DNA of 64,000 nt from Cellulosimicrobium terreum (GTDB lineage Bacteria; Actinomycetota; Actinomycetes; Actinomycetales; Cellulomonadaceae), in the NCBI GenBank assembly GCA_014803435.1, contig JACYFD010000005.1, positions 1 to 64,000 of the forward strand, read 5' to 3'. The notes under the pieces are model-generated. The model was not told the origin of the DNA. It made no database searches and worked only from the letters and a program-made list of their open reading frames with translations. How positions within the stretch are numbered: position 1 is the stretch's first letter; each line of letters begins with the position of its first letter. The position numbers and the translations under genes were made by a program. Positions 1-64,000 of the stretch are shown here, piece by piece.

Positions 1-672
1 GTGGCGCTGCGCGGTTACGACGCGCTGCGCGAGGCCGCGGTCGCGCGCGACGCCGACGTGCGGCAGGCAAGCCGCCGCCTGCGGGCAGGCATCGCGCGGG
101 GGCTCCCCGCCGCCCGGCTCGACCGGCTGCGCGCCGATGCCGACGCCGCGCGGGCGGCGCTCGACGCGGCACAGGTGCCGCTCGCGGCAGCAGAGGACGC
201 CGTCACGAGGGCGGTCCTGCAGGGGCGCCACCATCTCGTGGACGACGCCGAGACGGCCGAGCGCGCGTACCGTGCGGCGAGCCGGTCCGACGAAGCGACG
301 GCAGCACGCCGCGGGGCCGACGCCGCGTGGTCCCTCGCGTGGCGTGGTGCAGGCAGCGGGCCGCTCGAACCCGCGGCACCGACGCTCGTCCGGCTCCTGC
401 GCCGCGGCGGACGCCAGCCCGCCTGGGTCAACCTCTGGCGACGCACCGACTACCTCGGGTTCCCCGTCGTGTCCTACTCCGTCAACCCCGTGGACCGTGG
501 GGCCGACGAGGTCGACCGTGGTGCCTACCTCTTCACCGTCGCCTCCCACAGCACCTACTTCCGTTCCTGGGCCTACCACCTGGCCCTCGACACGGTCCTC
601 GGCCGGCTCGACACCCCTGTGCTCGGGACCGGGGCCGAGCCGGCCCGCCGGGTGGGCGCGGGGGTCGGCTGA
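1..672 (+). CDS. Unknown protein, probably C-terminal part of a gene cut by the window edge
   Basis: The open frame begins with GTG at base 1, so the true start may lie upstream. The first ~115 residues are Ala/Arg-rich and predicted helical, compatible with a coiled coil (runs such as RRLRAGIARG). The last ~90 residues are more ordered, with aromatic-rich segments (WVNLWRRTDYLGF, SHSTYFRSWAYHLAL). That tail resembles the end of large actinobacterial membrane or hydrolase-like proteins, but I cannot assign a family. The stop is 18 bases before the next gene, so the two may be co-transcribed. Function unknown. Confidence 0.6.
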   Translation: MALRGYDALREAAVARDADVRQASRRLRAGIARGLPAARLDRLRADADAARAALDAAQVPLAAAEDAVTRAVLQGRHHLVDDAETAERAYRAASRSDEATAARRGADAAWSLAWRGAGSGPLEPAAPTLVRLLRRGGRQPAWVNLWRRTDYLGFPVVSYSVNPVDRGADEVDRGAYLFTVASHSTYFRSWAYHLALDTVLGRLDTPVLGTGAEPARRVGAGVG

Positions 673-690
673 TCGGGGAGAATCGGTGCC

Positions 691-1569
691 GTGAGTCCCG
701 AGCCCTGGTCCGTCGTCCACGTCACCGACCCCGCGGACGAACGGCTCGCGGACTACGTCCGCCTGACCGACGTCGCGCTGCGCGCGAAGCACGAGCCCGC
801 CAAGGGCCTGTACATCGCCGAGAGCTCGACGGTCATCCGCCGGGCGCTCGCCGCGGGCCACCGCCCTCGCTCGTTCCTCATGGCCGAGCGCTGGCTCGCC
901 GACCTGACGCCTGCCATCGCCGACGTCACCGCCCGGCACCCGGTCGACGACGCACTCGGCGGCACGGGCGAGCCCGTCCCCGTGTTCGTCGCGGAGCCCG
1001 CCGTGCTGGAGTCCATCACCGGGTTCAACCTGCACCGCGGGGCGCTCGCGGCCATGCACCGGCCGCCGCTGCCGAGCGTCCACGAGCTCGTGTCGGGCGC
1101 CCGGGGTGGGACCGGCGCACGGCGCGTCGCGGTGCTCGAGGACCTCGTTGATCACACGAACGTCGGTGCCGTCTTCAGGTCCGCCGCCGCGCTCGGCGTC
1201 GACGCCGTGCTGGTCTCGCCGCGCTGCGCCGACCCGCTCTACCGGCGCTCGGTGCGGGTGAGCATGGGCACGGTGTTCCAGGTGCCCTGGACGCGGTTCG
1301 AGACGTGGCCGGACGGGCTCGACGCACTGCGCGCCGACGGGTTCACGGTCGCGGCGCTCGCGCTCGCCGACGGCGCCGTGAGCCTCGACGAGGTCGTCGC
1401 CGACCCGCCCGAGCGGCTCGCGCTCGTCCTCGGGACGGAAGGGCACGGGCTCTCGCGCGGCGCGGTCGAGGCTGCCGACCAGGTCGTGAAGATCCCGATG
1501 GCCGGGGGAGTGGACTCGCTCAACGTCGCCGCGGCGTCGGCGGTCGCGTTCTGGGCGACCCGGGTCTGA
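691..1569 (+). CDS. TrmH/SpoU-family RNA 2'-O-ribose methyltransferase
   Basis: A 292-residue SPOUT-class methyltransferase, expected to transfer methyl from SAM to a ribose 2'-OH of rRNA or tRNA. All three family motifs are visible: motif 1 around N157 (TNVGAVFRSAAALG), motif 2 around G248 (LVLGTEGHGL), and motif 3 at 268-283 (IPMAGGVDSLNVAAASA, N278), which forms the knot and SAM pocket. The first ~110 residues are a substrate-binding extension with an RNA-binding look (KHEPAKGLYIAESSTVIRRAL), as in TsnR/RlmB-type enzymes. The start is GTG at 691. A GAGAAT hexamer lies 7 bases upstream and could be a -10 of a leaderless transcript. The exact RNA target cannot be read from sequence. Confidence 0.9.
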   Translation: MSPEPWSVVHVTDPADERLADYVRLTDVALRAKHEPAKGLYIAESSTVIRRALAAGHRPRSFLMAERWLADLTPAIADVTARHPVDDALGGTGEPVPVFVAEPAVLESITGFNLHRGALAAMHRPPLPSVHELVSGARGGTGARRVAVLEDLVDHTNVGAVFRSAAALGVDAVLVSPRCADPLYRRSVRVSMGTVFQVPWTRFETWPDGLDALRADGFTVAALALADGAVSLDEVVADPPERLALVLGTEGHGLSRGAVEAADQVVKIPMAGGVDSLNVAAASAVAFWATRV

Positions 1570-1666
1570 CGGACCGCGTCCACCTCGATGTCGGCGCGGC
1601 GGGAACACCCCGGCGTCCCCGCGCGTTGGGCCCTCCGCATCCGTACGTCGTACGAGAAGAGGTCCT

Positions 1667-3904
1667 GTGCCCCGGTCGTCCACTGCTCTGCCCGCAACCC
1701 TCGACTCTCGCTCCCTGCCTGCTGTGACCCGTCGCGCCGTCGCCGAGGAGCAGGAGCACCTCGACGCCGCGCTCGCCCGCCGGGCGCTCCTGATCGCCGA
1801 GCTCGAGGCCGAGCTCGCCCGCCCGCACGACACCACGACCGGCCGCGGGCCCGGCGGCAGGTCTGTCGCGCGACCCGACGTCGGGCCGGGCGGTGACGAC
1901 GCCGTCGACCGCGCCCGTCGGACCGGCCTGCGGCGCCGCCGCGAGGAGCTCGAGCTGGCCGGTCGCGGACTGGTCTTCGGCCGCGTCGACACGCTCGACG
2001 GCACGACCCGCAGGATCGGGCGGGTCGGCCTCGGCGCGCCGGACGACGCGGACGAGCCGCTGGTGCTCGACTGGCGGGCGCCGGGCGCCCGTGCCTTCTA
2101 CACCGCCACGGCACGTGACCCGCAGGGCCTCGCGCGCCGGCGGCACGTGCGGACCGACCGCGCGACGGTCGTCGGGGTCGACGACGAACCGCTCGACGGC
2201 ACCGCGATCACGGCCGAGGGGCTCGTCGGCGAGGGCGCGCTCCTCGCTGCGCTCTCCGAGCGTCGGACCGGGCGCATGGGCACCGCAGTCGCCACCCTCC
2301 AGGCCGAGCAGGACGCGATCGTGCGCGCGCCCGTGCAGGAGACGCTCGTCGTGCAGGGCGGGCCGGGCACGGGGAAGACCGTCGTCGCGCTGCACCGGGT
2401 CGCCTACCTGCTGTTCGCCCACCCGCACCTCGCCGAGAGCGGCGTCCTCCTCCTCGGGCCGTCGTCCCGCTTCCTCGACTACGTCGCCCAGGTCCTTCCT
2501 GCGCTCGGTGAGACGGCAGTCGTGCCGGCGACCTTCGACACGCTCCTCCCCGGGGTCGTGCCCGAGCGGGAGGAGGCCCGGGACGTGGCCGAGATCAAGG
2601 GGCGTGCGCTGTGGCAGGAGGTCCTCGGCCGGTACGCCGACTCCCGGGTGCCCCCCGCGCGCGCGCTCACGGTCCGGGTCGACGGCGAGCCGCACACGCT
2701 CGACGAGGACCGCGTCGCCCGGGTCCTGCGTGCTGCGCAGGCCGGGGGTCGCAGCGTGCTCGCCGCCCGTCGCCGGGCCGTCGACCTGCTGCTGGACCTG
2801 CTGGTGGACGAGGTCGCGGCGCGCCACGCCGAGCTCCTCGAGCGCGTGGAGGAGGGCTTCGAGGACGTGCTGGGCCGCCTGGACGCCGGGCTCGCCGCGC
2901 GCGACGACCGTGCCCCCACGACCGGTGCGCGGGGCGGGGACGTGGACGGTGAGCTCACGGAGGACGATCTGGAGCGGCTGCGCGCCGACCTCGCCCGCGA
3001 TCCCGGGATCGCACGGGTGCTCGAGGCGTGGTGGCCGCTCGTGGACCCCCGCACGGCGCTGACCGAGCTGCTGGGCGACGCCGCGCTGCTCGCGCGCCTC
3101 GCACCGACGCTCTCGACGGACGAGGTCCGCAGGGTGACCGGGGAGCCGACCACGCTCGCGTCGAGCGACGTCCCGCTCCTCGACGCGCTCGCCGACGCGC
3201 TCGGCACCGAGGAGGCGACCGAGCAGGGCGAGTTCCTCGCCCGGCGGGCGGCGGCGCGGCGCGACTGGGTGTACGGGCACGTCGTGGTCGACGAGGCGCA
3301 GGAGCTGTCGGCCATGCAGTGGCACATGGTGCTGCGTCGCTGCCCGACCCGGTCGGTGACCGCCGTGGGCGACGTCGACCAGACCAGGGCGCCGCACCCG
3401 CACACGGACTGGGCGGACGTCGTCGGGCCGGTCTTCGGCGAGCGCTGGCGGCGCGCAGACCTGACGGTCTGCTACCGCACGCCGCGCGAGGTGATGGCGC
3501 TCGTCGCGCCCGTCCTGCGGCGCGCGGGCAGCCGCAGCACGCCACCACGCGCGGTGCGGTCCTCCGGGCACCCGCCCCGGGACCTGACCACCGCCGCCGC
3601 CCGGCTGGGTGCGACGGTCGCCGCCGAGGTCGCCGCGCTCGCGGAGCGTCACGAGGGCGGCACGGTCGGTGTCGTGGCGCCGCAGGACCGGCTCGCGTGC
3701 CTGCGCGACGCCGTCAGCAACGTCCCGGTGCTCGCCGCGTCCGAGGCCAAGGGCCTGGAGTGGGACGCCGTGGTCGTCGTGGACCCGGACGGCATGGCGA
3801 GCGAGCCGCGCGGCTGGAACGGGCTGTACGTCGCGATGACCCGGTGCACGCAGGAGCTCGTGCGCGTGGAGGTCGAGGCCGACCGGGTTGCCGGGACGCG
3901 CTGA
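1667..3904 (+). CDS. HelD-like RNA polymerase-associated UvrD/Rep-type ATPase (paralogue 1)
   Basis: A 745-residue SF1-type ATPase of the HelD group. These proteins bind RNA polymerase and remove stalled or antibiotic-bound complexes; they are not replicative helicases. An N-terminal helical region (EEQEHLDAALARRALLIAELEAEL) is followed by the HelD signature around LVFGRVD...RIGRVGLG...LVLDWRAP, Walker A GGPGTGKT at 231-238, Walker B VVVDEAQE near residue 540, and C-terminal motor motifs (CYRTPREV, SEAKGLEWDAVVVVDP, YVAMTRCTQEL). GTG 1667 is preceded by AGAAGAGG. A paralogue lies at 10152. Unlike that copy, no rifamycin-associated element is seen upstream here, so this may be the constitutive RNAP-recycling member. 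That role split is inference. Confidence 0.85.
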   Translation: MPRSSTALPATLDSRSLPAVTRRAVAEEQEHLDAALARRALLIAELEAELARPHDTTTGRGPGGRSVARPDVGPGGDDAVDRARRTGLRRRREELELAGRGLVFGRVDTLDGTTRRIGRVGLGAPDDADEPLVLDWRAPGARAFYTATARDPQGLARRRHVRTDRATVVGVDDEPLDGTAITAEGLVGEGALLAALSERRTGRMGTAVATLQAEQDAIVRAPVQETLVVQGGPGTGKTVVALHRVAYLLFAHPHLAESGVLLLGPSSRFLDYVAQVLPALGETAVVPATFDTLLPGVVPEREEARDVAEIKGRALWQEVLGRYADSRVPPARALTVRVDGEPHTLDEDRVARVLRAAQAGGRSVLAARRRAVDLLLDLLVDEVAARHAELLERVEEGFEDVLGRLDAGLAARDDRAPTTGARGGDVDGELTEDDLERLRADLARDPGIARVLEAWWPLVDPRTALTELLGDAALLARLAPTLSTDEVRRVTGEPTTLASSDVPLLDALADALGTEEATEQGEFLARRAAARRDWVYGHVVVDEAQELSAMQWHMVLRRCPTRSVTAVGDVDQTRAPHPHTDWADVVGPVFGERWRRADLTVCYRTPREVMALVAPVLRRAGSRSTPPRAVRSSGHPPRDLTTAAARLGATVAAEVAALAERHEGGTVGVVAPQDRLACLRDAVSNVPVLAASEAKGLEWDAVVVVDPDGMASEPRGWNGLYVAMTRCTQELVRVEVEADRVAGTR

Positions 3905-3913
3905 CGGTCCGGC

Positions 3914-4651
3914 TCACGCCGGGGAGGTCGACCGGGACAACCGGTCGACCTCCCGCACGACGACCTCGGCGAGGCTCGGGTCGCCCAGGGGCTTGAAGTG
4001 GCCGGTGAGCGGGAGCTCGACGTTCCGCGCACCGTCGAGCCGTCCGGTCTCGGGGATGTGGGGGTCGAACCGTGGGTAGACGGCGGTGATCCGGGCGTCG
4101 ACCGTCCGTTCCGCCATGAGCGCGAGGAGGGTGGCGTCCGTCGGGGCGAACGCGCGCAGGGTGCGCCCGACGAGGTAGCGCGCGTAGCGCGAGCCGCGGA
4201 ACGGGGTCGCGATCGCGACCATCCCCGCGACCCGGTCCCCGGCGCCGGAGAGCATGACCCGCTTGCCGATCAGGCCGCCCTTGCTGTGCGCGACGAGGAC
4301 GGCACCGTGCAGGTCGGCCTCCTCCAGGTGCGCCGCCACGAGCTCGGCCGCCTCGGCGACCGGGCGGCGGTTGTAGCCGAGCCCCGGCACGACGTGCACC
4401 GGGTGCCCCACGGCGGCGAGCGGCCCGGCGACGGGCAGCAGGAACTGCCAGGTCTCGTAGACCCCGGGCAGGAGCACGACGGGCGCGCGATCGCCCGCAC
4501 CCGTCGGCACCGGTCGCCGGGGGCGGGCGGCGTGCTCGACCTGGCGCAGGCCGGCGTAGACGTAGTCGGCCACCCGGTCCCGCAGGAGCCACGCGTGGAC
4601 CCCGCTGCGCGTGCTCACCACGGTTCTGCTCGACGGTCGCGCATGGGTCAA
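3914..4651 (-). CDS. Lipase-like alpha/beta hydrolase
   Basis: About 245 residues with an alpha/beta-hydrolase fold. It has the oxyanion region PVVLLPGVYETWQFL, the nucleophile elbow VAHSKGG (Ala in place of the first Gly of GxSxG, as in AHSxG lipases), a likely acid in YPRFDPH and a C-terminal His in LTGHFKPL. These form a credible Ser-Asp-His triad. No signal peptide is obvious, so it is probably cytoplasmic. The frame opens with TTG at 4651; GTG codons at 4621 and 4618 are equally plausible starts and would remove 10-11 unconserved residues. It is convergent with the HelD gene (9-base gap) and divergent from the iron-uptake genes. Substrate unknown. Confidence 0.75.
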   Translation of the reverse strand: MTHARPSSRTVVSTRSGVHAWLLRDRVADYVYAGLRQVEHAARPRRPVPTGAGDRAPVVLLPGVYETWQFLLPVAGPLAAVGHPVHVVPGLGYNRRPVAEAAELVAAHLEEADLHGAVLVAHSKGGLIGKRVMLSGAGDRVAGMVAIATPFRGSRYARYLVGRTLRAFAPTDATLLALMAERTVDARITAVYPRFDPHIPETGRLDGARNVELPLTGHFKPLGDPSLAEVVVREVDRLSRSTSPA

Positions 4652-4727
4652 GCATGGCGGAGCGGCAGGCCGTGTGCGCGGGAGTGACGTCCGTCCCAGT
4701 GCACCGGGCTGGTATGCACGGTGGGGG

Positions 4728-4746
4728 ATAGATTAGCCTCACCTAT
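4728..4746 (+). promoter_or_regulatory. DtxR/IdeR-type iron box overlapping a leaderless promoter
   Basis: The sequence ATAGATTAGCCTCACCTAT matches 14 of 19 positions of the textbook DtxR/IdeR operator TTAGGTTAGGCTAACCTAA. It contains a -10-like TAGCCT (4734-4739) followed by 7 bases and then GTG 4747, so the repressor would sit on the -10 and start site of a leaderless mRNA. Expected logic is repression by the Fe(II)-bound regulator and derepression in iron starvation. A near-copy lies at 9002-9020. Confidence 0.85.
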
Positions 4747-5592
4747 GTGAGTGCACCCTCAGTCCCGACCGACGACGCGGTTCCCACCGCGCTCGCGGGT
4801 CACGACCTGCACCTGTCCTACGACTCGCGCACCGTGGTGCACGGGGCGGGGCTGGAGCTCACCCCGGGTCGTGTCACCGCGCTGATCGGCCCCAACGGTT
4901 CCGGCAAGTCGACCCTGCTGCGCTCGCTCGCGCGTCTGCACCGCCCCGACGCGGGCGAGGTGACCCTGGACGGCACGGACGACGCGCTCGCGCTGCACCC
5001 CAAGGACTTCGCCCGCCGCGTCACGCTCCTGTCGCAGAGCCGGCCCACGCCGTCGGGCGTGAGCGTGCGCGACGTCGTCGCCTACGGGCGCCACCCGTAC
5101 CGCGGCCGCTTCCGCGCGAACGACCCCGACGGCCCACGGGCGATCGCCCACGCCATGGACGTCACGGGCATCACCGCGATGGCCGAGCGCGGCGTCGACG
5201 AGCTGTCCGGCGGCGAGCTGCAGCGCGTGTGGCTCGCGACCTGCCTCGCGCAGGACACGTCCGTCCTGCTGCTCGACGAGCCGACCACGTACCTCGACCT
5301 GCGCTACCAGGTCGAGCTCCTCGACCTCGTGCGCGACCTCGCGTCCGAGCACGGCGTGGCGGTCGGCGTCGTGCTGCACGACCTCAACCAGGCCGCGTCC
5401 GTGGCGGACCAGGTCGTGCTGCTCGACCGCGGTGTCGTCCGCGCCACGGGGCCCGCGGACGACGTGCTCACGTCGGCGCTGCTCAGCGACGTGTACGGCA
5501 TCCACGTCGACGTCTACGAGCACCCGCTCACGGGTCGCACGTGCTGCGAGCCGCGCGGCCGCCACGCGGCGCTCGCCGTGCTCCACGCCTGA
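4747..5592 (+). CDS. Iron-siderophore ABC transporter, ATP-binding protein (FepC/FhuC type)
   Basis: A 281-residue ABC ATPase that energises siderophore import at the inner face of the membrane. Walker A GPNGSGKST is at 48-56, the signature LSGGELQRVWLA starts near 153, Walker B is VLLLDEP near 175, and the H-loop is in VVLHDLNQA. The length and the tail suit FepC/FhuC-type ATPases. GTG 4747 is the start: the overlapping ATG at 4745 is followed immediately by TGA, and the box at 4728-4746 abuts GTG, giving a leaderless transcript. The gene heads the locus with the binding protein (5706) and double permease (6759). Iron regulation is predicted from the box. Confidence 0.93.
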   Translation: MSAPSVPTDDAVPTALAGHDLHLSYDSRTVVHGAGLELTPGRVTALIGPNGSGKSTLLRSLARLHRPDAGEVTLDGTDDALALHPKDFARRVTLLSQSRPTPSGVSVRDVVAYGRHPYRGRFRANDPDGPRAIAHAMDVTGITAMAERGVDELSGGELQRVWLATCLAQDTSVLLLDEPTTYLDLRYQVELLDLVRDLASEHGVAVGVVLHDLNQAASVADQVVLLDRGVVRATGPADDVLTSALLSDVYGIHVDVYEHPLTGRTCCEPRGRHAALAVLHA

Positions 5593-5705
5593 TCCCCTCC
5601 CCGAACCTGCCACAGCCGAGCTCCACGCCCGATCTCCACGCCCGAGACCCTGCGCGGCCCGACCCGCCGCCCTGCGGACACCACCACACCGATCGAAGGA
5701 CACCC

Positions 5706-6719
5706 ATGCGCTCCCACCGATCCCGCTCGCTCGCCGCGGGCACGCTCGCTCTCGTCACGACGCTCGCGCTCGCCGCGTGCGGGACGACCGAGGACCCTGC
5801 CGCCGGAGCGAGCGACGGCGCGACGGACGACGCCGCGACCGGCGAGGCGTCCGGTCCTGTGACCTACACCGACGAGCGCGGCGAGCACACGCTCGAGGCG
5901 CCGGCGACCGACGTCGTCTCGCTCGAGTGGGGCCTGACGGAGAACCTCGTGGCGCTGGGCGTCGAGGTCGCGGGCCAGGCGGACGTCACGGGCTACAACA
6001 CGTGGGACACCGTCGCGCCGATCGACGAGGGGACGCCCGACGTCGGCACCCGCGGCGAGCCGAGCCTCGACGCCATCTCCGCGCTCGAGCCCGACCTCGT
6101 CGTCACGACGACGGACCTGCCGGAGACCGTGATCGCCCAGATCGAGGAGATCTCCCCGGTCCTGACGCTCCGCGGCTCGGACGGCGAGGACCCGATCGGC
6201 TACATGCGCTCGACGGTCGAGTCCCTCGCCGAGGTCACCGGCACGCAGGAGGAGGCCACGGCCGCGCTCGCGGACTTCGACGCGGCGGTCGAGGACGGTG
6301 CCGCCGAGCTGGCCGCCGCCGGGCTCGACGGTGCCGAGTTCACGATGGCCGACGGCTGGATCACCAACGACACGGTGTCCGTCCGCATGTACACGGAGGA
6401 CTCCTTCTTCGGGGCGATCGGCGAGGAGCTCGGCCTGACGAACACGTGGACCGAGGGCGGGGACCCGGACTACGGCCTCGCGCAGACGGACGTCGAGGGG
6501 CTCACGCAGCTCGGCGACGTGAAGTTCGTCTACATCGCCAACGACAGCGACGGCGGCGACGCGTTCGCCGACGGGCTCGAGGGCAACGCCGTGTGGGAGC
6601 AGCTCCCGTTCGTCACGTCGGGCGACGTGTACCGGATCCCGGACGGCATCTGGATGTTCGGCGGCCCGCTGTCGGGCGGCGCCTACGTCGACGCCCTCGT
6701 CGGCGCGCTGACCGCCTGA
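5706..6719 (+). CDS. Siderophore-binding lipoprotein (FepB/FhuD-like)
   Basis: A 337-residue extracytoplasmic binding protein for ferric siderophore uptake. Residues 1-24 form a lipoprotein signal ending in LALAAC, with Cys25 as the lipidation site, followed by an acidic Asp/Ala/Gly-rich linker. The rest is a periplasmic-binding fold of the TroA/FecB type: YTDERGEHTLEAPATDVVSL at the start of lobe 1, SLDAISALEPDLVVTTTDLP, and VKFVYI in lobe 2. The frame is open further upstream, but ATG 5706 is chosen because GAAGGA precedes it and the signal peptide begins there. It lies 113 bases after the ATPase gene, with a short repeated CTCCACGCCCGA in the gap. Confidence 0.92.
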   Translation: MRSHRSRSLAAGTLALVTTLALAACGTTEDPAAGASDGATDDAATGEASGPVTYTDERGEHTLEAPATDVVSLEWGLTENLVALGVEVAGQADVTGYNTWDTVAPIDEGTPDVGTRGEPSLDAISALEPDLVVTTTDLPETVIAQIEEISPVLTLRGSDGEDPIGYMRSTVESLAEVTGTQEEATAALADFDAAVEDGAAELAAAGLDGAEFTMADGWITNDTVSVRMYTEDSFFGAIGEELGLTNTWTEGGDPDYGLAQTDVEGLTQLGDVKFVYIANDSDGGDAFADGLEGNAVWEQLPFVTSGDVYRIPDGIWMFGGPLSGGAYVDALVGALTA

Positions 6720-6758
6720 GCGTAAGACGGCGCAGGCGCAAGAGAGGACGACGCAGCG

Positions 6759-8927
6759 GTGGACCACGAGCGGACGACGACGGAACCGGACACCCTCCTC
6801 CTGGAGGATCCGCCCGCCGTCGGCGGTGGGCAGACCGGCGACGGCGAGACCGTCGGCGACGGACCTGCCGTCCCGCGCCCGCGGACCTCGCGGATCGGCG
6901 TGGGCGCGGCGTTCACCGCGGTCGTCCTCCTCGCCGTCGTCCTGGCCGCGGTGCACCTGACCCAGGGCACCGCGGCCGTCGGCCCGCTCGACCTGCTCCG
7001 CCTCCTGACGGGTGACGGAGCGGACCAGACCGCCGCCGTCCTCGTCGCGTCCCGCGTGCCGCGCCTGCTCGCGGGGATCCTGCTCGGCGTCGCGCTCGGT
7101 GTCGCGGGCGCCGTCCTGCAGTCGGTCGCGCGCAACCCGCTGGCCGCACCCGACACGCTCGCCGTCAACGCCGGGTCGTACCTGACCGTCGTGACGGTCG
7201 CCGCGTTCGGCGTCTCCGTCCCGTTCTACCTGCAGGGCGGGCTCGCGTTCCTCGGTGGCCTGGCCGCGGCCGGGCTCGTCCTCGTCGTCGCGCGCGGCGG
7301 TGCGGAGGGCCCCACCCGCCTGGTCCTCGCCGGCTCCGCGATCACGCTCGCGCTGCACTCCGTGACGATGCTGCTGCTCACGCTGTTCACGCAGGAGACG
7401 ACCGGGCTGTTCGCCTGGGGGAGCGGGTCGATCGTCCAGTCGGGCACGCGCACGGTCGCGCTCGCTGCACCGGTCGTGGCCGTCGGCGTCGCCGCGGCGC
7501 TGCTGCTCGCCCGCCGTCTCGACCTGCTCGCGCTCGGGGACGACGCCGCGACCGTCCTCGGGATCGACGTGCGCCGCACCCGCGTCGTCTCGGTCGTCGT
7601 GGCCGTGCTCCTCGCCGCGATCGCCGTCACCGTCGCCGGACCGGTCGGGTTCGTCGGTCTCGCCGCGCCCGTCCTTGCCCGGCTCGTCGGCCGGCGGGTG
7701 CCCGGCCTCGGCCGCCACGCGCTGCTCCTGCCGTTCGCCGCGCTCACGGGTGTCGTCGTCGTGCTCGGCGCGGACGTGCTGCTGCGCGTGCTCTTCCCCG
7801 GCACGATGTCGATCGCCGTGCCGACCGGGATCGTCACGACCATCCTCGGCGCGGGACTGCTCATGTGGCTCGCGCGCCGCCTGCGGGACTCCGGACCCGG
7901 GGCCCAGGCTGCGCGCGGGACGCTCGGTCGCCCCCGCTCCTCGCGCGGGGTCGTCGTGGTGGTCGTCGTCCTCACCGCGCTCGTCGTCGCGGCTGCCGTC
8001 GCCGGCCTCCTGCTCGGCGACCGCGTGATCCTCCTCGGGGACGTCGCGAACTGGTGGAACGGCATCGCGGGACGCCAGGTCGACTTCGTCCTCAGCCAGC
8101 GGGTGCCGCGCGTCCTCGCCGCGCTCCTCGCGGGCGCCGCCCTCGCCCTCGCCGGCTCCGTCGTGCAGGCCGTGTGCCGTAACCCGCTCGCCGAGCCGGG
8201 GCTGCTCGGCGTCACACCGGGCGCCGGCCTGGGTGCGGTGACCCTGGCGCTGCTCGTGCCCGGCGTCGGCATCTGGCCGATGGCCGGTGCCGCGGCGGCC
8301 GGCGCGTTCCTCGTCTTCGGGCTGGTCTACGCCCTCGCGTACCGCGGCGGGCTCAGCTCGGACCGCCTCGTGCTCATCGGCATCGGCGCGCAGGCGGGCG
8401 TCATGGCCCTCATCACGCTCGTCGTCGTGGTCGTCGCGCCGTGGGACGTCAACCTCGCGCTCACGTGGCTCACCGGGTCGACCTACGGCCGCACCCTCGA
8501 GCAGCTCCTGCCCGTCGTGGGGGCGCTCCTCCTCGTGACCCCGATCGCCGCGCTGTACCGGCGCGAGCTCGACGTGCTCGCGCTCGACGAGGACACGCCG
8601 CGCGTGCTCGGCGTGCCGCTCGACCGCACCCGGCTCCTGCTGCTCGGCTCCGCCGCGCTCCTCACGGCCGCGGCCGCGTGCGCGGCCGGTGCGCTGGCGT
8701 TCGTCGGCCTCGTGGCCCCGCACATGGCGCGCGCGCTGGTGGGCGCACGGCACGCCCGGGTCGTGCCCGTGGCGATGCTCCTCGGCGCCCTGCTCGTCTC
8801 GGTCGCCGACACCCTCGGCCGGTTCGTCATCGCGCCGGCACAGATCCCCGCGGGGATCGGTACCGCCCTGCTCGGCGCCCCGTACTTCGTGTACCTGCTC
8901 TGGCGGGGGCGCAGCCGCAGCGCGTGA
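6759..8927 (+). CDS. FhuB-like fused FecCD permease for ferric siderophores
   Basis: A 722-residue membrane permease made of two FecCD domains in one chain, like FhuB. Single permeases are about 330-350 residues and normally pair as two polypeptides. Half one spans roughly residues 45-370 and half two 390-720. Both carry paired FecCD motifs: R(V)PRLLAGILLGVALGVAGAVLQ / QRVPRVLAALLAGAALALAGSVVQ, RNPLA(A/E)P, and GPVGFVGLAAP / GALAFVGLVAPH. About 20 hydrophobic helices are visible. A cytoplasmic N-terminal tail of ~45 residues is acidic and Pro/Gly-rich. GTG 6759 lies 39 bases after the lipoprotein stop. One such protein replaces the two permease genes of a FepDG system. Confidence 0.93.
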   Translation: MDHERTTTEPDTLLLEDPPAVGGGQTGDGETVGDGPAVPRPRTSRIGVGAAFTAVVLLAVVLAAVHLTQGTAAVGPLDLLRLLTGDGADQTAAVLVASRVPRLLAGILLGVALGVAGAVLQSVARNPLAAPDTLAVNAGSYLTVVTVAAFGVSVPFYLQGGLAFLGGLAAAGLVLVVARGGAEGPTRLVLAGSAITLALHSVTMLLLTLFTQETTGLFAWGSGSIVQSGTRTVALAAPVVAVGVAAALLLARRLDLLALGDDAATVLGIDVRRTRVVSVVVAVLLAAIAVTVAGPVGFVGLAAPVLARLVGRRVPGLGRHALLLPFAALTGVVVVLGADVLLRVLFPGTMSIAVPTGIVTTILGAGLLMWLARRLRDSGPGAQAARGTLGRPRSSRGVVVVVVVLTALVVAAAVAGLLLGDRVILLGDVANWWNGIAGRQVDFVLSQRVPRVLAALLAGAALALAGSVVQAVCRNPLAEPGLLGVTPGAGLGAVTLALLVPGVGIWPMAGAAAAGAFLVFGLVYALAYRGGLSSDRLVLIGIGAQAGVMALITLVVVVVAPWDVNLALTWLTGSTYGRTLEQLLPVVGALLLVTPIAALYRRELDVLALDEDTPRVLGVPLDRTRLLLLGSAALLTAAAACAAGALAFVGLVAPHMARALVGARHARVVPVAMLLGALLVSVADTLGRFVIAPAQIPAGIGTALLGAPYFVYLLWRGRSRSA

Positions 8928-9001
8928 CCGGGACGCGTGACGAGGATCACGGCACCCGGTGCCCGGCCGCCGCGTCCCGAGGTTGACGCCACCCGTGGCG
9001 G

Positions 9002-9020
9002 TCAGGTTAGCCTCACCTGT
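9002..9020 (+). promoter_or_regulatory. Second DtxR/IdeR-type iron box on a leaderless promoter
   Basis: TCAGGTTAGCCTCACCTGT matches 14 of 19 positions of the DtxR/IdeR consensus and shares the core TTAGCCTCACCT with the box at 4728. TAGCCT at 9008-9013 is 7 bases before GTG 9021, exactly as at the first box. This gives the reductase gene its own iron-regulated start and fixes its true start codon. Confidence 0.85.
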
Positions 9021-10013
9021 GTGAGCCGAACCGTCACCACACCCCGTGCCGAGCGCCCCGTCGTCCGTCCCGCCGCGCGGGCGACGCGGCCGTGGCGGTT
9101 CTTCGACGTCGAGGTGGTCCGCGTCGAGCAGCTCACGCCCAGCTTCCGCCGCTTCACGTTCACCGGGACCGACCTGGACCGGTTCGCGGACCCCGGCCTC
9201 GACGTGCGCATCAAGTTCGTCCTGCCCGCGCCCGACGGCGGGTACACCCACCTCGTGCGTGACACCGACGACTGGTACGCCGCCTGGCGCGCCCAGCCCG
9301 AGGAGCGCCGCAACCCCCTGCGCACGTACACGACCGTCGCGGTGCGGCCCGAGGCCCGGGAGATCGACGTCGACGTCGTGCTCCACGGCGACGCCGGTCC
9401 GGCGTCGCGCTGGGCGCTCGCCGCCGACGTCGGGACGGCGCTCGTCCTGCTCGGCCCGGACGCGACGTTCGACGGACCGGTCGGGGGGATCGAGTTCCGA
9501 CCGCCCGCGCGTGACCACGCGCTCCTGCTCGCGGGCGACGAGACGGCGCTGCCTGCCATCGCCGCGATCTGCGAGGACCTGCCCCCGACCGCGTGGGGCG
9601 AGGTGTACGTCGAGGTCCCGCACGCGGGCGACGCGCGCACGCTCGTCGCGCCCCCGGGCGTGCAGGTGACGTTCCTGGCGCGCGACGAGGTGAGCCACGG
9701 CGCCGACCTGGGCACGCTGCTCGTGCCCGCGGTCAAGGCGGCCGCCGAGCGGATCCTCGGTGCGGGTGTCCTCGGCGCCGACCCGCCCGCGCAGTGCCGC
9801 ACGGCCGACGACCTCGAGGACGTCGACGTCGACGCGTCGATCCTGTGGGAGGTCCCCGGCCTGCCCGAGGAGGAGACGGTCCTGTACGCGTGGCTCGCGG
9901 GCGAGGCAGGGGCGATCAAGACGCTGCGTCGTCACCTCGTCGCCGAGCTGGGCGTCGACCGTCGGGCCGTGGCGTTCATGGGCTACTGGCGCACGGGTCG
10001 CGCGGAGAGCTGA
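9021..10013 (+). CDS. Siderophore-interacting FAD-dependent ferric reductase (SIP family)
   Basis: A 330-residue siderophore-interacting protein, expected to reduce ferric siderophore inside the cell using FAD and NAD(P)H so that iron is released. The FAD-binding core RxYT is RTYTTVAV, the substrate-binding loop follows ITPSF(R)RFTFTG, and the C-terminal SIP domain carries [15 protein letters not shown] and [22 protein letters not shown] plus a final AFMGYWRTG, all typical. The open frame extends upstream to 8937, but GTG 9021 is chosen because the iron box and -10 end directly before it. The upstream extension would be translated across the operator. It completes the uptake pathway encoded just before it. 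Confidence 0.93.
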
Positions 10014-10045
10014 CCTCCGCCCTCCCTCTCCAACTTATAGCGCAC

Positions 10046-10070
10046 AGGGGGTCTTGCGGCAAGGCCCCCT
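10046..10070 (+). promoter_or_regulatory. Rifamycin-associated element (RAE)-like inverted repeat
   Basis: This stretch reads AGGGGG-TCTT-GCGGC-AAGG-CCCCCT (arms 10046-10055 and 10061-10070). It closely matches the published RAE, whose core is CTTGCGGCAAG flanked by G and C runs and which is found upstream of rifamycin-inducible resistance genes in actinomycetes. It begins about 80 bases before the HelR-like gene and directly follows a candidate -10 (TATAGC, 10036-10041), so it would cover the transcription start region. No comparable element precedes the first HelD-like gene. Confidence 0.82.
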
Positions 10071-10151
10071 GGGGGGCGCAGAATCTCCGGTCGTGCGTGG
10101 ATCGTCCGTGTCCGCGCAGCCTCGCCAGCGATCCAGACCGGAGCTGATCAC

Positions 10152-12317
10152 GTGATCCCAGACGACCTGACCGCCGTGCCCACCAGCGTGTTCGCCCTGC
10201 CCGCGCGCCTCACCGCCAAGACCGACCCGGCGCTCGTCGACCAGGACGAGCAGCAGTTCGCCGCGATCGCCTCGACCCTGCAGGTGCAGCTCGCCGACCT
10301 GTCCGACCGTCTCGACGCCGAGCGCCGGGCACCGGGCCGCGGGGGGACGGCGGCGCTCGAGCGCGACCAGGAGGTCCACCGCCTCAGCTCGCGCCTGCGC
10401 CTGCTGCAGCGCTACGGCGTCGACCTGTGCCTCGGCCGGATGACGTTCGCCGACGGGTCGGCGCCCGTGTACGTCGGGCGCGCGGGCCTCACCGACAGCG
10501 CGGGGGAGCAGCTGCTGGTCGACTGGCGCTCACCCGCCGCCGAACCGTTCTTCGCCGCGACCCGGGCCCGCCCGCTGGGGCTGGCAGGACGACGTCGGTA
10601 CCGCTGGACGCGAGGTCTCGTGACCGACTACTGGGACGAGGCGTTCACGGACGAGGGCGGTCCGGGTGTCACGCTCGACGACGAGTCCGCGTTCATCGCG
10701 AGCCTCGGGGCCAGCCGCTCACCCCGGATGCGCGACGTGCTCGGCACCATCCAGTCCGACCAGGACGCGATCATCCGAGCGTCCGCGCGCGGCGCGCTCG
10801 TGGTCGACGGCGGGCCGGGCACGGGGAAGACGGTCGTGGCCCTGCACCGCGCGGCCTACCTGCTCTACGCCGACCCGCACGTGGGGGAGGGGCGCGGAGG
10901 CGTGCTCGTGGTCGGGCCCAGCCGGCCGTACCTGTCCTACGTCGCCGACGTGCTCCCCGGCCTCGGCGAGGAGGGCGTGCAGACCTGCACGCTGCGCGAC
11001 CTCGTCCCCGAGGGTGCGGCGGCGCGACCGGAGAGCGACCCGGAGGTGGCCCGGCTCAAGGCGTCGGCCGAGCTGGTGCGCGCGATCGAGCCGGCCGTCC
11101 GGTTCTCGGAGCGCCCGCCCACGCAGGGCATGGAGGTCGAGACCCCGTGGGCCGACGTCTGGCTGGGCACGACCGACTGGGCCGAGGCTTTCGCCTCCCC
11201 GGAGCCCGGCACGCCGCACAACGAGGCGCGCGACGACGTCTGGGGCGCTCTCGTGGAGACCCTCGTGGACAAGCACGCCGACGACGTCCCCGACGTCCCC
11301 GCGGACGACGTCCGCCGCGCGCTCCGGCAGGACAAGGAGCTGGCCGCCGCGTTCGACCGGGCGTGGCCGCTCGTCGAGGCGACCGACCTCGTCGCCGACC
11401 TCTGGTCCGTGCCCGCCTACCTGCGGCTGTGCGCGCCGTGGCTCGCGCCCGACGAGGTCCGAGCGCTGCAGCGCGCGGAGCCCCAGGCGTGGACGGTCGC
11501 CGACCTGCCGCTGCTCGACGCCGCGCGGCAGCGCCTGGGGGACCCGGAGACGTCGCGACGACGGCGCCGCAACGAGGCCGCCGTCGCGGCGGAGCGCGCG
11601 CGCATGGACGACGTCGTCGAGCACCTCATGTCGACCGACGACAGCGAGCTGGGCGTCATGCAGATGCTCCGCGGGCAGGACCTGCGCGACGCGCTCGTCG
11701 ACGACGCCGCGCTGCAGGTCGCGGACCCGGACCGGCTCGCCGGGCCGTTCGCGCACGTCGTCGTCGACGAGGCGCAGGAGCTCACCGACGCGCAGTGGCA
11801 GATGGTGCTCCAGCGGTGCCCGTCGCGCAGCGTCACCGTCGTCGGGGACCGCGCCCAGGCGAGGCACGGGTTCGCCGAGTCGTGGCACGAGCGCCTCGAC
11901 CGGGTCGGCCTGGTCCGGATCACCGAGTCGTCCCTGAGCATCAACTACCGCACGCCGACCGAGGTCATGGCCGAGGCCGAGCAGGTGATCCGGGCGGCGC
12001 TCCCGGACGCCAACGTGCCGACGTCGGTCCGCAGCAGCGGGACGCCCGTCGTGCACGGCTCGACGTCTGACCTGGCCGCGGTCCTCGACGCGTGGCTCGC
12101 CGCGCACGCAGACGGGCTCGCGTGCGTCATCGGGGACCCGACGTTCGCCCCGGCGCCGCGCGTCAGGTCCCTCACGCCGGAGACGGCGAAGGGGCTCGAG
12201 TTCGACCTCGTCGTCCTGGTCGACCCGCAGTCGTTCGGCGCGGGCGTCGAGGGCACGGTCGACCGCTACGTGGCCATGACGCGAGCGACCCAGGAGCTCG
12301 TGGTCCTCACGAGCTGA
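10152..12317 (+). CDS. helR: HelR-like RNA polymerase protection ATPase (HelD family, paralogue 2)
   Basis: A 721-residue HelD-family ATPase. HelR proteins displace rifamycins from RNA polymerase and rescue transcription. It has an N-terminal helical region (DQDEQQFAAIASTLQVQLADLSDRLDAER), the HelD signature YVGRAGL...LLVDWRSPAAEPF, Walker A GGPGTGKT at 220-227, Walker B VVVDEAQE near 539, and late motor motifs NYRTPTEVM, ETAKGLEFDLVVLVDP and YVAMTRATQELV. GTG 10152 has GGAG about 9 bases upstream. The RAE-like repeat at 10046-10070 is the main reason for preferring HelR over a generic HelD. The gene follows the iron locus but has its own leader, so induction by rifamycins is predicted. The symbol is assigned by family and element, not by experiment. 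Confidence 0.86.
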   Translation: MIPDDLTAVPTSVFALPARLTAKTDPALVDQDEQQFAAIASTLQVQLADLSDRLDAERRAPGRGGTAALERDQEVHRLSSRLRLLQRYGVDLCLGRMTFADGSAPVYVGRAGLTDSAGEQLLVDWRSPAAEPFFAATRARPLGLAGRRRYRWTRGLVTDYWDEAFTDEGGPGVTLDDESAFIASLGASRSPRMRDVLGTIQSDQDAIIRASARGALVVDGGPGTGKTVVALHRAAYLLYADPHVGEGRGGVLVVGPSRPYLSYVADVLPGLGEEGVQTCTLRDLVPEGAAARPESDPEVARLKASAELVRAIEPAVRFSERPPTQGMEVETPWADVWLGTTDWAEAFASPEPGTPHNEARDDVWGALVETLVDKHADDVPDVPADDVRRALRQDKELAAAFDRAWPLVEATDLVADLWSVPAYLRLCAPWLAPDEVRALQRAEPQAWTVADLPLLDAARQRLGDPETSRRRRRNEAAVAAERARMDDVVEHLMSTDDSELGVMQMLRGQDLRDALVDDAALQVADPDRLAGPFAHVVVDEAQELTDAQWQMVLQRCPSRSVTVVGDRAQARHGFAESWHERLDRVGLVRITESSLSINYRTPTEVMAEAEQVIRAALPDANVPTSVRSSGTPVVHGSTSDLAAVLDAWLAAHADGLACVIGDPTFAPAPRVRSLTPETAKGLEFDLVVLVDPQSFGAGVEGTVDRYVAMTRATQELVVLTS

Positions 12318-12331
12318 TCTGGGTCGCCGCG

Positions 12332-12350
12332 GCTGCCGGGGACGGGCAGC
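12332..12350. terminator. Weak hairpin between convergent genes
   Basis: GCTGCC (12332-12337) and GGCAGC (12345-12350) form a 6-bp stem with a 7-base loop in the 52-base gap between the convergent helR-like and YbaK-like genes. There is no T-tract on either side, so termination here is only a suggestion. Confidence 0.35.
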
Positions 12351-12369
12351 GGTCGGGTGGGGCCGGCGG

Positions 12370-12957
12370 TCAGGGGACGACGACCGCCAGGTCCTCGACG
12401 ACGTCGACGCCCGGCAGCCGGCCGAGGAGGGTGCCCGGCAGCAGGAGCTTCGAGCGCCGCACGCCGCTGCCGATCAGCGCGAGCTCGCCGTCGGTCACCA
12501 CGCGGGAGTCGACGAGCACGCGCCACCCGGTGGGCAGGCCGACCGGCGTGATGCCGCCGTACTCCATCCCGGACTCGCTCGTCGCGCGGTCGGTCGGCAG
12601 GAACGACGCCTTGCGCACGTCGAGGAGCTTGCGGACGCGCGTGTTGACGTCGGCGCGGGTGTGCGCCCGTACGACGGCGGCGGCGACCCGCTCGTCGCCC
12701 GCGCGCGACCCGCCGACGACGACGCAGTTCGCCGACGCCGCGACCGGGAGGTCGAACGCGTCGTTGAGCGTCGCGGTGTCCGCGAGGTCCGGGTCGATCT
12801 CGGTCACCGCGACCAGCGCGGCGACGTCCGGGTCGGCGTCCGCCCAGCGGCGCAGCGCGTCGGCCGTGACCTCGGCCACGAGGTCGAGGTGGTCGAGCGC
12901 GGGCTCCCACGTGAGCGAGCCGAGGGTGGGCAGGGTCGTCTGCTGGTCCATGCTCAC
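12370..12957 (-). CDS. YbaK/ProX-type aminoacyl-tRNA deacylase-like protein
   Basis: A 195-residue protein of the YbaK/EbsC superfamily, whose members hydrolyse misacylated tRNA in trans. Visible features are the central strand with [12 protein letters not shown], the lysine-containing KASFL motif ([15 protein letters not shown]) used by these deacylases, and [23 protein letters not shown] near the end. The frame opens at GTG 12957, whose GTGA overlaps the stop of the upstream PEBP-like gene, implying translational coupling; ATG 12951 is an alternative. Which aminoacyl-tRNA it edits cannot be told from sequence. Confidence 0.85.
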
Positions 12958-13514
12958 GCCTCGACCCGGTAGGGGACCGTGAGGGTCGCGCGCGCGATCG
13001 TGCGGAACAGGGTGTTGAACGCGACCGCGGTGGGCGGCGTGTCCGGGCCGAGCCCTGCGGCGTCGGCCAGGGAGTCGACGTCGAGCGCGTGGACCGCGAA
13101 GACGTACCGGTGCGTCCGGTCCCCGGGGGGCGGCGCGGCGCCGGTGTAGCCGACGAGGCCGTCGTCGTTGCGGGCGTGGAACGCGCCACCCGGCAGCGCG
13201 GTGCCGTCGGCGGCGCCCGCCCCTGTCTCGAGCGACGTCACGGACACAGGGACGTCGGCGAGGGTCCAGTGCCAGAACCCGGCCGGGGTGGGCGCGTCGG
13301 GGTCGAAGCAGGTCACCACGAAGGATCGTGTGCCCTCGGGGAAGCCGGCCCAGCCGAGCGCGGGGGACAGGTCGTTCCCGGACCCGACGTGCGCGTCGGG
13401 CATCGGCTCGCCGTCGGTGAGGTCCGTGCTCGTGAGGGTGAAGGTCGGGACGGGTGGTAGCAGGTCGTACGGGTCGGGTGCGGTCGGACGGGCGTCGAGG
13501 TTCACGTCAGCCAT
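12954..13514 (-). CDS. YbhB/YbcL-family (PEBP, Raf-kinase-inhibitor-like) protein
   Basis: A 186-residue phosphatidylethanolamine-binding-protein fold. Characteristic motifs are the ligand-binding [15 protein letters not shown], the central [24 protein letters not shown] (equivalent to the GPxPPxGxHRY signature) and the tail ATLTVPYR. No signal peptide is seen, so it is cytoplasmic. Bacterial members have no firmly established reaction. ATG 13514 has CACGAT 6 bases upstream, compatible with a weak -10 and a leaderless start. It overlaps the downstream YbaK-like gene by 4 bases and is divergent from the mutasome operon. Confidence 0.9.
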
Positions 13515-13661
13515 GGCCCCATCGTGCCGAATCGGTCGCCCACAAGCATCTCTGAGGGATCACCCTCGACCTGAACGTGAGGGTCCGGAGCAACCCTCGA
13601 GCGATGGTCGAGAGTTGCTCCGGGGCATCTCGGGCGAACGTGACGAGCCGTCCGGGCGGAG

Positions 13662-13714
13662 TTGACACCCCTGCCGATCGGTCGAACACTGGAGAGAGTC
13701 GAACACATGTTCGA
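13662..13714 (+). promoter_or_regulatory. SOS promoter with perfect actinobacterial LexA box
   Basis: A -35 TTGACA (13662-13667), 17-base spacer and -10 AACACT (13685-13690) are followed by the 16-base palindrome TCGAACACATGTTCGA at 13699-13714. This is an exact match to the actinobacterial SOS box TCGAAC-N4-GTTCGA. The box covers the expected transcription start, so LexA would block initiation until RecA-driven LexA cleavage. A lone half site (TCGAAC, 13682-13687) overlaps the -10. Confidence 0.92.
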
Positions 13715-13776
13715 ACATGTGCCGCCTGATCCGCAGGGCGACGCACGGACGGCGAGTGCGTGGACCGGGAGGCGAG

Positions 13777-14646
13777 ATGACGGTTCTCGCCACAGGCACC
13801 GCCGGCAGCCCTGCAGGTACGGCCGAGCAGGCAGCCCGGGCGGAGCACGCCCGGTCGCTGCTGCGACACGCCGAGGAGCGCGCCGGTGTGCGACCCCATC
13901 GGGCGCGCGCCACATCCTCGACCATCGCCGCCCCGCTCACCGTCCCGGAGGGGGCGCCGGCCGAGACTCCCCTCGGCGCGCCCCGCGAGCCCGACGAGCG
14001 GTCCTGGCCCGTGCACGACGCGCTCGTCCCCCTCCTGCCGTCCGGTGCGATCCGGCGCGGCACGGTCCTGGCGGTGCAGGGGTCGACGAGCCTCCTGCTC
14101 GCCCTGCTCGCCCGCGCGTCGGGCACGGGCGCGTGGACGACCGCCGTCGGGTTCCCCGACGTCGGGCTGATCGCCGCCGCGGACGCCGGGATCGACCTCG
14201 GCCGGCTCGCGCTCGTCCCCCGACCCGGGCCCGACGCCGCGATCGCCCTCGCCGCGCTCGTGGACGGCATGGACGTCGTGGTCGTCGGCCCGCAGGCCCC
14301 CCTGCTCGACGCCGACCGGCGCCGTCTCGTCGCCCGCGCCCGGGAACGGGGGACCGTGCTCGTCGCGGCGACGCCGTGGCCCGGCGCACACGTCGCGCTG
14401 CGGGTGACGGGCGGGTCGTGGACGGGTGCCGACCACGGTGCCGGCTGGCTGCGGCAGCGGACCCTCACGGTCGAGCGCGCCGGGCGGTCCGGTGCCTCCC
14501 GCCCGGTGCGCGTGGAGGTGGAGCTGCCGCTCGACCGCTCCGACTGGCCCGCCTACCTGCGCGAGGGGTCGGGCGCACAGGTGCCGGAGGCAGCGGTGCC
14601 AGAGATGCCGCTCGTCGCGGCACCACGGCTGAGGCTCGTCGGATGA
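13777..14646 (+). CDS. imuA': ImuA', accessory factor of the SOS mutasome
   Basis: A 289-residue RecA/SulA-like protein of the ImuA' type, which bridges ImuB and DnaE2 during error-prone translesion synthesis. The core resembles a degenerate RecA fold: VHDALVPLLPSGAIRRGTVLAVQGSTSLLLALLARASGTGAWTTAVG is expressed without an intact Walker A, and a GMDVVVVG strand follows. An in-frame GTG exists in the operator region (13717 ORF), but ATG 13777 is chosen because GGGAGG precedes it and it starts after the LexA box. Its TGA overlaps the ATG of imuB (ATGA), the usual coupling in imuA'-imuB-dnaE2 operons. Confidence 0.88.
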   Translation: MTVLATGTAGSPAGTAEQAARAEHARSLLRHAEERAGVRPHRARATSSTIAAPLTVPEGAPAETPLGAPREPDERSWPVHDALVPLLPSGAIRRGTVLAVQGSTSLLLALLARASGTGAWTTAVGFPDVGLIAAADAGIDLGRLALVPRPGPDAAIALAALVDGMDVVVVGPQAPLLDADRRRLVARARERGTVLVAATPWPGAHVALRVTGGSWTGADHGAGWLRQRTLTVERAGRSGASRPVRVEVELPLDRSDWPAYLREGSGAQVPEAAVPEMPLVAAPRLRLVG

Positions 14647-16253
14647 CCACGCGGACCGCCGCCCTGTGGGTGCCCGACTGGCCCGTCCTCGCCGCGATGA
14701 CGGTGCGCGACATCCCCGCGCACGTGCCCGCCGCGACGCACGACGGGCGCCGCGTCGTCGCGGTCTCCGCCACCGCCCGCACGCACGGCGTACGCCGGGG
14801 GATGCGCCGGCGTCGGGCCCGCGAGTGCTGCCCCGGGCTCGAGCTGCTCGACGTCGACGACGCGCGCGACGCCCGCGAGTTCGAGCCCGTCGCGCTCGCC
14901 GCGGAGAGCGTCGTCGCCGGCCTCGAGATCACCCGACCCGGCCTGCTGCTCCTCCCGGCCGGGGGCGCGAGCCGCTACCACGGCTCGGACGAGGCGCTCG
15001 CGGAGGCACTCGTGGTGCGCGTCGCCGAGCGCACCGGGCACGAGTGCCAGGTCGGCGTCGCGGACGGCATCCTCGCCGCGGTGCTCGCCGCGCGCGAGTC
15101 CGCCGTCGTGGCCCCCGGGCGGTCCGCCGCGTTCCTCGCGCCACGCACCGCGCGCGACGTCGTCCACGTCGCCGCCCGGCCCGACGTCGTGACCGCGCTC
15201 GACGACCTCGTCGGCCTGCTCGACCGGCTCGGCGTGCGCACGCTGGGCGCGCTCGCCGCCCTGCCCGCAGCGACCGTCGAGGGCCGCTTCGGCACGCTCG
15301 GCGCGTGGGCGCACCGCCTCGCTCGCGGCGAGGACCTGCGCCCGCCCGCCCGACGTCGCGTCGAGCAGGACGTCGCCGTCGGGATCGAGCTCGATCCGCC
15401 CGCCGAACGGGTCGACGTCGCCACGTTCGCCGCGCGCCGACTCGCCGAGGACCTGCACGACCAGCTCGTCACGCGCTCCCTCGTCGCCGGCCGGCTGCGC
15501 ATCACCGCACGGACCGTGGAGGGTGACGACCTCGAGCGCACGTGGCGACTCGACGGTCCCGCCGGCGGGCTGAGCCCCGCCCGCATCACCGACCGGGTGC
15601 GCTGGCAGCTCGAGGGCTGGCTCACGGCGTCGTCCCTGCGCGGTCGTCGCGGCGCCGAGCAGGTGCCCGGCGTCGCACCGCTGGCCCACCTCGCCCTGAC
15701 CGCCGAGGAGGTCGTCGCCGCCGGGGCGCAGCAGCCGCGGCTGTGGGGCGCCTCCAGCGGGGAGGACCAGCGCGCGCACCGCGCGCTCAGCCGCGTCCAG
15801 GGCCTCCTCGGCGGCGACGCCGTCCTGCGCGTGTCGGCACAGGGCGGCCGCGACGCGACCGACCGCGTGCACCTCGTGCCCTTCGGCGAGGACGTCGTCC
15901 GCCCCCGCGACCCCGCCCAGCCCTGGCCCGGGTCGCTCCCCAGTCCCGCGCCCGCCGTCGTGCACGACCCGCCCCGCGACGCCGTCGTGCACGACGCCGC
16001 CGGGCTGGGCGTCGTCGTCGACGCGCGGCTCGCCATGAGCGCCGACCCTGCGACGGTCCGGTGGGAGGACGGCACCGGCACAGGCGGTGCTGTGAGGGTC
16101 GTCGGCTGGGCCGGACCGTGGCCGCTCGCCGAACGCTGGTGGACGCCCGACCCCCGGCGCAGGGTCCACCTGCAGGTCGTGCTCGACGACGGTCGCGGGC
16201 TGCTCCTCGCGAGCACCCGGGGCCGCTGGACCGTCGAGGGGGTGTACGACTGA
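14643..16253 (+). CDS. imuB: ImuB, catalytically inactive Y-family polymerase homologue
   Basis: A 536-residue Y-family (DinB/UmuC-like) protein that recruits DnaE2 to the beta clamp. The first motif reads LWVPDWPVLAAM, where active polymerases have an acidic HxDxDxFFA, so the metal-binding carboxylates are missing, as in known ImuB. Recognisable blocks include VVAVSATARTHGVRRGMRRRRARECCPGLELLDVD, the helix-hairpin region LLDRLGVRTLGALAALP and the little-finger part near 240-330. The C-terminal ~150 residues hold the ImuB-specific tail ending RGRWTVEGVYD. ATG 14643 overlaps imuA' by 4 bases, and the stop overlaps the dnaE2 ATG by one base. Confidence 0.92.
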   Translation: MTTRTAALWVPDWPVLAAMTVRDIPAHVPAATHDGRRVVAVSATARTHGVRRGMRRRRARECCPGLELLDVDDARDAREFEPVALAAESVVAGLEITRPGLLLLPAGGASRYHGSDEALAEALVVRVAERTGHECQVGVADGILAAVLAARESAVVAPGRSAAFLAPRTARDVVHVAARPDVVTALDDLVGLLDRLGVRTLGALAALPAATVEGRFGTLGAWAHRLARGEDLRPPARRRVEQDVAVGIELDPPAERVDVATFAARRLAEDLHDQLVTRSLVAGRLRITARTVEGDDLERTWRLDGPAGGLSPARITDRVRWQLEGWLTASSLRGRRGAEQVPGVAPLAHLALTAEEVVAAGAQQPRLWGASSGEDQRAHRALSRVQGLLGGDAVLRVSAQGGRDATDRVHLVPFGEDVVRPRDPAQPWPGSLPSPAPAVVHDPPRDAVVHDAAGLGVVVDARLAMSADPATVRWEDGTGTGGAVRVVGWAGPWPLAERWWTPDPRRRVHLQVVLDDGRGLLLASTRGRWTVEGVYD

Positions 16254-19200
16254 TGCCCGGCCACCCACCGCTCCGGTACGCCGAGCTGCACGCCCACTCG
16301 GCGTTCAGCTTCCTCGACGGCGCGTCGCACCCGGAGGAGCTCGCCGCCGAGGCCGCGCACCTCGGGCTGTCCGCTCTCGCGGTCACCGACCACGACGGTC
16401 TGTACGGCGTGGTGCGCTTCGCCGAGGCCGCGCGCAAGATGGGTCTGCCCACGATCTTCGGCGCCGAGCTGCACCTGCCCGTCCGCGAGACAGGGTGGGC
16501 GGACGGACGTGTGTCAGCCGGCCCTCCGGTGCTCGACCCGCCCACCGGCGTTCCCGACCCGCGCTCGGAGCACCTCCTCGTCCTCGCCCGCGGCCCCCAG
16601 GGCTACCGGAACCTGTCGCGCGCCATCGCCACCGCGCACCTGGCCACGGGGACCAAGGGCGCCGCTCGCTACGACCTCGACACGCTCGGCGAGGAGGCCG
16701 CCGGGCAGTGGCTCGTCCTGACCGGGTGCCGCAAGGGTGCCGTGCGCCGTGCGCTCGTCACCTCCGGGCGGGCCGCCGCGCGCGGCGAGCTCGACCGGCT
16801 CGTCGCGACCTTCGGCGCCGACAACGTCGCCGTCGAGATCACCGCGACCGACGACCCGCGCACGGCCGACCTGCACGCCGCCCTCGCCGAGCTCGCCACC
16901 GACGCCCGGCTCCCGCTCGTCGCGACCACCGCCGCCCACTACGCCCGCCCGCGCGACGCCGACCTCGCGGGAGCGCTCGCGGCCGTGCGGGCCCGGTCCT
17001 CGCTCGACGACCTGGACGGGTGGCTGCCCGGTGCCCCGACCGCGCACCTGCGCTCCGCGGCCGAGATGCTCGCGCGCCACGCCCGGCACCCGCAGGCCGT
17101 CCGGGCCGCTGCGGAGCTCGGGGACGAGTGCGCGTTCGACCTCCACCTCGTCGCCCCCGACCTGCCGCCGTACCCGGTGCCGGACGGGCACACCGAGGCG
17201 ACGTGGCTGCGCGAGCTCGTCCGGCGCGGCGGCGAGGACCGGTACGGGCAGCGAGGTTCCGAACGGATCCCGGGGGCCTGGAAGCAGATCGACCACGAGC
17301 TGCGCGTCATCGAGGACCTGCACTTCCCCGGCTACTTCCTCGTCGTCTACGACCTCGTCGAGTTCTGCCGCGTGAACGGCATCCTCGCCCAGGGCCGCGG
17401 CTCGGCCGCGAACTCCGCCGTCTGCTACGCGCTGGGGATTACCGCCGTCGACGCGGTGCGGCACGGCCTGCTGTTCGAGCGGTTCCTCGCGCCCGAGCGC
17501 GACGGCCCTCCCGACATCGACGTCGACATCGAGTCCGCCCGTCGCGAGGAGGTCATCCAGCACGTCTACGGAAAGTTCGGCCGCACGCACGCCGCACAGG
17601 TCGCGAACGTCATCTCCTACCGCCCGAAGTCGGCCGTGCGGGACGCCGCACGGGCGCTCGGGTACGACGTCGGGCAGGCCGACGCCTGGAGCAAGTCCAT
17701 CGAGCGCTGGGGGTCCCTCCGCGGCCCGGACCCCACCTCGCCCGCGGCCGACCGTGCGGCCACCGAGCGGGCGATCGCCGGGAAAGGGCTGAGTCCGGCG
17801 GAGGGGGGCGGGGACCGCGCTCGGACCTACCATCCGGACCCTCGTCCCTCGGGTCCTCCCGCCAGGCCCGACCACGGCCCCCGGCGGTCCCCGCCCCCCT
17901 CCGCCTCGTCGCCCCGCTCGCCCACGGCCGCGCGCGACGACCCCGCCGCTCCGTGGGGCGGGCGCGTCGTCGACCCGCTCGCCGAGGATGCGGGCGAGCG
18001 GCTGCGCGCGGACGACACGCACGACGTCGTGCCCGCGCACCGGCCGCCGTCGGCCGCGCAGGACGGCGAGATCCCGGAGCACGTGCTGGACCTCGCGGAC
18101 CGCATGCTGCGCCTGCCCCGGCACCTGGGGATCCACTCGGGCGGCATGGTCATGTGCGACCGCCCGGTGATCGAGGTGTGCCCGGTCGAGTGGGCGCGCA
18201 TGGAGGGACGCACGGTTCTGCAGTGGGACAAGGAGGACTGCGCGGATGCGGGGCTCGTGAAGTTCGACCTGCTGGGCCTCGGGATGCTCACGGCGCTGCG
18301 CATCGCGTTCGGGTTCGTCGCGGAGCACGAGGGGGTGGAGCTGGAGCTGCACACGCTGCCGGAGGATGACCCGGCGGTGTACGACCTGCTGTGCGCGGCG
18401 GACACCGTCGGCGTGTTCCAGGTCGAGTCGCGCGCGCAGATGGCGACGCTGCCCCGGCTGCGGCCGCGCACGTTCTACGACATCGTCGTCGAGGTCGCAC
18501 TCATCCGTCCTGGCCCGATCCAGGGCGGGTCGGTGCACCCGTACATCGAGCGCGCGCGGGGCCGCGAGCCGGTGACGTACCTGCACCCGCTGCTGGAGAG
18601 CTCGCTCGCCAAGACCAAGGGCGTGCCGCTGTTCCAGGAGCAGCTCATGCAGATGGCGATCGACGTCGCGGGCTTCTCCGCGGCGGAGTCCGACCAGCTG
18701 CGGCGCGCGATGGGGTCCAAGCGGTCGGTCGAGCGCATGGAGGCGCTGCGCGGGCGGCTCATGGAGGGCATGAAGAAGAAGGGGGTCGACGACGCGGGCG
18801 TGCGCGAGCAGATCTACGACAAGCTCAAGGCGTTCGCCGACTTCGGGTTCCCCGAGTCGCACGCGTACTCGTTCGCGTTCCTCGTGTACGCGAGCTCGTG
18901 GCTGAAGGTGCACCACCCCGCGGCGTTCTACGCGGGGCTGCTCGCGGCGCAGCCCATGGGGTTCTACTCGCCGCAGTCGCTCGTCGCGGACGCACGCCGC
19001 CACGGCGTGACGGTGCTGCGCCCGGACGTGACGGCGTCGGGCGTGGAGGCGACGGTGGAGCGGGTCGGCGCTCAGGGCCCGACGCCGGACCTCGGGCTCG
19101 CGGTGCGGCTGGGGCTGGGGAGCGTGCGGGGGCTGGGCAAGGACGCGGCGGGGCGGGTCGTCGCGGCACGCGAGGAGCCACCGGCTGGCGAGGTCGACGG

Positions 19201-19882
19201 CGCACCCCGGCCGTTCACGGACCTGCGTGACCTCGTGCGGCGCGTCGACCTGACGACCGCCCAGCTCGAGGGGCTCGCGACCGCCGGGGCGACGGACTCC
19301 CTCGGGGTGTCGCGACGCGAGGCGCTGTGGGCCGCGGGTGCGCTCTCCCAGGAGGGGCCGGGCACGCTGCCCGGCGTGAGCGTCGGCGTCGAGGCGCCGA
19401 CCCTGCCCGGCATGACCGACGTCGAGACCGCCGTCGCGGACGTGTGGGCCACGGGTGTGTCCACCGGCTCCTACCCGACGCAGCACGTGCGCGGGGGGCT
19501 CATCGCAGCCGGGGTGCTCACGGTCGCGGGCGCGGTGGACACCGCGGAGCGGATCGAGCGGGCGGACGAGGCCGAGCGGGCGGGGGAGCCCGTGATCGAC
19601 CGGCCGGGGTCGCGCGTGGCGGTCGGGGGCGTCGTCACGCACCGGCAGCGCCCGGGCACGGCCGGGGGCGTGACGTTCCTGTCGCTGGAGGACGAGACGG
19701 GCATCCTCAACGTCGTGTGCTCCGCCGGGCTGTGGCGCCGGTTCCGCCAGGTCGCCCGCGCGTCCGCGGCGATGGTCGTGCGCGGGCGCCTCGAGCGCGC
19801 CGACGGCGCGACCAACCTCGTCGCGGAGCACCTCGCCCCGCTCTCGCTCCAGGTCGCGACGACGTCGCGCGACTTCCGGTGA
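16253..19882 (+). CDS. dnaE2: Error-prone DNA polymerase DnaE2
   Basis: A 1209-residue C-family polymerase, the catalytic part of the SOS mutasome. The PHP domain starts with YAELHAHSAFSFLDGASHPEEL and contains AVTDHDGLYG. The palm acidic motif is PPDIDVDIES near residue 422, followed later by LPRHLGIHSGGMVMCDRP, LQWDKEDCADAGLVKFDLLGLGML and FGFPESHAYSFAFLVYAS; an OB-fold lies near the C-terminus (GVTFLSLEDETGILNVV). Length is above the usual ~1050-1100 because residues ~489-606 are a Pro/Arg/Ser-rich segment inserted between SKSIERWGS and IPEHVLDLADRML. The reading frame is intact on both sides. ATG 16253 overlaps the imuB stop. Confidence 0.94.
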   Translation: MPGHPPLRYAELHAHSAFSFLDGASHPEELAAEAAHLGLSALAVTDHDGLYGVVRFAEAARKMGLPTIFGAELHLPVRETGWADGRVSAGPPVLDPPTGVPDPRSEHLLVLARGPQGYRNLSRAIATAHLATGTKGAARYDLDTLGEEAAGQWLVLTGCRKGAVRRALVTSGRAAARGELDRLVATFGADNVAVEITATDDPRTADLHAALAELATDARLPLVATTAAHYARPRDADLAGALAAVRARSSLDDLDGWLPGAPTAHLRSAAEMLARHARHPQAVRAAAELGDECAFDLHLVAPDLPPYPVPDGHTEATWLRELVRRGGEDRYGQRGSERIPGAWKQIDHELRVIEDLHFPGYFLVVYDLVEFCRVNGILAQGRGSAANSAVCYALGITAVDAVRHGLLFERFLAPERDGPPDIDVDIESARREEVIQHVYGKFGRTHAAQVANVISYRPKSAVRDAARALGYDVGQADAWSKSIERWGSLRGPDPTSPAADRAATERAIAGKGLSPAEGGGDRARTYHPDPRPSGPPARPDHGPRRSPPPSASSPRSPTAARDDPAAPWGGRVVDPLAEDAGERLRADDTHDVVPAHRPPSAAQDGEIPEHVLDLADRMLRLPRHLGIHSGGMVMCDRPVIEVCPVEWARMEGRTVLQWDKEDCADAGLVKFDLLGLGMLTALRIAFGFVAEHEGVELELHTLPEDDPAVYDLLCAADTVGVFQVESRAQMATLPRLRPRTFYDIVVEVALIRPGPIQGGSVHPYIERARGREPVTYLHPLLESSLAKTKGVPLFQEQLMQMAIDVAGFSAAESDQLRRAMGSKRSVERMEALRGRLMEGMKKKGVDDAGVREQIYDKLKAFADFGFPESHAYSFAFLVYASSWLKVHHPAAFYAGLLAAQPMGFYSPQSLVADARRHGVTVLRPDVTASGVEATVERVGAQGPTPDLGLAVRLGLGSVRGLGKDAAGRVVAAREEPPAGEVDGAPRPFTDLRDLVRRVDLTTAQLEGLATAGATDSLGVSRREALWAAGALSQEGPGTLPGVSVGVEAPTLPGMTDVETAVADVWATGVSTGSYPTQHVRGGLIAAGVLTVAGAVDTAERIERADEAERAGEPVIDRPGSRVAVGGVVTHRQRPGTAGGVTFLSLEDETGILNVVCSAGLWRRFRQVARASAAMVVRGRLERADGATNLVAEHLAPLSLQVATTSRDFR

Positions 19883-19915
19883 GCCGGACCCCAGGTATCA
19901 CGCCCCCTGCGCGCC

Positions 19916-19937
19916 GTCTCCCTCGAGGTAGGGAGAC
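19916..19937 (+). other. Perfect 7-bp stem-loop between dnaE2 and a lipoprotein gene
   Basis: GTCTCCC (19916-19922) and GGGAGAC (19931-19937) form a perfect stem with an 8-base loop 34 bases after the dnaE2 stop and just before the ribosome-binding site (GAGGAGG) of the lipoprotein gene. No T-run follows, so it may be an mRNA end-protecting hairpin or an operator. Confidence 0.5.
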
Positions 19938-19954
19938 ACGAGGAGGACCGGGTC

Positions 19955-20449
19955 ATGCTGCAGGAGTCAGGACGGGGACGACGCCGCGACCGCCGCCGCG
20001 TCGGCGGCGCGCTGCTGACCACGGCAGCGGTGTGCGTGCTCGCCGCGTGCAGCTGGGGCGGGGAGCCGAGCCCGTCGGAGGGCGTGCCCCCGGACCAGGG
20101 GTCGAGCTCGACAGGTGGTGGTGGTGGCGGTGGCGGTGGGTCGCCGGTCAGGATGTCCACGGCGGCGCAGCAGAAGGGGTTGCCGTTCGAGGGCGTGCAC
20201 GACACGTTCGTCGAGGAGATGACCGCCGAGTGCGGCGGCACGTTGTGCGTGACCGTGGTCCCCGATCCGGAGGACGCGGACGACACCTGCACGTACGCGG
20301 GCTCCGACCCGCCCTGGCGCGAGTACGTCGATCGCGGGTCGACCGTCGTGCTCCTCGCGGACTGCGACGGGGCCACCACGGATCCGGGCGGGACGGAGAC
20401 CGGGACCGGCGGTGACAGCGACGGGACCGGCGAGGACGACGGGTCGTGA
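19955..20449 (+). CDS. Small lipoprotein of unknown function
   Basis: A 164-residue predicted lipoprotein. A twin-Arg-rich N-terminus (RGRRRDRRR) and hydrophobic stretch end in VLAAC with Cys32 as the lipidation site. An unusual run of nine glycines (SSSTGGGGGGGGGSPV) acts as a linker, then a compact domain holds four Cys (ECGGTLC, DTC, ADC) that could form two disulfides outside the cell. The tail is Gly/Thr/Asp-rich. A GAGGAGG site precedes ATG 19955. Its stop overlaps the GTG of the next gene by 4 bases (GTGA), so the two products are probably made together. I do not recognise the family. Confidence 0.75.
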   Translation: MLQESGRGRRRDRRRVGGALLTTAAVCVLAACSWGGEPSPSEGVPPDQGSSSTGGGGGGGGGSPVRMSTAAQQKGLPFEGVHDTFVEEMTAECGGTLCVTVVPDPEDADDTCTYAGSDPPWREYVDRGSTVVLLADCDGATTDPGGTETGTGGDSDGTGEDDGS

Positions 20450-21399
20450 CGAAGGGACCTGCGGCCGGCGAGGACCCGGTCTCCGACATCCCGCGCGTCG
20501 CGCGGATCGTGACCGAGGTCGTGGCGCCGGCCGGCCTGCTCACCGCGCTGCTCTACTTCTTCGGCCGGCAGCGGGCCATGTTCTTCGCCGCGTACTTCGG
20601 CGTCGACGTCACGTCCCTCCAGCTCACGTCGACCGACTACATGGTGCTCGCGCAGGACGGCTTCCTCGTCCCTCTGGCGCTGGTGGCCGTCGTCGTCCTC
20701 GTCGGCCTGTGGGCGCGGGGCGGGTCGGTCCGGGCTGCGATCGAGCGGCGCCCCGGCCGACGTGCGCTCCTCGTCACGGGTGCCGTCGGAGCCGTGCTCG
20801 TCGGGTTCGGGCTGTTCCAGGCCGTCTGGCCGGGACGCGGGCTCGCCGCCGGTGTCCCGTCCTGGATCGCGCCCCTCTGCCTCGCGATCGGCGTCCTCGT
20901 CGTGGTCGCGGTGGTCCAGGGGTGGCGCGCCGAGCTGCTCCGGTCCCACCCGGGATGGACCCCGCCGTCGGTCGCCGCTCGCCTCACGGAGTGGGCCGCG
21001 GTGTTCGCCCTCGTCGCGGTCGCTCTCTTCTGGGCGGTCGCCGACTACTCCGCGCAGATCGGGGAGGACCGCGGGCGCCAGTTCGAGGCCGAGCTCGCGC
21101 GGTACCCCGGCGTCGTCGTGCGCAGCACGACGGACCTGCGGCTCGTGGCACCTGGCGTGGAGCCGCAGGTGTGCGGTCCGGAGGGAACGGCGTTCCGCTA
21201 CCGCTACGACGGCCTGGTCCTCATGCAGCTGGCCGGGGGCACCTACTTCCTCGTCCCGCGCGACTGGAGCCGGGAGGACGCGGACTCGGCGGTGCTCGCC
21301 GTCCCGGTGACGGACGGCGTGCGCCTGGACTACCTCCCGCCCGACCCGCAGGGTCAGGCGCCGCGGCGCGGTCCGATCGGTGCCGGCGGCGGCTGCTGA
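20446..21399 (+). CDS. Membrane protein of unknown function, paired with the lipoprotein
   Basis: A 317-residue protein with about four hydrophobic segments: AGLLTALLYFF near 30, VPLALVAVVVLVGLW near 75, VTGAVGAVLVGFGLF / PLCLAIGVLVVVAVV between 105 and 165, and AAVFALVAVALFWAVADYS near 190. About 110 residues of soluble domain follow (RQFEAELARYPGVVVRSTTDLRL...YDGLVLMQLAGGTYFLVPRDWS). The tail domain likely faces outward. GTG 20446 overlaps the lipoprotein stop, so the two may form a complex in the envelope. No known family recognised. Confidence 0.75.
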   Translation: MTKGPAAGEDPVSDIPRVARIVTEVVAPAGLLTALLYFFGRQRAMFFAAYFGVDVTSLQLTSTDYMVLAQDGFLVPLALVAVVVLVGLWARGGSVRAAIERRPGRRALLVTGAVGAVLVGFGLFQAVWPGRGLAAGVPSWIAPLCLAIGVLVVVAVVQGWRAELLRSHPGWTPPSVAARLTEWAAVFALVAVALFWAVADYSAQIGEDRGRQFEAELARYPGVVVRSTTDLRLVAPGVEPQVCGPEGTAFRYRYDGLVLMQLAGGTYFLVPRDWSREDADSAVLAVPVTDGVRLDYLPPDPQGQAPRRGPIGAGGGC

Positions 21400-21406
21400 G
21401 CGAGGC

Positions 21407-21805
21407 TCAGGCGGCGTCGGGCGGCACCGGCACGACGACGCACACCTCGAACGTGTCGCGTGCCCGGCGCAGCAGGTAGCGGACCTCCCGCGACTCCCGC
21501 TCGTTCGCGTACTCGTCGCGATAGCTCCATCGCACGCGCGCCCAGACCAGCGCGTCGCCGACCTCCTCGACCCCCACCAGGTGTGCGACGGCCGCGACGA
21601 GGCCGCGCTCGCGGTACCCGCGCGCCGACGCGCGTGCGTCGTCGCGCACCGCGTCGGGATCGGGGACGACCTCGGACGAGGACGTGCCGACGGTGAGCGC
21701 CGGGAACGCGTACCGGTCCGCGATGGCGTCGAGGTCGCCGGTGCTGACCGCCACCCCGAAGGTCGTCAGGAAGGTCTGGACGTCGTCGCTGTCGAAGGAC
21801 TCCAT
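21407..21805 (-). CDS. SnoaL/NTF2-like small protein
   Basis: A 132-residue protein with the pattern of an NTF2-like cone fold: an N-terminal helix pair (VQTFLTTFGVAVSTGDLDAIADRYAFPALTV) followed by strands (LVWARVRWSYRD, REVRYLLRR, FEVCVVVPVP). Such proteins can be small enzymes, ligand binders or immunity-like domains, and nothing in the sequence fixes a reaction. ATG 21805; 9 bases downstream of the Gfo/Idh/MocA-like gene in the same direction, so likely co-transcribed. Convergent with the membrane protein gene (7-base gap). Confidence 0.75.
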   Translation of the reverse strand: MESFDSDDVQTFLTTFGVAVSTGDLDAIADRYAFPALTVGTSSSEVVPDPDAVRDDARASARGYRERGLVAAVAHLVGVEEVGDALVWARVRWSYRDEYANERESREVRYLLRRARDTFEVCVVVPVPPDAA

Positions 21806-21814
21806 GGTTCTGTT

Positions 21815-22705
21815 CTACCGCGCGGGCCCCGCCGGCGCTCCGGCGGAGCCGCTGAGCTGAACGAGGATCTCCTCCAGCAGCTCGAGGTCGGCGACGACCT
21901 GGCGCCCGTCGGCCGCCCCACCCGGAGGTCCGGCGTCGACGACCTCCAGGGCGTGGTCGACGACGGGGGCCAGGTAGTCGCGCCCGAGCCCGATCGTCCG
22001 GTGCACGTCGTCGTCGCCGCGGCGCACCCGGACGGCGAACCCGGCGTCCGGCTGGTGCGCGGGGTCGACGAGGCGCAGCCGCACGGGCACACCGTCGAGG
22101 GACGTCGTGGCGGTCACCGTGCCCTCGGCCGCGACGACGGCGACCGCGCCCCACACCGCGCCGACGCGCGAGCCGACGACGGCGCGCGCCGCCTCCACCC
22201 CGTGGATCCCGAGGAAGAAGAGGCCGCCGTACGGCCCGTTCGGGTCGGCCGGGCACGTCACCTCGACCGACACGCCCGACCGCTCGCCCGGTTCGAGCCG
22301 CATCGCCACGACGTCGGGTGCGAAGCGCAGCGCCGACGCGGTCGTGACGGCGGTGCGGTGGCGACGTGCGTAGGCCAGGGTGGCCCTGGCCTCGACGGAC
22401 GACGTCGCGAACGGCTTGTCGACGAGAACGGGGACGCCGGCGTCGACGAGGGTACGCACGGCCGTGGCATGCCGGTCGCCCTCGCGGTGCGCGACGATCG
22501 CCCCGTCGACACGCCGCGCCGCGTCCTCGAGCGACGACGTCGTGTCCGGCAGCCCGGCGACGTGAGCGAGCGCGGCCCGGCGTGCCGGCTCGCCGTCGAC
22601 GATCTCGGTGATGCGCGCCCCCGGCAACCGCGCCTCGGCGTTCAGGAGCCGGACGTAGTGGTCCGCGTGGGACGAGTCGAGTCCGACGAGCGCGAGACGG
22701 GGCAC
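21815..22705 (-). CDS. Gfo/Idh/MocA-family NAD(P)-dependent oxidoreductase
   Basis: A 296-residue oxidoreductase. The N-terminal dinucleotide-binding region starts LALVGLDSSHADHYVRLLN, a variant of the GxGxxG fingerprint (G-L-D-S-S-H, as in a subgroup of the family). The family lysine motif appears as VLVDKPFATS (usually EKP). The C-terminal domain holds GLFFLGIHGVEAARAVVG, with His as the candidate catalytic partner. Length is shorter than the usual 330-380. GTG 22705 lies 6 bases after GAGGAT, a possible -10 for a leaderless start. Likely a sugar or cyclitol dehydrogenase; substrate not deducible. Confidence 0.85.
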   Translation of the reverse strand: MPRLALVGLDSSHADHYVRLLNAEARLPGARITEIVDGEPARRAALAHVAGLPDTTSSLEDAARRVDGAIVAHREGDRHATAVRTLVDAGVPVLVDKPFATSSVEARATLAYARRHRTAVTTASALRFAPDVVAMRLEPGERSGVSVEVTCPADPNGPYGGLFFLGIHGVEAARAVVGSRVGAVWGAVAVVAAEGTVTATTSLDGVPVRLRLVDPAHQPDAGFAVRVRRGDDDVHRTIGLGRDYLAPVVDHALEVVDAGPPGGAADGRQVVADLELLEEILVQLSGSAGAPAGPAR

Positions 22706-22736
22706 CGGTCCATCCTCGCCGATCGGTCGGACGGCC

Positions 22737-23675
22737 TCACCATGCCTGCGCGAGCAGCTCGCCGAACAGCTCGTCCGCGTCGGCCTCGATGCCGCGTGCG
22801 ACGAACCATGCCGTCATGGTCCGGCAGTCGCGCAGGAGCAGCTCGGTGCCGAACGGGTTGGCGACGAGGTCGACCACCTGGGGCAGGTCGATGATCACGA
22901 GCCGGTCGCCGTCGGCCAGCACGTTGTACGGGGACAGGTCGCCGTGGGCCCAGCCCAGCCGCGCCATGGCGGCCATGGCGTCGCGCAGCTGGTCCCACCA
23001 GGCGGCGAGCGTCTCGGCGTCCGGGCGGGCGCGTGCGAGGCGGGGTGCCGCCTCGTGCACCGTCCCGTCGCTCGTCCCGACGAACTCCATGAGGATCTCG
23101 GTACCGTCGATCTGCACGGGGTAGGGGACGGGGACGCCCGCAGCCCACATCTCGCCGAGCGCGGCGAACTCGGCGGACGCCCACTGGCCCGCGGCGACCT
23201 GCCGCCCGTAGGACGACTTGCGGTCCAGCGCGCGCCGGTCGCGCGTGCGCCGCACCCGGCGGTCCTCGGTGTACAGCGTGTCGCGCCGGAACGCGCGGTG
23301 GTCGAGGTCGCGGTACCGCTTCGCGGCGAGCAGCGAGTGCTGCGCCGGCTCGCCCGGCACGGCGCGCTCCACGAGGAACACGTCGGCCTCCTTGCCGGTC
23401 TTGAGGACGCCGAGGTCGGTGTCGACCGCGGCGTCCGCGGTCACGACCCAGTCAGGGCGGGGCTCCGGTCCGCGCTGGCCCTTCTCGACGGCGGTCCAGG
23501 TCGACCACCGCTGGTCGGGGTCGAGCGTGGCGTCGAGCACGCCGGTCGACGTCCGCGCGAGCTCGTCGGCGTCACGGTCGGTGCCACGCAGGCGTCGCGG
23601 CGGGGGAGTGCGCGGGTCGCGCGCCAGCGCCGGAGGGAGGGAAGTGTACGGGTCGGACAGGTCGTGCTCAGGCAC
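22737..23675 (-). CDS. RIO1-like serine/threonine kinase
   Basis: A 312-residue atypical protein kinase of the RIO family. ATP-binding lysine region GKEADVFLVERA...LLAAKRYR, the hinge EILMEFVG, the catalytic loop HGDLSPYNVL (RIO-type HxDLSxYN) and the metal-binding IIDLPQVVD (in place of DFG) are all present. Bacterial RIO kinases are usually stand-alone and poorly characterised. The frame extends to 23702, but GTG 23675 is preferred: GAAGGAG lies just upstream. A 19-codon ORF with a strong ribosome site (23741-23800) precedes it, with a CCCGCG/CGCGGG hairpin between them, suggesting leader-level control. Confidence 0.9.
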   Translation of the reverse strand: MPEHDLSDPYTSLPPALARDPRTPPPRRLRGTDRDADELARTSTGVLDATLDPDQRWSTWTAVEKGQRGPEPRPDWVVTADAAVDTDLGVLKTGKEADVFLVERAVPGEPAQHSLLAAKRYRDLDHRAFRRDTLYTEDRRVRRTRDRRALDRKSSYGRQVAAGQWASAEFAALGEMWAAGVPVPYPVQIDGTEILMEFVGTSDGTVHEAAPRLARARPDAETLAAWWDQLRDAMAAMARLGWAHGDLSPYNVLADGDRLVIIDLPQVVDLVANPFGTELLLRDCRTMTAWFVARGIEADADELFGELLAQAW

Positions 23676-23740
23676 GGTGGCTCCTTCGAGTGCGGAGCGC
23701 ACCGGCCTGTCCCGCGCGTCGTGGCGCGGGCGGCGGCCGA

Positions 23741-23800
23741 CTAGCGGCGGGGGGCGCTCCCGGGGGTGGTGGACACGCAGGCGTGGCTCGTCCAGCTCAC
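23741..23800 (-). CDS. 19-codon upstream ORF before the RIO kinase gene
   Basis: GTG 23800 to TAG 23741 encodes MSWTSHACVSTTPGSAPRR. It is too short for usual gene finding. It is reported because an exceptional purine-rich ribosome site (GAGGAGAGGAGGAG) lies 4 bases upstream and because it sits 65 bases before the RIO kinase start, with a 6-bp GC hairpin (CCCGCG...CGCGGG) in between. It could be a leader peptide or a translated uORF. No T-run follows the hairpin, so control of translation or elongation is more likely than termination. Confidence 0.5.
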   Translation of the reverse strand: MSWTSHACVSTTPGSAPRR

Positions 23801-23820
23801 GGTGCTCCTCCTCTCCTCAG

Positions 23821-23859
23821 CGCCCGACGGTCGCGCCCGACGGTTGTGCCCGACGGCGC
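23821..23859. repeat. Three tandem 13-bp direct repeats
   Basis: CGCCCGACGGTCG (23821), CGCCCGACGGTTG (23834) and TGCCCGACGGCGC (23847) are head-to-tail copies sharing GCCCGACGG. They lie directly upstream (minus strand) of the small ORF and RIO kinase gene, the position of a promoter. The exact 13-base phase is close to one helical turn plus, and could present repeated sites to a regulator. Confidence 0.6.
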
Positions 23860-23925
23860 GGGGGCGACTCGTGCTCGAGCGTCGCACCTCGCGGGTCGCC
23901 GGGCAACGCAATTACCCGACCTCCC

Positions 23926-24753
23926 TCAGAGCATCAGACCGACGGCGGTCGCCGCCACGGCAGCCAGGCGCTCCCAGGTTCCGAACACGTCGAATCCCAT
24001 CTGCGCCAGCGCCGACCAGGTGAAACCGACGATGGCGTACAGCCCGACCGCCGTCGCGAGGAGCCACTCGCGCACCGACCCGGTGGAGCCGAGGAGCGGC
24101 AGGGCGAAGCTCCCGCTGGGTCGCCAGACGTCGTCGACGAGGAGCGAGCGCCGGACCCAGCGCGGCGCACGGAACTTCACGGGCCACAGGAGCGGGGCCC
24201 CGTTGGTCGTGAGGACGTCGCCCAGGATGTGCACGGTCACGCCGATCCCGACCGCGACGGGGAGCCAGTTCCACTCCTCGGGCGCGAAGAGCGCGACGAG
24301 CGCGGCCACGGCGAGCGACGTGAGCCAGGGAGCGAGCTTTCCGCCGCGCGTGAGCTTGAGGGCCTTCAGGGCGAGCGCGACGAGGAGGACCGCGAGCACA
24401 CCGCCGCCGACGTAGACCGTGCCGAACGACGCGGTCTCGACCGTCACGAGGCCGGCCGCCCAGGCGAGCGCGGTGAAGACGGCGATACCCAGGAGCGAGT
24501 GCGTGCCCTGGCGATGGCCTCCGGAGACGGCCTCGACCGCGTCGGACACCCATTCGCTCACGGGAGGCAGCGAGTGGGCGAACGTGCCGTTGTGGTGGTC
24601 CGCGTCGGGAAGGAGGGCCGCGCCCGCGCACACCACGGCGCCCGTCATGACTCCGACGGAGGACACGGGGTGGATGCCGAGCGCGAAGGGCGCGGTCGAG
24701 GTCACGGCGATCCAGGCTGCGGCACCCGTCGCGGCGTGGTTGGCACCCATCAT
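23926..24753 (-). CDS. YdjM/DUF457-family membrane metal-dependent hydrolase-like protein
   Basis: A 275-residue membrane protein. The family hallmark is an N-terminal His (MMGANHAATG) with AALLPDADHHNGTFAHSLPP, a cluster of Asp/His residues that binds metal in this family, then GGHRQGTHSLLGI, several hydrophobic helices (GGGVLAVLLVALALKALKL, LTSLAVAALVALFAP, VGIGVTVHILGDVLTTNG) and a C-terminal helix. The open frame continues far upstream, but ATG 24753 has GGAG about 11 bases before it and fits the family start; ATG 24750 is the alternative. A TAGGGT -10 and a perfect palindrome lie ~70-95 bases upstream. Physiological role unknown. Confidence 0.85.
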   Translation of the reverse strand: MMGANHAATGAAAWIAVTSTAPFALGIHPVSSVGVMTGAVVCAGAALLPDADHHNGTFAHSLPPVSEWVSDAVEAVSGGHRQGTHSLLGIAVFTALAWAAGLVTVETASFGTVYVGGGVLAVLLVALALKALKLTRGGKLAPWLTSLAVAALVALFAPEEWNWLPVAVGIGVTVHILGDVLTTNGAPLLWPVKFRAPRWVRRSLLVDDVWRPSGSFALPLLGSTGSVREWLLATAVGLYAIVGFTWSALAQMGFDVFGTWERLAAVAATAVGLML

Positions 24754-24827
24754 GGTGAGGTGGTCTCCTCGTCGTCTGCCCGCGACGTGTGATGTCGGGG
24801 CTGCTGTCCGGAACGTCCGAACCCTAC

Positions 24828-24849
24828 CGGGACGTGCCGACACGTCCCG
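24828..24849. promoter_or_regulatory. Perfect 9-bp palindrome in a divergent promoter region
   Basis: CGGGACGTG-CCGA-CACGTCCCG is a perfect inverted repeat with a 4-base spacer. On the minus strand it ends next to TAGGGT (24826-24821), a good -10 for the DUF457 gene, so it covers the -35 position. It may be the operator of a dimeric regulator, or a hairpin. The divergent DoxX-like gene starts at 24926. Confidence 0.6.
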
Positions 24850-24925
24850 CTTCCTCCCGGGGAATAGTGTGCCAGGCGAGCCTGTCCCGCGGGCTCCCGG
24901 CCGGACCACCCCGTAGCCTCGGCGG

Positions 24926-25312
24926 ATGAACCGCAGCACCGTGTCCGCCATCGGCCTGTCCGTGCTCCTCGGTGGAGCGGGCCTGATCCACCTCGCCCGC
25001 CCGCAGGTCTTCGAGCCGCTGATTCCCGAAGCCCTCGGGTCCCGGCGTGCCTGGGTGCTCGGTAGCGGCATCGCCGAGCTCGTGTGCGCCGCGGGGGTCG
25101 CGCTCCCCGCGACGCGCCGGCTCGGGGGAGCGGCGAGCGCGGCGCTGTTCGTCGGGGTGTTCCCGGGGAACGTGAAGATGGCGCTCGACTCCCACCCCGG
25201 TGCCCGGTCCTGGGCGCGCCGCCCGGCCGTGGCGTGGGGGAGGCTTCCGCTCCAGGTCCCCCTCGTCGCCTGGGCTATATCCGTCGCGCGCGACGCCGCC
25301 GGGCGGGGCTGA
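24926..25312 (+). CDS. DoxX-like small membrane protein
   Basis: A 128-residue protein with four hydrophobic segments in the DoxX pattern: VSAIGLSVLLGGAGLIHLARP, WVLGSGIAELVCAAGVAL, GGAASAALFVGVFPGNVKMAL and LQVPLVAWAISVA. The paired PxxVxE-like core appears as SGIAELVCA, and FPGNVKMALDSH is typical of the DoxX/MauE-like subgroup that faces the membrane. The start ATG 24926 is 6 bases after a TAGCCT -10, so the transcript should be leaderless. Function of this subgroup is unclear. Confidence 0.8.
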   Translation: MNRSTVSAIGLSVLLGGAGLIHLARPQVFEPLIPEALGSRRAWVLGSGIAELVCAAGVALPATRRLGGAASAALFVGVFPGNVKMALDSHPGARSWARRPAVAWGRLPLQVPLVAWAISVARDAAGRG

Positions 25313-25356
25313 AGTGCATTGCGGCGGAGAATGTGCGGCGAATTCTCGAAAAGGGG

Positions 25357-25385
25357 TTGAGCGGTCCGGGGAATGCGCGTATGTT
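25357..25385 (+). promoter_or_regulatory. Strong housekeeping-type promoter of the Arg-leader / tRNA-Arg unit
   Basis: A -35 TTGAGC (25357-25362), 17-base spacer and -10 TATGTT (25380-25385) predict transcription from about 25392. The first transcribed bases can fold into a GGCCC(25393-25397)/GGGCC(25405-25409) hairpin. A GAGGAG ribosome site then precedes the leader ORF at 25470. The neighbouring DoxX-like gene ends at 25312, so this promoter serves the downstream unit. Confidence 0.75.
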
Positions 25386-25469
25386 CATCCCTGGCCCAGT
25401 CAGCGGGCCGCCGGCGAGAGTCGGCTCCGAGGATCGATCGACCCAGATGACAGAGTGAGGAGCGGTGCC

Positions 25470-25601
25470 GTGCGTGAACGATTCCGGCTGAATGCCAGCC
25501 GCTCCGCGCAGCAGGGCGAGCGTCGACGTCGCACGTCGAGCGCACTGTCCCCGCAGCTCTCTGCCTACCCCGTCGGTTGCTCCGGCGGTCCTGTCGTCTG
25601 A
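25470..25601 (+). CDS. 43-codon Arg-rich leader ORF (putative attenuator peptide)
   Basis: GTG 25470 to TGA 25599-25601 encodes 43 residues; GAGGAG lies 7 bases upstream (25457-25462). Eight codons specify Arg. Codons 18-21 (25521-25532) are CGT CGA CGT CGC, four in a row, all read by the ACG-anticodon tRNA-Arg encoded just downstream; codon 6 is CGG, read by the second downstream tRNA. The ORF stop is 17 bases before an intrinsic terminator. The peptide has no signal, membrane or domain features. Position, ribosome site, codon choice and terminator suggest a ribosome-stalling leader rather than a functional protein. It could still be a chance ORF in a small RNA. Confidence 0.6.
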   Translation: MRERFRLNASRSAQQGERRRRTSSALSPQLSAYPVGCSGGPVV

Positions 25602-25630
25602 CTCGCGTCGACTGACGGGCCGCTCCGGAG
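25580..25630 (+). promoter_or_regulatory. Candidate antiterminator helix
   Basis: CTCCGGCGGTC (25580-25590, inside the last codons of the leader ORF) can pair with 25618-25630: six pairs with CCGGAG (25625-25630) and five with GGCCG (25618-25622, one T-G wobble), leaving two bases bulged. This uses the whole 5' arm of the terminator, so the two folds exclude each other. A ribosome stalled at codons 18-21 leaves 25580-25590 free; one that reaches the stop codon covers it. Confidence 0.55.
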
Positions 25631-25651
25631 AATTCTCCTGGGCGGCTTTTT
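25619..25651 (+). terminator. Intrinsic terminator after the leader ORF
   Basis: GCCGCTC (25619-25625) pairs with GGGCGGC (25640-25646). After one C-T mismatch, GGAG (25627-25630) pairs with CTCC (25635-25638) around an AATT loop. TTTTT (25647-25651) follows directly. This is a textbook rho-independent terminator, rare in shape for this GC-rich window. It lies between the leader ORF and the tRNA-Arg genes, so readthrough is needed for this promoter to reach them. Confidence 0.85.
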
Positions 25652-25674
25652 CTGTGCCGGGAGTCTTTTCCCTG

Positions 25675-25701
25675 CCGTGCGCATCGTGACATTGCGCACG
25701 G
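25675..25701 (+). other. Perfect 9-bp hairpin upstream of tRNA-Arg
   Basis: CCGTGCGCA (25675-25683) and TGCGCACGG (25693-25701) form a perfect stem with a 9-base loop, 24 bases after the terminator. No T-run follows. It could be a processing signal, a second regulatory structure, or an operator. No convincing promoter is visible between it and the tRNA at 25775; the best candidate is TTGTCG (25728) with AAGAAT (25754), a 20-base spacer. Confidence 0.55.
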
Positions 25702-25774
25702 TTCGTCCCGCCTCGCCATTCGTGCCGTTGTCGTGCCATCACGCGGTGCGCCAAAGAATGGCGGGAACGGCTCT

Positions 25775-25846
25775 GCCTTCGTGGTCCAACGGACACGACA
25801 CCGCTCTACGGAAGCGGGGATGGGGGTTCGACTCCCTCCGGAGGCA
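25775..25846 (+). tRNA. tRNA-Arg (anticodon ACG)
   Basis: A 72-base cloverleaf: acceptor GCCTTCG (25775-25781) pairs with CGGAGGC (25839-25845), discriminator A25846. D-loop AACGGACA has the arginine-identity A20. The anticodon stem CCGCT/AGCGG closes loop CTACGGA, anticodon ACG (inosine-modified, reads CGU, CGC, CGA). T-arm is GGGGG-TTCGACT-CCCTC. Pair 13-22 is a C-C mismatch and CCA is not encoded. Confidence 0.92.
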
Positions 25847-25891
25847 CTTGGACGCGCAAGCGTCCCGTCTGCCCGACGGTAAAGGGCACCA

Positions 25892-25964
25892 GCGCGCGTA
25901 GCTCAGCGGACAGAGCACCGGCCTCCGAAGCCGGGCGTCGGGGGTTCGAGTCCCTCCGCGCGCA
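25892..25964 (+). tRNA. tRNA-Arg (anticodon CCG)
   Basis: A 73-base cloverleaf: acceptor GCGCGCG (25892-25898) pairs perfectly with CGCGCGC (25957-25963), discriminator A25964. D-arm GCTC-AGCGGACA-GAGC, anticodon stem CCGGC/GCCGG with loop CTCCGAA, anticodon CCG at 25925-25927 (reads CGG), T-arm GGGGG-TTCGAGT-CCCTC. It lies 45 bases after tRNA-Arg(ACG). A GCCGCCC-GACC-GGGCGGC hairpin (25969-25986) without T-run separates it from rtcB. Confidence 0.95.
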
Positions 25965-26023
25965 CCGTGCCGCCCGACCGGGCGGCGTACGACCCAGCAC
26001 GACGACCCGAGGAGGTCACCACC

Positions 26024-27256
26024 GTGAGCACCGAGGCCCACGCGTTCCCCGTCCCGCTCTCCGGCGCGAAGGCGCCCACGCTCATGTGGGCGCACGAGCG
26101 CGACGTCGAGCCGGCGGCGCTCCAGCAGCTGCGCAACATCGCGGCCCTGCCCTGGGTCGAGGGGGTGCGTGTGATGCCCGACGTGCACCTCGGCAAGGGC
26201 GCGACCGTCGGGTCGGTCATCGCGATGCGTGACGCGGTCTCACCGAACGCGGTCGGCGTCGACATCGGTTGCGGCATGATCGGCGTGCGGACCTCGCTCA
26301 CCGCCGAGGACCTCCCGGACGACCTCGGGCCGATCCGTGCGCGGATCGAGGCGGCGGTCCCTGTGGGGTTCCACGGGCACGAGGACCCCGTCGACCCGCG
26401 CAGCCTGCGGTCCATCGCGGGAGGCGGGCCTGCGGAGGTCGCGCGAGGCGCCGATGCGTTCTGGGCGCGGTTCGCCGGTCTGCACGGCACGGTGTCCGAC
26501 CTCGAGGGCAGGGCTCGACGGCAGCTCGGTACGCTCGGCGGCGGCAATCACTTCGTGGAAGTGTGCGCTGATATGTCCGGTGTTGTGTGGCTCCAGCTCC
26601 ACTCCGGGTCGCGCAACATCGGCAAGACGCTCGCCGAGCAGCACGTCGCGGTAGCGAAGCGCCTGGAGCACAACCAGGGCCTCGTCGACCGTGACCTCGC
26701 CGTGTTCCTCAAGGGCACACCGGAGATGGACGCGTACCTCGCGGACCTGTGGTGGGCCCAGGAGTACGCCGCACGCTCGCGCGCGGTGATGATGACGCTC
26801 GTGGTCGACGCCGTGCGTGCGTCGTTCCCTGGCCGCGACGTCACGTTCGCCGAGGCCGTCAACGTCCACCACAACTACGTCGCGGTCGAGCAGGTCGACG
26901 GGCAGGAGCTCGTCGTCACCCGCAAGGGCGCGATCCGGGCGGGGAACGTCGACCTCGGACTGATCCCGGGGTCGATGGGCACCGGCTCGTACATCGTGCG
27001 CGGGCTCGGGAACCCGGACTCGTACTGGTCGGCGTCGCACGGCGCCGGGCGGCGCATGTCCCGCACGAAGGCGAAGAAGACCTTCACGCTCGACGACCTC
27101 GCCGCCCAGACGGCGGGTGTCGAGTGCCGCAAGGACGACGGGGTGCTCGACGAGATCCCTGGCGCCTACAAGGACCTCGACGCGGTCGTCGCCGCTCAGT
27201 CCGACCTCGTCGAGGTCGTCGCGCGGCTCACGACCCTGCTCTGCGTCAAGGGCTGA
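26024..27256 (+). CDS. rtcB: RNA-splicing ligase RtcB
   Basis: A 410-residue RtcB, which joins RNA 2',3'-cyclic-phosphate (or 3'-phosphate) ends to 5'-OH ends using GTP and Mn2+. Metal ligands and signature blocks are present: VMPDVHLGKGATVGSVIA, the Cys of NAVGVDIGCGMIGVRT, GTLGGGNHFVEV, QLHSGSRNIGK, a late VNVHHNYV and the guanylylated-His region SASHGAGRRMSR. The frame opens at 25967, overlapping the tRNA flank, but GTG 26024 is preferred with GAGGAGG upstream. It lies 59 bases after tRNA-Arg(CCG), so it can share transcripts with both tRNAs. The 3' end overlaps the convergent histidine kinase gene by 11 bases. Confidence 0.93.
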   Translation: MSTEAHAFPVPLSGAKAPTLMWAHERDVEPAALQQLRNIAALPWVEGVRVMPDVHLGKGATVGSVIAMRDAVSPNAVGVDIGCGMIGVRTSLTAEDLPDDLGPIRARIEAAVPVGFHGHEDPVDPRSLRSIAGGGPAEVARGADAFWARFAGLHGTVSDLEGRARRQLGTLGGGNHFVEVCADMSGVVWLQLHSGSRNIGKTLAEQHVAVAKRLEHNQGLVDRDLAVFLKGTPEMDAYLADLWWAQEYAARSRAVMMTLVVDAVRASFPGRDVTFAEAVNVHHNYVAVEQVDGQELVVTRKGAIRAGNVDLGLIPGSMGTGSYIVRGLGNPDSYWSASHGAGRRMSRTKAKKTFTLDDLAAQTAGVECRKDDGVLDEIPGAYKDLDAVVAAQSDLVEVVARLTTLLCVKG

Positions 27257-28874
27257 CTCCACCCGGGGCGCCGCCGACGAGGTCTCGGCGGCGCCCGCGG
27301 GGGAGACGGACCGTGAACGTCGTACCCGTCGGTCCGGGTTCGTCGTCGGTGCTCGACGCGACGTCGATCGAGCCGCCGTGCGCCGCGACGATCGCGTCGA
27401 CGATCGCGAGGCCGAGGCCCGTCGACCCGCCGGTCCGGTTCCGCGCGTCGTCGCCGCGCGCGAAACGCCGGAAGAGCACGGGCCGCAGGTCGGGCGTGAT
27501 GCCGGGCCCGGCATCGGCGACCTCGACGACGACGGCGTCACCCTCGTCGCGCACCCGCACGTCGACCCGTGTCCCGGGCGGCGTGTGCGTGCGCGCGTTG
27601 GCGAGCAGGTTGACCAGCACCTGCCGCAGGCTCGCCTCGTCGCCGGTGACGACGAGGTCGACGGCGCCGCCGTCCGCGCCACCGGCTGCGTCGCCGTCCT
27701 CCGGGGGGTCGTCGGGGTCGTCGCCGCCCGGCAGGGCGAGGCCCCAGTCGTGGTCCGGGCCGGCGGCGTGCGCGTCGGTCACGGCGTCGACGGCGAGCAT
27801 CGCGAGGTCGACCGGCTCGCGGTCGAGGGGGCGGCCGGCGTCGAGCCGGGCGAGCAGCAGAAGGTCCTCGACGAGCCCGGTCATGCGCACGGCCTCGGAC
27901 TCGATCCGGTCGAGCGCCCGGGACGTGTCGGGCGGTACGACGTCGGGGGAGCGGCGCACGAGCTCGGCGTACCCGCGGATGGACGCCAGCGGTGTCCGCA
28001 GCTCGTGGCTCGCGTCGGCGACGAACCGCCGGACCTGCGTCTCGGACTCGTGGCGCGCCACGAGCGAGGTCTCGACGTTCTCGAGCATGCGGTTGAGAGC
28101 CGCCCCGACCTGCCCGACCTCGGTGCGCTCGTCCGTGAGATCGGTCGGGACGCGGGGGATGGCGTCCACCTCCCCGCTCGCGAGCTCCAGCTCGGAGACG
28201 CGCGACGCCGCTGCCGCGACGTCGTCCAGCGGACGCAGGCTGCGGCGGACGAGCCAGGCGCCGAGGAGAGCGGCGGCGAGGAGTCCGCTCGTGCCGAGTG
28301 CGACCTCGACGAGCACGTAGCGACGGATCGTGTCCGTCACCTGGGTCATGCTCTTCGCGACGATCAGGGGATCGCCGTCGTCGGTGGTGGTGGACACCGC
28401 CCGGTAGGTCCCGAGGCCGGGGAGCGTGACGTCGTGCCCGGTGCTGTCGGTAGGCACGGCCTGGAGCGCGGAGAGCTGCTCGTCGTCGAGCCGGACGAGC
28501 TCCAGGCTCGAGGTGGCGTAGCCGGCGAGCGCGACCGTGCCGTCGTCGTAGCGCACGACGACGGTGCCGGGCTCGACCCCGAAGGGAAACCGGGTGGGGT
28601 CGCCGTCACCGGCGTCCGGAGCGGTGCTGTCGCCGGGGAGGTCCTGGTCGCCGGGTGGGACCCCGGGACGGACGCCGTCGCCGGGTCCGCCGCTCAGCCG
28701 CTGGCTGGTCTCGTGCAGGTCGTGGTCGAGCTGCTCGACGAGCTGCGACCGCAGCGCGAGCGTCGAGGTGATCGCGAGCGCCAGCGTCACGGCGAGCAGC
28801 ACGGCGACGAGGACCGCTACGAGGCGGCGGCGCAGCGCGGTCGGTCGGGTGCGCGCCGGTGCGGGTCCCCTCAC
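27246..28874 (-). CDS. Two-component sensor histidine kinase
   Basis: A 542-residue membrane kinase. TM1 is VAVLVAVLLAVTLALAITS near 20-40, followed by an extracytoplasmic sensor of ~140 residues with a Gly/Asp/Pro-rich patch, then TM2 VALGTSGLLAAALLGAWLV near 190, a HAMP domain, and the H-box FVADASHELRTPLASIRGY with the phospho-accepting His. The ATPase domain has N-box LVNLLANARTHTPPG, G1 VADAGPGI and G2 GSTGLGLAIVDAIVAAHGG. A low-complexity Asp/Gly insert (GGDDPDDPPEDGDAAGGADGG) lies before the N-box. GTG 28874 overlaps the regulator stop by 4 bases (GTGA). TcrY/TrcS/PhoR-like; signal unknown. Confidence 0.92.
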   Translation of the reverse strand: MRGPAPARTRPTALRRRLVAVLVAVLLAVTLALAITSTLALRSQLVEQLDHDLHETSQRLSGGPGDGVRPGVPPGDQDLPGDSTAPDAGDGDPTRFPFGVEPGTVVVRYDDGTVALAGYATSSLELVRLDDEQLSALQAVPTDSTGHDVTLPGLGTYRAVSTTTDDGDPLIVAKSMTQVTDTIRRYVLVEVALGTSGLLAAALLGAWLVRRSLRPLDDVAAAASRVSELELASGEVDAIPRVPTDLTDERTEVGQVGAALNRMLENVETSLVARHESETQVRRFVADASHELRTPLASIRGYAELVRRSPDVVPPDTSRALDRIESEAVRMTGLVEDLLLLARLDAGRPLDREPVDLAMLAVDAVTDAHAAGPDHDWGLALPGGDDPDDPPEDGDAAGGADGGAVDLVVTGDEASLRQVLVNLLANARTHTPPGTRVDVRVRDEGDAVVVEVADAGPGITPDLRPVLFRRFARGDDARNRTGGSTGLGLAIVDAIVAAHGGSIDVASSTDDEPGPTGTTFTVRLPRGRRRDLVGGAPGGVSP

Positions 28875-29653
28875 GCGGGCTCGTCCGTGCCGGCGGCGGG
28901 CTTGAGCACGTAGCCGACCCCGCGCAGCGTGTGGATCATGGGCTCGCGGCCCTTGTCGATCTTGCGTCGCAGGTAGGAGACGTAGAGCTCGACGATGTTG
29001 GCCTGGCCGCCGAAGTCGTAGTTCCAGACGCGGTCGAGGATCTGCGCCTTCGACAACGCGCGCCGCGGGTTGCGCATGAGGTAGCGCAGGAGCTCGAACT
29101 CGGTGGCGGTGAGCGTGATCTCCTCGCCACCGCGGCGGACCTCGTGGGAGTCCTCGTCGAGCTCGAGGTCGCCGACGACGAGGACCGCGTCCTCGCGGGC
29201 GGCCGACGCACCGCCGCGGCGCAGCAGGCCGCGCAGGCGGGCGACGACCTCCTCGAGGCTGAACGGCTTGGTGACGTAGTCGTCGCCTCCCGCGGTGAGC
29301 CCGGCGATCCGGTCCTCGACGGCGTCGCGTGCCGTGAGGAAGAGCACGGGGACGTCGGCGTCGCGCTCGCGCAGCCGTCGCAGGACGGTCAGGCCGTCCA
29401 TGTCGGGGAGCATGATGTCGAGCACGACGACGTCCGGCCCGGTCTCCCGGGCGGCTCGGACCGCGGAGTTGCCGTCGAGCGCGGTCGACACGTCCCACCC
29501 CTCATAGCGCAGCGCGGCGGTGAGGAGCTCGGCCAGGTTGGGCTCGTCGTCGACCACCAGGACACGCACGGGGGAGCCGTCCGGGCGGGTGAGCCGGGGC
29601 TGGGCGGCGGGGCGTCCGGCTGCGAGTGGCGCTGTCGTCATGCCGTCCAGCAT
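28871..29653 (-). CDS. OmpR-family response regulator
   Basis: A 256-260-residue regulator with a receiver domain (VRVLVVDDEPNLAELLTAALRYEGW, phospho-acceptor in VVVLDIMLPDMDG, conserved Thr in LFLTARD, Lys in YVTKPFSLEEV) and a winged-helix DNA-binding domain (LTATEFELLRYLMRNPRRALSKAQILDRVW, RRKIDKGREPMIHTLRGVGYVLK). It is the cognate partner of the kinase encoded immediately downstream. ATG 29653 and ATG 29641 (MTTAPL) are both possible starts; the latter removes four residues. Divergent from the ThuA-domain gene. Confidence 0.93.
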   Translation of the reverse strand: MLDGMTTAPLAAGRPAAQPRLTRPDGSPVRVLVVDDEPNLAELLTAALRYEGWDVSTALDGNSAVRAARETGPDVVVLDIMLPDMDGLTVLRRLRERDADVPVLFLTARDAVEDRIAGLTAGGDDYVTKPFSLEEVVARLRGLLRRGGASAAREDAVLVVGDLELDEDSHEVRRGGEEITLTATEFELLRYLMRNPRRALSKAQILDRVWNYDFGGQANIVELYVSYLRRKIDKGREPMIHTLRGVGYVLKPAAGTDEPA

Positions 29654-29750
29654 GCGCGCGGCGACGCTGCTGTGCCTGTGCTGTTCCTGTGACCCCGCTG
29701 TGGCGCTCCGGGCCGTGCCGTCGCTCTGGCCGAGGGGCGATTCTCAGCGC

Positions 29751-29806
29751 TTGACTTATGCCGTCGGGTCGCTAAAACTCGCAACGTCGGCACGACGGTC
29801 GTGCCG
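29751..29806 (+). promoter_or_regulatory. Promoter plus 8-bp hairpin upstream of the ThuA-domain gene
   Basis: A -35 TTGACT (29751-29756), 16-base spacer and -10 TAAAAC (29773-29778) predict a start near 29785. Immediately after lies CGGCACGA (29788-29795), CGG, TCGTGCCG (29799-29806), a perfect 8-bp inverted repeat. At +1 to +20 it may be an operator or a stabilising 5' hairpin. About 100 bases of leader then precede the gene, with nothing else recognisable. Confidence 0.65.
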
Positions 29807-29906
29807 GCCGTCCGAACGTCCCTGCACACCGCGGTGCACCGGACCCCAGCGTGCCGCACCTGCAGGACACCGGCTCTCGTGCTCGATCCGAGAAGGAGAC
29901 GCAGGC

Positions 29907-31388
29907 ATGAAAAAGTTCAACGGGAAGATCAATCGGGGGATGGCTGCGCTCGTCGCGCTCCCCCTGGCGGTGACAGGCCTCGGTGTCGCCGCCGCCGCGC
30001 CCGCCGCTTCGACGGTCGCCGCGCCGTCCGCCACGGCCCTCGCAGCCGAGGACTACAAGATCCTGGTCGTCGGCAAGACGCTCGGCTTCCGGCACTCGCA
30101 CATCGACGACACCACCCACGCCCTCATCGGTCTCGGCGCCGAGAACGGCTTCACCGTGGACGTCTGGGACCCGCCGAACAGCTCCTCGGGCTGGTGGGGT
30201 GCCGGTTCGCCCGGGCAGCCCGACCTCACGATGGACAGCACGCCGTTCACCAGCGCCGAGGACCTCGAGCAGTACAAGACCATCGTCTTCGTCTCCCCGG
30301 TCGACAACACGAACTCCCTCAACCCTGCTACCCCGCGTCTGCTCGACGACGCCGAGCTGGCCGCATTCCAGGGCTACATCCGGGGTGGCGGCGGGTTCGT
30401 GGGCATCCACGCCGCGACCGACACGATGCACACGGTGCCCTGGTACAGCGAGCTCACGGGCGGCGGTGCGCGGTTCGCGAGCCACCCGGCGCAGCAGCAG
30501 GCCACCATGCGGGTCGAGAGCCCCGGGCACCCCTCGACGGCGCACCTGCCCGCAGCCTGGGACCGGTTCGACGAGTGGTACAACTACACGCAGAACCCGC
30601 GTGAGGACGTCCACGTGCTCATCACGCTCGACGAGTCGACGTACTCCCCGGGGAACAACGCGATGGGCGAGGACCACCCTCTGGCCTGGTGCCAGAACTT
30701 CGAGGGCGGCCGTTCCTGGTACGAGGGCGCGGGCCACACGGACGCGTCCTGGACGGACCCGGCGTACCTGCAGCACATCCTCGGGGGCGTCGAGTGGACC
30801 GCGGGCCTGGTCTCGGGCGGCGGCAACTGCGTGACCTTCAAGGAGGTCGACGGTGTCGTCGAGGAGCTCGACACGACGTCCCACGGTGACGCCGAGGCCG
30901 TCGCGGGCATCACCGGTCACCTCGACGACGCGGAGGCCGCTGCGGACGCCGGCGACCACGCCGCGGCGCTCGTGTCGATCGCCGCAGCGGACGCCCTGGT
31001 CGCCGACCTCACGGACGACGCCGGGGACACCGCTCTGCTGAGCGCCAAGCTCGCGGACCTCACCGACTGGCAGACCGCGCTGCGTGACGCCGGCGGCGAC
31101 GTCGACCTCGCGTTCACGGCCGTGGCCCAGGTGCGGACGATGGCGGGCAAGGACTACCTCGCGGTACGTGTCGCCAACGGCGAGGAGGGCCCGGTCGACG
31201 TCACCGTCGAGACGCCCTACGGGGAGCGGACCTTCACCGACGTCGCCCCGGGAGCGAACGCGTACCAGTCGTTCGCGACGCGGCTGGTGGGCGTACCGTC
31301 CGGGGACGTCACGGTCACCGTGACGGCCGAGCGCGACGGCGAGGAGGTCGTCGAGGAGGCGCTCGTCCCGTTCACGGGCACCGACTGA
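29907..31388 (+). CDS. Secreted ThuA-domain protein
   Basis: A 493-residue secreted protein. A Sec signal peptide (MKKFNGKINRG, then ALVALPLAVTGLGVAAAA) is followed near residue 50 by a ThuA-like class I glutamine-amidotransferase fold: YKILVVGKTLGFRHSHID, SAEDLEQYKTIVFVSPVD, AFQGYIRGGGGFVGIHAATDTMHTVPWYSEL, DEWYNYTQNPREDVHVL and HPLAWCQNFEGGRSWYEGAGHTDASW. Such domains are found on carbohydrate-related secreted proteins. Residues ~305-400 are an Ala/Asp-rich helical segment and the last ~100 look like a beta-sandwich. ATG 29907 is preceded by AGAAGGAG; the longer frame upstream lacks a signal peptide start. Substrate unknown. Confidence 0.85.
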   Translation: MKKFNGKINRGMAALVALPLAVTGLGVAAAAPAASTVAAPSATALAAEDYKILVVGKTLGFRHSHIDDTTHALIGLGAENGFTVDVWDPPNSSSGWWGAGSPGQPDLTMDSTPFTSAEDLEQYKTIVFVSPVDNTNSLNPATPRLLDDAELAAFQGYIRGGGGFVGIHAATDTMHTVPWYSELTGGGARFASHPAQQQATMRVESPGHPSTAHLPAAWDRFDEWYNYTQNPREDVHVLITLDESTYSPGNNAMGEDHPLAWCQNFEGGRSWYEGAGHTDASWTDPAYLQHILGGVEWTAGLVSGGGNCVTFKEVDGVVEELDTTSHGDAEAVAGITGHLDDAEAAADAGDHAAALVSIAAADALVADLTDDAGDTALLSAKLADLTDWQTALRDAGGDVDLAFTAVAQVRTMAGKDYLAVRVANGEEGPVDVTVETPYGERTFTDVAPGANAYQSFATRLVGVPSGDVTVTVTAERDGEEVVEEALVPFTGTD

Positions 31389-31420
31389 TCCCGCGGTAGC
31401 GGGCGCACGCCGGCGCCGGG

Positions 31421-31879
31421 TCACCCTGCGAGGGGCGGCCCGGCGTCGTTGCGTGTGGCGTGGTGCGGCGCCTGCGCGGTGAGCACGACGGCAGGCCCGC
31501 GCGCGACGAGGACCGTCGACGGTCGACCCACGGGGTCGGTCACGGCGTGCCACTTCCCGGACGGGCCGCGGCGTCGGGGGCGGCCGTCGAAGGACAGGAC
31601 GATCGTGCCCTCGCCCAGGGCGTCCACCTGCGCGGCGCTCGTGACGACACCGCCCACCTCGCCCGCGAGGACCGCGAGCTGGAGGGCGGCCACGAACGCG
31701 ACGTGCTCGCGCTCGTTCGCCGCCGGTGCCCGGCTACCTCGGTCGACCGTGTACGTGCAGTGCACCGCGGAGCAGGTCAGGATGCGGATCGCGCCGCGGT
31801 TGGGGCGCGCGAGCGCGTGCTCCACCGCGGGGGCGCGCAGGTACGGGGCGAGGACCTCGTCGTTCTCGGGGTGCTCCAT
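31421..31879 (-). CDS. Hypothetical protein
   Basis: A 152-residue protein without recognised family. The first part alternates helix and strand (VLAPYLRAPAVEHALARPNRGAIRILTCSAVHCTYTVDRG); the centre reads VAFVAALQLAVLAGEVGGVVTSAAQVDALGEGTIVLSFDGRP. No signal peptide or membrane segment. ATG 31879 has AAGGA 5 bases upstream, whereas the longer frame to 32008 runs into the tRNA-Leu terminator region. It lies 33 bases from the convergent ThuA gene. Confidence 0.6.
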   Translation of the reverse strand: MEHPENDEVLAPYLRAPAVEHALARPNRGAIRILTCSAVHCTYTVDRGSRAPAANEREHVAFVAALQLAVLAGEVGGVVTSAAQVDALGEGTIVLSFDGRPRRRGPSGKWHAVTDPVGRPSTVLVARGPAVVLTAQAPHHATRNDAGPPLAG

Positions 31880-31950
31880 GTGTCCTTCATCGCGAGACTC
31901 GTGCTGTCTCGCGACCGTACCCCACGGCCTCGGGCCTGACGCACGACGAA

Positions 31951-31992
31951 GAAGGCCGCCGGCCTGGGGGTGAACCCTGACCAGCGGCCTTC
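31951..31992 (-). terminator. Terminator-like hairpin downstream of tRNA-Leu
   Basis: GAAGGCCGC (31951-31959) and GCGGCCTTC (31984-31992) form a 9-bp perfect stem. On the minus strand it follows tRNA-Leu by 20 bases and is trailed by TTCGTCGT, weakly T-rich. Its position right behind the tRNA suggests transcription of tRNA-Leu ends here. Confidence 0.65.
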
Positions 31993-32012
31993 TCCGTCGC
32001 TGTCTCAACGAG

Positions 32013-32097
32013 TGTCCGGAGGGGGACTTGAACCCCCACGCCCGTTAAAGGGCACTAGCACCTCAAGCTAGCGCGTCTGCCATTCCGCCACCCGGAC
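32013..32097 (-). tRNA. tRNA-Leu (anticodon GAG)
   Basis: An 85-base class II tRNA on the minus strand. Acceptor GTCCGGG pairs with TCCGGAC (one G-T), discriminator A. The anticodon stem CTAGC/GCTAG closes loop TTGAGGT, anticodon GAG (reads CUC, CUU). The long variable arm TGCCCTTTAACGGGCG is a leucine feature; T-arm GGGGG-TTCAAGT-CCCCC. CCA is not encoded. Confidence 0.95.
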
Positions 32098-32141
32098 AGG
32101 TGGACCATCCCCGGCGTTCCCGCCGTTCTGGTGCGGGGAAA

Positions 32142-32169
32142 AACATAGCACGGTTGGTGGTCCGGTCAG
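32142..32169 (-). promoter_or_regulatory. tRNA-Leu promoter
   Basis: On the minus strand, CTGACC (plus 32164-32169) and TATGTT (plus 32142-32147) with a 16-base spacer form a good housekeeping promoter. The start would be near 32135, leaving about 38 bases of leader before the tRNA. The same -10 hexamer is used by the Arg-leader unit at 25380. Confidence 0.7.
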
Positions 32170-32252
32170 GAATCGCGGTCGACGTGCAGGGCGTGGCGGA
32201 GCGGGCTGGGGCAGACTGGGCGAATGGTACGAGAGACGACGCGAGGGCCGGT

Positions 32253-33548
32253 GTGACCGAGGACGGCGCGGGAGATGCGCAGCGGGAACCGGAGGCGGAG
32301 CGCAAGCTCGCGTCGTCGGTACCGCGCGGAGGCAACGGGGGCGAGCGCGGAGCCGTGTCGGTCAAGCACCTCGCCGGCGCGTCGACCGCGGCGCGCAAGG
32401 TCGCGGGCGCGCGTCGCAACCCGTCGGTGGTGGGCTACGACGAGACCGTCCCGGCGTGGCTGCGCACGGCTGCCGGGTGGTCGTGGCGCTCGCTGCTGGT
32501 CATCGCGGCGGTGGCGCTCGTCTTCTACGCGACCGCTCAGGTGCAGATCGTGTTCATCGCGGTGTTCCTCGCGCTCGTGTTCGCGTCCGTGCTGCGGCCC
32601 GTCACGGACTTCTACGCGCGCATCATGCCGCGAGGGCTCGCGACGGCACTCGCCCTGCTGACCGCGATCCTGTTCATCGCCGGCCTCCTGACGTACGTGA
32701 TCTCCTCGGTCGCCGGGCAGTGGGAGAAGCTCGCGGGGGAGTTCACCGACGGCATCGACCAGATCCTCGACTTCCTCGAGAACGGGCCGCTGCCCGTCTC
32801 GATCACGGCGGACGACGTCGACGGCTGGATCGCCAACGGCCAGCAGTGGCTGTCGGAGCACGGCGGCGACATCGCCAGCCAGGCGGCGGCGAGCGCAGGG
32901 TCCGTCTTCGAGGGCTTCGCGGCGATCGCGCTCGCGATCTTCTGCACCGTCTTCTTCCTCGCGCGGGGCAAGGACATGTGGATCTGGTTCCTCAACCAGC
33001 TCCCCTCCCGCTCGCGCGAGAGCTGGAAGCTCGCCGGCGGCGCCGGCTGGTACACCTTCTCGGGCTACGCACGCGGCACGGTCATCATCGCCCTCACCGA
33101 CGGGATCCTCGCGGGAATCTTCCTCGCGATCCTCGGTGTGCCGCTCGCCGCTCCGCTCGCCGTCCTCGTGTTCATCGGGGCGTTCATCCCCCTCATCGGG
33201 GCACCGCTCGCGATGATCATCGCGGCGGTCGTCGCACTCGCCGCGGACGGCGTCGTGACCGCCCTGATCGTCACGATCGGCATCGCGCTCATCGGTCAGT
33301 TCGAGGGGCACGTGCTGCAGCCGCTCGTCATGGGTTCGCAGGTGTCGCTGCACCCCGTGGTCGTGGCGATCTCCGTGACTGCCGGCACGCTGCTCGCCGG
33401 GATCCTCGGCGCGGTCGTGTCCGTGCCCCTGGTCGCGGTGGCCTGGTCGGTGTTCTCGAAGCTGCGGCACAAGGACCCGCCCATGGACGACGACATACCG
33501 ACGGCGAAGGAGATCGCGCTCGAGCCGGGGTCAGCACGGGACGGCTGA
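32253..33548 (+). CDS. AI-2E-family (PerM/YdiK-like) permease
   Basis: A 431-residue membrane protein of the AI-2E transporter family. A hydrophilic basic N-terminal tail (~65 residues) is followed by TM helices in the family order: SLLVIAAVALVFYATAQVQIVFIAVFLALVFASVL, ATALALLTAILFIAGLLTYVIS, a soluble region with WEKLAGEFTDGIDQIL, then FEGFAAIALAIFCTVFFLA, GTVIIALTDGILAGIFLAILGVPLAAPLAVLVFIGAFIPLIGAPLAMII (P-rich signature) and the C-terminal FEGHVLQPLVMG...LAGILGAVVSVPLVAV. The frame opens at 32100, only 3 bases from tRNA-Leu, so GTG 32253 after GAGGG is preferred. The 3' end overlaps the convergent DUF1905 gene by 18 bases. Substrate uncertain; the family name does not prove AI-2 export. 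Confidence 0.85.
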   Translation: MTEDGAGDAQREPEAERKLASSVPRGGNGGERGAVSVKHLAGASTAARKVAGARRNPSVVGYDETVPAWLRTAAGWSWRSLLVIAAVALVFYATAQVQIVFIAVFLALVFASVLRPVTDFYARIMPRGLATALALLTAILFIAGLLTYVISSVAGQWEKLAGEFTDGIDQILDFLENGPLPVSITADDVDGWIANGQQWLSEHGGDIASQAAASAGSVFEGFAAIALAIFCTVFFLARGKDMWIWFLNQLPSRSRESWKLAGGAGWYTFSGYARGTVIIALTDGILAGIFLAILGVPLAAPLAVLVFIGAFIPLIGAPLAMIIAAVVALAADGVVTALIVTIGIALIGQFEGHVLQPLVMGSQVSLHPVVVAISVTAGTLLAGILGAVVSVPLVAVAWSVFSKLRHKDPPMDDDIPTAKEIALEPGSARDG

Positions 33549-33833
33549 GACCTCGTCGTCGAGCCGCAGGCGCACCCGGACGGTGTCGCCCACGCCCTTG
33601 TGCGTCCGTCGCCGCACCGAGCGCAGCACCGCGAGCAGGTGCGGTCCGCCGTAGGACACGAGAGACGCGTGGTACCCGATCCCGTCGACGTGCGCGACGA
33701 CGGGGACCCGGCCACGGGTACCGAAGAGCCGGTCGGTGTCGAACGGCAGCTCGACGAACGCGCCGGTCGTGGTGCCGGCGGCGGACACGACGGCGTCGAA
33801 CTCCACCTCGCCGGGATCCGTCCACGTCGGCAT
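33531..33833 (-). CDS. DUF1905-family small protein
   Basis: A 100-residue all-beta protein of the DUF1905 type. Its pattern FDAVVSAAGTTTGAFVELPFDTDRLFGTRGRVPVVAHVDGIGYHASLVSYGGPHLLAVLRSVRR and KGVGDTVRVRLRLDDE is typical. Family function is unknown. ATG 33833 is chosen although the frame extends to 34160: TACCGT 8 bases upstream gives a leaderless start and the family begins here. The stop overlaps the convergent AI-2E-family gene by 18 bases. Confidence 0.85.
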   Translation of the reverse strand: MPTWTDPGEVEFDAVVSAAGTTTGAFVELPFDTDRLFGTRGRVPVVAHVDGIGYHASLVSYGGPHLLAVLRSVRRRTHKGVGDTVRVRLRLDDEVSAVPC

Positions 33834-33936
33834 GGTCCTCGACGGTAGCCGACCCCGGCCGCCAGGGGAACGGTCCGGTTGTTGCGGACGTCGCGTCGTC
33901 GTGCGCGCGGTGGTGCACCGCGACCACACTGTGGGC

Positions 33937-35058
33937 ATGAGGATCGGCATACCCACCGAGGTCAAGAACCACGAGGACCGCGTCGCGCTCACCCCCGCCG
34001 GCGCCCACCACCTCGTCAGGGCCGGGCACGACGTGCTCGTCCAGTCCGGGGCCGGCGACGGCTCCCACCTGTCCGACGCGGAGTTCGAGCGGGCCGGGGC
34101 ACGGATCGTGCCCACCGCCGACGAGGTGTGGAGCGGGGCGGAGCTCGTGTGCAAGGTCAAGGAACCGGTCGCGAGCGAGTACCGGCACCTGCGCGAGGGC
34201 CTCCTGCTCTTCGCCTATCTCCACCTCGCCGCCGACGCGGCCGGCACGCGGGCGCTGCTCGACGCCGGGACGACGTCCGTCGCCTACGAGACGGTCCGGG
34301 CCCCTGATGGGACGCTTCCGCTGCTCGCGCCGATGAGCGAGGTCGCGGGGCGCATGGCGACCCAGGCGGGCGCGTGGCTCCTGCAGCGGCCGGCGGGCGG
34401 CCGGGGCGTGCTTCTCGGCGGCGTGCCGGGGACGCGGCCCGGGCGCGTCGTCGTGCTCGGGGGCGGGACCGCGGGACGCAACGCCGCCCAGGTCGCCGTC
34501 GGGATGCGCGCCGAGGTGACGATCGTCGACCTGTCCCTGCCGGTGCTGCGGTCCCTCGACGGGGAGTTCTCCGGGCACGTGCGCACGGTCGCGTCGACCG
34601 CGCACGCGATCGAGCGTGAGGTGCTCGAGGCGGACCTCGTGGTCGGTGCGGTGCTCGTCGCGGGGGCCCGCGCGCCCCGGCTCGTCGGTGACGACCTCGT
34701 GGCGCGCATGCGTCCGGGCGCCGTCCTGGTGGACGTCGCGGTCGACCAGGGCGGCTGCTTCGAGTCCTCGCGCCCGACGACGCACGACGACCCGACGTTC
34801 CCCGTGCACGGCACGACCTTCTACTGCGTCGCGAACATGCCGGGCGCGGTGCCCGTGACGAGCACGCACGCCCTGACGAGCGCCACGCTGCCGTGCCTGG
34901 CGATGCTCGCCGACGGCGGGCTCGACGCGATGAGAGCGAGCCCGATGCTGCGGTCGGGCGCCTCCACGCACCGGGGTCTGCTTCTCAACGAGGCGGTCGC
35001 CGCCGCGCACGCGCTGCCCTGGAGGTCGCCGGACGACGCGCTCGCCGTGGCAGGGTGA
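33937..35058 (+). CDS. ald: Alanine dehydrogenase
   Basis: A 373-residue NAD-dependent L-alanine dehydrogenase interconverting alanine and pyruvate plus ammonia. The N-terminal block MRIGIPTEVKNHEDRVALTPAG, pyruvate-binding Lys in LVCKVKEPVASEY, catalytic His in LFAYLHLAADAAGT, the nucleotide-binding GRVVVLGGGTAGRNAAQVAVGM, the Asp of VDVAVDQGGCFE and the tail NMPGAVPVTSTHALTSATLP are all intact. Length matches the family. ATG 33937 has CACACT 6 bases upstream. An open frame further upstream overlaps the divergent DUF1905 gene and is discarded. The acetyltransferase gene follows 4 bases after the stop. Confidence 0.96.
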   Translation: MRIGIPTEVKNHEDRVALTPAGAHHLVRAGHDVLVQSGAGDGSHLSDAEFERAGARIVPTADEVWSGAELVCKVKEPVASEYRHLREGLLLFAYLHLAADAAGTRALLDAGTTSVAYETVRAPDGTLPLLAPMSEVAGRMATQAGAWLLQRPAGGRGVLLGGVPGTRPGRVVVLGGGTAGRNAAQVAVGMRAEVTIVDLSLPVLRSLDGEFSGHVRTVASTAHAIEREVLEADLVVGAVLVAGARAPRLVGDDLVARMRPGAVLVDVAVDQGGCFESSRPTTHDDPTFPVHGTTFYCVANMPGAVPVTSTHALTSATLPCLAMLADGGLDAMRASPMLRSGASTHRGLLLNEAVAAAHALPWRSPDDALAVAG

Positions 35059-35062
35059 TGCG

Positions 35063-35716
35063 ATGCAGCCCTTCGCCCTCGACGACGGTCACGTCCACCT
35101 CACCACGCCGACGCTCGACGACGTCGACGCGATCACCGCCGCGTGCCAGGACCCGGACGTCGCCGCCTGGACCGTCGTGCCGACCCCGTACACCCGGGAG
35201 GACGCGATCGGCTTCGTGCGTGACTACGTCGGTCCCGGCTGGGAGCGGGGGAACGTCGCCACGTGGGCCGTGCGCGAGTCGGTCGGGCCGTCAGGCATCC
35301 CCGGCCCGGGAGGGGCCGGCCCGCTGATCGGCATGGTCGGCGTCGGCATGGACGACGCGCCCGACGGGCAGCGCTCGGGAGAGATCGGCTACTGGATGAC
35401 GCCGAGCGGCCGTGGTCGCGGCCTCGCGGCTGCCGCGTGCCGCCTCGTCGTCGACTGGGCGTTCGACCCCGAAGGGCTCGGGCTGGCCCGCGTGTCGTGG
35501 GAGGCATACGTCGGGAACTGGCCGTCGCGGCGTCTGGCGTGGCGGCTCGGTTTCCGGGTGGAGGGTGCGGTGCGGGGGCACGGGGTCCAGCGGGGCGTGC
35601 GTCGCGACGCGTGGATCGGCACGCTGCTCCCGGGGGACCCGCGCGAGCCCAACGAGGAGTGGCCGGCCGAGGTGCCGGGCGAGAATCCGTTTCCGGGGCG
35701 TGGGTCGCGGGGGTGA
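35063..35716 (+). CDS. GNAT-family N-acetyltransferase (RimJ/RimL-like)
   Basis: A 217-residue acetyltransferase of the RimJ/RimL type. It begins VHLTTPTLDDVDAITAACQDPDVAAWTVVPTPYT, a typical start for this group; the acetyl-CoA-binding loop is IGYWMTPSGRGRGLAAAACRLVVDWAF, followed by SWEAYVGNWPSRRLAWRLGFRVEGAVRGHG, the C-terminal recognition block. The acceptor may be a protein N-terminus or small amine and is not predictable. ATG 35063 lies 4 bases after the ald stop, so it is probably co-transcribed. The last ~30 residues are Pro/Gly-rich and probably flexible. Confidence 0.9.
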   Translation: MQPFALDDGHVHLTTPTLDDVDAITAACQDPDVAAWTVVPTPYTREDAIGFVRDYVGPGWERGNVATWAVRESVGPSGIPGPGGAGPLIGMVGVGMDDAPDGQRSGEIGYWMTPSGRGRGLAAAACRLVVDWAFDPEGLGLARVSWEAYVGNWPSRRLAWRLGFRVEGAVRGHGVQRGVRRDAWIGTLLPGDPREPNEEWPAEVPGENPFPGRGSRG

Positions 35717-35726
35717 GGATGGGCCC

Positions 35727-37844
35727 ATGACGTCTCAGCCTCTGGCGCCCTCGGGCGCCGACCTCGATCTCGACCCTGCCAACCCGTTCGCCGCGCCGTC
35801 GGTGCTCCCGTACGAGCTGCCCGACTACTCGGCGGTCCGTGAGGAGCACTACGTGCCCGCGCTGCGCGCCGCCATGGCCGCGCAGCGTGCCGCCGTCGAG
35901 GCGATCGCGACCGACTCCCAGGCGGCGACGGTCGCCAACACGCTCGAGGCGCTCGAGCGCTCGGGTCGCGCCCTGTCGCGCGTCGCGCACGCGTTCTACA
36001 ACCAGCTCAGCGCGGACGCGTCCGCCGGGCTGGAGGCGATCGAGGAGGAGGTCGCGCCCGAGTACGCGGCGCACCACGACGCGATCTACATGGACGCGCG
36101 ACTCTACGCACGCGCCCGTGCCCTGCAGGACGGCGCGGACGCGGGTGAGGTCGTGCTGGAGCCGGACGCGGCCTGGCTCCTGCGCACCCTGCTCACGGAC
36201 TTCCGCCGTTCGGGCGTGGAGCTCGACGCGGCGGAGCAGGAGCGGCTGCGTGAGATCAACGGCCGCCTGACGAGCCTCGAGGCCGCGTTCGGCCGCAAGC
36301 TCCTCGCCGGCGCCAACGCGGCGAGCGTGCTCGTCACGGACCGCGCCGAGCTCGAGGGACTCGCGGAGGACGCCGTCGCGGGGGCCGCCCAGGCCGCAGC
36401 CGCGCGCGGCCACGAAGGCGCCTGGCTGCTGGAGATGCAGCTCCCGACGCAGCAGGGCGTGCTCGCCTCGCTCACGGACCGCGACGTGCGCGAGCGGGTC
36501 CAGCACGCCTCACAGGTGCGCGGGGCGGGCGGCGACGACCACGACACGCGCGAGATCGTCCTCGAGACGGTGCGGCTGCGCGGGGAGAAGGCGCGACTCC
36601 TCGGCTACGAGCACCACGCCGCCTACGTCGCCGAGGACGCCACGGCGAAGACGACCGAGGCGGTCGACGCGATGCTCTCGCGTCTCGCCCCGGCCGCCGT
36701 CGCGAACGCGCGCCGCGAGGCCGCGGACCTCGAGGACGCGCTCCGGGCGGACGTCCCCGGTGCGAGCCTGCGGGCCTCGGACTGGTCGTACTACGCCGAG
36801 CGGGTCCGCAAGGACCGCTACGCGCTCGACGACGCCCTGCTGCGCCCGTACCTCGAGCTCGAGCGGGTCGTGCACGACGGGGTCTTCCGCGCCGCGAACC
36901 GCCTGTACGGGATCTCGTTCACCGAGCGCCCGGACCTGGTGGGGTACCACCCGGACGTCCGCGTGTTCGAGGTGTTCGACACCGAGACGCCGGGGGAGCC
37001 CGGCGAGGGGATGGGCCTGTTCCTCGCCGACTGGTACACGCGCGAGTCCAAGCGCGGCGGCGCCTGGATGAACAACCTGATCGACCAGAACCATCTGCTC
37101 GACCAGCTGCCGGTCGTCGTGAACAACCTCAACATCGTCAAGCCGCCGGCGGGGCAGCCGACGCTGCTCGTGTGGGACGAGGTCATCACCCTGTTCCACG
37201 AGTTCGGGCACGCGCTGCACGGGCTCTTCTCCGACGTGCGGTTCCCGTCGCAGTCCGGCACGGAGGTGCCGCGCGACTTCGTCGAGTACCCGTCCCAGGT
37301 CAACGAGATGTGGGCGTGGGAGCCGCAGATCCTGCGCGCCTACGCGGTGCACCACGAGACGGGCGAGCCCATGCCCGCCGCATGGGTCGACACGATGATC
37401 GCGTCGCGGCAGTTCAACGAGGGCTTCGGCACGACCGAGTACCTCGCCGCGGCGCTGCTCGACCAGGCGTGGCACCAGATCGGGCCGGACGACGTCCCGA
37501 CGTCGGTGGACGACGTCGTGCCGTTCGAGACGGACGCGCTCGAGCAGGCGGGCGTCGCCTTCGCCCCCGTGCCGCCCCGCTACCGCACCACGTACTACAA
37601 CCACGTGTTCGGCGGCGGCTACTCCGCGGGCTACTACTCGTACATCTGGTCCGAGGTCCTCGACGCCGACACCGTCGAGTGGTACCGGGAGAACGGCGGC
37701 CTGACGCGCGAGAACGGGGAGCGGTTCCGGCGCGTCCTGCTCGCACGCGGAGGGTCGCAGGACCCGCTCGCGTCGTTCCGCGAGCTGCGCGGTCGCGACG
37801 CGGACATCGCCCCGCTCCTGGCCCGTCGCGGCCTGGACGCCTGA
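35727..37844 (+). CDS. M3-family oligopeptidase / peptidyl-dipeptidase (Dcp-like)
   Basis: A 705-residue cytoplasmic zinc peptidase of family M3. The N-terminal helical half (FAAPSVLPYELPDYSAVREEHYVPALRAAM) leads to the zinc motif HEFGH at 491-495 (FHEFGHALHGL), with the third ligand Glu in the following helix (EYPSQVNEMWAWEP) and the substrate-binding YNHVFGGGYSAGYYSYIWSEVLDAD near the end. Length fits Dcp (~680-710). It degrades peptides left by larger proteases. ATG 35727 has GAGGAT 6 bases upstream, possibly leaderless. The frame is open further upstream but overlaps the acetyltransferase gene. Confidence 0.94.
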   Translation: MTSQPLAPSGADLDLDPANPFAAPSVLPYELPDYSAVREEHYVPALRAAMAAQRAAVEAIATDSQAATVANTLEALERSGRALSRVAHAFYNQLSADASAGLEAIEEEVAPEYAAHHDAIYMDARLYARARALQDGADAGEVVLEPDAAWLLRTLLTDFRRSGVELDAAEQERLREINGRLTSLEAAFGRKLLAGANAASVLVTDRAELEGLAEDAVAGAAQAAAARGHEGAWLLEMQLPTQQGVLASLTDRDVRERVQHASQVRGAGGDDHDTREIVLETVRLRGEKARLLGYEHHAAYVAEDATAKTTEAVDAMLSRLAPAAVANARREAADLEDALRADVPGASLRASDWSYYAERVRKDRYALDDALLRPYLELERVVHDGVFRAANRLYGISFTERPDLVGYHPDVRVFEVFDTETPGEPGEGMGLFLADWYTRESKRGGAWMNNLIDQNHLLDQLPVVVNNLNIVKPPAGQPTLLVWDEVITLFHEFGHALHGLFSDVRFPSQSGTEVPRDFVEYPSQVNEMWAWEPQILRAYAVHHETGEPMPAAWVDTMIASRQFNEGFGTTEYLAAALLDQAWHQIGPDDVPTSVDDVVPFETDALEQAGVAFAPVPPRYRTTYYNHVFGGGYSAGYYSYIWSEVLDADTVEWYRENGGLTRENGERFRRVLLARGGSQDPLASFRELRGRDADIAPLLARRGLDA

Positions 37845-37880
37845 CGCCGGACCGGGTGCGGCGACGGGTAGCGTGGGGGC

Positions 37881-39224
37881 ATGACCACCGCTCGTCCTGA
37901 CCACGTCGCCGCGCCCGCACCGACCGCCCAGGACGAGGTGGTGCGCATCTGCCAGGAGCTGCTGCGCATCGACACGTCCAACTACGGCGACGGGTCCGGT
38001 CCGGGCGAGCGCGCGGCGGCCGAGCACGTGATGGGCCTGCTGCACGAGGTCGGGCTCGAGCCCGAGATCTTCGAGTCCGAGCCGGGGCGGGCGAGCGTCG
38101 TCGTGCGCCTCGAGGGTGCGGACCGGTCCCGCCCGGCCCTCGTCCTGCACGGGCACCTCGACGTGGTGCCCGCGCAGGCGTCCGACTGGACGGTCGACCC
38201 GTTCTCCGGCGAGGAGCGCGACGGGCTCCTGTGGGGCCGTGGCGCGGTCGACATGAAGGACATGGACGCGATGATCCTCGCGGTCGTGCGCCAGATGGCG
38301 CGCGAGGGCCGCAAGCCCGCCCGCGACGTCGTCGTGGCGTTCTTCGCCGACGAGGAGGCCGGCGGCGTGCACGGCGCGCGCTGGGCCGTCGACCACCGAC
38401 CGGACCTCTTCGAGGGCGCGACCGAGGCGATCAGCGAGGTCGGCGGGTTCTCCGTGGACGTCGGCGGTCGGCGCGCCTACCTCGTCCAGACGGCGGAGAA
38501 GGGGCTCGCGTGGCTGCGGCTCGTCGCCGACGGGCGGGCCGGTCACGGGTCGCAGGTCAACCACGACAACGCCGTGACGCACCTGGCCGAGGCCGTCGCC
38601 CGCATCGGGTCCCACGGGTGGCCCTACGTGATCACCCCGACGGTCGACGCCCTGCTGCGTGGGGTGTCCGACCTCACCGGCCTGCCGTACGACGCGCTGG
38701 ACGCGCGCAGCGTCGACGCGCTGGTCGAGGCCCTGGGGCCGGCGTCGAAGTTTGTCGGTGCGACCGTGAAGCACACGTCGAACCCGACCCAGCTGTCCGC
38801 CGGCTACAAGGCGAACGTCATCCCCGGGCGCGCGGAGGCCACCGTCGACGTGCGCCTGCTCCCCGCGCACGAGGAGGCGGGCTTCGCGCGGCTGCGCGAG
38901 CTGGCCGGCGAGCACGTGCGCATCGAGGAGATCCACCGGGACGTCGCGCTCGAGGTCCCGTTCTCCGGCAACCTCGTCGACGTCATGGTCGACTCGCTCC
39001 TCGCCGAGGACCCGGACGCCACCGTCCTGCCGTACACGCTGTCGGGTGGCACGGACAACAAGTCCCTCGCACGCCTGGGCATCACGGGGTACGGGTTCGC
39101 ACCGCTGCGGCTGCCGGGCGACCTCGACTTCGCCGGGATGTTCCACGGCGTCGACGAGCGCGTCCCGGTCGACGCCCTGCGGTTCGGCGTGCGCGTCCTG
39201 GACCGGCTCCTGCGCGACTGCTGA
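37881..39224 (+). CDS. M20-family metallopeptidase
   Basis: A 447-residue M20/M25/M40 peptidase. Metal-binding motif LVLHGHLDVVPA, the bridging Asp in WGRGAVDMKDMDAM, catalytic EE in FFADEEAGGVHGARW, the dimerisation-domain His region AGHGSQVNHDNAVTHL and the late SGGTDNKSLARLGITGYGFAPL support a di-zinc exo- or dipeptidase. TAGCGT lies 6 bases before ATG 37881, so the mRNA should be leaderless. It follows the M3 gene by 36 bases; together they suggest peptide recycling. Exact substrate unknown. Confidence 0.93.
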   Translation: MTTARPDHVAAPAPTAQDEVVRICQELLRIDTSNYGDGSGPGERAAAEHVMGLLHEVGLEPEIFESEPGRASVVVRLEGADRSRPALVLHGHLDVVPAQASDWTVDPFSGEERDGLLWGRGAVDMKDMDAMILAVVRQMAREGRKPARDVVVAFFADEEAGGVHGARWAVDHRPDLFEGATEAISEVGGFSVDVGGRRAYLVQTAEKGLAWLRLVADGRAGHGSQVNHDNAVTHLAEAVARIGSHGWPYVITPTVDALLRGVSDLTGLPYDALDARSVDALVEALGPASKFVGATVKHTSNPTQLSAGYKANVIPGRAEATVDVRLLPAHEEAGFARLRELAGEHVRIEEIHRDVALEVPFSGNLVDVMVDSLLAEDPDATVLPYTLSGGTDNKSLARLGITGYGFAPLRLPGDLDFAGMFHGVDERVPVDALRFGVRVLDRLLRDC

Positions 39225-39243
39225 CCCCGGTCCGCGGGACCGC

Positions 39244-40050
39244 TCAGCGGTCGTCGAGGAGCGCGGCGACCATGGAGCGCAACCGGGCACGGTAGCCGCC
39301 GCCGAACAGCACGGCGTGCACGGCGACCGGGTAGACCTGGTGCAGCACGACGCGGTGCCGCCAGCCCCGCGCGAGCGGGTGCGCCTCGGCGTAGCCCGCC
39401 AGGACGTCGTCGAGGAACGGCGCCCCGAAGAGCGCGAGCATCGCGAGGTCGGACTCGCGGTGCCCGCCGTGCGCGGCCGGGTCGACGAGCACCGCCTCGA
39501 CGTCGGGGCCGTGCCCCGACCCGGGACGGTGCGCCGACCACATGACGTTGCCCGACCACAGGTCGCCGTGCAGCCGCGCGGGGGAGTCGGCGAGCGCCGG
39601 GCGGGCGAGGTCCGGCAACCGTTCGGCGAGGCGGTCGAGCAGCCGTTCCTCCACGTCGTCGAGAGCGCCGCGCTCGCGGCCCTGCCGGGCGACCGGGGCG
39701 AGCCGCGCGCGGGCGTAGAACGTCGGCCAGTCGGGCCACGCGCCCGCCGGCATCGGGAGCGGGTCGTCGAGCGGCCCGAAGAACCCGTCGCCGGCATGGT
39801 CGGCCGGCGGCGCGCCCCAGGCGGGCGCCCCGGCGTCGTGCAGGACGGCGAGCCGACGGCCCAGGTCGTGCGCCGCGCCGCGCGTGGGTGCCGCGGGCGT
39901 CACGCGCTCGAGCACCAGGGCGTCGTCGCGCACGTCCCGGACCTGGACGACGCGCGGGCCGCCGGGCACGTCGAGCCACCGCAGGCCCGCCGCCTCGCAC
40001 GTGAAGAACCCGGGCGGGGCGTCCGGGCGTGACTTCGTGTGGTCGGTCAC
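39244..40050 (-). CDS. Fructosamine kinase-family protein
   Basis: A 268-residue member of the fructosamine/ketosamine-3-kinase family, an aminoglycoside-phosphotransferase-like fold that can remove early glycation products from proteins. The catalytic loop LHGDLWSGNVMWS and the metal-binding LVDPAAHGGHRESDLAMLALFG are canonical. The N-terminal part is somewhat short, with ALVLERVTPA in the nucleotide-binding region. GTG 40050. Only 10 bases separate it from the upstream DUF5703 gene, so the two are likely co-transcribed. A host-protein or small-molecule substrate is not shown. Confidence 0.88.
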   Translation of the reverse strand: MTDHTKSRPDAPPGFFTCEAAGLRWLDVPGGPRVVQVRDVRDDALVLERVTPAAPTRGAAHDLGRRLAVLHDAGAPAWGAPPADHAGDGFFGPLDDPLPMPAGAWPDWPTFYARARLAPVARQGRERGALDDVEERLLDRLAERLPDLARPALADSPARLHGDLWSGNVMWSAHRPGSGHGPDVEAVLVDPAAHGGHRESDLAMLALFGAPFLDDVLAGYAEAHPLARGWRHRVVLHQVYPVAVHAVLFGGGYRARLRSMVAALLDDR

Positions 40051-40060
40051 GATCGGGGTC

Positions 40061-40294
40061 TCAGAGCGTCGATCTCACCCGGATGATCTTGCGGCGCAGC
40101 CACACGCGACGCTCCCCGCCGACGTACAGCAGCGTGCGGTCCAGCTCCCACCGCCCGTACTCCGCCTCGTCGGTCAGGAGCCTGCTGGCGTCCGACCTGC
40201 TCGTGGATCGATCGATCGTCACGACGCGGTACTCGTACTGCCCACCCTGCGAGACCCAGCGGGACCGCTGGCTCGACGTCGACCTGCTCGGCAT
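40061..40294 (-). CDS. DUF5703-family small protein
   Basis: A 77-residue actinobacterial conserved protein. The recognisable core is YEYRVVTIDRSTSRSDASRLLTDEAEYGRWELDRTLLYVGGERRVWLRRKIIRV, strongly matching DUF5703. It is basic, has no membrane helix, and its role is unknown. ATG 40294. The fructosamine-kinase gene follows after 10 bases. The 117 bases between it and the divergent acidic-protein gene hold that gene's -10 and nothing else obvious. Confidence 0.85.
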   Translation of the reverse strand: MPSRSTSSQRSRWVSQGGQYEYRVVTIDRSTSRSDASRLLTDEAEYGRWELDRTLLYVGGERRVWLRRKIIRVRSTL

Positions 40295-40411
40295 GCGTCA
40301 CGTCCTTCCACCGACCGGAGGTGGCGGGCCGAGATCCCTCTGCCGAGGGCGTCGTCCACGCCACCTGCTTTCGACTGCCCATTGTGCACCGGGCGGGGCT
40401 ACCGTCAGGGT

Positions 40412-40756
40412 ATGACCGCTGACCCGCGCGCCGCGCTCGACCGCTTCGTCGCGGCCCTCGAGGCCCACCACCACGCCGTCGCCTCCCGGCGCGGCGAGGA
40501 CGACCCCGCCGTGGACGACGCGTACGACGTCCTCGCGGACGCGTTCGAGGTCTACGACGAGTCGCTCGGCCAGGTCTACGGCGAGGAGACGCCGTTCTAC
40601 CTCGCCGACGACGAGGACGAGGACGACGAGGCGGACGAGGGCGCCGTCGACGAGGGAGGTCTCGACGACGACGGGGCGCTCGACGACGACGACCGGTTCG
40701 ACGTCGTGGACGACGACGCGCTCGACGACCAGCTCACGGGCGAACGGGCCCGCTGA
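40412..40756 (+). CDS. Small highly acidic protein
   Basis: A 114-residue protein. Residues 1-70 form a predicted helical domain (ALDRFVAALEAHHHAVASRRGEDDPAVDDAYDVLADAFEVYDESLGQVYGEETPFYL). The rest is an Asp/Glu tract with few other residues (DDEDEDDEADEG, DDDGALDDDDRFDVVDDDALDD), close to a DNA mimic or flexible polyanion in look. Similar small acidic proteins are widespread in actinobacteria and sometimes carry doubtful primase-like names; I see no primase motif. TACCGT lies 6 bases before ATG 40412, implying a leaderless message. Confidence 0.75.
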   Translation: MTADPRAALDRFVAALEAHHHAVASRRGEDDPAVDDAYDVLADAFEVYDESLGQVYGEETPFYLADDEDEDDEADEGAVDEGGLDDDGALDDDDRFDVVDDDALDDQLTGERAR

Positions 40757-40783
40757 CCCGGCCCTGCCGAGGACCCGGTCCGC

Positions 40784-41752
40784 TCACCACCGTTCCGGGT
40801 AGCCGATCTCCAGGTCGCTGACGTCGTCGAGCGCGGACCGCACCGCGTCGGGCAGCACGAGGTCCGTCGCGGCGAGAGACGCACGCAGCTGCGCGGGCGT
40901 GCGCGCCCCGACGATCGCGCTCGAGACGGTCGCCCGCCCGAGGAGCCAGGCCAGCGCGACGTCGAGGGGTGCACGACCCAGGCCGTCGGCCGCCGTGACG
41001 ACGGCCTCCACGACGCCCGACGCCGCGGGGTCGAGGTAGGGCTCGACGAACCCGGACAGGTGCGGCGACGCGCCCCGCGAGTCCGCGGGCAGCGCCCGAC
41101 GGTACTTGCCGGTCAGGACGCCGCGTCCCAGCGGGGACCAGGCGAGCAGCCCGAGGCCCAGGGCCTCGGCGGCGGGGACCACCTCCCGCTCGACGCCGCG
41201 CTGCAGGAGCGAGTACTCCAGCTCGACGGCGGCGAGCCCCACGTCGCCCGGCGCCCCGAGGAGCGCAGCGGCCTGTGCCGTCGCCCAGGCGGGGTGGTTG
41301 GACAGGCCGACGTACCGCGTCCGTCCGGAGGTCACGGCCTGCCGCAGGGCGGACATCGTCTCCGCGAACGGGGCGAGCGTGTCCGGTGCGTGCACGAGGA
41401 ACAGGTCCACGTGGTCCGTCCCGAGCCGGGCGAGCGACTCGTCGAGCGAGTCCAGCAGCGCCCCGCGCGACGCGTCGACCAGCGGACCGTCTGCGGTGTG
41501 CCGGACGCCTGCCTTGGTGCACAGCACGACCTCGCGCCGGTCCACCTTCGACCCGAGGAGCGACCCGAGCAGCGACTCCGCGTCGCCGCCTGCGTAGGAC
41601 GCCGCGGTGTCGATCAGCGTGCCGCCCGCGTCGACGAAGTCGCGGAGCTGCTCCGCGGCGTCGAGCTCGTCGGTGTCGCGGGCCCACGTCATGGTGCCGA
41701 GTCCGAGGGTGGACACGCGCAGGCCGGTGCGGCCGAGCTGGCGGAGTTCCAT
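40784..41752 (-). CDS. Aldo/keto reductase
   Basis: A 322-residue NADPH-dependent aldo/keto reductase. The family start MELRQLGRTGLRVSTLGLGTMTW, catalytic Asp/Tyr in LIDTAASYAGGDAE, Lys in VVLCTKAG, His in DLFLVHAPD, and NADPH-binding blocks VGLSNHPAW, LLAWSPLGRGVLTGKY and IVGARTPAQL are present. It fits the YghZ/Tas-like group. The frame is open upstream, but ATG 41752 matches the family start and has TAACCT 8 bases before it. Divergent from uppP. Substrate unknown. Confidence 0.93.
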   Translation of the reverse strand: MELRQLGRTGLRVSTLGLGTMTWARDTDELDAAEQLRDFVDAGGTLIDTAASYAGGDAESLLGSLLGSKVDRREVVLCTKAGVRHTADGPLVDASRGALLDSLDESLARLGTDHVDLFLVHAPDTLAPFAETMSALRQAVTSGRTRYVGLSNHPAWATAQAAALLGAPGDVGLAAVELEYSLLQRGVEREVVPAAEALGLGLLAWSPLGRGVLTGKYRRALPADSRGASPHLSGFVEPYLDPAASGVVEAVVTAADGLGRAPLDVALAWLLGRATVSSAIVGARTPAQLRASLAATDLVLPDAVRSALDDVSDLEIGYPERW

Positions 41753-41855
41753 GAGAGCCGAGGTTACCGGCGCGCGGGACCCCGTGTCGGACGACCGAGG
41801 ACCACGTGGCGGTGCGGTCGGAGACTTCACCCGCCGGGCTGTATCGTGGCCGCTC

Positions 41856-42734
41856 GTGAACGCGTGGGAAGCCGTCCTCCTCGGCCTCGTCCAGGGCCTG
41901 ACCGAGTTCCTCCCGATCTCGTCGAGCGCACACCTGCGCATCGTCGGCGAGCTGATCGGGTCCCAGGACCCCGGGGCGGCGTTCACCGCCATCACGCAGA
42001 TCGGCACCGAGACCGCGGTCCTGCTGTACTTCCGCCGCGACATCGCGCGGATCTGTGTCGCCTGGTGGCGGTCCCTGCGCGGGGACCACGGCACCGACTG
42101 GCGCTCGCGGCTCGGACGCGCCGACCACGACGCCGCGATGGCCTGGTACATCGCGCTCGGCTCGGTGCCCATCGTGCTGCTCGGGCTGCTCTTCCAGGAG
42201 TCGATCGAGCACACCTTCCGCAACCTCTATCTCACGGCCCTCATGCTCGCGGTCTTCGCGCTCCTGCTCGGGTGGGCCGACCGGATCGGCGCGAAGCGTC
42301 GACGCCTGAGCGAGCTGTCCGCCGGCCAGGCCGTGGTCTTCGGGTTCGCGCAGGCTCTCGCTCTGGTCCCCGGCGTGTCCCGCTCGGGCGGCACGATCAC
42401 CGCCGGGCTGCTCCTGGGCTTCACGCGCGAGGCCGCGGCCCGCTACTCGTTCCTCCTGGCGATCCCGGCGGTCCTCGGCTCCGGCTTCTACCAGCTCGTG
42501 AAGTCCGCGAGCGAGCCGGCGGTGCCGGGCGCACCCGGGGCCGGGGCGACCCTCATCGCGACCCTGGTCGCGTTCGTCGTCGGCTACTTCGTCATCATCG
42601 CGTTCCTCAAGATCGTGTCGACGTTCAGCTACGCGCCGTTCGTGATCTACCGGCTCGGGCTCGCCGCCGTGCTCGTGCTGCTCCTCCTCACCGGGGTGCT
42701 CGAGCCGGGCGGGGCGCAGCCCGTCGCTCCGTGA
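41856..42734 (+). CDS. uppP: Undecaprenyl-diphosphatase (bacitracin resistance protein)
   Basis: A 292-residue membrane phosphatase that recycles undecaprenyl pyrophosphate for peptidoglycan synthesis. Diagnostic motifs are the N-terminal EAVLLGLVQGLTEFLPISSSAHLRI (with the catalytic E and the SSSAH segment) and the second repeat ALALVPGVSRSGGTITAGLLLGFTREAAARYSFLLAIPAV (PGxSRSG). About seven hydrophobic helices follow the BacA layout. GTG 41856 is chosen over the longer frame: TATCGT lies 8 bases upstream and the conserved protein starts here. Expected in the cytoplasmic membrane. Confidence 0.95.
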   Translation: MNAWEAVLLGLVQGLTEFLPISSSAHLRIVGELIGSQDPGAAFTAITQIGTETAVLLYFRRDIARICVAWWRSLRGDHGTDWRSRLGRADHDAAMAWYIALGSVPIVLLGLLFQESIEHTFRNLYLTALMLAVFALLLGWADRIGAKRRRLSELSAGQAVVFGFAQALALVPGVSRSGGTITAGLLLGFTREAAARYSFLLAIPAVLGSGFYQLVKSASEPAVPGAPGAGATLIATLVAFVVGYFVIIAFLKIVSTFSYAPFVIYRLGLAAVLVLLLLTGVLEPGGAQPVAP

Positions 42735-42755
42735 CGGGGACGTCGCCCGTGGGGC

Positions 42756-43799
42756 TCAGAGCCACCCGGCGCGCTTGAACACCCGGTACAGCACGACGCA
42801 GCCTGCGGTCATGAGCGCGATCGCGAAGGGGTAGCCGAGCAGCCAGCCGAGCTCGGGCATGTGGCGGAAGTTCATGCCGTACACGCCCGCGACGATCGTC
42901 GGGTAGACGAGGATCGCCGCCCACGCCGAGATCTTGCGCATGTCCTCGTTCTGGCGCACCGACACGCGGGAGAGGTGGGCGGAGAGCATGTCGGAGAGCA
43001 GGTCGTCGTGCGCGTCGAGGTGCCGGTCGATGCGCTCGATCGTCGTGACGACGCGCTCGAGCATGCGCCGGTTCACGGCGGGATGGTCCGGTGCGTCGTC
43101 GGGGTCGAGGGCCTCCGGCAGCTCCGTGGTGACGGGCAGGAGAGCGCGGCGCGCCTCGGTGATCTCCCGCTTGAGGTCGTAGATGCGCTGCACGGGGTCC
43201 TCGTGCCGGTCGTCGAAGACGATCCGCTCGGTCTCCGCGACGGCGTCTCCGAGGCCGAGCTCGACCTCGGCGGCGCCGGCGACGATCGACAGGACGGCGG
43301 CGGACATGACCCGACGCTCCGCGCCGTCGTGGGGCGGGCCGAGGAGCCGGAGCCGGTCGAGCATCGCCTCGTGCACCCCGGCGGCGCCCTCCTCGGCCGT
43401 CAGCACGGTGCCCGGGCCGAGCAGGCACGCGAACCGGGCCGTGGAGACCTGGCGGTCGCCCTCGGTGTACCAGGCGGTCGGCGTGACGAGGAGCAGCCAG
43501 TCGGGGGACAGGCGGCGCACGTGCGCGACCGGTCGGCGGGCGCTCCCGGCGAGGCCGGGGTGCGGGCGCCCGTCGCCGAGGCCGGCCGCGACGTCCACCA
43601 GGTCCTCGACCCGCTCCAGGCGGACCCAGGTGACCGGCCCGCCCCGCGACGTCGTGCCGACGAGGTCGTCGAGCGCGGGCAGGTCCGCAAGGTCGAGCGG
43701 CCGGGGCCTGTCGGCCACCGTGCCCACGGTCCACGCGGCCTCCGCCCGCGGTCGTCGTCCGGCCACGGCACCGGTCTGGTTCCCCGTGGGCTTCGTCAC
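42756..43799 (-). CDS. CorA-type magnesium/divalent cation transporter
   Basis: A 347-residue CorA-family channel. A large cytoplasmic domain (residues ~1-285) ends in the long stalk helix [70 protein letters not shown]. Its GMN motif (YGMNF) is the Mg2+ selectivity filter between the two C-terminal TM helices; TM2 is [24 protein letters not shown] 43799 has GAGAAT 6 bases upstream. The protein forms pentamers in the family. It is convergent with uppP (21-base gap) and divergent from mshC. Confidence 0.92.
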
Positions 43800-43906
43800 G
43801 TGCGCATTCTCGCGCGCCCGGGCGTGGCGCGCCTGCGGCGACGCGGACGCCCGCGCGCCGTGGACCTCGGGCCGGACGGCCGTGTCCCGGCCGTTACAGT
43901 GGTCGC

Positions 43907-45184
43907 GTGCGCAGCTGGCCCGCCCCGCAGATCCCCGTTCTCCCCGGCCGCGGTCTTCCCGTCCGCGTTCACGACTCGTCCTCCGGCGACCTCGTCGTCG
44001 CGTCCGCCGCCGCCGACCGCGCGTCCCTGTACGTGTGCGGCATCACCCCGTACGACGCGACGCACATCGGCCACGCCGCGACGTACGTGGCGTTCGACCT
44101 CCTCGTGCGCGCATGGCGTGACGCGGGCCACGACGTCACCTACGCCTCCAACGTGACGGACATCGACGACCCGCTCCTCGAGCGCGCGGCCGCCACGGGC
44201 AAGGACTGGCGCGCCATCGCCGTCGAGCAGACCGCACTGTTCGCGGAGGACATGACCGCGCTCGGCGTCGTGCCGCCCGACGTGTACGAGGGCGCGGTCG
44301 AGCAGATCCCCGCCGTCGTCGACGCCGTGACCCGCCTCCTCGACGCGGGGCTCGCGTACCGCGTCCCCGTCGAGCCCGGAGCGGGCGGGTCGGACCCGGG
44401 CCTCGGCGACGTCTACGCCGACCTGTCCGCCGACGCGCGGTTCGGCTCGGTCTCCGGGTTCGCGCGCGACGTCATGGAGCACCTGTTCGCCGAGCGCGGC
44501 GGCGACCCCGGCCGCGACGGCAAGAAAGACGTCCTCGACCCCCTGCTGTGGCGTCGCGAGCGTCCCGGGGAGCCCGCGTGGGACGGCGGCACCCTCGGGA
44601 CCGGTCGGCCCGGATGGCACGTCGAGTGCGCCGTCATCGCGCGCGACGGCCTCGGCCTGCCCTTCGACGTGCAGGGCGGGGGAGCGGACCTGCTGTTCCC
44701 CCACCACGAGATGTCGTCCTCGCACGACCGCATGCTCTCGGACGGCGCCGCCCCGCGCGTGCACGTGCACGCCGGGCTGGTCGCCTACCAGGGCGAGAAG
44801 ATGAGCAAGTCGCTCGGCAACCTCGTCCTCGTGTCCAACCTGCGGGCCGCCGGCGCGGACCCCATGGCGATCCGCCTCGCGCTCGTCGCGCACCACTACC
44901 GCGGCGAGTGGGAGTGGACGGACGAGGACCTGACCGCCGCGGTGCGCCGGCTCGAGACATGGCGCGACGCGATGTCCGGCAACGGCGGACCCGATGCCGC
45001 CGCGACCCTGGCGGCCGTGCGGGCCGCGCTCGCCGACGACCTGGACGCCCCGACGGCGCTCGCCGCCGTCGACGCGTGGGCGGCCGAGGCGCTGCGCCCC
45101 GGCCGGGACACGAGCTCGGACGACGAGGGCGCGCCCGGAGTCGTGTCCCGCGCCGTGAACGCGCTGCTCGGCGTGCGGCTGTAG
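43907..45184 (+). CDS. mshC: Mycothiol biosynthesis ligase MshC
   Basis: A 425-residue cysteine:1-D-myo-inosityl-2-amino-2-deoxy-alpha-D-glucopyranoside ligase, the ATP-dependent third step in making mycothiol, the actinobacterial glutathione substitute. It is a class I cysteinyl-tRNA-synthetase relative: zinc-Cys and HIGH motif in [24 protein letters not shown] (Cys44, H53-H56), zinc residues in GWHVECAV and LFPHHEMS, and the KMSKS motif [11 protein letters not shown] near 298. The anticodon-binding region of CysRS is absent, and the C-terminal helical part ends ALLGVRL as in MshC. TACAGT lies 6 bases before GTG 43907, so it is leaderless. Confidence 0.95.
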
Positions 45185-45209
45185 GTCCGGACTCCCCGCG
45201 CCGCGCGGT

Positions 45210-46082
45210 TCAGACGGCCGGGCCCTTGCGGTCCCCGGGGCTCCCCGGGTCGCGCCGGCGCAGGTAGCGCTCGAACTCGCGCGCGATGGCCTCGCCGCTG
45301 GCCTCGGGAAGCTCGGCGGTGTCCTTCGCCTCCTCCAGCTGCTGCACGTACTCGGCGATCTCCGTGTCCTCCGCGGCCAGCTCGTCGACGCCGTGCTGCC
45401 AGGCCTCCGCGTCCTCGGGCAGCTCGCCCAGCGGGATCGGCTCGGACAGCAGCTCCTCGACGCGCGCGAGGATGGCGAGCGTCGCCTTGGGCGAGGGCGG
45501 GTGCGCGACGTAGTGCGGCACCGCCGCCCACAGCGAGACCGACTGCAGCCCGCGCTCCGCGGCGGCGTGCTGAAGGACGCCGACGATGCCCGTCGGCCCC
45601 TCGTACGCGGTCGGCTCGACGTCGAGCACGGCCTGCAGGCCGATGCTCTCCGACGTCGCCGTCATCGGGATCGGTCGGGTGTGGGGCACGTCGGCGAGCA
45701 GCGCACCCAGCGTGATGACGGAGCGGACGTCGTGCGCGCGGGCGATGTCGAGCAGCTCGCGGCAGTAGCGGCGCCACCGCATCGACGGCTCGATGCCGTG
45801 CACGAGGACGACCCGGCGACCGCTCGGTGCGAGGGTCGCGGTCGCGACCGTCGTCGTGGGCCACGTGATCTCCCGCCGCCCCTCGTCGTCCGTGCTGACG
45901 ACGGGCCGGTTCACCTGGAAGTCGTGGTACTCCTCCGGGTCGAGCTCGTCGACGTCCTGCGCGCCCCAGACCTCGTGCAGGTGCGTCATCGCGGACGTCG
46001 CGGCGCTGCCGGCGTCGTTCCAGCCCTCGAAGGCCGCGATCATCACCGTCTGACGGGCGGCGTCGTGCACGTTCTCGCTCAT
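45210..46082 (-). CDS. PAC2-family protein (proteasome-assembly-chaperone-like)
   Basis: A 290-residue PAC2-domain protein. The family core runs from VMIAAFEGWNDAGSAATSAMTHL through VNRPVV, WPTTTVATATL, VVLVHGIEPSMRWRRYCREL, VITLGALLADVPHTRPIPM and YEGPTGIVGVLQHAAAERGLQSVSLWAAVPHYVAHPPSPKATLAIL. The C-terminus is an acidic helical tail. It is related to eukaryotic PAC2 in fold, but a role in building the PrcAB barrel encoded 14 kb away is only a possibility. TAGGCT lies 6 bases before ATG 46082. Convergent with mshC (25-base gap). Confidence 0.9.
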   Translation of the reverse strand: MSENVHDAARQTVMIAAFEGWNDAGSAATSAMTHLHEVWGAQDVDELDPEEYHDFQVNRPVVSTDDEGRREITWPTTTVATATLAPSGRRVVLVHGIEPSMRWRRYCRELLDIARAHDVRSVITLGALLADVPHTRPIPMTATSESIGLQAVLDVEPTAYEGPTGIVGVLQHAAAERGLQSVSLWAAVPHYVAHPPSPKATLAILARVEELLSEPIPLGELPEDAEAWQHGVDELAAEDTEIAEYVQQLEEAKDTAELPEASGEAIAREFERYLRRRDPGSPGDRKGPAV

Positions 46083-46261
46083 CGCCCCAGCCTATGCGGC
46101 CCGGCCCGGCGGCCGCCGACGGTGGCCGCCGACGGCACGGCGGGTTCGCGCGTGGCGTACACCGGGGCGCCACGACGAGGCGGGGGGGGCGGGTGCTGCC
46201 ACGTACCCTGGCAGTACGGGTGCGCTGCACCCGTCCCCACCACCTCCGGAGGTTCCTCGTC

Positions 46262-47026
46262 GTGCCGTCGCCCCTGTCAGCGCCCCAGTCCCAGCCCGTG
46301 CCCGCGGCACTGCCGGTCACCCGCCCGCAGGCCGTCCTGTGGGACATGGACGGCACGCTCGTCGACACGGAGCCGTACTGGATCGCGGCGGAGCACGAGC
46401 TGGTCGACGCGCACGGGGGCACCTGGACGCACGAGGACGCGCTGTCCCTCGTGGGCAACCCCCTCACGACGTCCGCGCAGATCCTGCGCGACCGCGGCGG
46501 GGTGGACCTGCCCGTCGAGGAGATCGTGCGCTTCCTCGTCGGCCGGGTCGCGGAGCAGGTCCGCACGCGCGTGCCGTGGCAGCCCGGCGCGCGCGAGCTG
46601 CTCGCGACGCTGCGCGACGCCGGCGTCCCGTGCGCGCTCGTCACGATGTCCTACCGCGAGCTCGCCCAGCCCGTGGCGGACCTCGCCGGCGGGGCGTTCG
46701 ACGTGCTCGTGTGCGGCGACGAGGTCGAGCGGGGCAAGCCCGACCCGGAGCCGTACCTGACGGCGGCCGCGAGGCTCGGGGTCGACGTCGCGGCCTGCGT
46801 CGCGATCGAGGACTCGCCCGCGGGGATCGCGTCCGCGCTCGCCTCGGGCGCGGCGACGCTCGGTGTCGAGGCCGTGGTGCCGGTCCTCCCGGCCCCCGGG
46901 CTCAGCCGCACGCCCTCGCTGGAGCTCGTCGACCTCGAGCTGCTCGCGCGGCTCGTCGCCGGTGACGTCGTCGATCTCATGCCCGACGGCGCCCCCGCGG
47001 TCGCGGAGCCCGCAGCGCGCTCCTGA
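46262..47026 (+). CDS. HAD-family phosphatase (beta-phosphoglucomutase-like)
   Basis: A 254-residue HAD-superfamily hydrolase. Motif I AVLWDMDGTLVDTEPYW (nucleophile and acid Asp), motif II ALVTMSYREL, motif III Lys in VERGKPDPEPYL and motif IV CVAIEDSPAGIASALASGA are intact, and a C1 helical cap lies between I and II. It resembles small phosphatases active on sugar or nucleotide phosphates. The frame opens at 46094, but GTG 46262 is preferred, with CGGAGGTT about 10 bases upstream. Substrate not predictable. Confidence 0.92.
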   Translation: MPSPLSAPQSQPVPAALPVTRPQAVLWDMDGTLVDTEPYWIAAEHELVDAHGGTWTHEDALSLVGNPLTTSAQILRDRGGVDLPVEEIVRFLVGRVAEQVRTRVPWQPGARELLATLRDAGVPCALVTMSYRELAQPVADLAGGAFDVLVCGDEVERGKPDPEPYLTAAARLGVDVAACVAIEDSPAGIASALASGAATLGVEAVVPVLPAPGLSRTPSLELVDLELLARLVAGDVVDLMPDGAPAVAEPAARS

Positions 47027-47057
47027 GCCGCTCGGCCCGGGCGGGGGCCGAGGCTCC

Positions 47058-49220
47058 TCAGAGCAGGTCGGCGAGCATCGCGGCGGCGCGTGCCGCGCCG
47101 TCGGTCTCGACCGGGAGGGTGCGCCGGTCGCGGCCTCCGGCGAGCTCCGCCACCATCGCCGCGGCGAGCGCGTCCGGGTCGCACGCCTCGGCGTACTCGA
47201 CGCACCGGCCCGCGCCGTAGCGCTCGAGCCGGTGCCGGACGTGGACGTTCTGCTCGAAGTGGTGGCGCAGCGGGACGTAGAGGAACGGCGTGCCCGCGGC
47301 GGCGAGCTCCATGCACGTCGTCAGGCCGCCCTGCACGACGGCGAGGTCGCACGCGGCCAGGTGCCGGTACAGCTCCGGGACGTAGCCGCGGTACGTGACA
47401 CCGGCCCGCGGCGGCAGGGTCGCGGGGTCGATCCGGGGTCCGGTCACGACGAGGACGTGCAGCCCGTCGGCCAGCCGTCGTGCGGCCGGGACGGCGTCGA
47501 GCACGCGCTGCAGCAGCGCGCCCCCCACGCCCGACCCGCCGACCGTGACGACGCACAGCACGTCGTCGGGGCCATAGCCCAGACGACGCCGCAGGTCCTC
47601 CTGCTCCGCCGCGGACGGGGGCACGAACCCGGTGACGTAGCCGGCGAAGTCGAAGTTGTCCTCGGTCCACTCCCGGATGCCCGGGAGCCCGGGGCCGAAC
47701 GAGAGGTCGACGACGTCGGCCGGGTCGCCCACGAAGATCGACCGGTCCCGGACGCGGTGGAAGCGGGCCCGCTGCTCGATCATCTCGGCGTTGTAGTCCG
47801 CGGTGAGGGCAGCCTCCCGGGCACCGCCGTCGGGCATCGGGACCCATCCGACGAAGTCGGTCATCCAGGCGAAGGAGAACCGCTTCAGCTCAGGGTTCTC
47901 GTGCAGGAAGTGGTCGACGTCCCACGCCTCGTCGCCGACGACGAGGTCGTAGTCGCCCTCCGCCACGACGTCGGCGAACACCATGAAGTTGGCGACCATG
48001 ATCTCGTCCATCCGGCGGATCGCCTGGAACGCGTGCAGGTCGTGGTCGGCGGACTCGTCCTCGACGTGGGCGGACTCGTTCGCGAGCCACGCCGAGGCCG
48101 GGTGGACTCGCTCGCCGGCGTCGGCGAGCACGCGGGTCACGGGGTGCTGGGTGAGCCAGTCGACCTCGAGGTCCGGGTGGTGCTCGCGCAGGCCGCGCGC
48201 GACGGCGAGGTCGCGTCGGGCGTGACCGAGGCCGATGGGCGAGGACAGGTAGAGCGCGCGGCGGCGCCGGCTCGGCGCCCGGGTCCAGGTCCGACGGCGG
48301 GGCGGGGGCCGGGTCCCGGAGGCGGCGGTCCGCTCGACGAACTCCCGCAGGAGGTGGTTGGTCCGGACCGGGTCGCGTGCCGGCAGCCCGTGCCCGCCGC
48401 CGTCGACCAGGACGAGATCGCCGCCGGTCAGCTCGGCGAGCCGCTCGCCGATGGCAGCGGGCCGGACGGCGTCCTGGGTGCCGTGCACGACGAGCACCGG
48501 GCAGCGCACCTGCTCGCACAGGGGGTCGAGCGGCGTCCGGGTGGCGCCCTCGAGGCCGAGCCGACCGGCCGTGGTGTCGGCGAGCGTCTGCGGGGAGACC
48601 TCGTGGGCCCACCCGACGACGTCCTCGATCTGCTTCGTGGACCGGGGTTCGGTGAACATCTTGCGGGCGAAGAAGTCGACGTAGTCGTCGTAGCCGCCGC
48701 CGAGCCAGTACTCCTTGTTGTACTTGGCCCAGCCCTCGTTCGTGTCGTGGTGGCCGTCCCACGCGTACTGCTCGCGCTCCGGCATCGAGACCGCGAGCCC
48801 GCACGAGGGTGCGATGGCGACGATCCCCTGCACGCGTGCCGGGTGGGACACGGCCAGGTGGACCGCCCAGGCGGCCCCGCAGGAGTACCCCACGACGACC
48901 GCGCTCTCGGTCCCGGTGGCGTCCAGCACCGCGGTCGCGTCCGCCGCGTACTGCTCGTCGGTGTAGGCCGCGGCGCCCACCGGCCGGCCGGCGTCCCCGC
49001 TGCCGCGGCCGTCGAAGGTGACGACGCGGTACGACCGCGAGAGGAAGGGGACCTGGGCCTTCCAGAACCGGGACCGCACGAGTGACCAGGTGGGCAGGAG
49101 CAGCACCGTGGGCGTCCCCGTGCCGTGGACGGCCCACGGGAGCCGCACGCCGTCCCGGACGGTGACACCCGTCCGGGACGGCGTGCGTGCGGGCCGCGGA
49201 TCCCTCGGTTCCATGCTCAT
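47058..49220 (-). CDS. Alpha/beta-hydrolase / glycosyltransferase fusion protein
   Basis: A 720-residue two-domain protein. Residues ~20-300 are an alpha/beta hydrolase: oxyanion block VLLLPTWSLVRSRFW, nucleophile elbow VVGYSCGAAW (Ser113), acid VVHGTQDAVRP (Asp250) and His277 in VDGGGHGL. A basic Pro/Arg linker (300-321) leads to a GT-B glycosyltransferase of GT1/GT28 type: N-terminal donor-entry LYLSSPIGLGHARRDLAVARGLREHHPDLEVDWLTQHPV, then VTVGGSGVGG and the donor-binding block VVQGGLTTCMELAAAGTPFLYVPLRHHFEQNVHV. ATG 49220 has GGAGG upstream; the frame beyond it overlaps the methyltransferase. It lies 25 bases after that gene's stop. Substrate unknown. Confidence 0.88.
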   Translation of the reverse strand: MSMEPRDPRPARTPSRTGVTVRDGVRLPWAVHGTGTPTVLLLPTWSLVRSRFWKAQVPFLSRSYRVVTFDGRGSGDAGRPVGAAAYTDEQYAADATAVLDATGTESAVVVGYSCGAAWAVHLAVSHPARVQGIVAIAPSCGLAVSMPEREQYAWDGHHDTNEGWAKYNKEYWLGGGYDDYVDFFARKMFTEPRSTKQIEDVVGWAHEVSPQTLADTTAGRLGLEGATRTPLDPLCEQVRCPVLVVHGTQDAVRPAAIGERLAELTGGDLVLVDGGGHGLPARDPVRTNHLLREFVERTAASGTRPPPRRRTWTRAPSRRRRALYLSSPIGLGHARRDLAVARGLREHHPDLEVDWLTQHPVTRVLADAGERVHPASAWLANESAHVEDESADHDLHAFQAIRRMDEIMVANFMVFADVVAEGDYDLVVGDEAWDVDHFLHENPELKRFSFAWMTDFVGWVPMPDGGAREAALTADYNAEMIEQRARFHRVRDRSIFVGDPADVVDLSFGPGLPGIREWTEDNFDFAGYVTGFVPPSAAEQEDLRRRLGYGPDDVLCVVTVGGSGVGGALLQRVLDAVPAARRLADGLHVLVVTGPRIDPATLPPRAGVTYRGYVPELYRHLAACDLAVVQGGLTTCMELAAAGTPFLYVPLRHHFEQNVHVRHRLERYGAGRCVEYAEACDPDALAAAMVAELAGGRDRRTLPVETDGAARAAAMLADLL

Positions 49221-49245
49221 TCCTACCCCTCCTGGACCCGGACCG

Positions 49246-50379
49246 TCAGGCCCGGATCTCCAGCACGCGGTTGAACGGCGTCTCCGCGACCGACGCGAAC
49301 CGGCCGAAGCCCGCCGCGGTGGCGACGTCCCGGATCCGGGCCGGCCCGGCCTGCGTGCCGAGCGCGAGCCCGACGTCCTGGGAGAGCGACGCGGGCGTGC
49401 ACAGCAGGGTGGAGAAGCCGTAGTACGCGCGCCCGACCGGGTTGAGGTTGTCCTCCACGTGGTCGCCGGCCATCGGCTCGACGACCATCCAGGTGCCGTC
49501 CGCGGCGAGCGCGCTGCGGACCTGCTCGGCGGCGCCGACGGGGTCGCCCATGTCGTGCAGGCAGTCGAACATCGTGACGAGGTCGAAGCCCGTCCCGGGC
49601 AGCTCCTGGGCCGACGCGACCTCGAACCGCACCCGGTCGGCGACTCCCGCGTCCTCCGCCCGCTGCCGTGCGGTGGCGATCGACTCCGGGTGGTAGTCGG
49701 AGCCCACGAACCGCGACTGCGGGAAGGCCTGCGCCATGAGCACGGTCGAGGCGCCGTGACCGCACCCGACGTCCGCGACGAGAGCGCCCCGCTCCAGCTT
49801 CTCGACCACGCCGTCGAGCGCGGGGAGCCACTCGGCGACCAGGTGGGCGTTGTAGCTGGGGCGGAAGAACCGCTCGCAGCCGACGTGGACGTCGGTGCCG
49901 TGCTCGTGCCAGCCGTAGCCGCCACCGCTGCGCGCGGCGTCGACGACGTGGTCGACGTCGTGCACGGTGCCGAGGGCGATCTGGAAGAAGCCGGGCAGGA
50001 ACGCCGGGCTGTCCTCGACGGTGAGCGCGACCGCCTGCTCCGGCGGCAGGGTGTAGCGGCCCGACGGCGGGTCGTACGTCAGGTAGGCGCCCGCGGCCTG
50101 GGCGTTGAGCCACTCCCGGGCGTAGGGCTCCGCGGTCCCGGTGCGCTCGGCCAGCTCGGACGGCGTCGTCGGGCCGTGGGCCGCGAGGTCACGGTAGTAG
50201 CCGAGCTTGTCGCCGAGGACGACGAGCGCCGCGTTGAGGGTCGCCCCGACCTCGTCGACCGCGCGGAACACGAAGGCCATGAGGGCGTCCATGTCGAGGG
50301 CGGGCGGTGCGGGGCTCGTCGGGGTGGTGGGCTGGGTGGACGGGGTCGTGCCCGTCTCCGGGCTCGTGCTGGTGCTCAT
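49246..50379 (-). CDS. Class I SAM-dependent methyltransferase
   Basis: A 377-residue methyltransferase. An N-terminal Thr/Pro-rich tail (~28 residues) precedes a dimerisation/winged-helix region (FRAVDEVGATLNAALVVLGDKLGYYRDLAAHGPTTPSELAERTGTAEPYAREWLNAQAAGAYL), then the SAM-binding core: motif I ALVADVGCGHGASTVLMA, motif II FVGSDYHPES, FDLVTMFDCLHDMGDP and WMVVEPM. The architecture resembles Rv2258c-like actinobacterial enzymes and O-methyltransferase relatives. ATG 50379 is taken. It reads toward the hydrolase-glycosyltransferase gene, and its promoter region (174 bases) is shared with the divergent LuxR-type regulator. Confidence 0.9.
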   Translation of the reverse strand: MSTSTSPETGTTPSTQPTTPTSPAPPALDMDALMAFVFRAVDEVGATLNAALVVLGDKLGYYRDLAAHGPTTPSELAERTGTAEPYAREWLNAQAAGAYLTYDPPSGRYTLPPEQAVALTVEDSPAFLPGFFQIALGTVHDVDHVVDAARSGGGYGWHEHGTDVHVGCERFFRPSYNAHLVAEWLPALDGVVEKLERGALVADVGCGHGASTVLMAQAFPQSRFVGSDYHPESIATARQRAEDAGVADRVRFEVASAQELPGTGFDLVTMFDCLHDMGDPVGAAEQVRSALAADGTWMVVEPMAGDHVEDNLNPVGRAYYGFSTLLCTPASLSQDVGLALGTQAGPARIRDVATAAGFGRFASVAETPFNRVLEIRA

Positions 50380-50553
50380 CGGACGCTCCTGACGGTGGCG
50401 GTGCAGCGGCCGGTACCGGCGGGCGCCGGCCGGTCCTGACACTGGCGAACGTAGGTCTCGGCGCGTGCGGACCGCGTCAGGTGGCCCCCCTGGTCGTCGT
50501 GCTCGGGGATTCGGACCTCCCTGCGGCCGGGCACCTGCTCCTAGACTCGTCCC

Positions 50554-55697
<5,144 letters not shown>

Positions 55698-55807
55698 CGG
55701 TCCGGTAACGATCGGCGCCCGGCCGTCTCATCAGGGGTGTCCTGCCTACCCCGCCCGCGCACTTGTGCCTAAGGTCGTCTCCCGGCACGCCGAGAGGGGA
55801 ACACCCG

Positions 55808-57475
55808 ATGAGCGAGACATTCGGCCGCAGCGACGACCTGGGCGCAGGTGGCACCAACCGTGAGCTCGCGCTCCTGTCCGCGAAGAACGAGCGGCTCGCG
55901 GAGGCGCTGCGCTCCGCGCGCGACCAGATCGTGGACCTCAAGCGCCAGATCGACGACCTCGCCAAGCCACCGGGAACGTACGCCGTCTTCCTCGGCTCGC
56001 ACCCCGACGGCAGCGTCGACGTGTCCGCGTCCGGCCGCAAGATGCACGTCGGCGCCAGCCCGTCCGTCGACGTCGAACGGCTGCGGCCCGGCCAGGAGGT
56101 CAAGCTCAACGAGGCGATGACGGTCGTCGGCGCGGGTGCGTTCGAGCGCACGGGCGAGATCGTCACGGTCAAGGAGGTGCTCGACGCCGACCGCGTGCTC
56201 GTCCTCGGGCGCGCCGACGAGGAGCGCGTCGTGCGGATCGCCGGCTCGGTGACGCACGACACGCTGCGGGTGGGGGACTCGCTGACGGTCGACACGCGCA
56301 GCGGGTTCGTGTTCGAGGTCGTGCCGAAGTCCGAGGTCGAGGAGCTGGTCCTCGAGGAGGTCCCGGACATCGACTACACCGACATCGGCGGGCTCGGCCC
56401 GCAGATCGAGCAGATCCGCGACGCCGTCGAGCTCCCGTTCACGCACCCCGACCTGTTCCGCGAGCACGGGCTGCGCCCGCCCAAGGGCATCCTGCTGTAC
56501 GGGCCGCCCGGGTGCGGCAAGACGCTCATCGCCAAGGCCGTCGCCAACTCCCTCGCCCAGACCGTCGCGAAGGCCCGTGGGACGGAAGACGGCGCCGACG
56601 CGAGCACCGGGTCCGCGATGAGCTTCTTCCTCAACGTCAAGGGCCCCGAGCTGCTGAACAAGTACGTCGGTGAGACCGAGCGGCACATCCGCCTGATCTT
56701 CGCCCGTGCGCGGGAGAAGGCGTCGCAGGGGACCCCCGTCGTCGTGTTCTTCGACGAGATGGAGTCGCTGTTCCGCACGCGCGGGACGGGCCTGTCCTCC
56801 GACGTCGAGACGACGATCGTCCCGCAGCTGCTCGCCGAGATCGACGGCGTCGAGCGGCTCGACAACGTCATCGTGATCGGCGCGTCCAACCGCGAGGACA
56901 TGATCGACCCGGCCATCCTGCGCCCGGGCCGGCTCGACGTGAAGATCAAGATCGAGCGGCCCGACGCCGAGGGCGCGAAGGAGATCTTCGCGAAGTACCT
57001 CACCGAGGGTCTGCCGATCCACCCGGACGACCTCGCCGAGCACGGCGGGAACCAGCGGGCGGCGCTCGACGCCATGATCCAGTCCGTCGTCGAGCGCATG
57101 TACTCCGAGGAGGACGAGAACCAGTTCCTCGAGGTCACGTACGCGAGCGGGGACAAGGAGATCCTGTTCTTCAAGGACTTCAACTCGGGCGCGATGATCC
57201 AGAACGTGGTCGACCGCGCCAAGAAGTCGGCCATCAAGGACTTCCTCGCCACGGGGAACCGGGGAATCCGCGTCGAGCACCTGCTGTCCGCGTGCGTCGA
57301 CGAGTTCAAGGAGAACGAGGACCTGCCGAACACGACCAACCCCGACGACTGGGCGCGCATCAGCGGCAAGAAGGGCGAGCGCATCGTCTTCATCCGCACG
57401 ATCGTCCAGAAGAAGGGCGAGGGCGGTTCCCCGCGCACCATCGACACCGTGACGAACACGGGCCAGTACCTGTAG
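55808..57475 (+). CDS. arc: Proteasomal AAA ATPase ARC/Mpa
   Basis: A 555-residue hexameric ATPase that recognises Pup-tagged proteins and threads them into the 20S core. The N-terminal coiled coil ([35 protein letters not shown], ~20-60) binds Pup; two OB folds follow (~60-190), then the AAA domain with Walker A GPPGCGKT, Walker [12 protein letters not shown] and sensor [19 protein letters not shown]. The C-terminus ends TGQYL, and the final QYL docks in the PrcA ring. ATG 55808 after GAGAGGGGA is chosen. A -10 TAAGGT at 55770-55775 suggests a start near 55782. Confidence 0.97.
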
Positions 57476-57704
57476 GTCTCGGGCGGGTGCCGGGCCGTGT
57501 CGGGTCGTGGCCTTTCGGGGCGGACGTGCCGGGTCTTCCATCCGTGGTGCCCGTTCCTCGCACCGCTCTCGCCGGACCCGTCACGACCCGCACAGCCGCC
57601 CCTCCGGCCACGACCCGACTGAGCCGACGGCGCCCGGCCCACGGACCCGACCACGGCCGTGGACACGACGGCGCGGCGTCGGGGGCCCGACATAGGGTGT
57701 GCGC

Positions 57705-59381
57705 GTGAGCGTTCGACGGGTCATGGGGATCGAGACGGAGTACGGCGTGCTGCAGCCGGGGCAGCCCCTGGCGAACCCGATGCTCATGTCGAGCCAGGTC
57801 GTGACGACGTACCGCGCGCTCGCGGCGCGCAGCGACGGTGCCCGCGGCCGGGCACGGTGGGACTACGACGACGAGGACCCGCTGCAGGACGCGCGCGGGT
57901 TCCACCTGCCGCGCGCCTCCGCCCACCCCTCGCTGCTGACGGACGACCCGACCGCGCCCGCGCCGTCGGGCCCCCGGTCGGGACCTGCGTCAGGCTCGAC
58001 GGACGACGACCTGGCCGGCACCACGGACGGCTCGTTCCAGGAGCTCGCGCGCCCCACGACCGAGGAGTACGACGACCCGAGCGCGGCGAACGTCATCCTC
58101 ACGAACGGCGCGCGCCTGTACGTCGACCACGCCCACCCGGAGTACTCCTCGCCCGAGGTGACGGTGCCGCACGACGTCGTGTGCTGGGACGTCGCGGGGG
58201 AGCGGGTCATGCTCGCGGCGTCGCGCGAGCTCGCGAACGCCCCCGGCGCGCCGGTCGTGCTCTACAAGAACAACGTGGACGGCAAGGGCGCGAGCTACGG
58301 CACGCACGAGAACTACCTCGTGGACCGCGAGGTGCCGTTCGGGCTGATCGTGGAGCTCCTCACGCCGTTCCTCGTCACCCGCCAGGTGTTCACCGGGTCG
58401 GGCCGGGTCGGCCTCGGGCCCACGGGCGACGCCCACGGGTTCCAGGTCTCGCAGCGCGCCGACTACATCGAGGCCGAGGTGGGGCTGGAGACGACGCTGC
58501 GCCGCCCCATCGTCAACACGCGCGACGAGCCGCACGCGGACCGGCAGCGGTGGCGCCGGCTCCACCTCATCATCGGGGACGCCAACCTGTTCGAGACCGC
58601 GACGTACCTCAAGACGGGGACGACGTCGCTGGTGCTGTTCGTCATCGAGCGTGCGGACGTGCTGGGTGCCCAGGTACGTGCGCGCCTGGCCGGGCTGCGC
58701 CTGGCCGACCCGGTGGCGGACGTGCAGCGCGTGAGCCGGGACCTGGATCTCGACCAGCCGCTGCGCCTCGCCGACGGTCGCACGCTCACCGCGCTCGAGA
58801 TCCAGCGGGAGTACCTCGAGGTCGCGGACGAGGCCGTGCGTCGGCTCGCGCCAGCCTCGGGCGTGGACGACCCGACGCGCGACGTCCTCGCGCGGTGGGA
58901 TTCGGTGCTGACGCGGCTCGGCACGGACCGCGACTCGTGCGCCCGCGACGTCGAGTGGGTCGCCAAGCTCAGGCTGCTCGACCGGCTGCGCGAGCGCGAC
59001 GGCCTCGACTGGAGCCATCCCCGCCTGGCGGCGATGGACCTGCAGTGGTCGGACGTGCGGCCCGAGCGTGGCATCTACCACCGGCTGCTCGCGGCCGGGG
59101 CGGTGGACCGCGTCGTGACCGAGCGCGAGGTCGGGGCGGCGGTGCACCACGCGCCCGAGGACACGCGCGCGTTCTTCCGCGGCGAGGTCATGGCGCGCTA
59201 CGGCGACCAGGTCTCCGCGGCGAGCTGGGACTCGGTGATCTTCGACGTACCGGGCGCGCCGTCGTTGCAGCGCGTGCCGATGATGGACCCCCTGCGCGGT
59301 ACGCGCGCCCACATCGGGGCGCTGCTCGACGCGTCGGGCGACGCGGCCACGCTCCTGGCGGGTCTGGCGTCCCCGACGTGA
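57705..59381 (+). CDS. dop: Pup deamidase/depupylase Dop
   Basis: A 558-residue carboxylate-amine-ligase-like enzyme that removes Pup from substrates (and deamidates Pup-Gln where needed). It begins RRVMGIETEYGV, has the catalytic Asp in [53 protein letters not shown] and late NxxG-like blocks. The Dop-loop between residues ~70 and 118 is present as a flexible Pro/Gly/Thr/Asp stretch, separating it from PafA. GTG 57705 is preferred over GTG 57699: TAGGGT (57693-57698) sits 6 bases upstream, giving a leaderless message. The 229 bases after arc hold that promoter and nothing else recognised. Confidence 0.96.
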   Translation: MSVRRVMGIETEYGVLQPGQPLANPMLMSSQVVTTYRALAARSDGARGRARWDYDDEDPLQDARGFHLPRASAHPSLLTDDPTAPAPSGPRSGPASGSTDDDLAGTTDGSFQELARPTTEEYDDPSAANVILTNGARLYVDHAHPEYSSPEVTVPHDVVCWDVAGERVMLAASRELANAPGAPVVLYKNNVDGKGASYGTHENYLVDREVPFGLIVELLTPFLVTRQVFTGSGRVGLGPTGDAHGFQVSQRADYIEAEVGLETTLRRPIVNTRDEPHADRQRWRRLHLIIGDANLFETATYLKTGTTSLVLFVIERADVLGAQVRARLAGLRLADPVADVQRVSRDLDLDQPLRLADGRTLTALEIQREYLEVADEAVRRLAPASGVDDPTRDVLARWDSVLTRLGTDRDSCARDVEWVAKLRLLDRLRERDGLDWSHPRLAAMDLQWSDVRPERGIYHRLLAAGAVDRVVTEREVGAAVHHAPEDTRAFFRGEVMARYGDQVSAASWDSVIFDVPGAPSLQRVPMMDPLRGTRAHIGALLDASGDAATLLAGLASPT

Positions 59382-59392
59382 CGCGCAGCAAC

Positions 59393-59485
59393 TAGGCTGG
59401 ACGTACGACGGCGCCCGTTCCCCGTGGACACCACAGCGGACAGGCGCCGCGTGCGAGCACGACTCGTGCACGCCTCGCGGCGTGC
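59393..59485 (+). promoter_or_regulatory. Candidate promoter and structured 5' leader of the pup operon
   Basis: A -10-like TAGGCT (59393-59398) predicts transcription from about 59405, leaving ~140 bases before pup. The leader holds a CGGCGCC...GGCGCCG inverted repeat and a perfect GCACGCC-TCGC-GGCGTGC hairpin at 59468-59485. No start codon follows the -10 at leaderless distance, so pup relies on its GAGGAGG ribosome site. Confidence 0.45.
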
Positions 59486-59544
59486 GGGGGACCGGACGGC
59501 AGATCACCGGACCGCGGCGCGGACCGGTGGGCGAGGAGGCAGTG

Positions 59545-59745
59545 ATGGCGGGAACCGAACGCACGCACGCGTCGCACGAGGACCGGCGCCCCGACGACGA
59601 GCCGGACGCTCCCGAGGTCCCCACCGCGCCGCAGGCCCAGTCGCGCGACGCCGAGGTCGACGCGCTCCTCGAGGAGATCGACGAGGTGCTGGAGACGAAC
59701 GCGGAGTCGTTCGTCCGCGGGTTCGTCCAGAAGGGCGGCGAGTAG
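59545..59745 (+). CDS. pup: Prokaryotic ubiquitin-like protein Pup
   Basis: A 66-residue Pup. The C-terminal half is the conserved ARC-binding helix and tail: [32 protein letters not shown]. It ends in GGE, so the glutamate used for isopeptide linkage is encoded directly and no deamidation from Gln is needed. The N-terminal half is disordered and charged. GAGGAGG lies 6 bases before ATG 59545. The next gene, prcB, starts 20 bases downstream, consistent with one operon pup-prcB-prcA-pafA. Confidence 0.97.
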
Positions 59746-59764
59746 CACGCATGGTCGACGCCCG

Positions 59765-60652
59765 ATGAGCCCCCACGTGCCACCCCGTCAGCCGGGAAGG
59801 CTGCCCGACGCGTTCACGACCACCGGTTCGTCGTCGTTCCTCGACTTCCTCACCGGGCACGCCCCCGAGCTCCTGCCCGCGCACCGCGGCGTCCTCGACC
59901 AGGGCGCCGCCCACGGTGCCCAGGTCGCTCCCCACGCGACGACGATCGTGACGTGCACGTTCGGTGACAAGGCGTCGGGCGGCGTCGTCATGGCGGGTGA
60001 CCGACGGGCAACCATGGGCTCGATGATCGCGCACCGCGAGATCGAGAAGGTCTTCCCTGCCGACGAGTACTCCGCGATCGGTATCGCCGGGACCGCAGGC
60101 ATCGCGATCGAGCTCGTGCGTCTGTTCCAGCTCGAGCTCGAGCACTACGAGAAGATCGAGGGTGCGCTGCTGTCGCTGGACGGCAAGGCGAACCGGCTCT
60201 CGACGATGATCCGCCAGAACCTGGGTCTCGCGATGCAGGGGCTCGCCGTGGTGCCGCTCTTCGCCGGCTTCGACCTCGACCGGGTGCAGGGCCGGATCTT
60301 CTCCTACGACGTCACGGGCGGGCGGTACGAGGAGCGCGACCACCACAGCGTGGGCTCGGGCTCGGTCTTCGCCCGGGGCGCGCTCAAGAAGCTCTGGCGG
60401 CCGGGCCTCGACCGTGCCGGCGCGGTGCGCGTGGCGCTCGAGGCCCTGTACGACGCCGCGGACGACGACTCCGCGACGGGCGGCCCGGACCCGGTGCGTC
60501 GCATCTGGCCGGTCGTGGCCGTCGTCGACGGCTCGGGGTACGCGCGCGCCGCGGACGCCGAGCTCGCCCCGGTGGTGGACGAGATCGTCTCGGAGCGTCG
60601 GGGCGACGCCGGCGGCGGGGCTCACGGCGCGGACGGAGGTGGACCCGCATGA
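59765..60652 (+). CDS. prcB: Proteasome beta subunit PrcB
   Basis: A 295-residue precursor of the catalytic 20S subunit. A propeptide of 58 residues ([17 protein letters not shown] is the conserved part) is removed to expose Thr59 in [10 protein letters not shown], the nucleophile. The residue before the cut is Ala, where many actinobacterial homologues have Gly. Core motifs [18 protein letters not shown] (Asp/Arg partners), Lys in [28 protein letters not shown] and YSYDVTGG-like [21 protein letters not shown] are intact. ATG 59765; its TGA overlaps the prcA ATG. Confidence 0.97.
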
Positions 60653-61449
60653 CGATGCCCTTCTACGTCTCGCCCGAGCAGCTGATGAAGGACCGGGCGG
60701 ACTTCGCGCGCAAGGGGATCTCGCGCGGACGCTCCGTCGTCGTGCTCGCCTACGAGGACGGGATCGCGTTCGCGACGCAGAACCCGTCGCGGGCCCTGCA
60801 CAAGATCTCGGAGATCTACGACCGGATCGCGTTCGCCGCGGTCGGCAAGTACAACGAGTTCGAGAACCTGCGGGTCGCCGGCGTGCGCTACGCGGACCTG
60901 CGCGGCTACTCGTTCGACCGGACCGACGTCAACGCCCGCGGGCTCGCCAACGCGTACGCCCAGAGCCTCGGCACCGTCTTCACGACGGAGTCCAAGCCGC
61001 TCGAGGTGGAGCTCGTCGTCGCGGAGGTCGGCCCGACGGCGGCCCAGGACCAGATCTACCGGATCTCCTACGACGGGTCGGTCGCCGACGAGCAGGGCTT
61101 CGTCGTCATGGGCGGGCAGTCCGAGCAGCTCCGCCAGCTCCTGGACGACGGCTGGCAGCCCGGGATGGGGCTCGGCGAGGTGCTGCGGCTCGCGGTGCGC
61201 ACGCTCGCGTCCGCCCCGGGCTCGACCGCCGTCGACGCCGGGCCGGACCCCGTGGACGCCGGCATCCCGGCCGCGCAGCTCGAGGTCGCGGTGCTCGACC
61301 GCACGCGACCGCGGCGCGCGTTCCGGCGCCTGTCCGGCAGCGTCCTCGAGGACCTGCTCCGCGAGTCCGACACCGACGACGCCCCGGGGACGACGGACGA
61401 CGCGACAGCGGCGCCGGACCGGGCGCAGGACCGCACGGACGAGGGGTAG
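60649..61449 (+). CDS. prcA: Proteasome alpha subunit PrcA
   Basis: A 266-residue structural ring subunit that gates entry to the 20S chamber and receives the ARC C-termini. [75 protein letters not shown] is typical. The gate residues are the N-terminal octapeptide. The C-terminal ~35 residues are an acidic Asp/Thr/Pro-rich extension ([26 protein letters not shown]). ATG 60649 overlaps prcB by 4 bases. Confidence 0.97.
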
Positions 61450-61455
61450 GACCCG

Positions 61456-62817
61456 ATGGAGCGCAGGATCTTCGGCCTGGAGACCGAGTACGGCGTCACG
61501 TGCGCGTCCGACGACGGGAGAGGTCTGTCCGCGGACGAGGTCGCGCGCTACCTGTTCCGCAAGGTCGTCGCGTGGGGTCGCTCGTCGAACGTGTTCCTGC
61601 GCAACGGGTCACGCCTGTACCTCGACGTCGGGTCCCACCCGGAGTACGCCACCGCGGAGTGCGACGACGTGCGCCAGCTCGTCGCCTACGACCGCGGAGG
61701 CGAGCGCATCCTCGAGGGCCTCGTCGCGGACGCCCAGCAGCGCCTCGAGCACGAGGGCCTGCCCGGGCGCATCCACCTGTTCAAGAACAACACGGACTCG
61801 GCGGGCAACTCCTACGGCTGCCACGAGAACTACCTGGTGCGCCGGCAGGGCGACTTCGCCCGCCTCTCGGACGTCCTCGTGCCGTTCCTCATCACCCGTC
61901 AGGTGCTGACGGGTGCGGGCAAGGTGCTGGCCACACCGCGGGGTGCGGTGTACTGCCTGTCGCAGCGTGCGGACCACATCTGGGAGGCGGTCTCGAGCGC
62001 GACGACCCGGTCGCGTCCCATCATCAACACGCGCGACGAGCCGCACGCCGACGCGGAGAGCTACCGTCGCCTGCACGTCATCGTCGGGGACTCGTCGATG
62101 GCGGAGACGACGACGATGCTCAAGGTCGGCTCGACCGACCTGCTGCTGCGCATGATCGAGGCGGGCGTGCCGATGCGCGACCTCGCGCTCGAGAACCCGA
62201 TCCGGGCGATCCGCGAGATCAGCCACGACATGACGGGCAAGCACCCGGTGCAGCTCGCGAGCGGGCGCACCGTCACCGCCGTCGACCTCCAGGGCGAGTA
62301 CCTGCAGCGGGTCAAGGACTTCGTCGACCAGGAGTCGGGACCGACACCCGTCGTCAAGCAGGTCCTCGACCTCTGGGAGCGGGGGCTGCGCGCGCTCGAG
62401 ACCGACGACCTGTCGCTCGTCGACCGCGAGCTCGACTGGGTGATCAAGTACCGCCTCATCGAGCGCTACCGCCTCAAGCACGGGCTCGAGCTCGACGACC
62501 CGCGGATCGCGCGGCTCGACCTCGCCTACCACGACATCTCCCGCACCGAGGGCCTGTACAACCTGCTCGCCGCGCGTGGCATGGTGGAGCGCGTGACGAC
62601 GGACCTCGAGGTGTTCGAGTCGACCGCCGTGCCGCCCCAGACGACGCGCGCCAAGCTGCGGGGCGACTTCGTGCGCGCCGCCCAGGAGGCACGCCGCGAC
62701 TACACGGTGGACTGGGTGCACCTCAAGCTCAACGACCAGGCGCAGCGCACCGTGCTGTGCAAGGACCCGTTCCGCAGCGTCGACGAGCGGGTGGAACGCC
62801 TCATCGAGTCCATGTGA
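61456..62817 (+). CDS. pafA: Pup-protein ligase PafA
   Basis: A 453-residue glutamine-synthetase-like ligase attaching the Pup C-terminal Glu to substrate lysines with ATP. Start [16 protein letters not shown] (ATP/Mg-binding Glu residues), catalytic Asp in [38 protein letters not shown] and [13 protein letters not shown] are conserved. The Dop-loop is absent, and a C-terminal domain follows, ending in [15 protein letters not shown] 61456 lies 6 bases after the prcA stop, so it is in the same operon. Confidence 0.97.
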
Positions 62818-62829
62818 CCCGGTGCGCGA

Positions 62830-63822
62830 GTGGGAAGTGACGTGCTGGTACCTGATCGACGACGCGCACGCGTGCGCGCCCTTGCCCTGACTCTCGGTCT
62901 CCTGGGCACGCTCGTGCTCGCGGCGTGCCAGGAGCCGGAGGACGTCCGGGCGACGCCCCTGAACACGGCCGTGGAGATCGCGGGCTCCGCCGGCGAACCG
63001 CCCGAGGTGACGTTCACCGCACCCCTCGACGTGCCGAGCACCCGCACGGAGGTCGTGTGGCCGGGCACGGGCCCGGCGCTCGACGACGGCGGACCCGTCC
63101 TGCTCAACATGTACACCGAGGACGGACGGGACGGGTCGCTCATCCAGAGCACGTTCGCCGACGCGCCGCAGTGGTACGCCCTGACCGACGAGTCGGTGGG
63201 CCCCGGACTGGCCGACGCGCTGCGCGGCCAGCGCGTCGGTGCGCGCGTGCTGGTCGTCGAGGCCGACGAGAGCGACGGCGCCCCCATCCCGGTGGTGATG
63301 GTCGTCGACGTCCTGCCGACGGGCCCGACGGGCGACCCGGTCGAGCCGGTCGAGGGTGCCCCGACGGTGGCCGACGGCGAGGACGGCGAGCCCGTGGTGA
63401 GCATCGACCCGGACACGACGCCCCCGACCGACCTCGCCGTCGCGCCGCTCGTGCGGGGAGACGGGCGCCAGGTCGAGGCCGGCCAGGTCGTCACCGTCCG
63501 CTACTCCGGCGTCCGCTGGTCGGACGGCACAGTCGTCGACAGCAGCTGGCAGGCCGAGGACGACGCGCCGACGTCGGTCATGATCGGCATCGGCGAGGTG
63601 GTCGAGGGCTGGGAGCAGGGTCTGCTCGAGCAGTCCGTCGGCAGCCGGGTGATGCTCGTCGTCCCACCGGACCTCGGCTACGGCGACACGGCGAGCCCGC
63701 TCGCGGACGAGACCCTCGTGTACGTCGTCGACATCCTCGACGCCCACTTCCCCGTGACGGAGGAAGCCGCCGAGACGGACCCCGGCTCGGACCAGCCACC
63801 CGCCGAAGGAGCCGACCAGTGA
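62830..63822 (+). CDS. Lipoprotein with two FKBP-like domains (peptidyl-prolyl isomerase)
   Basis: A 330-residue extracellular FKBP-type PPIase. The signal ends LVLAAC with Cys33 lipidated. Residues ~75-175 resemble a degenerate FKBP domain ([30 protein letters not shown]...[20 protein letters not shown]), and ~215-305 a canonical one: [61 protein letters not shown] and TLVYVVDIL. The C-terminal tail is acidic. GTG 62830 is used; GTG 62842 would also fit. It follows pafA by 12 bases, and its stop overlaps hisF by 4 bases. Confidence 0.9.
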
Positions 63823-64000
63823 GCGTCGCGACCCGTGTCATCCCGTGCCTCGACGTCGACGCCGGTCGCGTCGTCAAGGGCGTGAACTTCGAGAACCTGC
63901 GCGACGCGGGCGACCCGGTCGAGCTCGCCGCCCGGTACGACCGTGAGGGCGCCGACGAGATCACGTTCCTCGACGTCTCGGCGTCCTCGGGCGAGCGGGA
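63819..64000 (+). CDS. hisF: HisF, imidazole glycerol phosphate synthase cyclase subunit (5' part)
   Basis: The first 60 codons are in the window: [55 protein letters not shown]. This is the HisF (beta/alpha)8-barrel start with the catalytic Asp of CLDVD and the GRVVKGVNF phosphate-binding loop. HisF closes the imidazole ring in histidine biosynthesis with HisH. GTG 63819 overlaps the FKBP stop by 4 bases and has AAGGAG upstream. The gene runs off the window end. Confidence 0.95.

Follow-up and report, generated by a model that had tools for sequence, protein, structure and literature searches.

The window analysed here is a 64,000-nucleotide stretch of Cellulosimicrobium terreum DNA. Within it, a promoter and a short upstream open reading frame (uORF) precede two tRNA-Arg genes and rtcB, which encodes an RNA ligase. 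The features, all on the forward strand and numbered from the first letter of the window, are as follows.

25357-25362 and 25380-25385, + strand: -35 (TTGAGC) and -10 (TATGTT) hexamers with a 17-nt spacer, read from the sequence
25348-25352, + strand: AT-rich GAAAA, followed by GGGG and lying just 5' of the -35, a WhiB7-type signature
25348-25385, + strand: the whole WhiB7/WblC-type promoter, by pattern match
25457-25462, + strand: Shine-Dalgarno sequence GAGGAG of the uORF, invariant in eight aligned Cellulosimicrobium loci
25470-25601, + strand: uORF (leader peptide) of 43 codons, GTG start and TGA stop, identified from the sequence and its conservation in the genus
25521-25532, + strand: four Arg codons, CGT CGA CGT CGC, a candidate stall site
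25580-25596, + strand: 5' arm of the antiterminator, within the final uORF codons
25613-25630, + strand: 3' arm of the antiterminator, overlapping the 5' arm of the terminator, from the fold and the alignment
25617-25651, + strand: intrinsic terminator, stem 25617-25630/25635-25648 with five T at 25647-25651 (dG -22.0)
25674-25702, + strand: 10-bp hairpin without a T run, between the terminator and tRNA 1 (dG -18.6)
25775-25847, + strand: tRNA-Arg(ACG), tRNA 1, additional to the housekeeping tRNA-Arg(ACG)
25892-25966, + strand: tRNA-Arg(CCG), tRNA 2, additional to the housekeeping tRNA-Arg(CCG)
26024-27256, + strand: rtcB, RNA 3'-phosphate/5'-OH ligase (Pfam PF01139, E 1.5e-119, above the family cut-off)

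The promoter, the GAGGAG site, the 43-codon ORF, the Arg run, the terminator, both tRNA-Arg genes and rtcB are thus all present as the original prediction had described them. The rtcB product also matches solved RtcB chains, for example 1uc2, and four RtcB-related NCBIfam families, none of the latter above its own cut-off. The uORF peptide has no Pfam match, and comparison of the leader with Rfam revealed no T-box or riboswitch family, the three Rfam matches in the window all being tRNAs. By our own rule, the succession of a Shine-Dalgarno sequence, an ORF of 15-70 codons, a hairpin and a T run is unique in the 64 kb on both strands. A strict consensus scan of 24800-28200 returned 0 promoters and 0 terminators, so that both elements deviate somewhat from the textbook form. 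The interval 25652-25774, where a separate tRNA promoter would have spoken against the original prediction, is devoid of any TA dinucleotide and therefore of a TANNNT -10 element; none was found. A response regulator gene lies downstream of rtcB on the opposite strand.

The promoter is WhiB7/WblC-like. The consensus given for WblC promoters in the text of a Streptomyces coelicolor study is GAAAWY-3-TKGMNN-16..19-TANNNT (PMC7157823). In the 64 kb, on both strands, the window promoter is the sole match to GAAAWN-N3-TKGMNN-N16-19-TANNNT and nothing matches when the published final Y is kept; the one mismatch to the consensus is thus the last position of GAAAWY. A looser form of the element precedes 26 of 28 Micromonospora leaders, 6 of 9 Micrococcales leaders and 9 of the 11 leaders in the genus, being missing at L132 and L138; the pattern occurred 0 times on the reverse strands, with shuffle means of 0.01-0.03. 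Within 700 bp upstream of rtcB the looser element is found at 72 of 190 loci, versus 3 on the reverse strand. Against these figures stands a sample from across the phylum (L203-L228), where only 1 of 26 loci has the full motif. The genome itself encodes a whiB7 gene (G000:C9:235563; Pfam Whib, E 6.5e-16) whose product ends in KRGRGRPSK, which we take to be an AT-hook, and this gene has a similar leader of its own, comprising a comparable promoter together with a short ORF and a hairpin. At 7 of 193 loci a WhiB ORF directly precedes rtcB, the order being whiB/tRNA-Arg/rtcB in five cases, and the Pfam Whib assignment was confirmed for the upstream ORFs at L252, L253 and L247. Genes for WhiB proteins and for tRNA-Arg are therefore genetically linked to rtcB, and expression of rtcB may well depend on WhiB7.

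In interpreting the comparisons it should be borne in mind that the rtcB loci were gathered as relatives of the rtcB of the window, so that close species are over-represented and the counts are of loci, not of independent events. From 131 confirmed rtcB loci, 80 were kept; at the class level 110 genomes had a match, of which 30 loci were already in the set and 20 further stretches were added. In all 11 Cellulosimicrobium genomes whose rtcB is complete, this gene is preceded by a uORF of 42 or 43 codons. One script located the terminator in 10 of the 11, and other rules found it in the one left over (L138, the same species record as L009). Our alignment contained nine distinct sequences after removal of duplicates and of L135, which was dropped because of a pattern mismatch and which does carry a 42-codon uORF, promoter and terminator. 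Codons 1-36 of the uORF have only about 0.44-0.53 nucleotide identity to the relatives, and are nonetheless free of indels in six of the seven that were aligned, the seventh having a single 3-nt deletion, while the flanks contain indels of 1, 2, 3, 6, 14, 15 and 16 nt. The last 24 nt of the uORF are 0.92-0.96 identical in five relatives and 0.79 and 0.67 identical in the other two. The uORF thus evolves with its reading frame preserved in the genus, and it is probably translated.

The same layout recurs in a second lineage, with a leader at 41 of 55 Micromonospora-group loci and, outside this count, a further one at L050 under another rule. Leaders of this layout also stand before rtcB genes that have no linked tRNA (L141, L143, L144, L146, L147 and L179), and the leader therefore belongs to rtcB first. 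A leader of this kind is absent from many rtcB loci, which counts against the operon reading proposed below. We chose 24 such family loci by reading, with the upstream sequence of 21 printed; a loose rule finds a Shine-Dalgarno sequence with an ORF and a hairpin at four of these (L152, L157, L174, L180). Two of the four resemble the ends of ordinary genes, with a cold-shock-like gene at L157 and the terminal part of a longer one at L152. Among the rtcB genes of a type with 45-50% identity (L185-L200), all 16 loci lack a tRNA in the stretch and none has an upstream terminator match.

The pairing that had been predicted to destroy the terminator exists. Positions 25580-25596 pair with 25613-25630 to the exclusion of the terminator, and the fold of 25575-25632 has a dG of -31.0. 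Since the 3' end of the uORF is able to base-pair with the 5' arm of the terminator, a ribosome that completes the uORF should favor termination. Equilibrium folding with a ribosome masking the RNA bears this out, with a terminator probability of 0.94 for a ribosome at the stop codon. The other half of the original expectation, that a ribosome stalled at the Arg run would open the terminator, is not supported: the probability stays at 0.80-0.87 at codons 18-21. It drops to 0.31-0.42 only at codons 31-33, with values of 0.56-0.66 at codons 34-35 and 0.50-0.61 at codons 3-6. These calculations do not pick out the run as a distinctive stall position, and the preference for the terminator at most stall positions counts against the operon reading.

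Within the genus, 92.9% of the antiterminator cells in the alignment are paired, versus 28-52% after sliding of the partner strand. A single pair varies as U-A, U-G and C-G, the window carrying the U-G intermediate, and 44 of 500 shuffles attained the covariation score. The terminator is paired in 99.0% of cells in the nine sequences and shows no double change; 213 of 500 shuffles scored at least as high. In Micromonospora the terminator shows 17 double-change cells versus 5.9 in shuffled alignments (0 of 500 shuffles), a signal that is nearly equal in score, with a count of 18, when the helix is slid by +1; the antiterminator score there was reached by 289 of 500 shuffles. In an energy test, pairing in the Micrococcales antiterminators was no stronger than in synonymous recodings that follow the codon usage of the genome (Fisher 16.5 with 18 df; P<0.05 at 1 of 9 loci). 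For Micromonospora the corresponding values were 86.8 with 56 df, and P<0.05 at 4 of 28 loci. The test was weak, and at a few loci (L049, L053, L055 and L073) its automatic choice of hairpin picked one lying downstream. Both mutually exclusive helices have been preserved within Cellulosimicrobium, supporting an attenuator-type leader ahead of the tRNA and rtcB unit. The structural features of a whiB7/ilvB1-type attenuator (a uORF, a terminator, and an antiterminator formed by the uORF end and the terminator arm) are all present, the shuffle and energy controls for the antiterminator being modest.

Judged from sequence, the locus is probably a translation-stress-inducible RNA-repair operon, in which a WhiB7-type promoter and a ribosome-monitoring transcription attenuator would control rtcB together with the two additional tRNA-Arg genes. 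During efficient translation, the ribosome would reach the uORF stop and cover the 5' arm of the antiterminator, the terminator would form and little RNA would enter the tRNAs and rtcB. When ribosomes on the uORF are slow, stalled or absent, its end would pair with the terminator arm, and we infer that readthrough would follow. WhiB7, itself behind a like leader, would contribute activation of the promoter, RtcB would reseal cleaved RNA, and the extra tRNA-Arg, whose role may be of this kind, would replace or dilute damaged tRNA.

It is decidedly unlikely that the promoter alone regulates, with the uORF and hairpin merely fixing a constant low level of expression. The promoter element is indeed found at 9 of the 24 rtcB loci without a recognised uORF, but the uORF frame and the complementarity of its end to the terminator have been kept despite large divergence within the genus, and the layout recurs in Micromonospora. 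The original prediction was narrower, namely that the leader gauges charged tRNA-Arg(ACG), so that shortage or nuclease cleavage would cause a stall at the Arg run and raise tRNA-Arg and RtcB. We consider this rather unlikely, and Arg-specific sensing is weakly supported. The uORF statistics were drawn from nine chosen Micrococcales leaders and from 28 of the 41 in Micromonospora, where each group of similar leaders contributed one. For a peptide of this composition, the four-Arg run by itself has P=0.022, and L179 has five Arg codons in a row. In the nine Micrococcales leaders Arg runs are clustered beyond composition (sum of longest runs 23 versus 15.7, P=0.0007; 14 RR pairs versus 8.2 expected, P=0.014), although Arg codons, at 15.7%, are not over-represented (z -1.9). 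In the Micromonospora uORFs Arg is enriched (22.6%, z 4.1), yet unclustered (P=0.67). The run shrinks from four codons in the window to three in the cellulans group and two in L008 and L009, with shifting position. The 6 loci that have a linked Arg tRNA do not exceed the 22 that lack one in Arg content (P=0.78), and the occurrence of the same leaders before rtcB without linked tRNAs, together with the persistence of the terminator during an Arg-run stall, also argues against control of tRNA-Arg supply by Arg codons. A broader correspondence between uORF amino acids and the tRNA set of the array, prompted by L046, was rejected (P=1.0 for Trp, 0.146 for Pro, 0.066 for Gly and, as above, 0.78 for Arg). 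The values for Glu (below 1 in 5000) and Gln (P=0.004) are confounded by relatedness, and we do not claim them because the signal comes mostly from a single group of leaders that resemble each other.

At 44 of 190 loci a tRNA gene on the same strand is located within 200 bp of rtcB, and at 6 an antisense one. Arg is among the linked tRNAs at 29 of the 44 and is the commonest tRNA beside rtcB, and it also figures in the whiB/tRNA-Arg/rtcB loci, both of which would suit an Arg-specific leader. The linked tRNAs might be passengers, left over from tRNA arrays or from an insertion beside rtcB and having no role in repair. Their recurrence in several lineages, with its preference for Arg, makes this unlikely, and the mostly constant anticodons of the Micromonospora group argue in the same direction. 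There is nonetheless evidence of the sort that passengers would leave, in decayed or altered copies at L008, L009, L012 and L029 and in large tRNA arrays near rtcB at L010/L142 and L241. One or two tRNA-like genes precede rtcB in all 11 genomes of the genus, one of them not assignable by ARAGORN. However, tRNA 1 is absent in L008 and L009 and the anticodon loop of tRNA 2 is odd in L008, L009 and L012, and the linked tRNAs are therefore not under uniform constraint. It has also to be considered that the tRNAs are bait, or nuclease-proof substitutes, in a conflict with anticodon nucleases, and that the co-expressed RtcB repairs them. Their bodies are diverged (tRNA-Arg(ACG) of the window is 0.66 identical to its own housekeeping counterpart and 0.75 to the rtcB-linked tRNA-Arg of L293), the tRNA 2 anticodon differs among Cellulosimicrobium species (CCG, TCG, TTG or unassigned), and Rhodococcus phages are described as grouping tRNAs with an RtcB-like ligase, a proposed counter-defence (PMC13313380). 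Against this, anticodons in the Micromonospora group are mostly constant, so that hypervariability is a property of Cellulosimicrobium tRNA 2 and not a general one, and we regard bait or substitution as quite improbable.

The operon reading has a more specialized form, a dedicated response to tRNA-Arg damage, which is speculative and somewhat unlikely. A colicin-D-like anticodon nuclease is one example of a cause of charged tRNA-Arg loss. Such a loss would slow ribosomes on the Arg-clustered uORF, open the attenuator and the WhiB7 promoter, and yield RtcB and diverged tRNA-Arg; the whiB/tRNA-Arg/rtcB operons of another lineage would be this circuit carrying its own regulator.

Several known systems share elements with this locus. 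The uORF attenuator of actinobacterial whiB7/wblC likewise has a uORF, an intrinsic terminator and an antiterminator derived from both, but controls a transcription factor and not an RNA ligase with tRNAs (PMC10727445). The WblC regulon of S. coelicolor shares its promoter consensus with the rtcB leader and has tRNA-processing enzymes and six tRNAs among its members; the text of that study makes no mention of rtcB (PMC7157823). At mycobacterial ilvB1 the antiterminator is masked by a ribosome that has reached the uORF stop codon and the terminator forms, as proposed here, but the regulatory codons (LVVI) fit the amino acids of that operon, a tight match that the rtcB leader lacks (PMC13236596). 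In Salmonella, RtcB of rsr-yrlBA-rtcBA is induced upon tRNA damage through RtcR, a CARF-domain activator that senses tRNA fragments, whereas the leader described here would sense the progress of ribosomes (PMC7790460). The TrcR regulon of Anabaena is alike in that spare tRNAs (the trn operon) and rtcB are co-induced under translational stress, and unlike in that TrcR is a repressor acting at separate loci, with no attenuator in the text examined (PMC10272220). The titles, abstract openings and passages of open-licence PMC literature that we searched describe neither an rtcB leader attenuator nor a whiB-rtcB operon.

The locus bears on the control of RtcB outside the RtcR group and on the purpose of extra tRNA genes in actinobacteria. 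If the operon reading is correct, the WhiB7 response to blocked translation includes RNA repair, and rtcB uses the same kind of ribosome-watching leader as whiB7. Translation inhibitors and tRNA nucleases are then predicted to co-induce RtcB and specific spare tRNAs, and in this soil actinobacterium the repair of broken tRNA would be coupled to a general alarm for blocked protein synthesis.

The elements reported in the original prediction (promoter, leader ORF or uORF with an arginine run, terminator, tRNA genes and rtcB) were all confirmed in the sequence, with folding also used for the terminator.

25348-25385, forward strand: promoter
Between promoter and ORF, forward strand: GAGGAG site
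25470-25601, forward strand: 43-codon GTG ORF (uORF) containing CGT CGA CGT CGC
25617-25651, forward strand: terminator hairpin with five T
3' of the terminator, forward strand, in this order: tRNA-Arg(ACG) (tRNA 1), tRNA-Arg(CCG) (tRNA 2), rtcB

The rtcB product exceeds the Pfam RtcB cut-off, solved RtcB chains match it in a structure-chain search, and four RtcB-related NCBIfam families match it, all under their own cut-offs. In the sole alignment displayed, with 2epg_A, the segments around DIGCG, GNHFVEV, LHSGSR and HGAGR, which we take to be the RtcB active-site motifs, are common or nearly so. The nearest named relatives at this locus, from Cellulosimicrobium, are 90-91% identical in rtcB. 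A separate tRNA promoter, which the original prediction had named as evidence against itself, was not found: the interval between the terminator and tRNA 1 contains no TA dinucleotide and therefore no -10 element. Under the rule used, no second combination of SD, short ORF and hairpin with T run occurs in the 64 kb window. Between tRNA 2 and rtcB lies a GC-rich 7-bp hairpin without a T run (25967-25990), and similar GC-rich inverted repeats are present at the same place in aligned relatives.

A search of 17 genomes of the genus gave 12 with an rtcB match, one of them a fragment. All 11 genomes with a full rtcB possess a uORF, 42 or 43 codons long. The terminator was located by script in 10 and by further rules in the eleventh (L138, the species record also sampled as L009), and the promoter pattern is present at nine loci, being absent from L132 and L138. 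In seven aligned relatives, uORF codons 1-36 are only 0.44-0.53 identical to the window and are free of indels save one 3-nt deletion in L009; the flanks in the same alignment carry indels of 1, 2, 3, 6, 14, 15 and 16 nt. Over the final 24 nt of the uORF, five relatives are 0.92-0.96 identical, L008 is 0.79 and L009 0.67. This end pairs with 25613-25630, overlapping the 5' arm of the terminator, to form the antiterminator, for which 92.9% of alignment cells are paired compared with 28-52% when the partner is slid (9 distinct sequences). At one pair the window has U-G, six sequences have U-A and two have C-G. Since the antiterminator covariation score was equalled or exceeded in 44 of 500 shuffles, covariation within the genus is by itself no proof; the genus terminator has 99.0% of cells paired and zero double changes. 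One locus (L006), with an rtcB 91% identical and a leader end identical to that of L134 from the window's genus, groups with Cellulosimicrobium, and its record title, Sphaerisporangium cinnabarinum, is therefore probably wrong.

Outside the genus, like leaders with no tRNA between leader and rtcB were recognized by reading at L141, L143, L144, L146, L147 and L179. A T run is present in L143; L144, L146 and L179 have strong hairpins with no more than 2-3 T in the 8 nt after them; and the L141 hairpin is weak (-13.2). The leader peptide of L144 ends in PGGPVV and that of the window in SGGPVV. The Promicromonospora and Cellulomonas loci that were read have a promoter-like element near rtcB and no evident uORF. 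At L148 and L149 a promoter is shortly followed by a strong terminator-like hairpin, again with no evident uORF. In the Micromonospora group, a uORF of 38-49 codons precedes a hairpin at 41 of 55 loci. Here compensatory changes are seen in the terminator: 17 cells have double changes, where shuffles gave 5.9 and none of 500 reached the observed value, but sliding by +1 gave 18. The Micromonospora antiterminator has 85.7% of cells paired compared with 34-67% when slid, and its covariation is not beyond shuffles (score reached by 289/500). When compared with synonymous recodings, the duplex between uORF end and terminator exceeds the strength expected from codon usage in the 28 Micromonospora leaders (Fisher 86.8, 56 df) and does not do so in the nine chosen Micrococcales leaders (Fisher 16.5, 18 df). 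With shuffled codons as the reference, 90.1 and 33.3 were obtained, respectively.

The original prediction had taken the leader to sense arginine. In the window a run of at least four Arg has p=0.022 given the peptide composition, and in the nine Micrococcales leaders the longest Arg runs sum to 23 versus 15.7 expected (p=0.0007), with 14 RR pairs versus 8.2 (p=0.014). Their Arg content, 15.7%, is not above dinucleotide shuffles (z -1.9). In the 28 Micromonospora leaders Arg reaches 22.6% (z 4.1) without being clustered (p=0.67), and Gln, Trp, Leu, Tyr, Thr and Glu are raised too, part of this rise residing in the uORF end that pairs with the terminator. Nor is Arg content higher in those of the Micromonospora leaders that have a linked Arg tRNA (p=0.78). 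In equilibrium folds the probability of the terminator is 0.80-0.87 with a ribosome at codons 18-21, 0.31-0.42 at codons 31-33, 0.56-0.66 at codons 34-35, 0.50-0.61 at codons 3-6 and 0.94 at the stop codon. Despite this equilibrium result, kinetic folding may still favor the antiterminator, because it is made before the terminator has been finished and, taken alone, is the stabler of the two (-31.0 versus -22.0). The attenuation architecture stands, while arginine specificity is unproven and probably too narrow a reading.

In sequence, this is a WhiB7-type promoter. An excerpt of PMC7157823 gives the Streptomyces WblC consensus as GAAAWY, 3 bp, TKGMNN, 16-19 bp, TANNNT, and one of PMC10727445 describes in Mycobacterium abscessus an AT-rich stretch that lies 3 bp before the -35. 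On both strands of the 64 kb, the WblC consensus has zero matches with a strict Y and, with the last Y relaxed, a sole match, at 25348. A looser form (4-7 A/T, 2-4 nt, TKGNNN, 16-19 nt, TANNNT) lies upstream of 26 of 28 Micromonospora and six of nine Micrococcales leaders and at 9 of 24 family loci taken, by reading, as leaderless; it never occurs on the reverse strand in these sets, and dinucleotide shuffles give 0.01-0.03 per set. A phylum sample (L203-L228) has 1/26 (shuffles 0.11). In the window's genome there is a gene for a WhiB protein whose tail resembles an AT-hook; this whiB7-like gene is preceded by the same promoter type (AAAT AAG TTGTGC, 18 nt, TATGGT) and by a 51- or 55-codon ORF and strong hairpin. 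Seven of 193 loci carry a same-strand WhiB-family ORF whose end is no more than 600 bp upstream of rtcB, in the order whiB, tRNA-Arg, rtcB at L201, L252, L253, L293 and L294 (the last also with tRNA-His) and whiB, rtcB at L247 and L295. Pfam Whib confirmed L252, L253 and L247; the other four calls (L201, L293, L294, L295) rest on a cysteine/GVWGG pattern. In the sampled family f10, rtcB of this type is rare (4/81 genomes).

Same-strand tRNA genes lie within 200 bp of rtcB at 44 of 190 distinct loci of this rtcB type, upstream in 37 and downstream in 17, with Arg among them in 29; antisense tRNAs were found at six of the 190. From 50 tRNAs in 4.49 Mb we estimate fewer than one linked locus in 190 by chance. 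As the loci are related, the 44 linkages represent a handful of lineages rather than 44 events: Cellulosimicrobium, the Micromonospora group, f10 loci, L010, L241 and L282. One or two tRNA-like genes directly precede rtcB in all 11 genus genomes with a full rtcB; for that of L138, ARAGORN assigned no anticodon. The window's genome has 50 tRNA matches, and ARAGORN on fetched loci places tRNA-Arg(ACG), (CCG), (TCT) and (CCT) elsewhere in it, so both linked tRNAs duplicate existing anticodons. tRNA 1 shares 0.66 identity with the housekeeping tRNA of the same name and 0.75 with an rtcB-linked tRNA-Arg from another family, that of L293. In relatives its anticodon is ACG or GCG, the gene being missing in L008 and L009, and that of tRNA 2 is CCG, TCG, TTG or unassignable.

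Several side observations concern these tRNAs. A GCG-anticodon tRNA-Arg is linked to rtcB in two lineages, L201/L252/L253 (about 150 bp before rtcB, oriented) and L012 (tRNAs at 2751-2824 and 2867-2941). With the loop read by eye, position 33 is C in the former and in tRNA 2 of L012, and these tRNAs may therefore not decode normally. The genus member whose linked tRNA is altered (L139, identical in sequence to L008) yields 79 tRNA matches, and at least nine of those listed for it fall in a 10-kb stretch resembling a tRNA array (G016:C9:162312-172261). In Xylanimicrobium pachnodae (L142, contig shared with L010) rtcB sits within a 23-tRNA-gene array in the fetched 7.7 kb, and reading 560 bp of its upstream sequence revealed no uORF leader. 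Loci of a different family in the order (L236, L237, L239, L241) also have several tRNA genes near rtcB (Gly, Arg, Leu, Ser, Pro), with Val, Gln, His and Cys in addition at L241. The final uORF residues of L046, GRCREQQWQPGWWRD, recall the tRNA list of its own array (Trp, Pro, Glu, Gly, Arg, Gln, Arg, Cys); across loci, a test of this relationship had a mixed outcome. The rtcB match is split into two segments, separated by about 1.9 kb at G115:C1:14221-17347 and overlapping at G116:C1:13674-14887, as if interrupted or broken.

In our view the leader is most probably a general switch that follows ribosome progress, combined with WhiB7-type activation, and would work as excerpts describe for the leaders of whiB7 (PMC10727445) and ilvB1 (PMC13236596). 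In Anabaena rtcB and spare tRNAs are likewise coupled to translational stress, but via a repressor (excerpt of PMC10272220), and in Salmonella damaged tRNA induces RtcB, there via RtcR (excerpt of PMC7790460). Excerpts also report tRNA genes paired with an RtcB-like ligase in Rhodococcus phages (PMC13313380) and an RtcB gene and tRNA in one region of difference of Mycobacterium kansasii (PMC11316565). The wider find is the placement of rtcB after a leader like that of whiB7, together with its genetic linkage to whiB and to genes for tRNA-Arg. In the titles, abstracts and excerpts consulted of the open-licence PMC literature searched, neither an rtcB leader attenuator nor a whiB-rtcB operon is described. 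When translation fails, the switch would open and, with WhiB7-type activation, would deliver RtcB together with spare tRNAs.
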